IMG/VR virus record: IMGVR_UViG_3300025889_000545
Location: 1 to 32,123 of that record
Origin: a virus
DNA length: 32,123 nucleotides
Reading direction: 5' to 3' (one strand)
The translations under genes were made by a program, and so were the position numbers. Under the pieces are notes generated by a model. That model searched no databases. It was not told the DNA's origin and saw nothing but the letters and a program-made list of their open reading frames with translations. This document shows positions 1-32,123 of this stretch, piece after piece; the stretch's first letter is position 1; the number at the start of each line of letters is the position of its first letter.

Positions 1-201
1 TGATGCTGAGATGTTACGAACATTATTAATGTCGTTACTATTCATATCGAGGTCATTTTCCATGCTGTTAGGTTCACCAGCTGGATTGTTTCGATATAAA
101 ACTTTACTATTTAATTCTGTTTCAATTGCGTCAAAGTTAGTATTTAACGCAGTGGTAGATGCGTATCCTGATGCAATATTGTCAATTGTTATTTTAGCCA
201 C
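1..201 (-). CDS. Phage tail fibre / appendage protein, N-terminal part (runs off the window)
   Basis: The frame is open for 67 codons to the window edge, starting at a GTG at 199-201 with a good ribosome site (GAGG, 8 bases upstream). The start MAKITIDNIASGYASTTALN, then a region rich in Asn/Asp (LYRNNPAGEP, ENDLDMNSNDINN), is the style of N-terminal virion-anchoring segments of phage fibres, in which short helices lead into repeated 'distinct N-x-N/D' beta segments. The gene overlaps the HNH gene upstream by 8 bases, so the two are translationally coupled. An ATG-only search would miss it. The receptor-binding end lies outside the window. The fibre call is by sequence style and by position in a virion-gene run; no family match can be run here. 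Confidence 0.6.
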   Translation of the reverse strand, partial: MAKITIDNIASGYASTTALNTNFDAIETELNSKVLYRNNPAGEPNSMENDLDMNSNDINNVRNISAS

Positions 202-445
202 GTTTTTTCCTCATTGCTTCTTTTTTAAGATTTGTCTTTGCTGCTATTTTACGTAAATTATTTTTACTATTGTTACGAGGATTACCATCTTTATGGTCTA
301 CTTGTCTAGAATCTCCTACTTTTAGACCCGCTTTACGTCTAGCAGTATTTCTTGATGCTCTATCTTTAACTCGTCCTGGTTTCTTTTTCTTTTCCCAGTT
401 AAGTTCTTTCTTGTAGTCTCGTTTACCGTTTGTTTGATAAGGCAT
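194..445 (-). CDS. HNH homing-type endonuclease, small
   Basis: 83 residues, very basic. The core VDHKDGNPRNNSKNNLRKI at about 49-67, followed by N72, matches the phage HNH fold: D50-H51 (metal and general-base strand), then N58/N59 and the NLR turn with N63, then the last helix with N72. The N-terminal 45 residues (KKELNWEKKKKPGRVKDRAS) are probably a DNA-binding arm. Free-standing HNH enzymes in phages nick or cut DNA and often behave as selfish genes, although some assist terminase. It sits inside the virion operon, abutting the basic protein gene upstream (shared base 445) and overlapping the fibre start downstream. Family assignment is firm; biological role is inferred. Confidence 0.85.
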   Translation of the reverse strand: MPYQTNGKRDYKKELNWEKKKKPGRVKDRASRNTARRKAGLKVGDSRQVDHKDGNPRNNSKNNLRKIAAKTNLKKEAMRKKRG

Positions 446-774
446 TATGGTTTATATATTTTATTTTTAAAAGGTGATTTACCTTGAGCTCTTCTTTTTT
501 CTGCTGCTCTTAAACTAGTCTTAGCTAACCCAGAAGATATATTACCTGTAGCAAGAGTATAGTTTAATTCTGTAGGATGTATACCTTTATGAATAGCTGG
601 TCTAAACAAAGCACTTTTAGGTCGTTTAGGGTCCATTCTTTTAGGAACTCCTACTGAGTATTCAGTAACAATATCACCAGGTCTATAAGGATTACGTATT
701 GGTCCTAAATGACCTACACCTTTACGTGTACCATCTAATCTAGTTAAATTATTATTTTTCTTTTTAGTAGTCAT
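445..774 (-). CDS. Hypothetical basic protein (virion-operon)
   Basis: 109 residues, strongly basic and probably mostly disordered: a Lys/Asn run at the N-terminus (TTKKKNNNLTRLDGTRKG), many Arg-Pro and Lys-Pro pairs (RNPYRPGD, PKRMDPKRPK), and a basic C-terminus (AEKRRAQGKSPFKNKIYKP). No family is recognised. The start ATG overlaps the preceding stop as TAATG, so translation is probably coupled to the gene at 774-1298. Like its two upstream neighbours it is a small cationic protein in a virion gene run, so a minor structural or DNA-binding role is possible, but that is only inference from composition and position. Confidence 0.7.
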   Translation of the reverse strand: MTTKKKNNNLTRLDGTRKGVGHLGPIRNPYRPGDIVTEYSVGVPKRMDPKRPKSALFRPAIHKGIHPTELNYTLATGNISSGLAKTSLRAAEKRRAQGKSPFKNKIYKP

Positions 775-1298
775 TATTTATTCTTTTTCTGAATTTTATA
801 TGGTTTTTGACGATAAGAGTGTAGTTTCTCTTGTATTTTTTCTACCCAAAGTTCATCTTGTCGTTGTCTAAATGTATGTCGACTTTTCATAGGATTAGTA
901 GTTTCATCCATTTTAACTGGTTTACTACTTTGACTTAAGTTATGTTGTGTTTTTCTAACTTGTTTGTCTACTTGGTAAAGAACTTTTTTAGGTACTCGTG
1001 GTGAAGGTACTTTATAAGACTTAACACCTTCTAATGCTTTATCTACTAATTCTTTAGGAATCTGATTACCTTTGTATACTTTAGTTTTACTAAGTTTAGG
1101 CTGTGGTTTTGCAGTAGCAACTCTATATAGTTTACTAGCAGTGTCTGCAATATTAGCTACTTTACCTGGTATGCCTGCTGCGCCTGGTAGTTTACCTGTA
1201 GCTTTTAGAGCATTAAAGGCAATACGCATAGCGTCTTTAGTTCCAATTACCCTATTAACTTTAACTTTAGACGCACTTTTTTTAGGCGGTTGAGGCAT
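774..1298 (-). CDS. Hypothetical basic protein with Ala/Gly-rich central helix
   Basis: 174 residues, highly basic. The N-terminus is Pro/Lys-rich (PQPPKKSASKVKVN); residues about 19-60 form an Ala/Gly-rich stretch that could be an amphipathic helix or weak membrane-interacting segment (AFNALKATGKLPGAAGIPG); the rest is Lys/Gln/Pro-rich. No family is recognised. Its ATG follows the stop of the 74-residue gene with no gap. It is bracketed by other small basic proteins in the left virion run. Lengths and compositions suggest small accessory virion proteins; function unknown. Confidence 0.7.
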   Translation of the reverse strand: MPQPPKKSASKVKVNRVIGTKDAMRIAFNALKATGKLPGAAGIPGKVANIADTASKLYRVATAKPQPKLSKTKVYKGNQIPKELVDKALEGVKSYKVPSPRVPKKVLYQVDKQVRKTQHNLSQSSKPVKMDETTNPMKSRHTFRQRQDELWVEKIQEKLHSYRQKPYKIQKKNK

Positions 1299-1523
1299 TT
1301 ATGTTATATTTTTCCATTCCATAATATTACGCGGTTCTGTTTTAACATTAGTAATAGAACGTGGTTGTCTTGACACTTGTGTTAAAAATACTCCTGTAGC
1401 TTTAGGTTGATAAGGTTTAGTTACCATAGGAGCAGGACCACCTGCAGATGTATTATTAGGTGTTTGCTTTGCTTCTTTAGTAGTAACTATAGTTTTGTTT
1501 TTTATTGCCTGTCCAAATCCCAT
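1299..1523 (-). CDS. Hypothetical small protein
   Basis: 74 residues, low complexity and basic: MGFGQAIKNKTIVTTKEAKQ, then a Pro/Gly/Ala-rich segment (SAGGPAPMVTKPYQPK) and a polar tail. The MGFG start with a conserved-looking Gly could be N-terminally processed, but nothing diagnostic is visible. The start is well supported: AGGAG lies 7 bases before the ATG. It stands 9 bases after the putative terminase small-subunit gene and directly before the next basic protein. No function can be given. Confidence 0.65.
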   Translation of the reverse strand: MGFGQAIKNKTIVTTKEAKQTPNNTSAGGPAPMVTKPYQPKATGVFLTQVSRQPRSITNVKTEPRNIMEWKNIT

Positions 1524-1532
1524 ATGTGTCTC

Positions 1533-2051
1533 CTAGTTTACCGCCCTTAGACCTATTCTTTCTAGGTCGTCTTTAAATTGTTGTTTAACTTTTTCGTTTG
1601 CTTGGAGTTCTCGTTGTACTTCTTCTTTAGAAGGTCTACCTCGTTTAGGAGCATATCCTTTTTCAATTAGGTACTTTGCAGCTTGTAAACCTTTAGGGTC
1701 GTCATCTTCTGCGTGGCGTATAACTGCTTTAAGGTTCTTAGCCTTAATTCTTATATCTAGCTCATCTCTCCACGACTTAATCGCCTCTTGTATTTGTATT
1801 GAGGCAGAAACGAGTCGTTGCCAGTGGTCCCACGAGCCAAAAGTATCCAATGCAAATTCGTATTCAAATCCCGGTATGTGGTCGTAAGCCATATACAGTT
1901 TCTTGAGAGAGGGATAAGTTTTTCCGTTTTTATTATAATCTCTGTCCTTCAGTGTAAACACAGGCTCTAGGTCAGAGTCTACTAGTTCTACGAATAGCGA
2001 ATTGGTACGCAGTTTCCCTTGCGAGTCTTTTAAATTTGTAAATTTTGTCAT
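1533..2051 (-). CDS. Putative terminase small subunit (DNA packaging recognition)
   Basis: 172 residues. The middle is helical with conserved-looking aromatics (FALDTFGSWDHWQRL, SIQIQEAIKSWRDELDIRIK), followed by a segment of the form 'ALKAAKYLAEKGY.PKRGRPSK' (residues about 122-142), which I associate with small terminase subunits of T7-like marine phages. There the basic GRPSK tail and C-terminal helix contact DNA or the large subunit. It is the first gene after a strong promoter (2094-2122). The ATG has no Shine-Dalgarno sequence: the leader before it is pyrimidine-rich with a TTCCTATTCCT run. The large subunit is not in the window. Alternative: another helical DNA-binding virion protein. 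Moderate confidence only. Confidence 0.5.
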   Translation of the reverse strand: MTKFTNLKDSQGKLRTNSLFVELVDSDLEPVFTLKDRDYNKNGKTYPSLKKLYMAYDHIPGFEYEFALDTFGSWDHWQRLVSASIQIQEAIKSWRDELDIRIKAKNLKAVIRHAEDDDPKGLQAAKYLIEKGYAPKRGRPSKEEVQRELQANEKVKQQFKDDLERIGLRAVN

Positions 2052-2063
2052 AGGAATAGGAAT

Positions 2064-2085
2064 AAGGTAGATAAATTTCTACCTT
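2064..2085 (-). promoter_or_regulatory. Hairpin at the 5' end of the terS-operon transcript
   Basis: Perfect 8-base inverted repeat AAGGTAGA (2064-2071) / TCTACCTT (2078-2085) with a 6-base loop. It lies just downstream of the expected start of transcription from the promoter at 2094-2122, so the mRNA would begin with a hairpin. It could stabilise the 5' end, act as an operator, or replace a normal ribosome site, since none is seen before the ATG at 2051. Confidence 0.5.
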
Positions 2086-2093
2086 ACCCTATT

Positions 2094-2122
2094 ATTATAC
2101 CATACTTTTAAAGATTTGTCAA
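2094..2122 (-). promoter_or_regulatory. Sigma70 promoter, perfect consensus, extended -10
   Basis: On the minus strand: TTGACA (2117-2122), a 17-base spacer ending TATGG, TATAAT (2094-2099). Both hexamers are consensus and the TGG before the -10 gives an extended -10. It reads towards the terS-fibre gene run and sits immediately past the hsp20 stop (2124). Confidence 0.88.
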
Positions 2123-2123
2123 G

Positions 2124-2534
2124 CTATTTAATAGAAATCTTTTTAGCTTGTTTTTCTTTAGGAAGATTGTTATGTAATTTGATAGAGAGTATGCCATCAA
2201 TATACTCAGTATCCAAAACTTCCATTGTATCAGCTAAACCAAATGCTTTTGTAAATTTACGAGTGCCTATACCCTTGTGTAAGTATTTTACGTCTGGTTT
2301 ATCTTTCTTCTCCCCTTTGATGGTTAACACTCCCTCTTTGATAGAGATGTCTAGCTCACTCTTGAGGAAACCAGCTGTCGCTAGTTCAAGAGTGTAGTCA
2401 GTGTCGTTTGATTCTTTAATAACGTTGTGAAACGGATAAGAAGCATCAAAATTATGGAACACATGGTCCATATGGTCAAATAGTCTATCAAAACCCAAAA
2501 GGCTTGGATAACTAGTTTTCATAGTTAAAGTCAT
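2124..2534 (-). CDS. hsp20: Hsp20 small heat-shock protein (alpha-crystallin family)
   Basis: 136 residues, the usual length for a bacterial small heat-shock protein. A short N-terminal arm (LLGFDRLFDHMDHVF) precedes an alpha-crystallin domain from about residue 43: ELDISIKEGVLTIKGEKKD, then the conserved Gly-Ile-Leu turn YIDGILSIKL near the end, and a C-terminal ISIK that supplies the I-x-I oligomer contact. Such proteins hold unfolding clients for refolding and assemble as cytoplasmic oligomers. Hsp20 genes are well known in T4-like cyanophages and some other marine phages; here it is in a T7-like gene set, probably helping virion or host proteins fold. Start chosen at the ATG with AAAGGAG 7 bases upstream. 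It has its own consensus promoter and a long folded leader. Confidence 0.92.
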   Translation of the reverse strand: MTLTMKTSYPSLLGFDRLFDHMDHVFHNFDASYPFHNVIKESNDTDYTLELATAGFLKSELDISIKEGVLTIKGEKKDKPDVKYLHKGIGTRKFTKAFGLADTMEVLDTEYIDGILSIKLHNNLPKEKQAKKISIK

Positions 2535-2656
2535 AATTATCTCCTTTAGACAATAATTAGTTAGTTCTTATTGTGGTTACTTAACTGTAGTTAACATAGT
2601 CTAGTAGTTAACACTTAACAGAGAACCACACTGTTAGTAGTTAATCTCTTAACTAC
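2535..2656 (-). promoter_or_regulatory. Structured 5' leader of hsp20
   Basis: About 120 untranslated bases lie between the predicted transcript start and the hsp20 ATG. GTGGTT (2573-2578) can pair with AACCAC (2624-2629), enclosing two copies of the palindrome GTTAAC (2590-2595 and 2607-2612); further TTAAC/GTTAA units flank these (2580-2650). Repeated GTTAAC half-sites could be operators, or the RNA could fold as a heat- or metabolite-sensing leader, as small heat-shock genes often have RNA thermometers. The fold is seen; the role is inference. Confidence 0.45.
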
Positions 2657-2662
2657 ACTAAT

Positions 2663-2691
2663 ATTATACCATATTTTTAATTATTTGTCAA
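2663..2691 (-). promoter_or_regulatory. Sigma70 promoter of hsp20, perfect consensus, extended -10
   Basis: Minus strand: TTGACA (2686-2691), 17-base spacer ending ATATGG, TATAAT (2663-2668). Reads into the hsp20 leader. The last 11 bases are the same TATGGTATAAT core as at 2094 and 8479. Confidence 0.88.
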
Positions 2692-2903
2692 TATGTAATT
2701 ACCAAAAGTACTGATTGATTTTACTTATAAGCCCTATTTGCAACATTTCTATGAGATATTTTTTTGTTGCAGTTCATTTAACTAAGCATAACCACAGTCC
2801 CCCTCTCCGTGGTACCACAATTTACTGGGGTAGGGGTAAACTATTTGCACAGATAGTTGGACAGTGCAGTACAATTTAATACATCTCTGCACTAATTAAC
2901 TTA
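2692..2903. other. Non-coding divergence region with several inverted repeats
   Basis: No open frame with a ribosome site on either strand. Visible arms: TGCAAC (2739-2744) / GTTGCA (2766-2771); CCCCT (2800-2804) / AGGGG (2832-2836) with CTCC and GGGG extending it; ACTAT (2840-2844) / ATAGT (2853-2857); AGTGCAG (2863-2869) / CTGCACT (2887-2893). Lying between divergent operons, this is a candidate for operators, terminators of read-through, or a replication origin; none of these is proven by sequence alone. Confidence 0.45.
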
Positions 2904-2932
2904 TTGATATCATTAACCATTGTTATTATATT
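2904..2932 (+). promoter_or_regulatory. Sigma70-like promoter of the early rightward genes
   Basis: TTGATA (2904-2909), 17-base spacer, TATATT (2927-2932): five of six consensus bases in each hexamer. Transcription would begin at about 2938-2940, at the edge of the folded segment that follows, and run to the genes at 3197-4254. Confidence 0.55.
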
Positions 2933-2933
2933 G

Positions 2934-3160
2934 AACCTTTCAAAACTAGAACCATTACTAGTTCTGTTAAGGTTGTGTTTCGCTTCGGTCTCGTACCTCG
3001 TCTCAGCGAGTCCTCCGCAGCCGGACGGCTGACACACTCTTAGGATAGACTAGGTCAACAATCCGTGATAACCATAAGTATCGCATACGAGCTAAAGCTC
3101 GTTGCGCCTACTAATGGTTCTAACAGAGCGTTGCCCTAGAACCATAAATGAGTGTGTGCT
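2934..3160 (+). ncRNA. Candidate structured RNA or 5' leader with mutually exclusive stems
   Basis: This segment is visibly richer in G+C than its surroundings and packed with complementary arms: AACCTT (2934-2939)/AAGGTT (2969-2974); AGAAC (2948-2952)/GTTCT (2961-2965); CAGCC (3018-3022)/GGCTG (3027-3031) with a GGAC loop; CGCA-ACGAGC (3082-3085, 3087-3092)/GCTCGT-TGCG (3097-3106) with a TAAA loop; and a long-range ACACACTC (3032-3039)/GAGTGTGT (3150-3157). ATGGTT (3114-3119) can pair with AACCAT at 3070-3075, or as a 9-base arm ATGGTTCTA (3114-3122) with TAGAACCAT (3137-3145), so two folds compete. It ends 37 bases before the first early gene. Could be a regulatory leader, a phage small RNA, or part of an origin. 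No known riboswitch or tRNA pattern was recognised. Confidence 0.5.
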
Positions 3161-3196
3161 TCGCTCAATTCAATTAATTTTTATAAGGATTTAACC

Positions 3197-3427
3197 ATGA
3201 AAAATTTATTAATACCTATTATAGTTTTACCTAATAATGAATGGCAGTTTTATGACCCTGAAGAAGTAAGTGACTTGCCATATTATGCTGACTGGCACAT
3301 TACCCGTTTAAGTTTAGATGAATTAAAAAACATTGCTCATCTTCATTACTACCACAGCACTGAAGAAACAATGAATCATTTAAATGATAGTCAGTTAATG
3401 AATGTTCTTTCTAAATTAGATATATAA
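3197..3427 (+). CDS. Hypothetical early protein, 76 residues
   Basis: Start placed at the ATG with AAGGA 8 bases upstream; the frame extends further upstream but without a ribosome site and into the structured RNA. Acidic, with aromatic clusters (NEWQFYDPEEVSDLPYYADWH), a helical middle (LSLDELKNIAHLHYYHS) and a C-terminal helix. No family is recognised. It is the first gene of a three-gene rightward early run behind the promoter at 2904-2932, the place where T7-like phages keep small host-takeover proteins; that role is only inferred from position. Confidence 0.7.
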   Translation: MKNLLIPIIVLPNNEWQFYDPEEVSDLPYYADWHITRLSLDELKNIAHLHYYHSTEETMNHLNDSQLMNVLSKLDI

Positions 3428-3439
3428 GGAGTTATAACC

Positions 3440-3790
3440 ATGAGTATCTCTCATCATAATACACACGAGTTCGTCGAGTTACGGCACAATGTAACTGGCG
3501 AACATATTATCACTGACGAGCTAGACGATTACCATTTCGATATGGGTTATCGTTTCGTTCGTTATGTTCCAAATTCACAGGTGCCTTATCCAACAGTCAT
3601 CGAATATCAAGAAAATCTTGCTCTCGAACAACTTAAGAATTCACCTGCTGACCCTTACATATACACCGATGTACTTGATGCTAATCAATACACCGATGAA
3701 TATGGTAACATCATAACATTCTTCTCTGTTAATAACCTTGACAGTGATGGCACTGATAGACGATATGTTAATCAACCAGAAATTTATTAG
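3440..3790 (+). CDS. Hypothetical early protein, 116 residues
   Basis: Preceded by AAGGAG 10 bases from the ATG. Acidic and rich in His, Asp and Tyr (MSISHHNTHEFVELRHNVTG, DELDDYHFDMGYRFVRYVP); later YTDVLDANQYTDEYGNIIT. Predicted mixed beta/helix, no membrane segment, no recognised family. It lies 12 bases after the 76-residue gene and before a strong hairpin. Codon use is richer in C-ending codons than neighbours in places (for example the first 30 codons), a mild hint of different origin. No function is offered. Confidence 0.7.
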   Translation: MSISHHNTHEFVELRHNVTGEHIITDELDDYHFDMGYRFVRYVPNSQVPYPTVIEYQENLALEQLKNSPADPYIYTDVLDANQYTDEYGNIITFFSVNNLDSDGTDRRYVNQPEIY

Positions 3791-3803
3791 TGCGTTGTCT
3801 GGT

Positions 3804-3833
3804 TTTTGCCCCTTCTTTCAGTGGGGGGCAAAA
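3804..3833 (+). terminator. G+C-rich hairpin between early genes (terminator-like, no U-tract)
   Basis: Perfect 9-base stem TTTTGCCCC (3804-3812) / GGGGCAAAA (3825-3833), 12-base loop. There is no T run after it on either strand, so it may attenuate, protect a 3' end or be a processing site rather than a full intrinsic terminator. It is 13 bases after a stop codon. Confidence 0.5.
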
Positions 3834-3873
3834 TCCTCTCTTGATAATATTAACTTAATATAAGGAAATTAAA

Positions 3874-4254
3874 ATGGAAACAAAACAACAAAATGGTAAT
3901 TTATTAACAGTTCTAAATGAAGTTCGTGAAGCTGGTGGTTATTTCAACAGCAACACTGGTAAGACATATGCACCTAGCAACCTAGTTCAGATTGCTAAGC
4001 TTAATACTATTCTCTCTAACATTGCTAATCAATTTCTCAATGCTAAAGATGTTGATGGTAATGTTGCTCCAAATACAGATGGTATTAATCTAGTCAATGC
4101 AATCAAGAAAATGGTTGCTGACGACCTCAAGCCAGTCGCACAGATTCATTGCGATGACCAAAGAGAGTATCGTCAAGCTCAGCGTGACAGATGGTCAGCT
4201 AAAAATGTTCGTAACTACTCAGAAACAGTAGCAGGAACAGTTACATCGGAGTAA
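3874..4254 (+). CDS. Hypothetical early protein, 126 residues
   Basis: ATG with AAGGA 7 bases upstream. Soluble, Asn/Gln/Ala-rich; helices at about 8-20 (NLLTVLNEVREAGGYF) and 32-60 (APSNLVQIAKLNTILSNIANQFLNAKD), then a polar C-terminus with DDQREYRQAQRDRWSAKN. No family is recognised. It is the last gene before a strong intrinsic terminator (4273-4304), so it can be expressed to a high level and cut off from the amidoligase operon. Possibly an abundant early protein, but only position supports that. Confidence 0.7.
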   Translation: METKQQNGNLLTVLNEVREAGGYFNSNTGKTYAPSNLVQIAKLNTILSNIANQFLNAKDVDGNVAPNTDGINLVNAIKKMVADDLKPVAQIHCDDQREYRQAQRDRWSAKNVRNYSETVAGTVTSE

Positions 4255-4272
4255 CAAATTGTTTCATAAATC

Positions 4273-4304
4273 AGCAGGGTATAGAAATATATCCTGCTTT
4301 TTTT
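4273..4304 (+). terminator. Rho-independent terminator of the early operon
   Basis: AGCAGGGTATA (4273-4283), GAAA loop, TATATCCTGCT (4288-4298): 11 base pairs with one G-U pair, followed directly by a run of T (4298-4304). Classic intrinsic terminator 18 bases after the stop at 4254. Confidence 0.92.
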
Positions 4305-4449
4305 ATTGTGTGTTGTTCTTTTTACAAACATGCAAAAAGAACCAAAAACATGTTGGGTTGCTTGCCTTTGTATCTGCACCAATATTATGCATGGTCGGTC
4401 ATTTCTGCGAGCACCTGGGTTAGTAAACCTAGCAACTTACGGAGGTTTT
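4305..4449. other. Intergenic segment with AT-rich hairpin and RBS-proximal stem
   Basis: Contains a perfect 9-base inverted repeat GTTCTTTTT (4315-4323) / AAAAAGAAC (4334-4342), and CTGGGTT / AACCTAG (about 4415-4432) just before the ribosome site of the 46-residue gene. A longer open frame covers this segment from 4306, but it lacks a ribosome site and begins in the terminator tail, so I treat the segment as non-coding. No clear promoter was found here. Confidence 0.4.
4425..4444 (+). repeat. Direct repeat of a ribosome-binding leader, copy 1
   Basis: AAACCTAGCAACTTACGGAG, including the GGAG ribosome site, just before the ATG at 4450. The same 20 bases with one change occur at 4593-4612 before the next small gene, so the two genes share a copied translation leader. 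Confidence 0.75.
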
Positions 4450-4590
4450 ATGTCTTTTCTTTTACAAGAATATTTAAACATGCTATACTGTTATTACTTT
4501 CACAAAAAGTATAAAAAGTATCCAAACCCTAAAGTTTTGACACGAGTTATTTTAGAGTCTCGTATCAAAAGACTAAAAGCAAAACTCTAA
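4450..4590 (+). CDS. Small basic protein with hydrophobic N-terminus (46 residues)
   Basis: Start chosen at the ATG with GGAGG 5 bases upstream, an almost ideal site. N-terminal SFLLQEYLNMLYCYYFHKKY is aromatic and hydrophobic and could lie in or on the membrane; the rest is strongly basic (KKYKKYPNPKVLTRVILES, RIKRLKAKL). No family is recognised. It opens the operon leading to the amidoligase, ATP-grasp and amidotransferase genes, so it might be a carrier or a peptide substrate, but this is speculation from position. Real-gene status rests on the ribosome site and the repeated leader shared with the next gene. Confidence 0.6.
   Translation: MSFLLQEYLNMLYCYYFHKKYKKYPNPKVLTRVILESRIKRLKAKL
4461..4489 (+). 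promoter_or_regulatory. Sigma70-like promoter ahead of the amidoligase operon
   Basis: TTTACA (4461-4466), 17-base spacer ending TGC, TATACT (4484-4489): five of six bases in each hexamer, with an extended -10 (TGC). It lies inside the 46-residue gene and would drive the 55-residue gene and the amidoligase. It shares -35 type and spacing with the other promoters here. Confidence 0.55.
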
Positions 4591-4592
4591 TT

Positions 4593-4612
4593 AAACCTAG
4601 CAAATTACGGAG
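4593..4612 (+). repeat. Direct repeat of a ribosome-binding leader, copy 2
   Basis: AAACCTAGCAAATTACGGAG, 19 of 20 bases identical to 4425-4444, again placing GGAG just upstream of an ATG (4620). Confidence 0.75.
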
Positions 4613-4619
4613 TATTCAC

Positions 4620-4787
4620 ATGAAAGTAATCGCTATAACCAACAATTTGTTTGATGTGTTTTGGCAAAATGGTTGGGAAAATTGTTGTCGTATTAAAAAA
4701 CACAAAGGTTCTCTTGTTGTAGTTCGTGCTTGGAAAAAACCACCAAGAGATTTGATTAACGCATTAAAGGATATGAAATCACTATGA
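4620..4787 (+). CDS. Hypothetical small basic protein, 55 residues
   Basis: Read directly from sequence: ATG at 4620, TGA at 4785-4787, overlapping the amidoligase start as ATGA. Sequence features: MKVIAITNNLFDVFWQNGW (a short beta-strand and Trp-rich start), a Cys-Cys pair (ENCCRIKKHKG), then VVVRAWKKPPRDLINALKDM. Compact, basic, about 55 residues, no membrane segment; it could be a single small alpha/beta domain. No family is recognised. Tight coupling suggests it works with the amidoligase. Confidence 0.65.
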   Translation: MKVIAITNNLFDVFWQNGWENCCRIKKHKGSLVVVRAWKKPPRDLINALKDMKSL

Positions 4788-6439
4788 ATCCAATAACGCT
4801 ATATAAATTTATGCAAGCATATCCTATGGAAACACATAAAAATACTGACTTGCAAATTACAAAAGATTTGTATTTACGATACAATTATGTAATTACAGAA
4901 ACTGGTGGTAAACAACAAAATGTTAAATTACTATCCAAAACTTGTGATGCAGATAACGAACAAGTTGGTAAACCACAACAATACCTAGCTAAGTTTGATT
5001 GTTATCATACTTATCATGGTTCTAAATGGTATATTCGTAACATTCGTAGTGAATTAATTACTACCTATGCACCACAATTAACTAATTTATCTTTTAATAG
5101 TTATGATGGTGGTCGTAATGGTGGTGAGTGGATAGCAGACGCCTTATACTATCAAATGAATCCATTAGAAATTAAATACAAAAATGGTAAATTCAAACGT
5201 GGTGTAGGTAGTTGTCTTACTCGTCGTCTTAAAGGCTTTGCATTTAAATCAGATATAACTCAAGCCATATTATATGCTTTGCTTGATGAAGCATATGATA
5301 ATATGCCAAAGAAAGTTGATGATAAATTCATGGCAGCTCAAGCATACTTATATGAAATGTATAATGTTCCTGTTACTTTGTATAGAGAATGTTATTTAAG
5401 TCATGATGTTGCACCAAAAGCTGCGTTTAGAAAACGAAATATTTCTGGTATTAAACGCCAAACACTTAACAATATATTTCCTGAGGACTTTGGTTATATT
5501 AAAGCTTCAAACTCTTATCACTATGAAGATATATGGCATTTACCTGATGAAGTATATGTTGAAGGTGAAGTTCTTAAAAAGAATGATGCTAAACTTACAA
5601 CATGTATATCATGTGGTAACAAAGTATTACATGTGCATACATCTAAAGGTAAGTGTTTAGAATGTTTACCTGTTGACTATAAAGTTCATTCTTATAGTTA
5701 CAAAGTACAAGAGCACTTAAGTAAACAACATCATTGCAAGTTACCTAAACCAACAGCTCAACAATACATGGGCATTGAGCTTGAGTATCAAGTTGATAAT
5801 CTCAAGCGTGGCTATGTATATGTTGGTGATATGTTAGGTAAACATGCTCGTATGAAACACGATGGTTCAATTCGTGACCAGGGTTTTGAGATTGTATCTA
5901 AGCCAGCAACATACGAGGTTCACATGCCTAAGTATAAATCATTCTTAGACAATCTACCTGAACACATACATCCTCATGCCTCATGTGGCATGCATGTGCA
6001 TGTGTCTCGTGATTCACTATCACATCTTGGTATTGGTATTATCACTGAGTTCCTTAACAAGAAAGATAATGAGTCTTTCTTAGTTAAGATTGCAGGTCGT
6101 AACCCTAATCAGTTTGCAAGAACTAATTCATATTACGATATGAAACTACCATACCAAATGATAAAAGGTAGTAGGGGTGCATATGCTGAACGATATAACT
6201 ATATTAATCTTGGTAATACAGATACAATAGAGTTTCGTATGTTCGCAACACCAAATAATTACAATGACTTTGCAGTACGTATGCAATTTGTCAAAGCTCT
6301 ATGTGATTATGCAATGAATCGTCCAGTTGGTTTCAAAGAAGCCATCAATAAATCTAACTTTATTAACTGGGTAGTCAAACAAGGTAACTCTTTCAAAGAG
6401 TTAGTTAAATTTATGAAAGGAAATCAACTATGTGCATAG
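4784..6439 (+). CDS. Amidoligase (COOH-NH2 ligase, Amidoligase_2-like) with N-terminal zinc ribbon
   Basis: 551 residues. The C-terminal half carries the amidoligase pattern of the glutamine-synthetase-like fold: G330-I-E332-L-E334 on the first strand, HDGSI at 359-363, the metal/ATP strand C401-G-M-H404-V-H406, and I482-E483-F-R485 near the end. Family members use ATP to join a carboxylate to an amine. The N-terminal about 330 residues are unfamiliar apart from a zinc ribbon (C274, C277, C291, C294) that may bind a nucleic acid or protein partner. Comparative studies of amidoligases predicted phage operons in which they travel with ATP-grasp and class II amidotransferase genes to make novel peptides or tags; that arrangement is here (next two genes, all overlapping). 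Substrate unknown. Confidence 0.85.
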   Translation: MNPITLYKFMQAYPMETHKNTDLQITKDLYLRYNYVITETGGKQQNVKLLSKTCDADNEQVGKPQQYLAKFDCYHTYHGSKWYIRNIRSELITTYAPQLTNLSFNSYDGGRNGGEWIADALYYQMNPLEIKYKNGKFKRGVGSCLTRRLKGFAFKSDITQAILYALLDEAYDNMPKKVDDKFMAAQAYLYEMYNVPVTLYRECYLSHDVAPKAAFRKRNISGIKRQTLNNIFPEDFGYIKASNSYHYEDIWHLPDEVYVEGEVLKKNDAKLTTCISCGNKVLHVHTSKGKCLECLPVDYKVHSYSYKVQEHLSKQHHCKLPKPTAQQYMGIELEYQVDNLKRGYVYVGDMLGKHARMKHDGSIRDQGFEIVSKPATYEVHMPKYKSFLDNLPEHIHPHASCGMHVHVSRDSLSHLGIGIITEFLNKKDNESFLVKIAGRNPNQFARTNSYYDMKLPYQMIKGSRGAYAERYNYINLGNTDTIEFRMFATPNNYNDFAVRMQFVKALCDYAMNRPVGFKEAINKSNFINWVVKQGNSFKELVKFMKGNQLCA

Positions 6440-7338
6440 CAATTATGAAACCAGAAGGTAAGATTATACCTAAGAAAACACTTCAACTGTGTTATGAAAA
6501 TAATCCTAACGGTGCAGGCTTTATGTTTGCACAAGACAAAAAATTAATTGTTAAGAAAGGTTACTTTGACTTTGAAAAATTTTACAAGGCGTATAAAAAA
6601 CATGAACATCTTAAAAATATTATTCATTTCCGTATCAAAACACATGGTAAAATTAACAAAAGCAATTGCCATCCTTTTAACATTAATAATTCTATTGGCT
6701 TCGTTCACAATGGTATTATCTCTAACTACGGTGATGATATCAAGTCTGATACCATAAGATTTAATCAGAAAGTATTACAACCACTTGTTGATAAATGGGG
6801 TAACCTTGCATTGTTTCACAATCCTGTTACCAAATTGATTGAATCAACCATTGGTTACAGTAAGCTTGTCTTTCTTGATAGACATAACAATCATCACATC
6901 ATGAATGAACAGAAGGGTGAGTGGCACAAAGGTGTATGGTATTCTAACAGTAGTTACAAACCTAGACCTAAGATTGATATCACTACTACTAAACCTAAAT
7001 GGCAAAGTGACTGGCATCAGTCTCACTTTAATTATTATGGTAATCTATATAATATGGACGAGGAGCAAGACAAGCTCGCACTCCCCGCTGCGAGCGAAGG
7101 ATTGCCTGTAAAAAAGTCACAAATTCAACTTAATGATTTCGTTGAGTTAAAGAAAGATTATATTGATGACATAGGTAATGTCTATTATGAAACTGAATGG
7201 GGTGAAGTTGTAGGTATACACAACGATTCAGTTGATTTAATGTTTGATGATGACCCAGTAGGTGGTCTAGAAGTTAGACCAGCCTTTGCATACAATGTTC
7301 CACTTGACCAGGTAGAAAGCTATGACTATTCTGATTAA
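6430..7338 (+). CDS. Class II glutamine amidotransferase (Ntn-hydrolase), with C-terminal extra domain
   Basis: 302 residues. Cys2 directly follows the initiator Met, so Met removal exposes the N-terminal nucleophile. Other family landmarks in order: NNPNGAGFM (25-32), H66-F-R68-I-K-T-H72-G73, N79-C-H-P-F83, F91-V-H-N94-G95, S106-D107-T108, which match the glutamine-binding Arg, THG, NG (oxyanion) and Asp of GlmS-like enzymes. It would release ammonia from glutamine. Residues about 220-302 (LNDFVELKKDYIDD to the end) look like a small beta-barrel partner domain; the linker holds a G+C-rich palindrome (7074-7095). Overlaps the amidoligase stop by 10 bases and the ATP-grasp gene by 17, so ammonia or an amide is probably passed within this operon. 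Confidence 0.88.
   Translation: MCIAIMKPEGKIIPKKTLQLCYENNPNGAGFMFAQDKKLIVKKGYFDFEKFYKAYKKHEHLKNIIHFRIKTHGKINKSNCHPFNINNSIGFVHNGIISNYGDDIKSDTIRFNQKVLQPLVDKWGNLALFHNPVTKLIESTIGYSKLVFLDRHNNHHIMNEQKGEWHKGVWYSNSSYKPRPKIDITTTKPKWQSDWHQSHFNYYGNLYNMDEEQDKLALPAASEGLPVKKSQIQLNDFVELKKDYIDDIGNVYYETEWGEVVGIHNDSVDLMFDDDPVGGLEVRPAFAYNVPLDQVESYDYSD
7074..7095. repeat. G+C-rich palindrome inside the amidotransferase gene
   Basis: GCTCGCA (7074-7080) / TGCGAGC (7089-7095) with an 8-base C-rich loop, coding for the linker LALPAASE between the catalytic and C-terminal domains. A similar start GCTCGCTCCCC occurs in the primase palindrome near 8983. Strikingly G+C-rich for this genome. Confidence 0.6.
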
Positions 7339-8059
7339 ACCTTACAATCAGTATAGTAAATCAGCTCGAGCGTTAGCTCGTGGTGTTGGTGGTAAAATAT
7401 TAGTTAACAATATACCAAGTCGTAATGACTTAGTAATTAATTGGGGTTGTAGTAGTCTTCCGTTTAGGTCTACTACTGCTGACTTAAACCATCCTAATGC
7501 TGTTGCTATAGCAGTTAACAAACTTAAAACACTTAATGCATTGCAAGACAAACCATATTGTTTGCAGTATACCACAGATAAATATGAAGCTCAAGAATAC
7601 CTGGCAAATTACGAAGTTGTATACGCCCGACAATACTTGACAAAACATTCAGGATGTGGTATAATATTATGTATAGATGAAGATGAAATACCCGACGCTC
7701 CATTATATACTGTTGGGTTTAAATCTACAAATGAGTATCGTGTTCATGTGTTTAAAAATAAAATGATTGACATTCAAGAAAAACGTAAGCGTCATGGTGT
7801 TAATGTCAATCGTTATGTTCGTAACCATAGACATGGTTGGGTTTTTTGTAGACAAAACATAGACTTACCAGAAATAGTAGCGGAAGCAGCACTAGATGCT
7901 GTAGCTACAATAGGTTTAGACTTTGGTGGTTTAGATATTGGTTATGATAAAGATACCAAAGATGTTAAAGTCTATGAAATAAATACCGCTGTTGGTATTG
8001 AAAAAACAACAGTGGATAATTATGTTAATGCAATTAGGAATTATTATTATGCGATGTAA
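7322..8059 (+). CDS. ATP-grasp ligase
   Basis: 245 residues, a short ATP-grasp protein. An N-terminal Rossmann-like part (VINWGCSSLP at 38-47) leads to a central segment YARQYLTKHSGCGI (101-114) resembling the nucleotide-binding loop, then EYRVHVFKNKMID (138-150), QEKRKR (152-157), L204-D205-I-G-Y and E219-I-N221, which supply the magnesium and phosphate ligands of RimK/glutathione-synthetase-like enzymes. These form an acyl-phosphate and couple it to an amine. Together with the amidoligase and amidotransferase next to it, it predicts two ligation steps and an ammonia source. Phage ATP-grasp proteins of this type are known but uncharacterised. A promoter lies inside the gene (7637-7665). Confidence 0.82.
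   Translation: MTILIKPYNQYSKSARALARGVGGKILVNNIPSRNDLVINWGCSSLPFRSTTADLNHPNAVAIAVNKLKTLNALQDKPYCLQYTTDKYEAQEYLANYEVVYARQYLTKHSGCGIILCIDEDEIPDAPLYTVGFKSTNEYRVHVFKNKMIDIQEKRKRHGVNVNRYVRNHRHGWVFCRQNIDLPEIVAEAALDAVATIGLDFGGLDIGYDKDTKDVKVYEINTAVGIEKTTVDNYVNAIRNYYYAM
7637..7665 (+). promoter_or_regulatory. Sigma70 promoter, perfect consensus, inside the ATP-grasp gene
   Basis: TTGACA (7637-7642), 17-base spacer ending GTGG, TATAAT (7660-7665). Both hexamers are consensus, with the extended -10 TGG. It would drive the zinc-ribbon gene at 8049 and possibly genes beyond. Confidence 0.75.
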
Positions 8060-8246
8060 AGCTTGTGATAAAGCACTGTCTGATTTTGAATCTACTCGTA
8101 AATATCCTCAGTCTGGTGAATATGTAGATTTGTGTAATCAATGTTATGCAACTATACAAGAAGAACTAGAAACAGAAGAACGAGAAGACTTACGTGATGA
8201 GTCAGATATTGAATTTAACTTTGATGATATTGACAGTGAATATTAA
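8049..8246 (+). CDS. Small zinc-ribbon protein with acidic tail
   Basis: 65 residues, start at the ATG giving MRCKACDKALSDFES; the frame extends upstream inside the ATP-grasp gene, but the conserved zinc site begins here. C3, C6 and CNQC (29-32) form a CxxC...CxxC ribbon, separated by a DFESTRK segment; the C-terminus is very acidic (EELETEEREDLRDESD, FNFDDIDSEY). The pattern is common in small proteins of T7-like marine phages. An acidic, zinc-bound small protein could bind host RNA polymerase or a nucleic-acid enzyme, but function is unknown. Ends in a hairpin shared with pqqA from the other strand. Confidence 0.75.
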   Translation: MRCKACDKALSDFESTRKYPQSGEYVDLCNQCYATIQEELETEEREDLRDESDIEFNFDDIDSEY

Positions 8247-8292
8247 CAACACTGCGCTCAGCTCTGCCAGTGGCAGGACTGAGCTGGTGTTG
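8247..8292. terminator. Bidirectional hairpin between convergent zinc-ribbon and pqqA genes
   Basis: Nested arms: CAACAC (8247-8252)/GTGTTG (8287-8292), GCTCAG (8256-8261)/CTGAGC (8279-8284), CTGCC (8264-8268)/GGCAG (8272-8276). It lies directly after the stop of the plus gene and 9 bases past the pqqA stop on the minus strand, so it can end or protect both transcripts. There is no T run on either side. Confidence 0.7.
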
Positions 8293-8301
8293 AATAAACA
8301 A

Positions 8302-8376
8302 TTACTTGTTCATTACATACATGGTTACTTCAAAACCGAAACGCATTTCAGTTGCTGATGGTGTTGTCCATTGCAT
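8302..8376 (-). CDS. pqqA: PqqA, pyrroloquinoline quinone precursor peptide
   Basis: 24 codons on the minus strand, far below the usual annotation cut-off. The peptide begins MQWTTPSA and continues TEMRFGFEVTMYVMNK. It matches bacterial PqqA (typically 22-29 residues) along its length: W3, P6, the R-x-G-F/L-E-V-T-x-Y block, and above all E16 and Y20 in the E-x3-Y spacing whose Glu and Tyr side chains are fused to make PQQ. In known biology PqqE, a radical-SAM enzyme assisted by PqqD, cross-links these residues; PqqF/G and then PqqB and PqqC finish PQQ, the cofactor of quinoprotein dehydrogenases such as XoxF. No other pqq gene is in the window, so the phage would feed the host's enzymes. Start fixed by AAAGGAG (8384-8390), 7 bases before ATG; its promoter is at 8479-8507. 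Confidence 0.9.
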   Translation of the reverse strand: MQWTTPSATEMRFGFEVTMYVMNK

Positions 8377-8472
8377 AGTGTATCTCCTTTCGTTAGTAGA
8401 TTCACTAAATCACTAGAGAGCACAAGCAAGTCTAGCTTGAAGTGTGTTTCAATAGAACGATTTTTCATTCTA
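8377..8472 (-). promoter_or_regulatory. Leader of pqqA transcript
   Basis: About 95 untranslated bases between predicted transcript start and pqqA. One clear stem, CAAGC / GCTTG (8423-8427 with 8435-8439, 7-base loop), and the near-repeat TAGTGA / TAGTGAA (read on the minus strand about 8403-8417). A strong AAAGGAG site ends it. The length of the leader, four-fifths longer than needed, suggests post-transcriptional control; none has been identified. Confidence 0.4.
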
Positions 8473-8478
8473 TATAAT

Positions 8479-8507
8479 ATTATACCATATATTATGGTAT
8501 TTGTAAA
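8479..8507 (-). promoter_or_regulatory. Promoter of pqqA with palindromic operator candidate
   Basis: Minus strand TTTACA (8502-8507), 17-base spacer ending ATATGG, TATAAT (8479-8484), extended -10. A perfect 8-base inverted repeat ATACCATA (8482-8489) / TATGGTAT (8493-8500) fills the spacer and overlaps the -10, a good position for a repressor. The promoter faces away from the primase gene, whose start is 12 bases past the -35. Confidence 0.8.
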
Positions 8508-8518
8508 TAAGGATTATC

Positions 8519-9208
8519 ATGAGTTTTCTACGCCATCTACCCTGTCCTAAATGTAACAGTAAAGATAACTTAGGTGAGTATGATGACCATTACTTTTGTT
8601 TTGGCTGTAAGTATTATCATGCAAAAGACGATGTATTTTCACTACGTAAACGTATAAACAATCAGCATAAGAAGCAATCTACGGAGACAGAAATGTTAAT
8701 CAATGTAAAAGATATTCCACAGAAAGCAATGAAGTGGTTATTGAAGTATGGTATTACACCAGATGAGATTAAAAAATATAAATTTTCTTGGAATCCCATA
8801 CGTAATATGCTAGTGCTATTAGAAACTAAAGACTACTGGCAAGGTAGAAACTTTGGCTTTGGTCCTAAGTATCAATCCAATGGTAACAAACCCTTGACAA
8901 TATACGGTAATGGTGATATAATAGTATTAGTAGAAGATGTTTTATCAGCTGTTAAAATAGCTAGATTACGAAATGAGTTCTGCTCGCTCCCCTTGCTTGG
9001 CTCCTCTGTGAGCAAGCAAGTTGAGCATCGCCTTGTTAAATTAAATAAACCTGTATATGTCTGGCTTGACAGAGATAAAGCAATCCAAGCTGTTCGTATT
9101 AAGAACAGACTTAAGTCACTGGGTTTGAGTAGTAAAGTAATAGTTACTAACTTAGACCCTAAAGAGTATAACAAATCGGAGTTAATAGTTTGGTTGAAGA
9201 GCAGATAA
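8519..9208 (+). CDS. DNA primase (T7 gp4 primase half: zinc ribbon + TOPRIM)
   Basis: 229 residues. N-terminal zinc ribbon C9-x2-C12 ... C27-x2-C30 recognises the template; a linker leads to a TOPRIM domain with E139 (IVLVEDVLSAVK) and D184-R-D186 (VWLDRDKA) for metal binding. In T7 this is the N-terminal half of the bifunctional primase-helicase; here the helicase is the next gene (start inside the 3' end of this one, 19-base overlap), so the two are separate polypeptides that probably pair at the fork. A perfect palindrome (8992-9020) interrupts the TOPRIM coding sequence. Ribosome site AAGGA, 8 bases before ATG. Catalytic residues look intact. Confidence 0.9.
   Translation: MSFLRHLPCPKCNSKDNLGEYDDHYFCFGCKYYHAKDDVFSLRKRINNQHKKQSTETEMLINVKDIPQKAMKWLLKYGITPDEIKKYKFSWNPIRNMLVLLETKDYWQGRNFGFGPKYQSNGNKPLTIYGNGDIIVLVEDVLSAVKIARLRNEFCSLPLLGSSVSKQVEHRLVKLNKPVYVWLDRDKAIQAVRIKNRLKSLGLSSKVIVTNLDPKEYNKSELIVWLKSR
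8894..8922 (+). promoter_or_regulatory. Sigma70 promoter, perfect hexamers, inside the primase gene
   Basis: TTGACA (8894-8899), 17-base spacer, TATAAT (8917-8922). Unlike the others here it lacks TGG before the -10. It would boost the helicase and polymerase genes. Could be chance in AT-rich coding sequence, but the exact match and spacing fit the set of internal promoters. Confidence 0.55.
8992..9020. repeat. Palindrome inside the primase gene
   Basis: CTTGCTTG (8992-8999) / CAAGCAAG (9013-9020), perfect 8-base arms with a 13-base loop, within a G+C-richer patch that starts GCTCGCTCCCC (8983-8993). It codes for LPLLGSSVSKQ between two TOPRIM strands, a plausible surface loop. Confidence 0.6.
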
Positions 9209-10431
9209 TAAATCTATTTTGTAAAGATAGATTATTATATAATAAATATTTTAAATATGTTAGTCTTAATTATATTAAAACTAATTACAATAATATTTAT
9301 AAACTATTTATGAGTATTGATAGTTACTATAGTAAATATAAAGACAAGACTACTATTAGTAAATCAGAACTAGATATAGCATATAATAATAGTTATCTAT
9401 TACAAGAACAAGAACGTAAAGAGTTAACAGACTTAGTTACCAGAATCATAGACCAAGAGCCTGTCAATCAAGATGCTATTGTTGACTTGTTAGAGCAACA
9501 TAGGAAACGTAGTTTGTCTGGTGACATAGCTCGTATTGCTCTTAATGTAGAAGATGGTAGTCAGTCCGTTGATGAATTAGTTTCAAAGTTTAAAGAGTTT
9601 GAAGTTAAAGAAATTGATAGTGATATCAATTATGTAAACATGGACTTAGATGATTTGTATCAAGAACAGTTTCAAAAGCCTGGCTTACGCTGGCGTTTGA
9701 ACTGGTTAAACCAATCGTTAGGTTCATTACGTCAAGGTGATTTTGGTTTTCTATTTGCTAGACCTGAGACAGGTAAGACTACTTTCTTAGCTAGTGAAAT
9801 AACTTGTATGATACAACAAACAAATGGAGATATACTATGGTTTAACAACGAAGAACAAGGTAGAAAAGTAGCAACTAGAATTTATCAAGCATTATTTGGT
9901 GTAGATATTAGAACTTTATTCGGAGAGAAACGTGAAAAATATAGAGCAAAGTATCATGAAGTAATTGGTAATCGTATTAAAGTATTAGATTCAGAAGACA
10001 GTAGTCATTACAAACGTATTGAAGAAGTATTAGAAGCAAGTAATCCTAAACTTATTATCTTTGACCAGATAGATAAAATACGTGGATTTAAAAGTGATAG
10101 ATATGACTTAGAGTTAAAACAAATATATCAATGGGCTCGTGAGTTAGCTAAGAAGTATGGTCCAGTAATAGCCGTCAGCCAAGCATCAGGCGAGGCTGAG
10201 GGTAAATTGTGGTTGACAATGGATATGGTTGACAGTAGTAAAACAGCAAAGCAAGGCGAAGCAGATTGGATATTAGGTATAGGTATGGACCACGATAACA
10301 CAAGTCGTCGTCGTTATTTTAATATTTGTAAAAACAAATTGATTGGTGATGAAGACTCGTTACCTGACATGCGTCATGCGCAAGGTCAGATATTAATTAA
10401 ACCAGACATTGCAAGGTACGAAGACATATGA
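9190..10431 (+). CDS. Replicative DNA helicase (DnaB/T7 gp4 helicase half)
   Basis: 413 residues from a TTG start (9190) with GGAG 8 bases upstream; the next ATG would cost about 40 residues. The N-terminal about 170 residues are helical and act as a linker/oligomerisation region. The RecA-like motor has Walker A A190-R-P-E-T-G195-K196-T197, Walker B L288-I-I-F-D292-Q, a SQAS sensor (VIAVSQASGEAE) and an arginine-rich region HDNTSRRRYF. Hexameric helicases of this family unwind ahead of the polymerase. It overlaps the primase stop and its own stop overlaps the polymerase start (ATGA). Walker A lacks the first conserved Gly (ARPETGKT), as in many phage relatives. Confidence 0.88.
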   Translation: MVEEQIINLFCKDRLLYNKYFKYVSLNYIKTNYNNIYKLFMSIDSYYSKYKDKTTISKSELDIAYNNSYLLQEQERKELTDLVTRIIDQEPVNQDAIVDLLEQHRKRSLSGDIARIALNVEDGSQSVDELVSKFKEFEVKEIDSDINYVNMDLDDLYQEQFQKPGLRWRLNWLNQSLGSLRQGDFGFLFARPETGKTTFLASEITCMIQQTNGDILWFNNEEQGRKVATRIYQALFGVDIRTLFGEKREKYRAKYHEVIGNRIKVLDSEDSSHYKRIEEVLEASNPKLIIFDQIDKIRGFKSDRYDLELKQIYQWARELAKKYGPVIAVSQASGEAEGKLWLTMDMVDSSKTAKQGEADWILGIGMDHDNTSRRRYFNICKNKLIGDEDSLPDMRHAQGQILIKPDIARYEDI

Positions 10432-11609
10432 GTTACTTAGCATTAGATGTAGAAACTACAATTAGTAACAAAGGTAATCCATTTGACAAATCAAATAAAC
10501 TATGTTACGTTGGACTATCAGGTAATAAAGTTTATGATATCGAGTACTCCGACGAACCCTACAAAGAAAAGCTAAGCCTGATACAGCAGGCAATTGATGA
10601 TGCATTAGTACTTGTAGGGTTCAATATTAAATTTGATTTGCATTGGTTACGTAACTATGGAATTAAGTTTAAAGGTAAACGTATATGGGATTGTCAGTTA
10701 GTTCACTTCATACTAACAGGACAACAGAATCCATACCCTAGTCTTAATGATGTAGCTAGTTATTACAAATTAGAAAGTAAACTAGATGAAGTTAAAGAAC
10801 AATATTGGAACAATGGTATTGATACTACTGAGATACCAGCTGACATACTAGAAGCTTATTTAATTCAAGATGTTAAATTGACAGAACAAGTTATGGCATG
10901 TCAGATGAAAGAAGTTAATAAAAGACCAGAACTCAAACGGTTGATTAGCTTACATAACCAAGACTTATTGGTATTAGAAGAGATGGAATACAATGGTATC
11001 CGCTATGACTATGACCAATCTAAAGAACTTGGTGAACAATTGCAAGGAGAAATAGATGCGTTGGATAAAGAACTTTATAGATATCATTTACATAGTGAGT
11101 TTAATCCCAATTCTGTTGACCATTTATCTGCTTTTCTATACGGTGGGAACATTAAATACCGTGTTCAAGTTGCCATTGGAAATTACAAGACTGGCAAAAG
11201 AAGTGGTGAAATCAAATACAAATGGGAAGAACAAATCAAAGAACTCCCCCAAAGAGTAAAACCTTTACCTAATACAGCGTTAGCTAAAGAAGGTCTTTAC
11301 TCTACGGATGAGAAAACTCTTCGTATGCTTAAGGGTAACAAAGAAGCTATGGAGATTCTTGAGATTATACTTAAACGTAGTACTCTTGAGAAACGTAAAT
11401 CAACTTACTATCAAGGTTTATGTAATTTGATTGACGAAAATAACTGGACTAAAGGAGATATACATGGACAACTTAACCAGTGTGTCGCAAGAACAGGTCG
11501 ACTGTCAAGCAGTAAACCAAACTTACAAAACTTCGACGGAGAAATCAAATCCCTCTTTACCAGCAGATACCCAGCAGAATCAGTGCAAGCGGTATCTGGA
11601 AACATGTGA
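10428..11609 (+). CDS. DNA polymerase family A, part 1: 3'-5' exonuclease and first polymerase segment (split)
   Basis: 393 residues. Proofreading motifs: D7-V-E9-T (Exo I), N66 and D70 (Exo II, VGFNIKFDLHWL), Y144-L-I-Q-D148 (Exo III, DEDDy type). The thumb follows, then TGRLSSSKPNLQNF, the segment just before motif A in family A enzymes. The protein then stops at SRYPAESVQAVSGNM. The expected next element, motif A with the first catalytic Asp, is missing here and begins the gene at 12060. So this is a true N-terminal half, not a truncated pseudogene: the sequence is otherwise intact. Start ATG overlaps helicase stop. Nonstandard tail residues ESVQAVSGNM may be a degenerate copy of motif A. 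Confidence 0.9.
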   Translation: MSYLALDVETTISNKGNPFDKSNKLCYVGLSGNKVYDIEYSDEPYKEKLSLIQQAIDDALVLVGFNIKFDLHWLRNYGIKFKGKRIWDCQLVHFILTGQQNPYPSLNDVASYYKLESKLDEVKEQYWNNGIDTTEIPADILEAYLIQDVKLTEQVMACQMKEVNKRPELKRLISLHNQDLLVLEEMEYNGIRYDYDQSKELGEQLQGEIDALDKELYRYHLHSEFNPNSVDHLSAFLYGGNIKYRVQVAIGNYKTGKRSGEIKYKWEEQIKELPQRVKPLPNTALAKEGLYSTDEKTLRMLKGNKEAMEILEIILKRSTLEKRKSTYYQGLCNLIDENNWTKGDIHGQLNQCVARTGRLSSSKPNLQNFDGEIKSLFTSRYPAESVQAVSGNM

Positions 11610-11627
11610 TTGTGTTTAGGAATAAAT

Positions 11628-11867
11628 ATGACAACATTAACTAAACAAGAAGAACGAGTATTAACTTATCTCCAAGAACATACTGAAATCAATCCATTAA
11701 GTTCTTGGCAACACTGTGGTGTATACAGACTTGCAGCTGTTATACATAAATTAAAAACTAAAGGATACGATATCCTTGCAAGTAGAAAAACAACTCTTAA
11801 TAGATTTAATGAGCATTGTTCTTTTGCTACTTATAGTTTAGGAGGCACTAATGAAAGAAGTTCATAA
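11628..11867 (+). CDS. Helix-turn-helix protein inserted in the split polymerase
   Basis: 79 residues from the ATG at 11628 (an in-frame TTG at 11610 has no ribosome site; TAGGA precedes the ATG). LTKQEERVLTYLQEH then CGVYRLAAVIHKLKTKGYDI is the winged-helix pattern of small phage helix-turn-helix domains (HTH_39-like): recognition helix about residues 38-52, wing RKTTLNRF. Such proteins bind DNA or regulate. It follows polymerase part 1 after 18 bases and is the first of two genes separating the polymerase halves. It is not a homing endonuclease. Role in the split is unknown. Confidence 0.65.
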   Translation: MTTLTKQEERVLTYLQEHTEINPLSSWQHCGVYRLAAVIHKLKTKGYDILASRKTTLNRFNEHCSFATYSLGGTNERSS

Positions 11868-12060
11868 ACATAATATACTTTTTATTGTAGTATTATTTAT
11901 TATATTAAGTTTAATGTATTTATCAGGTCATCATAAACATCATGTAAATACAAATAATGAACCATGGTCATCTTCTGTTAAATATGATATTGTTATAAAA
12001 GATGAACAAGGTAATATATTACATAACTATGGTGAAGCAGACTTAGGTGGTATAGATTAA
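11851..12060 (+). CDS. Small single-pass membrane protein inserted in the split polymerase
   Basis: 69 residues with strong AGGAGG (11840-11845), 5 bases before ATG. Basic start MKEVHKHN, then a clear membrane segment of about 17 residues (ILFIVVLFIILSLMYLS), then His-rich HHKHHVNTNN and a polar tail IVIKDEQGNILHNYG. An N-in/C-out topology is likely. Its stop overlaps the start of polymerase part 2 (TAATG), so translation of the C-terminal half depends on ribosomes reading this gene. A membrane protein between two polymerase halves is unusual; possible roles range from a membrane anchor for replication to a lysis accessory. Confidence 0.75.
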   Translation: MKEVHKHNILFIVVLFIILSLMYLSGHHKHHVNTNNEPWSSSVKYDIVIKDEQGNILHNYGEADLGGID

Positions 12061-12782
12061 TGTTATTACAAGCTGACGCAAGGCAACTCGAGATGGTAGC
12101 CGCAGCATATTTATCTCAAGACAAAGTAATGATACGTGAGATATGGGATGGTGTAGATATGCATGCAGATAATCAACTCAAGCTTAACCTGCCATCTAGA
12201 TTAATCGCCAAGACATTTGTCTTCAGGCTAATCTATGGTGGCTCTGCGTTTAGCTATGCTAATGACCCAAACTTTACACATGTAAGTAAAGACGAAAACT
12301 ATTGGCAACATGTCATTGATACATTCTATCGTAAGTATCGTGACTTAAACTTATGGCATAAAGATATTGTACACAAAGCTACTCGTGATGAAAAACTAGT
12401 AATGCCAACTGGTAGAACTTATTACTTCAAACCAGAAGTAACTAAGTTTGGCAAAGTCAAGTATCCTCGCACCCGAATCCTTAACTATCCAGTGCAAGGA
12501 TTGGGTGCTGACTTGATGTCCATAGCCCGTGTATCTTTGTACAATAACTTACTAAACAAACCAGGTATTAAACTAGTTAATACTGTACACGATTCTATCA
12601 TACTTGACTTCGATGAAAATGTATGGTATAATAATAGTATAGTAAAGATAGTTGATACTTGTTTTAATAATATACCAACTAACTTTGCTAAGTTATTTGG
12701 TAAAACATTTAACCTTCCCATGAGAGTTGAATGTCAAATCGGACCATCATGGGGCAACATGGAGATTGTAGAATGCAATTAA
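12060..12782 (+). CDS. DNA polymerase family A, part 2: motifs A, B and C (split)
   Basis: 240 residues. It starts in motif A: LLQADARQLE places the first catalytic Asp at residue 6. Motif B is R47-L-I-A-K51-T-F-V-F55-R-L-I-Y59-G60: K51, F55 and Y59 correspond to K758, F762 and Y766 of E. coli Pol I, so the key position is Phe, the state associated with lytic marine phages. Motif C is V176-H177-D178-S179: the second catalytic Asp is present but the usual Glu beside it is Ser. The two gene products together make a 633-residue family A polymerase, of normal size. A usable ribosome site AGGTGG lies 12 bases upstream. The internal promoter (12604-12632) lies near the end. Confidence 0.9.
   Translation: MLLQADARQLEMVAAAYLSQDKVMIREIWDGVDMHADNQLKLNLPSRLIAKTFVFRLIYGGSAFSYANDPNFTHVSKDENYWQHVIDTFYRKYRDLNLWHKDIVHKATRDEKLVMPTGRTYYFKPEVTKFGKVKYPRTRILNYPVQGLGADLMSIARVSLYNNLLNKPGIKLVNTVHDSIILDFDENVWYNNSIVKIVDTCFNNIPTNFAKLFGKTFNLPMRVECQIGPSWGNMEIVECN
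12604..12632 (+). promoter_or_regulatory. Sigma70 promoter inside polymerase part 2
   Basis: TTGACT (12604-12609), 17-base spacer ending TATGG, TATAAT (12627-12632). Same TATGGTATAAT core as promoters at 2094, 2663, 8479 and 15362. Would raise expression of the ssDNA-binding protein and exonuclease. Confidence 0.75.
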
Positions 12783-13333
12783 ATATTATTGATGTAGGAC
12801 AACCTAACACTCATGCAGCTGCGAATGGTCGCAGTTACCAGTCATTAGAAGTAACATATAAAAATGACAATGGTCAAGTGCAAGGTAAAAAACTTATGTC
12901 ATTCAGTAATCCAGCTGTATTCAAAGCTGCGCAAAATTGGCAAAAAGGTGATGTAGTTAATGTAATATCAGAAAAAGATGTTAAAGGTTATTGGCAATGG
13001 ACAAGAGTATTAGGTGACGGTGAAGAAGCACCAGTTGTTCAACAAGCCAGTGCGTCAGTCAGTGCCTCTGGTAAACCACAACAAGCTACAAGAGTTACAG
13101 GTAGTAACTATGAGACTAAAGAAGAACGTGCTGAGCGTCAAGTACTAATCGTTCGTCAGTCATCATTGTCTAGTGCTGTAGCTACATTAGCAATTGCTGG
13201 TAGCAAAGCAACAGCTAATGATGTAATTAGTTTAGCTAAATTGTATGAAGGTTATGTATTTGGTGGTAGTGATGAACAAGCACACGAACCAGAACCATTT
13301 GCTGACATAACAGATGATGTATCTATTCTATAA
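12773..13333 (+). CDS. Single-stranded DNA-binding protein (T7 gp2.5-like role)
   Basis: 186 residues from the ATG at 12773, with GGAG 8 bases before; the frame extends upstream but that part is the polymerase 3' end. N-terminal OB-like beta region (MQLNIIDVGQPNTHA to GYWQWTRVLGDG, aromatics F and W for base stacking), a Gln/Ser/Thr-rich linker (VVQQASASVSASGKPQQ), a helical segment, then an acidic tail (HEPEPFADITDDVSIL). Acidic tails on phage single-strand binding proteins recruit polymerase and primase-helicase. It sits between polymerase and exonuclease, the T7-style order. Sequence similarity to a named family was not searchable; context and tail support the call. Confidence 0.75.
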   Translation: MQLNIIDVGQPNTHAAANGRSYQSLEVTYKNDNGQVQGKKLMSFSNPAVFKAAQNWQKGDVVNVISEKDVKGYWQWTRVLGDGEEAPVVQQASASVSASGKPQQATRVTGSNYETKEERAERQVLIVRQSSLSSAVATLAIAGSKATANDVISLAKLYEGYVFGGSDEQAHEPEPFADITDDVSIL

Positions 13334-14028
13334 TGCAAGCACTGATTGACCAAGATATCGTAGCGTTTCGTTGCTCAGCTTCGGCTGAGAACGAACCGTT
13401 GCACATAGCAATCTACCGCACTCAAGAACTCTTTGACCAAATCTTAGAGAAGACTGGTGCTGATAGTTATCGTGCTTTCTTTAGTGCTAAAAAGAATTTC
13501 CGTAAGGATATATATCCAGAGTATAAAGCTAATCGTATAGCACCTAAACCTAAACACCTTGAAGATGTAAGAGAGTGGTGCTTTGAAGAGCTTAACGCTG
13601 AATATGCTCCTGAAACACTAGAGGCAGACGACGCTCTTGGTATCAATCAAACAGAGAATACTATTATTTGTAGTCTAGACAAAGACTTATTACAAATTCC
13701 TGGTCGTCATTTTCAATGGGAAATTAGTGGTAAAGGTTGGAGTAAACCTGATACATTCATTGAACAGACAGAGTTAGAAGGTTTAAGATTGTTTTATGAA
13801 CAATGTCTTAAAGGTGACAAGTCTGACAATGTCATGGGTATTGAAGGTATTGGTGATAAGAAAGCTAAAAAGTTATTAAAGACAGCAAGTAGTGAAACTG
13901 AAATGATTACTATATGTCAAGATATGTATGGTAATGATGATGAGTTTCTTATGAATGCTAGTTGTTTATGGATACTTAGAGAAGAAGGTAAGTTTTATCA
14001 GGAGAGGTATGAACAGTTTCAGAAGTAA
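13333..14028 (+). CDS. 5'-3' exonuclease (T7 gp6 / FEN-like)
   Basis: 231 residues. FEN landmarks: an N-terminal Asp pair (D6/D8), the arch region with Y64-K-A-N-R68, E97-A-D-D100, S-L-D116-K-D118-L, and G161-D162-K-S-D165 followed by the helix-hairpin-helix GIGDKKA (172-178). In T7-like phages this enzyme degrades host DNA, removes RNA primers and makes recombination ends. Stop and start of neighbours overlap (TAATG upstream; 20 bases with the endonuclease downstream). A UUCG hairpin lies at its 5' end. Catalytic residues appear intact. Confidence 0.9.
   Translation: MQALIDQDIVAFRCSASAENEPLHIAIYRTQELFDQILEKTGADSYRAFFSAKKNFRKDIYPEYKANRIAPKPKHLEDVREWCFEELNAEYAPETLEADDALGINQTENTIICSLDKDLLQIPGRHFQWEISGKGWSKPDTFIEQTELEGLRLFYEQCLKGDKSDNVMGIEGIGDKKAKKLLKTASSETEMITICQDMYGNDDEFLMNASCLWILREEGKFYQERYEQFQK
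13367..13395 (+). promoter_or_regulatory. UUCG tetraloop hairpin at the start of the exonuclease gene
   Basis: CTCAGC-TTCG-GCTGAG (13374-13389) is flanked by TTCGTT (13367-13372) / AACGAA (13390-13395), a 12-base-pair stem with one unpaired G and an exceptionally stable UUCG loop, codons 12-21 of the gene. It may stall ribosomes or protect mRNA of the exonuclease, or be a dispersed palindromic element. Confidence 0.55.
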
Positions 14029-14389
14029 GTTTGAAAAGAAGATGCATACTATTCTAACTAAAGCTTTCCCTCGTGTTAAGTATGAACCAGACAGCTTTGC
14101 TTATATACAACCTGCTATTAAACGTAGCTATACACCTGACTTTCGTATGAAACGTAATGTGTATATTGAAACTAAAGGTAAGTTAGACCTAGCAACACGA
14201 CAAAAGATGGTATGGTTTAAGGAATGTAATCCTAATATCTGTATCATCTTTTTATTTATGAACCCTAGCAATAAGATAACTAAGCGAAGTAAGACAACAT
14301 ACGCAATGTGGGCTGAAAAGAATGGTTTCTTGTGGTTAGATGCACGTAAGGATTTTGTTAATGATTATAAAAAACTTAATACAAAATGA
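14009..14389 (+). CDS. Endonuclease I, Holliday-junction resolvase (T7 gp3-like)
   Basis: 126 residues from the ATG at 14009 (AGGAGAGGT just before). It matches T7 endonuclease I along its length: E9 (like E20 of T7), SYTPDF with D44, IETKG with E54 and K56, forming the PD-(D/E)xK catalytic set; later IIFLFMNPSNK and WAEKNGFLWL. The enzyme cuts branched DNA and helps convert host DNA to nucleotides for phage use. The frame begins earlier in exonuclease sequence, but the family homology starts at this ATG. Overlaps the exonuclease by 20 bases. Confidence 0.93.
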   Translation: MNSFRSKFEKKMHTILTKAFPRVKYEPDSFAYIQPAIKRSYTPDFRMKRNVYIETKGKLDLATRQKMVWFKECNPNICIIFLFMNPSNKITKRSKTTYAMWAEKNGFLWLDARKDFVNDYKKLNTK

Positions 14390-14567
14390 TGATGGGTCAG
14401 TAGACTTTGATTTCCAAGTTGATGCAAAAGAAAATGAATTCTTGCTAGACTTTGCTATTAAAGAACTAATCCGTCAAGGCATTATTAAAACACAAATCGA
14501 TGAGCAGTTTGAAATGAATGCTCAACAAGAACTAGAGTTTGAACTTAAAGAAGGAAAACTACAATGA
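14361..14567 (+). CDS. Hypothetical small acidic protein
   Basis: 68 residues from the ATG at 14361, chosen for TAAGGA 8 bases upstream; a 7-residue longer version is possible. Acidic, helical: DDGSVDFDFQVDAKENEFLLDFAIKELIRQGIIK then LEFELKEGKL. It overlaps endonuclease I by 29 bases and the phosphoesterase by 4. Small acidic helical proteins in this slot are common in T7-like marine phages. No function is recognised. Confidence 0.75.
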   Translation: MIIKNLIQNDDGSVDFDFQVDAKENEFLLDFAIKELIRQGIIKTQIDEQFEMNAQQELEFELKEGKLQ

Positions 14568-15352
14568 AACATATGGTAATACCAGATACGCAAGTTAAGC
14601 CAGGTATTAAACTTGACTACTTACGTTGGATAGGACAATATGCAGTAGAGAAAAAACCTGATGTTATTGTCCAGATAGGAGACTTTGCAGACATGCCTAG
14701 TCTCAGTAGTTATGATACTGGTAAGAAATCGTTTGAAGGTAGAACGTACAAAGCAGATATTAATGCTGCTCGTCGTGGTATGGAAATGCTAATGCAACCT
14801 ATCTTAGAAGAACAAGATAGGATGCGTAAGCTTAAGAAAAAAGTATGGCGTCCTAGACTGGTATTAACATTAGGTAACCATGAAGATAGGATTACTCGTG
14901 CTGTTGAGTACGATAGAAAATTAGAAGGTCTTGTACAAATTGAGGATTTAGAATATGAAAAGTATGGTTGGGAAGTGCATCCATTTCTTGATGTTGTTTG
15001 TATCAATGGTATTGCTTATTCTCATTACTTTGCGTCTGGAGTCATGGGTAGACCTATTACTTCAGCCCAAGCTTTGCTAACTAAGAAACATATGTCATGC
15101 TTTGCAGGTCATCAGCAAGGTAGAATGATAGCTTATGGTCGTAGAGCAGATGGTAAAGAAATGACAGCAATCATATCTGGTAGTTGTTATTTACATAATG
15201 AAGACTATTTGTCATATCAAACTAATGTACATTGGCGTGGTATTTATATGTTACATAATGTGACTGATGGTTCGTTTGATGAGATGGCTGTGTCATTAGA
15301 TTATCTAAAAGGTAAGTATAAAAAGTCACAGAAATCTCTTGACAAATCCTAA
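14564..15352 (+). CDS. Calcineurin-like metallophosphoesterase
   Basis: 262 residues. Metal-binding motifs in order: P7-D8-T-Q10 (the usual DxH His is replaced by Gln), G39-D40-F-A-D43, G104-N105-H106-E-D108, and H154 plus G182-H183-Q184 near the end; this is the order of the family active site. Members hydrolyse phosphodiesters or phosphomonoesters with two metals. In phages of this group the protein sits next to the replication genes and may remove 5' or 2',3' nucleotide phosphates or cut RNA; substrate unknown. The DxQ variant may reduce or change metal use. Start overlaps upstream stop (ATGA). Confidence 0.85.
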   Translation: MKHMVIPDTQVKPGIKLDYLRWIGQYAVEKKPDVIVQIGDFADMPSLSSYDTGKKSFEGRTYKADINAARRGMEMLMQPILEEQDRMRKLKKKVWRPRLVLTLGNHEDRITRAVEYDRKLEGLVQIEDLEYEKYGWEVHPFLDVVCINGIAYSHYFASGVMGRPITSAQALLTKKHMSCFAGHQQGRMIAYGRRADGKEMTAIISGSCYLHNEDYLSYQTNVHWRGIYMLHNVTDGSFDEMAVSLDYLKGKYKKSQKSLDKS

Positions 15353-15367
15353 TTTTTATGGTATAAT
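15339..15367 (+). promoter_or_regulatory. Sigma70 promoter of the nucleotide-metabolism genes, perfect consensus
   Basis: TTGACA (15339-15344), 17-base spacer ending TATGG, TATAAT (15362-15367). It crosses the end of the phosphoesterase gene. Transcription would start near 15374, that is, at or just after the DUF3310 start codon (15371). Confidence 0.88.
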
Positions 15368-15370
15368 ATT

Positions 15371-15577
15371 ATGGTACAAGCAAGTAAAAAACAAGTTAGT
15401 GGTAGTCACTACAAAGATTTTAAAATACAACCTGTGCAGTTTATCCATGATAACAACATAGGTTATATAGAAGGTAATGTAATTAAGTATGTATGTAGAT
15501 GGCAACATAAGAATGGCATTGAAGATTTAGATAAAGCTATTCATTATCTACAACTACTGAAAGAATTGAATGAATGA
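15371..15577 (+). CDS. DUF3310 family protein
   Basis: 68 residues matching the DUF3310 pattern: VSGSHYKDFKIQPVQFIHDN (about 9-28), then GYIEGNVIKYVCRWQHKNGIEDLDKAIHYLQLL. The family is common in T7-like phages; from memory it occurs in proteins related to T7 gp1.7, a nucleotide kinase, but this short version is the isolated domain. It probably acts in nucleotide metabolism, fitting its position before the reductase. No ribosome site precedes the ATG and the promoter -10 sits 4 bases before it, so translation may be leaderless or use read-through RNA. Confidence 0.88.
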   Translation: MVQASKKQVSGSHYKDFKIQPVQFIHDNNIGYIEGNVIKYVCRWQHKNGIEDLDKAIHYLQLLKELNE

Positions 15578-15744
15578 CAAAGTTTGAAGATGTAAGATTT
15601 AATTCAAAGTCTAATAACAAAGACTATGATGACAACTATGACAAGGTCTTTAAGTCTTGTCAACATTGTGGTATGGTACAGACTGATAGCAACAATGTTT
15701 TATGTCAGTCCTGTGGTAATATATGGAAAGGTCGGTCATTATAA
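15574..15744 (+). CDS. Small zinc-ribbon protein, 56 residues
   Basis: Read from the sequence (start at 15574 inside the previous stop, ATGA; stop TAA at 15742-15744). N-terminal polar segment KFEDVRFNSKSNNKDYDDNY, then a zinc ribbon C30-x2-C33 and C44-x2-C47 (SCQHCG, LCQSCG) and a short WKGRSL tail. Family-level zinc-ribbon call is clear; function unknown. It lies in a tight run with DUF3310 and the reductase, so it may be part of nucleotide metabolism or regulate it. Confidence 0.75.
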   Translation: MTKFEDVRFNSKSNNKDYDDNYDKVFKSCQHCGMVQTDSNNVLCQSCGNIWKGRSL

Positions 15745-15745
15745 C

Positions 15746-15934
15746 ATGTCGCTAACATTCAATGAACTATGCGAGGAACTCGCTAAACTAGACGAAACTA
15801 CTCTTTTAGAAGTACTTGACATCACTTCTGATGAATTAGTCTCTCATTTTCAAGACAAGATTGAAGATAACTACGATAAGATTGCCCATCTTATTGATGC
15901 AGAACACGAGGATACGATAGATTATGACACATGA
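15746..15934 (+). CDS. Hypothetical acidic helical protein, 62 residues
   Basis: From the ATG at 15746, one base after the previous stop; a longer frame exists upstream but runs antisense-like through the zinc-ribbon gene. Very acidic, helical: LTFNELCEELAKLDETTLLEVLDI, SDELVSHFQDKIEDNYDKIAH, EDTIDYD. The pattern 'L-E-V-L-D-I-T-S-E-E-L-V' is familiar from small proteins of marine podoviruses. No known fold or activity. The stop overlaps the reductase start. Confidence 0.75.
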   Translation: MSLTFNELCEELAKLDETTLLEVLDITSDELVSHFQDKIEDNYDKIAHLIDAEHEDTIDYDT

Positions 15935-17801
15935 TTTACCCACGGTATACCAACAAGTAATTGGTATGTCAAGGTATGCAAGATACCTACCAGAAAAACA
16001 AAGACGAGAAACCTGGACAGAAACTGTAACTAGACTTACAGATTACATCCTACAAAAATGTCCAGAAATTCACAAACAACTCCCAACAATTAAACAATCT
16101 ATACTTAACCTAGATGTTATGCCATCTATGCGGTTAATGATGACTGCTGGCGAAGCATGTGAACGAGACAACATAGCAGCTTACAACTGTAGTTATTTAG
16201 CTGTTAACAACAAACGTGCATTCTCTGAATGTCTATACATTTTAATGAATGGTACTGGCGTAGGCTTTAGCTGTGAACGACAAGACATTACTAAATTACC
16301 AGAAGTACCAGAAACTCTTAAAGACTGCGATGACATTATAGTTGTCGAAGATAGCAAATTAGGCTGGGCAAAGGCATTTAAAAAGCTTCTAAGCACACTT
16401 TGGGAAGGAGACATACCTACCATAGACTTTACTAAAGTACGCCCTGCAGGAGCTCGTTTAAAGACATTTGGTGGTAGAGCTTCAGGACCAGAACCACTTA
16501 AACGTCTGTTTGATTTTGTAGTAGATACCTTTCATCAAGCTCGTGGACGTAAACTAAACTCTATTGAAGTACATGATATTATGTGTATGATAGGTGAGAT
16601 TGTAGTTGTAGGAGGTGTTAGACGTAGTGCACTAATATCATTATCTAATCTTACTGATAAACGTATGCGTGAAGCTAAAATAGGTGCTTGGTATAATGAA
16701 CATCCTTGGCGTGGTTTAGCTAATAACTCAGTAGCTTATACAGAAAAACCAGATGTAGAAACATTCATGGAAGAATGGTTATCTTTAGTTAAATCTAAAT
16801 CTGGTGAACGTGGTATCTTTAACAGAGTTGCAGCTCAAAAACAAGCAGCTAAATGGAATAGACGTGATGAAGATATATCTTATGGTACAAATCCATGTAG
16901 TGAGATTATTCTTCGTGATAAACAGTTCTGTAATTTAACAGAAGTAGTTGTACGTGCTAATGATACAGAAGAAACTCTTAAACAAAAAGTTAAAGTAGCT
17001 ACTATTCTTGGTACTATTCAATCAACATTAACTAACTTTCAGTTTTTATCTTCTGAATGGAAAAAAAATACAGAAGAAGAAAGACTATTAGGTGTCAGTT
17101 TAACTGGCATTATGGACAATAAATTAACATCAAATCCTGACCCTAAGATGTTAGAAAGGCTAAGAGATGAAGCAAGAAAAACAAACGAAGACCTGGCTAA
17201 GACACTCGGAATACCAGCGTCAGCAAGTATTACATGTGTTAAACCTTCTGGCACTGTTTCTCAGCTCGTTGATGCTGCTAGCGGTATTCATGCTCGTCAT
17301 AACGACTACTACATCAGACGAATCAGAATGGACAAAAAAGACCCAATCTATAACTACCTCAAAGAAAACGGAGTCCATGTAGAAGATGAAACATTTAGAC
17401 CAGACTCAACTGCTGTATTTAGTTTCCCTATTAAATCTCCTAAAGGAGCTATTACCAGGAATGATAAAACAGCTTTAGAACAACTAGACAATTGGCTTAT
17501 CTATCAACGCCATTGGTGTGAACACAAACCATCTGTAACTATCTCAGTTAAAGATGAGGAATGGATGGAAGTAGGCGCATGGGTATGGAAACACTTTGAT
17601 GAAGTATCAGGTATATCTTTTTTACCATACTCTGACCATTCATATCAACAAGCACCTTATGAAGATTGTAGCAAAGAGGACTATGAAGCTTTATCCAAAG
17701 AAACACCAGACTCTATTGATTGGGAAAACTTTATAGAATTAGACGACAATACTATAGGACAACAGACACTAGCTTGTACAGCTGGTCACTGTGAAATATA
17801 A
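15924..17801 (+). CDS. nrdJ: Adenosylcobalamin-dependent ribonucleotide reductase (class II, monomeric NrdJ)
   Basis: 625 residues, the size of phage class II enzymes. YNCSYLAVNN and ECLYILMNGTGVGFSCERQ are typical substrate-site segments; N323-P-C325-S-E327 holds the radical-site Asn, Cys and Glu; the C-terminus TLACTAGHCEI carries the redox Cys pair (CxxxxC) that re-reduces the active site. It converts ribonucleotides to deoxyribonucleotides using coenzyme B12, not oxygen. Cobalamin-dependent reductase is characteristic of SIO1/cobavirus-like marine phages and means the host must supply B12. It is in one run with DUF3310, two small proteins and the promoter at 15339. No separate nrdR or B12 riboswitch is seen. 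Confidence 0.95.
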   Translation: MTHDLPTVYQQVIGMSRYARYLPEKQRRETWTETVTRLTDYILQKCPEIHKQLPTIKQSILNLDVMPSMRLMMTAGEACERDNIAAYNCSYLAVNNKRAFSECLYILMNGTGVGFSCERQDITKLPEVPETLKDCDDIIVVEDSKLGWAKAFKKLLSTLWEGDIPTIDFTKVRPAGARLKTFGGRASGPEPLKRLFDFVVDTFHQARGRKLNSIEVHDIMCMIGEIVVVGGVRRSALISLSNLTDKRMREAKIGAWYNEHPWRGLANNSVAYTEKPDVETFMEEWLSLVKSKSGERGIFNRVAAQKQAAKWNRRDEDISYGTNPCSEIILRDKQFCNLTEVVVRANDTEETLKQKVKVATILGTIQSTLTNFQFLSSEWKKNTEEERLLGVSLTGIMDNKLTSNPDPKMLERLRDEARKTNEDLAKTLGIPASASITCVKPSGTVSQLVDAASGIHARHNDYYIRRIRMDKKDPIYNYLKENGVHVEDETFRPDSTAVFSFPIKSPKGAITRNDKTALEQLDNWLIYQRHWCEHKPSVTISVKDEEWMEVGAWVWKHFDEVSGISFLPYSDHSYQQAPYEDCSKEDYEALSKETPDSIDWENFIELDDNTIGQQTLACTAGHCEI

Positions 17802-18001
17802 TGATAACTGAGTTTGTATTAATATTAAGTTTAGTAGGAAACTTTGGTTCTGCTGAAAAGTATGAGGCTACCTTTAGTAGTTGTAAAGAAGCTAGTGAAT
17901 ACTATGAAACTTTTTATAGAGGTAAAAAAGAATATAATGGATATAGATGTATCAGAAAGGATTTGGTTGTAGGAATAGATAAATTAAAATTAGGAATTTA
18001 A
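17801..18001 (+). CDS. Small secreted or membrane-anchored protein, Cys-containing (66 residues)
   Basis: Start overlaps the reductase stop (TAATG). The first 16 residues ITEFVLILSLVGNFG are hydrophobic enough for a signal anchor or short membrane segment; the rest has two Cys (TFSSCKEASEYYETF and YNGYRCIRKD). It is clearly paralogous to the next gene: F-x2-C-x2-A-x2-Y then C-x-R/Y. The paired Cys may form a disulfide outside the cytoplasm. No family is recognised; exclusion or envelope interaction is a possibility by style only. Confidence 0.65.
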   Translation: MITEFVLILSLVGNFGSAEKYEATFSSCKEASEYYETFYRGKKEYNGYRCIRKDLVVGIDKLKLGI

Positions 18002-18004
18002 ATT

Positions 18005-18235
18005 ATGTTAGCTTACATATTAGTTATATATTTAGGAAGTACTCCAAATTATATAGGTACTTTTCAAGATTGTTTTTCAGCTGAAAGATACGTAAGACAA
18101 GTCTATCCTACGTATAATAGTAGTTGTTTATACAGAGACTATATTAATATACCAAAAGACTTACAAGAACACTTTTTTATAGAACAACCAGATGGTAGTT
18201 TTAATATACTACACCAAATACAGGAGCATGATTAA
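18005..18235 (+). CDS. Small secreted or membrane-anchored protein, paralogue of its neighbour (76 residues)
   Basis: MLAYILVIYLGSTPNYIGTF: hydrophobic start, then FQDCFSAERYVRQVYPTYNSSC, with the same F-x2-C-x2-A-x2-Y spacing and a second Cys as in the 17801 gene, about 25-30% apparent identity in that block by eye. The C-terminus is polar (KDLQEHFFIEQPDGSFNI). A duplication of one gene is the simplest explanation. Function unknown. Confidence 0.65.
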   Translation: MLAYILVIYLGSTPNYIGTFQDCFSAERYVRQVYPTYNSSCLYRDYINIPKDLQEHFFIEQPDGSFNILHQIQEHD

Positions 18236-18375
18236 TGGACATTAGATTACTACCTATCATGGGTATACATATAGGATTTGAGTTTTATGAAGCAGAACAT
18301 AACAACGATAATATACAATATCTTTTAATTGATTTATTAATACTTAGAATACAGATTGCGTGGTGGAAAGAATGA
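18235..18375 (+). CDS. Hypothetical protein, 46 residues, hydrophobic/aromatic C-terminus
   Basis: Read from sequence: ATG at 18235 overlapping the previous stop by one base, stop TGA 18373-18375 overlapping the SLOG gene start (ATGA). MDIRLLPIMGIHIGFEFYEA then IQYLLIDLLILRIQIAWWKE: the second part is a hydrophobic strand/helix with two Trp at the end. The 'I-D-L-L-x-x-R-I-Q-I-x-W' pattern is common in T7-like marine phages. Supported by tight coupling on both sides. Function unknown. Confidence 0.65.
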   Translation: MDIRLLPIMGIHIGFEFYEAEHNNDNIQYLLIDLLILRIQIAWWKE

Positions 18376-18743
18376 AACTGTGCATTATAGGAAGTAGAAG
18401 TGTATCAGATGCAAGTGTAGTATTACCAGTAATAGATAAGTTTGTAGCAGATACACAAAACCCTGTATTTCTTATTGGTAGTGCTAAAGGAGTTGACCCA
18501 TTGTCAAAGAAGTATGCAGAAAATCATGGGATTCCTGTAGTTGAGTTTGTACCTTATCATTTATTAGATACTACTGTAGAATTTAACTCTAAGTATTTTT
18601 TTATACGAACAAAACAAATGATAGACAATGCAGATAAAGTTTTAGCTATTTGGGATACTAAGAGCAAAGGCACTCATTATGCTATTAAGTATTCTCAAAA
18701 ATTAAATAAACCAGTTATGGTTGTAAAGATTCCTCCATCTTAA
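18372..18743 (+). CDS. SLOG-domain protein (YspA/YpsA-related, DUF2493-like)
   Basis: 123 residues from the ATG at 18372 (the GTG at 18360 overlaps the previous gene more and has no ribosome site). MKLCIIGSRSVSDAS opens a Rossmann-like nucleotide-binding fold; LIGSAKGVDPLSKKYAENHG carries the G-S-x-x-G-V-D block, and AIWDTKSKGTHYAIKYSQK the second conserved site. SLOG proteins bind nucleotide-derived ligands; in phages they are of unknown role, suggested to sense or cleave nucleotide signals. Last gene of the rightward run; its 3' end overlaps the virion gene on the other strand by 29 bases. Confidence 0.82.
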   Translation: MKLCIIGSRSVSDASVVLPVIDKFVADTQNPVFLIGSAKGVDPLSKKYAENHGIPVVEFVPYHLLDTTVEFNSKYFFIRTKQMIDNADKVLAIWDTKSKGTHYAIKYSQKLNKPVMVVKIPPS

Positions 18744-19893
18744 TACCTTTTTTAATTATTTCATCTGTAAAATATGATAATGCTTTTGCATTTCCTTCAG
18801 CTTTTGCTGTAGCTTTAATCCATTCTAACATATTTACATTAGTAGGTTTTTGTTTAATCCAATCAGGTTTAGAAGTGTCAACCCCTTGACTTTCTGCTAA
18901 TTGTTTTGCATAATTTTCTAAATGAGGCATTAACTTGTTATTTTTTTTAAAAAATTGTTTTTCATTTGGTTCAGAAGCATACCTATTTACATATGTTTCA
19001 TAAGAATCAGTAACTTCTAGATTCTTTTTTATTACTCTAGTTGTAGCTCTAACTCCTAATTCAGGAGTTTCAAAAGTTACAAATACATTTTCATTTGGAT
19101 TATCTATCATCCCTTGCCATTTATCACCTGTTAATTTAATATTTCCTAAATTATTATTACGAACATTTCTTGTAAGTTCTTTATTATCTATAATTTTTTT
19201 AGTATCTTTAACATAATCTGTTTCAACTTGTTCTGCTATTTCTTCAGCATTTCTAGTCATATCAGCTGTATACGGGTTTTCATAGTAATCTATAACATGT
19301 TGAATTTCATGTAAAATAGTTTCCATAACAGTTTCTTTATCAGCTTTATTTAAAAAAGCATTAGCAGTAATACTTATATAAGGTCCATCATTATCACTAG
19401 TTACTCTAGCATAAGCATATTCTTCTACTTCATTTTGATTAACTAATTTAATAGGTAAATTTTTTAAAAATGGATAATCTTTATATAATTTAGGATGGTT
19501 TAATACATCACCTAACTTACCTTGAAAAACATTACTTTGAATATATTTAGATAGAGCATCATTATTTTTTAAATCATTTAAATTAAATTCAATACCTTTT
19601 GTTTTATCACTTTGATTAACAAATAAACCTTCTGGATTAAAACTAGCATCTTTATCAGTTACTTTATAAAGAGTATCTACTTGTTTACCATCACGCATAA
19701 CAGGTACTGTAGGAGCATTTAAATTTACATTATAAACAGCTTTACCCCCTTTATAGTATGCTTCCATATTCCAATAGTTATTAGATAATTCTTGTGCTTT
19801 AGCTATTACTTCAGACTCACTAGCCCCTTCAGGTCCTTCTACATTCATCATAGTACCATCAGGAGATTTTACTTTATATAGTTTAGGGAACAA
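18715..19893 (-). CDS. Internal virion protein with zincin-like peptidase and muralytic-like domains
   Basis: 392 residues from a TTG start (AGGGG about 10 bases upstream), overlapping the upstream gene by 11. N-terminus YKVKSPDGT...EGPEGASESEV is a motif seen at the start of phage internal proteins. Residues 195-199 HEIQH (LHEIQHVIDYYEN) form a zinc-metallopeptidase HExxH site, with E217/E218 possible third ligand. Residues 245-251 RNNNLGN, followed by KWQGM and an F-x-T-F-E-T-P-E-L-G-V-R-A stretch, match the R-N-N-N-x-G-N muralytic type found in phage structural proteins. So it may cut both peptide and glycan strands of the wall while DNA enters. This is the last gene of the leftward operon. 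Confidence 0.65.
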   Translation of the reverse strand: MFPKLYKVKSPDGTMMNVEGPEGASESEVIAKAQELSNNYWNMEAYYKGGKAVYNVNLNAPTVPVMRDGKQVDTLYKVTDKDASFNPEGLFVNQSDKTKGIEFNLNDLKNNDALSKYIQSNVFQGKLGDVLNHPKLYKDYPFLKNLPIKLVNQNEVEEYAYARVTSDNDGPYISITANAFLNKADKETVMETILHEIQHVIDYYENPYTADMTRNAEEIAEQVETDYVKDTKKIIDNKELTRNVRNNNLGNIKLTGDKWQGMIDNPNENVFVTFETPELGVRATTRVIKKNLEVTDSYETYVNRYASEPNEKQFFKKNNKLMPHLENYAKQLAESQGVDTSKPDWIKQKPTNVNMLEWIKATAKAEGNAKALSYFTDEIIKKGIKMEESLQP

Positions 19894-21745
19894 GAGACCA
19901 AGCCCCTATTTTTTCTTTATTTTTTTCTAGTTCTGCAAAACCTTCGCGAGTTAGGAATCTAAACTCATTAGCTAATACACTATCAGAAGCTTGTTTAAAT
20001 GTTGTACCATCCATTTTAGCTTTAAATGCAATATAAGTATTAAGTCTACCCATTAAATTATCAATTAAAATATCACTACTATAACTTACACGACCAGTAG
20101 TTTCATTTACATTAATACCTTGATAAGGTCTATTTTCTGTAGCAGCCCATAAAACACCATTAGCTGGGCTAACTAAAGCTTGTGCTAATATATTTTTATA
20201 TACTCTAGATTCTTTTTCAGCACCTCTAGCAAAGTCAGGCTCTTCCATCATAAGTTTATTAAATATTTTATCATCAATATTCATAATATCTTTAATAACT
20301 TTATCACCAGCTTCAAAACGTTGTAAACTATTTTCATCTTTAAATTGTTGTGTTTCTAACCACATATTATTAAATGCTTTAACAGTAGGCTGTTGCATTT
20401 TACCATCTTTTTCAATTTGTTCCAATGCTACTTTACTTAAAGCATTAGATTGTGTAGACATTTCTAATCTTAAATAGTCTTGTATATAAGGATTATTAAT
20501 GTTAGTTTGTCTAGTACCATTAACAATAATATCAACCATTTGTTGAGACAATACTTCTTGTAATTGAGTATCATTAAAGTATTTGGATTCTGCTAAATTT
20601 TTAATAATTGCAGATTGTTTTTCAATATTAGTTAAAGTAGCTATATCTCTACCATCTACAATACGTAGTATTTCATTTTGAACTAACATATTTTTCTTTT
20701 TATTTTCTAAATATGTAGTACCTCTAGCACCTGTTAGTCCTTCTTTAGTTTCTGTATCTAATGAATTTAACATAGATGTCATATTAGAATGCCATTTAGT
20801 ATACTCATCTCTTGAAGGTAAAGAAGAAGCAGTAACATCAATAATACGTCTATAATCTTGAATAATACGACGTCTATTAAGTTCTTTAGTATTAAAATCA
20901 GCATCAGATTGTTCATTTAATATTAATTCATTATACATATTAGTACTTAAATCATTAGTTTTTCTTTGTAAACCACCTTCTTCTTTTAATTTTTGTTCAA
21001 ATACTGTTTTTTCAGCATCATTTAAAACTTGAGCATCAGATGAATATTCTTTAAGAACAAGAATTTCTCGTTCTTTTTTTAACTCTGAATCATAATAGTC
21101 ATTAATATCATCAAAATCCATACCAGTAGTATTAATCATTCTTTTTTCATTTAGATACTTAACTTTCATTTTATATTCTTCTTCAAAAGCTTTATTTCCA
21201 GCATCTAATAAAGATTGGTCCATAGATAATCTATCACTAACTCCATGAATATTAAATACTTCAGCTATTTCATTTGATATTTCTGCAGTATAAGCAGGAT
21301 TTCTATGAGCTAATTCTTGAGCTTTAGCACTAAGCCTCATTTTAAAATCAAAAGGAGTAATAATATTTTGTTCTCTAGCTTTAGCTAATTTTTCTGTAAG
21401 GTCTTCTAACTCTAATTGATATGTTTTTTTAGCTTCTTCATTTACAGAACCTTGCAAATTTTGTTGTACTCTACCAATTTGATTTTGTAAATCTTTTTGT
21501 GTAGATAAACTTCCTTGTTCTAGTTCAGTAGCTAGTTCTTCAGCTAATGTTCTAGCTTCTGCACGAGTAAATTTCTCATCTAAACCTATAGCAAATTTAC
21601 CAGCACTTTCTATAATACCAGCAGCTGCTCTTAAAGAGTTATACATAGAACCACTTTCATCTGCCTTTGGAGTAACGTAAGTTAACCCAGGCTCTATAGT
21701 TGTTATGCCTGTAGTATCAAACTGTGGTGCTTTTTTCATTGCCAT
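19883..21745 (-). CDS. Internal virion core protein (T7 gp15-like position), helical
   Basis: 620 residues, almost wholly predicted helical with coiled-coil character in the first third (ARTLAEELATELEQGSL, LELEDLTEKLAKAREQN). No catalytic motif, no membrane segment. Size and place (between the giant protein and the zincin protein) match the middle internal core protein of T7-like phages, which forms the ejected tube with its partners. Ribosome site AAGGA 7 bases upstream of ATG. Homology cannot be tested here; the assignment is by position, length and composition. Confidence 0.65.
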   Translation of the reverse strand: MAMKKAPQFDTTGITTIEPGLTYVTPKADESGSMYNSLRAAAGIIESAGKFAIGLDEKFTRAEARTLAEELATELEQGSLSTQKDLQNQIGRVQQNLQGSVNEEAKKTYQLELEDLTEKLAKAREQNIITPFDFKMRLSAKAQELAHRNPAYTAEISNEIAEVFNIHGVSDRLSMDQSLLDAGNKAFEEEYKMKVKYLNEKRMINTTGMDFDDINDYYDSELKKEREILVLKEYSSDAQVLNDAEKTVFEQKLKEEGGLQRKTNDLSTNMYNELILNEQSDADFNTKELNRRRIIQDYRRIIDVTASSLPSRDEYTKWHSNMTSMLNSLDTETKEGLTGARGTTYLENKKKNMLVQNEILRIVDGRDIATLTNIEKQSAIIKNLAESKYFNDTQLQEVLSQQMVDIIVNGTRQTNINNPYIQDYLRLEMSTQSNALSKVALEQIEKDGKMQQPTVKAFNNMWLETQQFKDENSLQRFEAGDKVIKDIMNIDDKIFNKLMMEEPDFARGAEKESRVYKNILAQALVSPANGVLWAATENRPYQGINVNETTGRVSYSSDILIDNLMGRLNTYIAFKAKMDGTTFKQASDSVLANEFRFLTREGFAELEKNKEKIGAWSLVP

Positions 21746-21748
21746 AAT

Positions 21749-24700
21749 TTATTCCTTTATATACCTATCATTTGCTCGTTGCATTGCTTCTGCTTGTTCT
21801 TTAAACCATTTAGCTTGTTTAGGGTCATCTCTTTCTAAAGTTTCTGCAAGTAATCTAGCTTGTGCTATTTCTTGTGAATCATAGAAAGGTCTGTTACCTT
21901 GGAAGTTATGTCTAAAAGAATCAGCTAATTGTTCTGCTAAAGGTTTACTATTTCTAGTCATATAACTTATAATAATATCAGCAAACTCTTTATGAGCTTG
22001 GTCACCTTTTAGATAGTCTTGTTCATCTAACATAAATCTATATGCCATTATCATATCTTTAGCATCTTGTAGTTTAGGTATACCATCTTTAGAAGCTAAA
22101 GTAATTAACTTAAGCATATCTTTAGCATAACCTTCAATTGCTGTACGTTTTGTATTTTTATCTTTTAATAATTGTACTGTACTACGTTCTTTAAGACTAG
22201 GTACACCTAAATAGTTTTTAGCTACTAACTCTGCTTCTGTTGGTTGATAACCTAGTACAGAACCTGTTACTGTAGCTTGTTCCATTATATCTAATGCTGC
22301 AATAGTTTTTAATGGTCCTTTTAAGAAAGGTATATAATTAGTTAATACTTTACCAACAATACGTCGTTTTTCTTCTGGAGTAAATGATAAATTAGCATTA
22401 CCATAAAGGTCAGCAACTAAATTCATACCATCATTAATACCTTTTATCCAACTAACTGTAGCACCTAAATCTCTAGATGTTAAGTTACCATTAATTATTT
22501 TCATAGTTAATCTACCAACTTTGAACCAGAATGGTAAATTAACTTCTGCAGGTACTGGACTAAAGACATCACCATATAAAGATTCTGATGGTGTTATTAC
22601 ATTACCATCTTTATCTGTTTTAGCACCTAATAAATTATCCATAACCATATTCATTTGATAGAATAAATTCATTTTTTTAAACCATGTAATATCTTTATCT
22701 TCACCTACAGCAGATTGTATTCCATCATTTACTAATTGCATAATACCATATGCACCTGTACCATATAATGCATAATTTAAAAATGAATATAAAACTCTTT
22801 CTGGACCAGTAAATCTTAATGAGTTTTTCATTAACATACCTTCAGACATAGAGTGCATAAAGCTTTCAAACTTAAATAGTTCTCTTGCTAATGGTATTTT
22901 TTGCCATGCATATCTAGTAGCATTAGTCATAGACCCAGTAAACTGTTGTGCATCATAACTAATTTCTCTTAGTGCATCTACATTACGCCAATTCTTACCA
23001 GGATTTTTATTTTCCCAGTTTCTTAAAGCTACTATAAAACCAGCTACACGGTTAATATATTCACCTAATGTAAAACCTGCATCTGTTACAGCTCTACCTA
23101 CAATACCAGGATACTCTTGAACACGTAATAAATTAGTAGGGTCAGATAAATCCATTTTTTTACCAAGCTCTGGTATTTTAGAACTACCAATACCTTTAGC
23201 AAATACATGGTCAGCTACTTGAAATAATCCTGATTCTCTACCCCAAGCATTAATTAAATCATAATCTTTTTTAGTTAACTTAGAAAAGAAAAACTTACCA
23301 GGACCACCAACACCATCATAGATATGAGCTTGGTCAAACATATATTTATGTACTTCTTGTAAAGATTTGTACATAGGTTTATCCATAAAATGTTTTTCTG
23401 CTAATCTAACACTTAATACACCTAAAACATCTACTAAACCTTGAACTGTTTTAGTAGGCATTAGTCTAGCTGTTGTAAGACCAGCTCCTATAGTAGCTAA
23501 AGGTTGTAAAAATAGTTGTTTAGGAAAGTTAATAAGAACCATAAATGTAGTTACAGCTCTTGATACAACTTCTCTAGCTTCATTAGGATTACGTTGTGAC
23601 CTTCTAATTGCTCTATTAACAGCTCTAGAAACATCAAATTCTGTCATATTACCAAAAGCATTTAGAATATGTGATGTTGTATTAGTAGACCATTTAGTAT
23701 TCCAACCTTTATCTTGCTCATATATTTTAAGCCATTCAGCTCTAGCTTGTCTACCATGTGATTCCATTTCAGGCATATCTTTAATTTGAGATAAATCCAT
23801 AGGAAACTCTTTATCTATTCTAGTTAATACTGTATCAGACATTAAATCAACTGACTTTTCTGGATTAGGTTGTAATGCTATACGTTTACTATCTTTCCAA
23901 GTTTCTAGCCAAGCTAATTTTAGTCTATTTAATTGTAATGTTTCTAATGCTGCTCTACCAGCAGTTGTTCCAGCTTCTATTAAAGATGCATAAGCACCTT
24001 CAGTTAGTTTAAAATTAAGACCTTTGTTACGAGCAACTGAATGCATATCAATAGAATCAAGTAATCTAAAATGGTCTTCAATACCTTGAATATTAAGTTC
24101 TTTAACTTTACGAGTATTATGTAAATATAATGAAGGTACACGTCTAATATCAGGTGAAGCTTCTCTTAAATTAAATGTATTCCATCTATCTAGTTCTGAT
24201 TTAAACTCACGCATAGCTACTGATTGTTTATGTGGTTGCATAGCTTGCATAACTTTACTTCTATTATTTAGTTGCTCTGCAGTAAGAGACTTATCTAAAC
24301 CTAAAACATTCATATCACCTAAATCAAGATTACTAAAGTCTAATATATGACCATTAATTTCTACACGTAATGGATATGCTTCTGTTACATAGTTATCTAA
24401 ATGTATAGTAGGATAATAACCTTTACGTTTAGGAAATATATTAGTAGGTAAACTAGTTACTTTTTGTTTACCAAATGTACCATATTGATAAATAGCCCCT
24501 GTTTGTGGGTCTACAAAATCATAAGCTAACCTATATAATTTACTAGAAGGCATGCCTCTTTCATAAACTATTTGTGGTACATTACCATAATTAGCTTTAG
24601 TAGGTACTAATTCTTTAGATTGACCTGCTTCAAAATCCCAATACTTAGCTGGAGATTCAGTAATAAATTGAGGGTCTGTTCTAGATGTAATTTCTTTAAT

Positions 24701-27169
24701 AGCAAACGTATTTTTACCTGGCATAAACTTACGATTACCATTAACATCTAAATAGTATCCACCTTCTACATAACCATCTTTACTTAATCTAGTAATTTCT
24801 CTAACATTACTTAAACGATACAAAAAGTCTGCATGACTCATCATAACATTAAAAGCTTCTTGTATTTTTACAGCACTCGTTTCTCTAATATTAATACCAT
24901 TAATTTCTCTAATATCACCTAGAGTAACATAATCCATTTGGTTTTGTTGTGCATGGTCTAATACTCTAGCTAATTGTCCTTGTTCTCTAGCATTTAGACC
25001 TTTCCATGCTGTTTCTCTAACTATTTTTTGTTGTTCTCGTAAGTAACTTTGTGATAAAATTCTAGAAGAATAAATCATTTCTTCTGTACCACGTTGTAAT
25101 CTACCATACTTAAACATAAGTTCAGAGCCAGTACCACGTACAGGAATACCTAATACATTTGTATCAGAATCAAAATACCATTTAGTTAGTTTATTAGTTT
25201 GAAATTGTTGTGGTGTAACACCAAATTCTTTACCTTGTGGTAAATAACCTTCATATGGTGTTTCTCGTTTATTCCATACAACTCTAAAAGTATCATTAGA
25301 TATATCACCAGCTTCCCAATTTCTTGCAAACTCAGATGGTGAAAACATTCTATTTACTACAAGACCTTCTGAATTAATTTCTTGTATTTCTAAATTAGAA
25401 TTTTTAATATTATCTGGTGTAAATTCATTTTGTGAATATCGTTCTACAGCTGTTTTAATATCTTCAAGAACAGCTAATGCTTCTTGTGCTGTATAATCTG
25501 TTGTAGATGATTTTCTAAATGTTAAATTAGTTTCAATACCTGTAGGTAAAAATCTAGCTTTAGTAAATGTAGAAGATATAATAGTAGGAACTGAAGGTTC
25601 TATACCATTTAAAGTGTGTGCCATATCTTCTAAAAATAATCTAGAAGCTTGATATGTAGGCATTGTAGGGTCTAATGCAAGTAACTGTGCATCTCTTTGT
25701 TTAAGAGTTTCTAATTCCCATAGTCTAACAGAGTCATGTGTCCAACCTATAGCTGGATTTTTAGTAACAGTACCTTCTACTCTAAATAAAAGATTTAATA
25801 ATTTAGCAGCATCTAAATTAACAACATTACCTAATTGTCCTGACCTATCCATTATAACATCATCAATTAAAGTACGACCCATATCAGGATTAGTACGTAA
25901 TGTTGAAACAATAGGAGAGTTTAATGGAGGTACATCTGCAGGAGGTGTAGACCTAACAATTACAAAACCTCCTTGTTGTTCTTCTAATAGTAATTCACCA
26001 AGGTCTCTAGTTTGTTCTGGAGTTACATTTCTAGCTCTTTGAAACCTAGCTTCTTCTCTAGCTTGTGCACGTTCCCTAGCTCTAGCACGAGCTTTAAATG
26101 GAGCTTTAACTAGTTTAGCACCAAAAAATGCTGTAAATATTTCAAGAGGCATAGATACAGCAGCTGGGTCTTCTGGATTAATAAACTTAGATATAGCTTC
26201 AATACCCTCACCAAGAGTATTAAAAGCTTTCATAGTCAAGGTTTTATTAATAACTTCCATATCATAACCAGCATCTTTAAGCATATCTTCTATTGCATAT
26301 TGCCATTGATAGGACCAAGCTTCTTTAGCATTTCGTTTTCTTACAAATTCTCTAATCTCTGTTAAATTTTTATATGCTAAACCTTGTTTATCTTGATTAG
26401 GTGCAAGAAATTGTATACCTAAATCAAGTAAAACATGTTGAGGTAACATATTTTTAAAACGACTAGGGTCTTTAGCTTTTATATTATAAGTATCATATAT
26501 ATCTACAAGCCAACTTGGAGCAGAACCTACAAGCATATAGAATAATGCAGGTAACTCAGCACCTACTTGAGTAATAACTTTATCAATATCTTCTAATGTT
26601 TTAGGATTAAATTTAGTTAATTCATTAACAATTTCTTCATCAGTATAGTCACTGCTAGGACCTGATTGTAATGTTTTAGTAGTTATATTTTGTAGTTTTT
26701 CAATAAACTGGTCATTTTTTAAATTAATAGTTTCTGAAATATTTTTATCTATATCATCTTGTGTTACATCTTGTTTAGATTGTAAATTATTAAAACTAAG
26801 ACTATCAATATATCTATCTTTTAAATCGTCAGAAACTATATTATTATAAATATAATTTTGTAAAGCTTGACGTTTAGTATCTTTATCTAAACTACTATCA
26901 TTAATTAATGCATTAATAGTTTGTTTTTTAGTATCTTCTTGTTCTGTTTTCCATTTTTGTTTAGCTGCTGTAATTAAATTAGAAAAACCTTTGTTTTCTA
27001 ATTCATCTGCTATTTTATAATAAAATTCAATAGGGTCATAGCCATTAGTATCTGATTCAGTAGCAGCTGTATAAAAAGCATCGTCTTTAGTTTGACGAAG
27101 TCTTTTTAAAGACGGAGACATATATAATGGATATGGTGCTCCATTATTAATAACAGACATATTATCCAT
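21749..27169 (-). CDS. Giant internal virion protein (T7 gp16-like position), 1806 residues
   Basis: 1806 residues, the longest gene. Mixed helical protein; no recognisable N-terminal transglycosylase motif, unlike T7 gp16, which suggests that the muralytic function has moved to the 392-residue protein. A region near residues 1150-1550 with many aromatic and Arg residues (FNLREASPDIRRVPSLY..., YAWQKIPLARELFKFESFMH) and amphipathic helices could contact membrane during DNA ejection. The frame is complete, without disruption. Leader ATG follows the previous stop by 2 bases. Classified by length, place and order (gp14-, gp16-, gp15-like, then zincin), not by direct homology. Confidence 0.7.
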   Translation of the reverse strand: MDNMSVINNGAPYPLYMSPSLKRLRQTKDDAFYTAATESDTNGYDPIEFYYKIADELENKGFSNLITAAKQKWKTEQEDTKKQTINALINDSSLDKDTKRQALQNYIYNNIVSDDLKDRYIDSLSFNNLQSKQDVTQDDIDKNISETINLKNDQFIEKLQNITTKTLQSGPSSDYTDEEIVNELTKFNPKTLEDIDKVITQVGAELPALFYMLVGSAPSWLVDIYDTYNIKAKDPSRFKNMLPQHVLLDLGIQFLAPNQDKQGLAYKNLTEIREFVRKRNAKEAWSYQWQYAIEDMLKDAGYDMEVINKTLTMKAFNTLGEGIEAISKFINPEDPAAVSMPLEIFTAFFGAKLVKAPFKARARARERAQAREEARFQRARNVTPEQTRDLGELLLEEQQGGFVIVRSTPPADVPPLNSPIVSTLRTNPDMGRTLIDDVIMDRSGQLGNVVNLDAAKLLNLLFRVEGTVTKNPAIGWTHDSVRLWELETLKQRDAQLLALDPTMPTYQASRLFLEDMAHTLNGIEPSVPTIISSTFTKARFLPTGIETNLTFRKSSTTDYTAQEALAVLEDIKTAVERYSQNEFTPDNIKNSNLEIQEINSEGLVVNRMFSPSEFARNWEAGDISNDTFRVVWNKRETPYEGYLPQGKEFGVTPQQFQTNKLTKWYFDSDTNVLGIPVRGTGSELMFKYGRLQRGTEEMIYSSRILSQSYLREQQKIVRETAWKGLNAREQGQLARVLDHAQQNQMDYVTLGDIREINGINIRETSAVKIQEAFNVMMSHADFLYRLSNVREITRLSKDGYVEGGYYLDVNGNRKFMPGKNTFAIKEITSRTDPQFITESPAKYWDFEAGQSKELVPTKANYGNVPQIVYERGMPSSKLYRLAYDFVDPQTGAIYQYGTFGKQKVTSLPTNIFPKRKGYYPTIHLDNYVTEAYPLRVEINGHILDFSNLDLGDMNVLGLDKSLTAEQLNNRSKVMQAMQPHKQSVAMREFKSELDRWNTFNLREASPDIRRVPSLYLHNTRKVKELNIQGIEDHFRLLDSIDMHSVARNKGLNFKLTEGAYASLIEAGTTAGRAALETLQLNRLKLAWLETWKDSKRIALQPNPEKSVDLMSDTVLTRIDKEFPMDLSQIKDMPEMESHGRQARAEWLKIYEQDKGWNTKWSTNTTSHILNAFGNMTEFDVSRAVNRAIRRSQRNPNEAREVVSRAVTTFMVLINFPKQLFLQPLATIGAGLTTARLMPTKTVQGLVDVLGVLSVRLAEKHFMDKPMYKSLQEVHKYMFDQAHIYDGVGGPGKFFFSKLTKKDYDLINAWGRESGLFQVADHVFAKGIGSSKIPELGKKMDLSDPTNLLRVQEYPGIVGRAVTDAGFTLGEYINRVAGFIVALRNWENKNPGKNWRNVDALREISYDAQQFTGSMTNATRYAWQKIPLARELFKFESFMHSMSEGMLMKNSLRFTGPERVLYSFLNYALYGTGAYGIMQLVNDGIQSAVGEDKDITWFKKMNLFYQMNMVMDNLLGAKTDKDGNVITPSESLYGDVFSPVPAEVNLPFWFKVGRLTMKIINGNLTSRDLGATVSWIKGINDGMNLVADLYGNANLSFTPEEKRRIVGKVLTNYIPFLKGPLKTIAALDIMEQATVTGSVLGYQPTEAELVAKNYLGVPSLKERSTVQLLKDKNTKRTAIEGYAKDMLKLITLASKDGIPKLQDAKDMIMAYRFMLDEQDYLKGDQAHKEFADIIISYMTRNSKPLAEQLADSFRHNFQGNRPFYDSQEIAQARLLAETLERDDPKQAKWFKEQAEAMQRANDRYIKE

Positions 27170-27171
27170 AA

Positions 27172-27990
27172 TTAACCAGTTATTTTACCAACAATATTAC
27201 TAATTTTATCAGAACTATCAAAAATACTACCACCTAAACTAGCTACTTGTGACCAACCTTGTGATTGTCCTGAATAGTTTGCAGCTCTAGTACCAGCTGC
27301 AGCAGCAGCTTGATTAAATCCACTTATAGCTTCTCCTGTAGATTGTGCAACATTAATAGCACCTAGATTAGCTGATGTCTGTGAACCAATAGAACCTACT
27401 GAACCAGTAAATGAAGATGTACCAGAAGAGCCTAAACCACTTCCTCCTGTTTGTGCTAAAATATTACCTTGTTCTAATCGAGCTTGTCTAATAACACTTA
27501 GTCGTTGTCTTTCTTGTAATAATGCATTATATCTATTTCTAGCATCTTCTGCTTTATTATAAGATGCTGTTTGTTCTGATACAGCTTGTGCTGATTTTTT
27601 AGCATATTTAGCTTGTTGAATATTACCTGCTAAACCTAAACCAGCACCTCCAATTGATACAAGTTCTGATAAACCTAAACTAGAAGCTCCTTTCCAAAAA
27701 GCTGTTGAACCAAAAGCAGGAGCAGCTCCTGCTAATGCATAGGCTCCTACAGCAGCTATAGCAATAGGTGCTGCTACTTTAACTATTTTTTTAACTGCTT
27801 TTTTATATTCAGGAAGTCCTGTTACTGGATTAATAGTACCAGCTCCACCTAAAGCTTTAAGTATTGCAGCCTCTTCTGGATTAATATGAGCAAGCATTGT
27901 ATCGCCTTCTCTACCCATACCAGCAACATCATGATAAAGAGCTTTTAAAGTCTCTACCTTTTGTTGTTGTGTTAAATTACTAATGTCCAT
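27172..27990 (-). CDS. Internal virion protein (T7 gp14-like), membrane-interacting
   Basis: 272 residues. An Ala-rich hydrophobic stretch (KIVKVAAPIAIAAVGAYALAGAAPAF at about 67-92) can insert in a membrane, followed by a Gly/Ala segment, a helical Lys/Gln/Arg region (YNALLQERQRLSVIRQARLEQ) and a Gly/Ser-rich part (LGSSGTSSFTGSVGSIG). This layout is that of internal virion protein B (gp14), which forms the outer-membrane channel on ejection. GGAG lies about 6 bases before the ATG. Next to the 1806-residue protein as in T7-like phages. Confidence 0.72.
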   Translation of the reverse strand: MDISNLTQQQKVETLKALYHDVAGMGREGDTMLAHINPEEAAILKALGGAGTINPVTGLPEYKKAVKKIVKVAAPIAIAAVGAYALAGAAPAFGSTAFWKGASSLGLSELVSIGGAGLGLAGNIQQAKYAKKSAQAVSEQTASYNKAEDARNRYNALLQERQRLSVIRQARLEQGNILAQTGGSGLGSSGTSSFTGSVGSIGSQTSANLGAINVAQSTGEAISGFNQAAAAAGTRAANYSGQSQGWSQVASLGGSIFDSSDKISNIVGKITG

Positions 27991-27991
27991 A

Positions 27992-28297
27992 CTAAGTCTC
28001 CAAAATTGTTATATAGTTTTTAATACCTTCTTCATCTATTGCAACACGATTAGGAATTGTTTTAGCTCCAAATAATTCATTAAATCTACGTTCTTTTTCA
28101 CCTTCAGCAAGCCCAAATACATAATCAATACCTTCTGCTTTAAGTTTTTGTTTAACTTCTTTTATTGCTTTTAAATATCTTTTAAAATTATTATGTGACC
28201 AATCTTTACAATCTACATGCATTTGCCAAGCTTTCATTTCTTTACTATAAGAAACTCCAATAAAAGCATTATCTTTTTCTTCCCATATTATTACCAT
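27992..28297 (-). CDS. T7 gp13-like / acetyltransferase-fold internal protein
   Basis: 101 residues from the ATG at 28297 that overlaps the upstream stop (TAATG); a 12-residue longer frame is unlikely. Pattern VIIWEEKDNAFIGVSYSKEM then HVDCKDWSHNNFKRYLKAIK, KLKAEGIDYVFGLAEGEKE, RFNELFGAK resembles the small GNAT-like domain of gp13-type proteins of marine podophages, in which the acetyl-CoA site is not clearly retained. Position between tail tube B and the gp14-like protein is the T7 place of gp13. Function in virion assembly is inferred. Confidence 0.6.
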   Translation of the reverse strand: MVIIWEEKDNAFIGVSYSKEMKAWQMHVDCKDWSHNNFKRYLKAIKEVKQKLKAEGIDYVFGLAEGEKERRFNELFGAKTIPNRVAIDEEGIKNYITILET

Positions 28298-30543
28298 TAT
28301 ACTTCTGTATTCATTACTACAGGATGACCCCATCCTAGTATTTGCATATCTTTACCAGTTTCTGATGATATTTTTAAAGATAAACATTTACCAGAACCTC
28401 TAAGTTTATTCTTAGTTACAATTACACCTTCACCATAATCAAATGGGTCAGATGCTCCTGAAGGTATATAGTTTCTAAGCAGTCTATATGCTTGAAATTC
28501 ATTTCCCCATTTACCACTATTAGCTGAATCTGTCCATCCCCATTGTGCTTGTACTTTACAAGAAGATTGATTATTTAATTCTAATGTGCTACTAGGTGTT
28601 AATGTATAACCATTTTCTGTACGTTTAAAGTAAAAGAATACATAAGGTATTTGTTTACTTCTCATTATATCACCAAACAATTCATAACCCGTAACAAGAT
28701 AACTAGAATAATTTATACCAATATTATCATGTGCTAACCAATCAAGAAATTGAGTATTTTTATATTTAGATAATGTAAAGCTTGTATTAGAAATAGTTAA
28801 AAAACTAAACTGAGAATCTCTATTAATACCTATATCTGTTGTTACAACTACAGAATCTCCTGATGTAACTATAACTTCATCTGTTGCATTATATACACCT
28901 TCTTCTGTACCTTGAATAGCATATGTAGGTATTTCTACATAATCAGCTACAAATGGGTCATTTAATTGACTTGTAATAGTATTTTTATACCAAGATTGTA
29001 AAGTTAAATCATATACTAATTCTTTATTATAACTATTAATATAATTAGTAGCACTATAAGATGCACTATCATTATATAACCATCTTACTTGGTTTTCTTT
29101 TTCATCATAAAAACCTTTACAATTATTTTTACCTGTAGCTGGTATATCTAAAAATAAAGTCTGTATTGATGTAAGTGATAAAGATTCTGCAGCAAAACGA
29201 CCTGATACATTGTCAGGAGTAAGAATATAAATACCAGCTTTAGACCAATATAAAAATGTACCATTAACATCTACAATAGAGTTTGCATTTAATACACCAT
29301 TAGTTGATACTTTACTTACTTGAAAAGAAGTTGCAAAGAACCCTCCAGTATCTCCATAAAGCTCCCACACGCCATTTTCTGCAAAAATGACTAGTGATGA
29401 CCTAGATGCAGCAATTTTAACAATTCTAGTAGCATCTGGTATTTGTGCTGAACCACCATCAGAAGCAACTAAATCATTAATACCTGGGTCTGTAGGGTCA
29501 GCTTCTTGATAACATTTACCAAAGTCTTCATCATTTTGAATAACTTTTGAAAAGAAAATATATCCTGAATAATTAGGACTTCTATTATCTGCTCCTGTAA
29601 CAGATGAACCTATACCAGAATAAAATATTCGTTGTGCATAAGATGCTACAGTAGTAATTTGACCTGTTTCAGTATCTGTTGGTAAACCTGTAACACCTGA
29701 TTCAGTTTGTCTAGAAGAACCTCTATTAAATAAATCAATAATATAAGAACCCTTAGCTATTTGATAGTTAGAGTTAGAGTTTTTTACTAATGTATTAGGG
29801 TCATATTTTTCATAATCAGCAGAACTAGGATTAGATACTTTACCTAAAGACCATTGGTCTGCATTACTAGGATAACTACCTATAATAGTTTTAGTATAAT
29901 CAATTGCATCAGCACCAGATACTGTAACAATAGAAGGAGCCCAACCTTGATTACGTAAATTATATTTATGAGCATTAGATAATGAAGCAGGTCTTTCATT
30001 TACATCTAATCCATCATCTACACCCCAAATATCACGTACTTTAACATCAATAGTAGTTTGACTAACTACATCTGTACTAGGATTATAAGTTAATAAAACA
30101 GGGTCTGTTAAGTCATCAGAAACAATAACACATTTATTATTAATAACAGATACATCTATTTCTGCATTAGATAATCCAGCAATAGTTATATAATTACCAC
30201 TATTTTTTTTATTAGCAGATGGTGTAGTACTAAGCATATTAAGAAACCAAAGTCTATTCTTAATACGTACAATACCGAGAGATACAGTTGTATCTCCTCC
30301 AGGATTATTCCAAATATGAAATGATTGTCTACCTTCTTTAATGTCTGTAACAGTTAACCCTGTAGCTGTTTTATTAAACAACTCTTCATAATCTATTCCT
30401 AGTCTTCTAGCACGTGAACCATCTCGTTTAAGTACAAAGTTTTGTTCATCTATAGAAGCATTCTCTGGAAAGGTTAACTCATTGGCTTCGGTAACTAATC
30501 CTTTAATAAAGGAACGGTATGCCTTTTCACTCTTCTGTGCCAT
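28297..30543 (-). CDS. Tail tubular protein B (T7 gp12-like)
   Basis: 748 residues. The start SEKAYRSFIKGLVTEANELTFPENASIDEQNFVLKRDGSR is the characteristic opening of podophage tail nozzle proteins (gp12), and the rest is a long beta-rich protein (many Gly, Ser, Thr, Asn), the length of the family. Twelve-fold or six-fold copies form the nozzle of the tail through which DNA passes. Overlaps the 86-residue gene upstream and the gp13-like gene downstream (TAATG). Very good match in style, length and place. Confidence 0.85.
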   Translation of the reverse strand: MAQKSEKAYRSFIKGLVTEANELTFPENASIDEQNFVLKRDGSRARRLGIDYEELFNKTATGLTVTDIKEGRQSFHIWNNPGGDTTVSLGIVRIKNRLWFLNMLSTTPSANKKNSGNYITIAGLSNAEIDVSVINNKCVIVSDDLTDPVLLTYNPSTDVVSQTTIDVKVRDIWGVDDGLDVNERPASLSNAHKYNLRNQGWAPSIVTVSGADAIDYTKTIIGSYPSNADQWSLGKVSNPSSADYEKYDPNTLVKNSNSNYQIAKGSYIIDLFNRGSSRQTESGVTGLPTDTETGQITTVASYAQRIFYSGIGSSVTGADNRSPNYSGYIFFSKVIQNDEDFGKCYQEADPTDPGINDLVASDGGSAQIPDATRIVKIAASRSSLVIFAENGVWELYGDTGGFFATSFQVSKVSTNGVLNANSIVDVNGTFLYWSKAGIYILTPDNVSGRFAAESLSLTSIQTLFLDIPATGKNNCKGFYDEKENQVRWLYNDSASYSATNYINSYNKELVYDLTLQSWYKNTITSQLNDPFVADYVEIPTYAIQGTEEGVYNATDEVIVTSGDSVVVTTDIGINRDSQFSFLTISNTSFTLSKYKNTQFLDWLAHDNIGINYSSYLVTGYELFGDIMRSKQIPYVFFYFKRTENGYTLTPSSTLELNNQSSCKVQAQWGWTDSANSGKWGNEFQAYRLLRNYIPSGASDPFDYGEGVIVTKNKLRGSGKCLSLKISSETGKDMQILGWGHPVVMNTEV

Positions 30544-30787
30544 TTAGTTTTGCTTGTTTTTTTAAATATTTTTCTTTAGCTTTATCAGCTTCATTTAATT
30601 CTTTATGTTGTCCTAAATAAGTTAGTACTGCATTGTCAACTAAACTTAATGATGTATAAAATCCAGATAGTTCAGCAGGTAATTCACCTCCACCATCATA
30701 TTGTAATTTATAATGTGATGTACCTGGTTGAATAAAGGCTTGAAGTTCTTTCTCACCTTTGCCTTTATAACTTCTAATTACTTTCAT
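30527..30787 (-). CDS. Hypothetical small protein between tail tube genes
   Basis: 86 residues: MKVIRSYKGKGEKELQAFIQ (beta-hairpin-like), YKLQYDGGGELPAELSGFYT, then a Lys/Ala/Glu-rich helix LNEADKAKEKYLKKQAKLNGT. ATG with AAGGA 9 bases upstream. Proteins of this size and place, between the tail tubular A and B genes, recur in marine T7-like phages, but no function is known to me. 17-base overlap with the nozzle gene shows tight packing. Confidence 0.75.
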   Translation of the reverse strand: MKVIRSYKGKGEKELQAFIQPGTSHYKLQYDGGGELPAELSGFYTSLSLVDNAVLTYLGQHKELNEADKAKEKYLKKQAKLNGTEE

Positions 30788-30796
30788 AAGTGGTCC

Positions 30797-31252
30797 TTAT
30801 TTTTTGTAAAGTTTTTTTCTTGCTGCATCAGACGTAGGTCTGTTTAACAAGCCTTGTGCCATACGAGTGGCATAATGTCCTCTAGGAGAACCTGTTGTAG
30901 GTGCAGGTTGGTATTTAGATATTGCTTTTTTATCACTTGCACTTATATCATAATTTACTTTAGGAGTAAATGATGATTGTGTATTTACTACTGATTTAAT
31001 ATTAGATTTAGTTAATGCTTTTAAATCTTCTGTATGCCCTACTTTATACATAGACCTAGAAGCTTTTATAGGAGCATCAGCCTGTCTAGATGTAAATTGA
31101 GGTCCATTATATGTTTGTCCACGTTTACCTGGAACTGCATTAGGATTTTTAGGTTGTTTACGAATTCTATTTAAATGACTAGGTACAGGTGATGAGTAAT
31201 CAAAACTTGGACCTACTTTAATTGTTTTTGTTTTTACTGTAAACTTTGCCAT
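30797..31252 (-). CDS. Hypothetical basic Pro-rich protein
   Basis: 151 residues with AAGGA upstream. Basic and low complexity: AKFTVKTKTIKVGPSFDYSS, RIRKQPKNPNAVPGKRG, then DIRASDKK-like and QPAPTTGSPRGH stretches and a Lys-rich end (SDAARKKLYKK). Similar in composition to the small basic proteins at the left end (445-1523), perhaps one type of virion accessory protein. No membrane segment, no recognised family. Confidence 0.7.
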   Translation of the reverse strand: MAKFTVKTKTIKVGPSFDYSSPVPSHLNRIRKQPKNPNAVPGKRGQTYNGPQFTSRQADAPIKASRSMYKVGHTEDLKALTKSNIKSVVNTQSSFTPKVNYDISASDKKAISKYQPAPTTGSPRGHYATRMAQGLLNRPTSDAARKKLYKK

Positions 31253-31334
31253 TTGTTTTCCTTTTTACTTTAGATTTTTTCTTTTTACCATATTGTTCTT
31301 TATTTATAAAAGCTTTTGTATTACTAGTTAGCAT
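31218..31334 (-). CDS. Possible tiny Lys-rich protein (38 residues)
   Basis: ATG overlaps the stop of tail tubular protein A (TAATG at 31336-31332), and the frame stays open 38 codons to TAA, 35 bases into the next gene. Composition: MLTSNTKAFINKEQYG then KKKKSKVKRKTNGKV, extremely basic. The coupling supports translation, but without a ribosome site of its own and with an A-rich segment that could arise by chance it is a candidate only. Confidence 0.45.
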   Translation of the reverse strand: MLTSNTKAFINKEQYGKKKKSKVKRKTNGKVYSKNKNN

Positions 31335-32104
31335 TACCATTTAGTTTTACTCCTACCTTGTTTTCTACCATAATTAGGATATTCAATACCTTTAGCTAAT
31401 TTCCAGGCATCTTGACTCATACGTCTACGTTGTGTAATAGAATGAGCTTCTGCTTTAGGATTAGCCATTTGTTTAAGAGTAATAAATGCAGCTGACTTAG
31501 CTTCATTTAAAAAATAACTAAACATTTGTACAGGAAAATCAGCAATAAAATTATCACTTAATGTAAATGTAACAGCACGTCTACCATGAGCTTGTGTTTT
31601 AGTTTTTTGTAAATGTGTATCTATAGTATTATTATAAGCATCAAATACTACATATTCTTCATCAAATGATGTATAACATTCTGGTGCTCTATCATTATAA
31701 ATATTTAATTTAATACCATTAATAGAAGACACAACTGTTATTTTAGAATTCGTACTATCTCTTACATCAATTTTATTAACAAAGTCTTCAGGAGTAAGAT
31801 ATTCCATTTCTGTATATAAATCTTTAGCTGCAGCTGTTTTCTTTGTATTATATTTAATCCAATTAATATTTTCAATTGTATCTGGTATTTTCATATGAGT
31901 AGGTCTAGTATCACTAGCACTATCTAACTGAAAAAGTTCATCAAAATGAGGATAATGTTTACCATCTACAATATTAAAATAAGTAGTTTTAATTATTTGA
32001 GCTACTTGTAAAGACTCTACAGAATCATTAATGCTATTGACTTCATCTGAATCCATATCAGATAAGATGTCTTGAGTCATTTCAAGTAGTGTCATCTTAG
32101 CCAT
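31334..32104 (-). CDS. Tail tubular protein A (T7 gp11-like)
   Basis: 256 residues. Opening KMTLLEMTQDILSDMDSDEVNSINDS with helix-loop-helix, then VAQIIKTTYFNIVDGKHYPHFDELFQLDS, THMKIPDTIENINWIKYN and a beta segment ending FPVQMFSYFLNEAKSAAFITLKQMANPKAE: this is the pattern of podophage gp11 adaptors that join portal to nozzle. AAGGA is 9 bases upstream of ATG, near the window edge (32105-32123). Upstream genes (capsid, scaffold, portal) are beyond the window. Confidence 0.85.
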   Translation of the reverse strand: MAKMTLLEMTQDILSDMDSDEVNSINDSVESLQVAQIIKTTYFNIVDGKHYPHFDELFQLDSASDTRPTHMKIPDTIENINWIKYNTKKTAAAKDLYTEMEYLTPEDFVNKIDVRDSTNSKITVVSSINGIKLNIYNDRAPECYTSFDEEYVVFDAYNNTIDTHLQKTKTQAHGRRAVTFTLSDNFIADFPVQMFSYFLNEAKSAAFITLKQMANPKAEAHSITQRRRMSQDAWKLAKGIEYPNYGRKQGRSKTKW

Positions 32105-32123
32105 TAGCTATGTCCTTGTATTA

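Follow-up and report, generated by a model that had tools for sequence, protein, structure and literature searches.

A stand-alone phage pqqA gene with a probable role in keeping host methanol dehydrogenase active

The window analysed here, the whole of a 32,123-base linear IMG/VR virus record, contains a small gene that translation and profile searches confirm as a real, full-length pqqA, encoding the precursor peptide of PQQ. This gene is probably a functional, precursor-only auxiliary metabolic gene, keeping host PQQ and methanol dehydrogenase active after shut-off. It is established biochemistry that PqqA is consumed, one peptide for each PQQ, whereas PqqB to PqqE are catalytic and are not consumed (see also PMC9851590). 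Hence the phage may carry pqqA alone for the reason that the enzymes would persist after host shut-off, while their substrate would not be replaced.

The gene and its signals

The sequence-only reading had described a minus-strand gene of 24 codons, encoding a peptide with W3, P6 and the Glu16/Tyr20 spacing of PqqA, and translation reproduces it: the frame yields MQWTTPSATEMRFGFEVTMYVMNK, followed by a stop codon (Table 1). The length of 24 residues and the near N-terminal W3 and P6 are PqqA traits, and the proposed identity is borne out by both profiles, each matched above its curated cut-off over the full model length (PF08042, 41.7 bits against 21.1, model positions 1-19 of 19; TIGR02107, 38.3 bits against 20, model positions 1-21 of 21). 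When aligned to PqqA of Methylophilaceae, which it resembles over the full model, the peptide is identical to one host sequence from W3 onward. The predicted cross-linked residues are Glu16 and Tyr20, an E-x3-Y pair that is unchanged in 18 phage alleles. A PDB sequence search with the peptide returned no match, and PHROGs contains no family matching it. The gene is far beyond chance, because relatives share its frame and start codon and likewise have a near-consensus -10 box.

Table 1. Features of the pqqA region in the window
Feature	Position	Strand	Basis or remark
pqqA, PQQ precursor peptide	8302..8376	-	24 codons; PF08042 and TIGR02107 matches
Ribosome-binding site AAAGGAG	8384..8390	-	7 nt 5' of the pqqA ATG; sequence
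5'-terminal mRNA hairpin, directly after the -10 box	8452..8473	-	all distinct relative leaders; paired changes
Sigma-70-type promoter TTTACA-17-TATAAT, extended -10 (TG)	8479..8507	-	11/12 consensus score
DNA primase, divergent flank of the pqqA cassette	8519..9208	+	phrog_47, 9e-22
Strong hairpin past the pqqA stop codon, without a U-tract	8247..8292	-	-29.7 kcal/mol, z -4.63
Small Cys-rich (zinc-ribbon-like) protein, other flank	8049..8246	+	abuts primase in pqqA-free relatives

The ribosome site and the dedicated promoter proposed with the gene were both located. The promoter has TTTACA (8507-8502) as its -35 box and, after a 17-nt spacer, TATAAT (8484-8479) as its -10 box, which a TG precedes. 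AAGGA-type ribosome sites precede pqqA in relatives too, and of 12 distinct relative leaders 10 contain exact TATAAT, where shuffled sequences would give 4.6. In host pqqA leaders, by contrast, exact TATAAT is rarer than chance (2 of 118, against 11.4 expected).

Directly after TATAAT, every distinct leader of this phage group is predicted to fold into a hairpin of approximately 7-11 bp, with a mean stability z of -2.75 (p <= 0.03 in 7 of 9 distinct leaders; window z -3.4). Pairing within the stems was assigned manually on the predicted folds, because a MAFFT alignment had set the two loop types two columns out of register. Across the nine distinct leaders, pair 4 is G-C (or G-U) or U-A, pair 6 is A-U (or G-U) or C-G, and pair 8 is C-G, G-C, G-U, A-U or U-A; these alternatives indicate that the hairpin is kept through compensatory changes at stem positions 4, 6 and 8. 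The pqqA leaders of isolates from other lineages differ from that of the window group. Promoter and hairpin together may constitute a phage 5' end that protects short messages. The hairpin past the stop codon lacks a U-tract, and is therefore not a textbook terminator, but possibly provides 3'-end protection or weak termination; other G+C-rich hairpins occupy the same place in several relatives.

Further promoters and hairpins were observed elsewhere. Five perfect TTGACA-17-TATAAT promoters occur within the 32 kb (7637, 8894 and 15339 on the plus strand; 2691 and 2122 on the minus strand), against 0.03 expected from base composition. Two of them lie inside genes, and both minus-strand examples precede strong hairpins resembling the pqqA leader, repeating the arrangement of consensus promoter and then hairpin twice more in the window. 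An HSP20 small heat-shock protein gene (2124-2534, minus strand) lies downstream of one perfect promoter. Near the primase, the related contigs L256, L261, L266, L273, L282 and L285 have intergenic hairpins that follow the pattern TACGCAC...GTGCTTA but vary in their stems, and these recur with and without pqqA nearby; a search of the window for this pattern found none.

Phage setting, gain and loss, and spread

The window encodes a primase, DnaB-like helicase, two-piece DNA polymerase, class II ribonucleotide reductase and endonuclease I, as well as tail and internal-virion-type proteins. Among these phage genes pqqA stands singly on the minus strand, between the plus-strand Cys-rich gene and the plus-strand primase, and complete isolate genomes also carry it. 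The closest cultured relatives are the OM43 phages MEP401 and MEP402 (PMC10580990), with approximately 69% nucleotide identity across the helicase-polymerase block and 77% amino acid identity in the ribonucleotide reductase. Both also hold an unannotated pqqA, but at another site, approximately 5 kb from the primase. They share the split DNA polymerase, for which an intron has been suggested in MEP401/402 (PMC10580990); in the window, DNA polymerase A (10428-12782, plus strand) forms two ORFs separated by an HTH_39 winged-helix ORF (11610-11867) and another small ORF, and an Rfam search found no intron at this split. Three consecutive plus-strand genes at 4784-8059, of 551, 302 and 245 aa, have absent or weak Pfam matches; the middle one is similar to a glutamine amidotransferase, those on either side of it are reminiscent by eye of amidoligase/ATP-grasp proteins, and the run is possibly a peptide-ligation set.

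Relatives were collected through the primase, giving 41 virus contigs with a related primase. The search for the gene in related phage contigs that had been suggested from the sequence found the frame kept at the same site and in the same orientation in 16 of them, in each case above the PF08042 cut-off, on the opposite strand and 100-280 nt from the primase start. The core EMRFGFEVTMY is invariant over 18 distinct phage alleles, drawn from the window, relatives and isolates, in which changes at codon positions 1, 2 and 3 number 373, 319 and 1123. The corresponding pN/pS is 0.19, a value that is approximate because synonymous sites are near saturation and the alleles were gathered with a loose PqqA motif. 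This pattern of change indicates that phage pqqA is under purifying selection.

Other members of the group have a pqqA-free site, at which the Cys-rich gene directly abuts the primase (L260, L261, L253, L270, L275, L279 and L281). L260 lacks pqqA there though its primase is 97.9% identical at the nucleotide level to that of L264, as do L261 (97.3% identical to L256) and L253 (90.6% identical to L254); these contigs are incomplete and may have a copy elsewhere. L252 and L255 were rejected as further examples, both contigs ending inside pqqA. Because close relatives have the pqqA-free site, pqqA is best described as a gain/loss cassette at the primase, with moron-type traits: its own promoter, its opposite strand, and its presence or absence at one site among relatives.

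The gene extends well beyond this group. A tblastn search with the peptide across 50,697 phage records found pqqA in P19250A, Venkman, MEP301, MEP401, MEP402 and four Melnitz strains, and in the spring-water contig ctXG6705. It is therefore present in all 10 methylotroph-phage genome records found (six viruses, with ctXG6705 as the tenth record), a count that leaves out MEP431-434, which are Pelagivirus OM43 phages by taxonomy. As the sequence-only reading had anticipated of routine annotation, none of the isolate records examined labels the gene pqqA; in Melnitz and ctXG6705, an opposite-strand 'hypothetical protein' is annotated over it, and phage pqq genes go unmentioned in the publications describing Melnitz, MEP401/402, MEP301 and Venkman. 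Its length of just 23-25 codons is the reason that it was missed in the published genomes examined. A GFEVTMY DNA pattern matches at least 120 IMG/VR stretches. Across 144 viral pqqA loci there are 105 combinations of flanking families, and pqqA is opposite in strand to both neighbours in 56 of 125 viral loci, against 5.6% of ordinary ORFs. These varied surroundings indicate that phage pqqA is acquired recurrently, in several unrelated phage lineages.

Contamination of the IMG/VR loci by host chromosomes was considered and rejected, their flank proteins rarely matching host flanks; where they chiefly do, at L002 (isolate P19250A) and L031, phage-like contigs among the host sequences account for the match. 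One contig binned in a bacterial genome (L208, CAIYXB010000030.1) has pqqA surroundings matching phage P19250A, and is probably a phage contig in a MAG. Two Acinetobacter 'phage' matches were not counted. The one examined (L009; CAKLQF020000010.1, Acinetobacter phage MD-2021a) has pqqA heading a pqqBCDE cluster next to ppk; besides pqqBCD, a radical SAM gene and ppk, the stretch includes further chromosomal genes, and it is likely bacterial DNA. A 72-kb 'viral' contig (G055, loci L051 and L307; IMGVR_UViG_3300025120_009955) carries pqqA and encodes an XoxF-like methanol dehydrogenase of 624 aa, with a NuoG-like ORF after it. This contig may belong to a phage of the Baikal type or be a piece of host DNA wrongly classed as viral, and was kept out of the evidence as possibly the latter.

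Hosts and the role of the peptide

A DNA pattern for the core peptide was searched for in 84,980 species genomes. The matches listed included Methylotenera, Methylophilus, Methylopumilus and OM43, the remainder being a few records with higher-rank names only. Because the pattern is, among the matches listed, almost confined to Methylophilaceae, the host of the window phage is almost certainly a member of this family. The earlier suggestion of marine methylotrophs is supported as to methylotrophy rather than as to the marine habitat, the evidence concerning Methylophilaceae in general. OM43 and LD28/Methylopumilus methylotrophs are abundant in both coastal and fresh water. Genomes of this type carry 1-12 pqqA copies each (25 genomes), and stand-alone copies away from pqqBCDE are normal in them, as in the phage. 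In the published description of Methylophilaceae, pqqA is present in 3-12 copies, while the remaining pqq genes usually form a single set (PMC4109929); this agrees with the dosage of PqqA being the point that counts. Of 9 host genomes, 8 had a PqqE above the cut-off, the exception being a 0.9-Mb single-cell genome, and none of 27 viral records had one; hence the host must supply the PQQ enzymes. PQQ-type repeat domains were absent from all viral records examined except one doubtful contig.

In the proposed role, host sigma-70 RNA polymerase would transcribe pqqA from its strong, near-consensus promoter, producing a short, hairpin-capped mRNA. The 24-residue phage peptide would then enter the host pathway, in which PqqD would present it, PqqE would join Glu16 to Tyr20, and a host protease, PqqB and PqqC would complete PQQ, which would load the periplasmic methanol dehydrogenase (XoxF). 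As the phage stops host expression, the supply of PqqA would end while the enzymes persist, and pqqA alone, from a strong promoter, would be the cheapest route to available PQQ, and hence to methanol dehydrogenase. We infer the expression of pqqA, the processing of its peptide, and a gain in PQQ and methanol oxidation in infected cells. As the gene is in every checkable cultured methylotroph phage, it looks like a standard phage tool for methanol oxidation during infection, although the near-identical relatives without it at this site (L260, L261 and L253) mean that some hosts or conditions do not require it. Two further points count against this role: hosts already own several pqqA copies, and overexpression of the whole operon in Methylovorus gave a limited PQQ gain (PMC9851590).

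There is a small chance that the peptide is processed as normal PqqA to a benefit other than methanol energy, be it by way of a different quinoprotein, through redox protection or by release of PQQ to cells nearby. Host genomes contain several quinoprotein-type domains, and PQQ has other users, with many bacteria taking it up (PMC12124388), but XoxF is core in Methylophilaceae (PMC4109929), and the pqqA carriers with known hosts are methylotroph phages. It is very improbable that phage PqqA is instead a decoy, occupying PqqE/PqqD to lower PQQ synthesis and redirect carbon or electron flow. A peptide encoded without enzymes would suit a competitor, but the core, with both of the residues predicted to be cross-linked, is invariant throughout and does not differ from that of host PqqA, and a decoy would gain nothing by keeping Glu16 and Tyr20. 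We attach equally little probability to pqqA being a passenger copied from the host without benefit: the gain/loss polymorphism among close relatives and a cassette cost below 300 bp would allow this, but the low pN/pS, the retention of a phage-type promoter and hairpin leader, and the recurrence across several unrelated phage lineages all count against it. That what is conserved is an RNA or a site of regulation, with the peptide incidental, is scarcely credible despite the hairpins on both sides of pqqA, as conservation tracks codons, with third-position changes about three times as frequent, leaders are wholly different between lineages while the peptide is not, and Rfam has no match for the region.

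Precedents and implications

Viral pqqA is a kind already known, and the sequence-only reading was right to caution that it might have been reported. The T4-like Methylophilaceae phage population VP_266 of Lake Baikal, published in 2020, carries pqqA and methanol dehydrogenase, and its phage-borne pqqA was likewise proposed to support methanol oxidation (PMC7678222); pqqA, pqqD and pqqE have also been reported in reservoir viruses (PMC13188868). However, VP_266 is T4-like and has its own methanol dehydrogenase, whereas the window phage is of the MEP401/402 kind and has pqqA only. Unlike host copies, the window pqqA is phage-encoded, with a TATAAT promoter and a 5' hairpin leader. Cyanophage psbA-type genes similarly replace a fast-consumed host component, such that energy metabolism continues after host shut-off, although the component is an enzyme subunit in that case, and a cofactor substrate peptide in this one. 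The literature searched, with the 2017 P19250A paper outside it, contained no report of pqqA in every examined isolate methylophage genome, and none of a precursor-only pqqA cassette with gain and loss at a defined site, or of the hairpin leader. The breadth, the precursor-only cassette and the leader of phage pqqA therefore appear to be new.

The chances are evenly balanced that stand-alone pqqA is a near-universal signature of Methylophilaceae phages, gained many times independently because PqqA is the sole consumable, equipped with a 5' hairpin leader that is peculiar to phages and adapted to high expression, and usable to assign hosts to uncultured methylotroph viruses. That pqqA is common to unrelated methylotroph phages suggests PQQ supply is a common need of infection, as psbA is for cyanophages, and the phage gene would offer a simple means of recognising the host of an uncultured virus contig.
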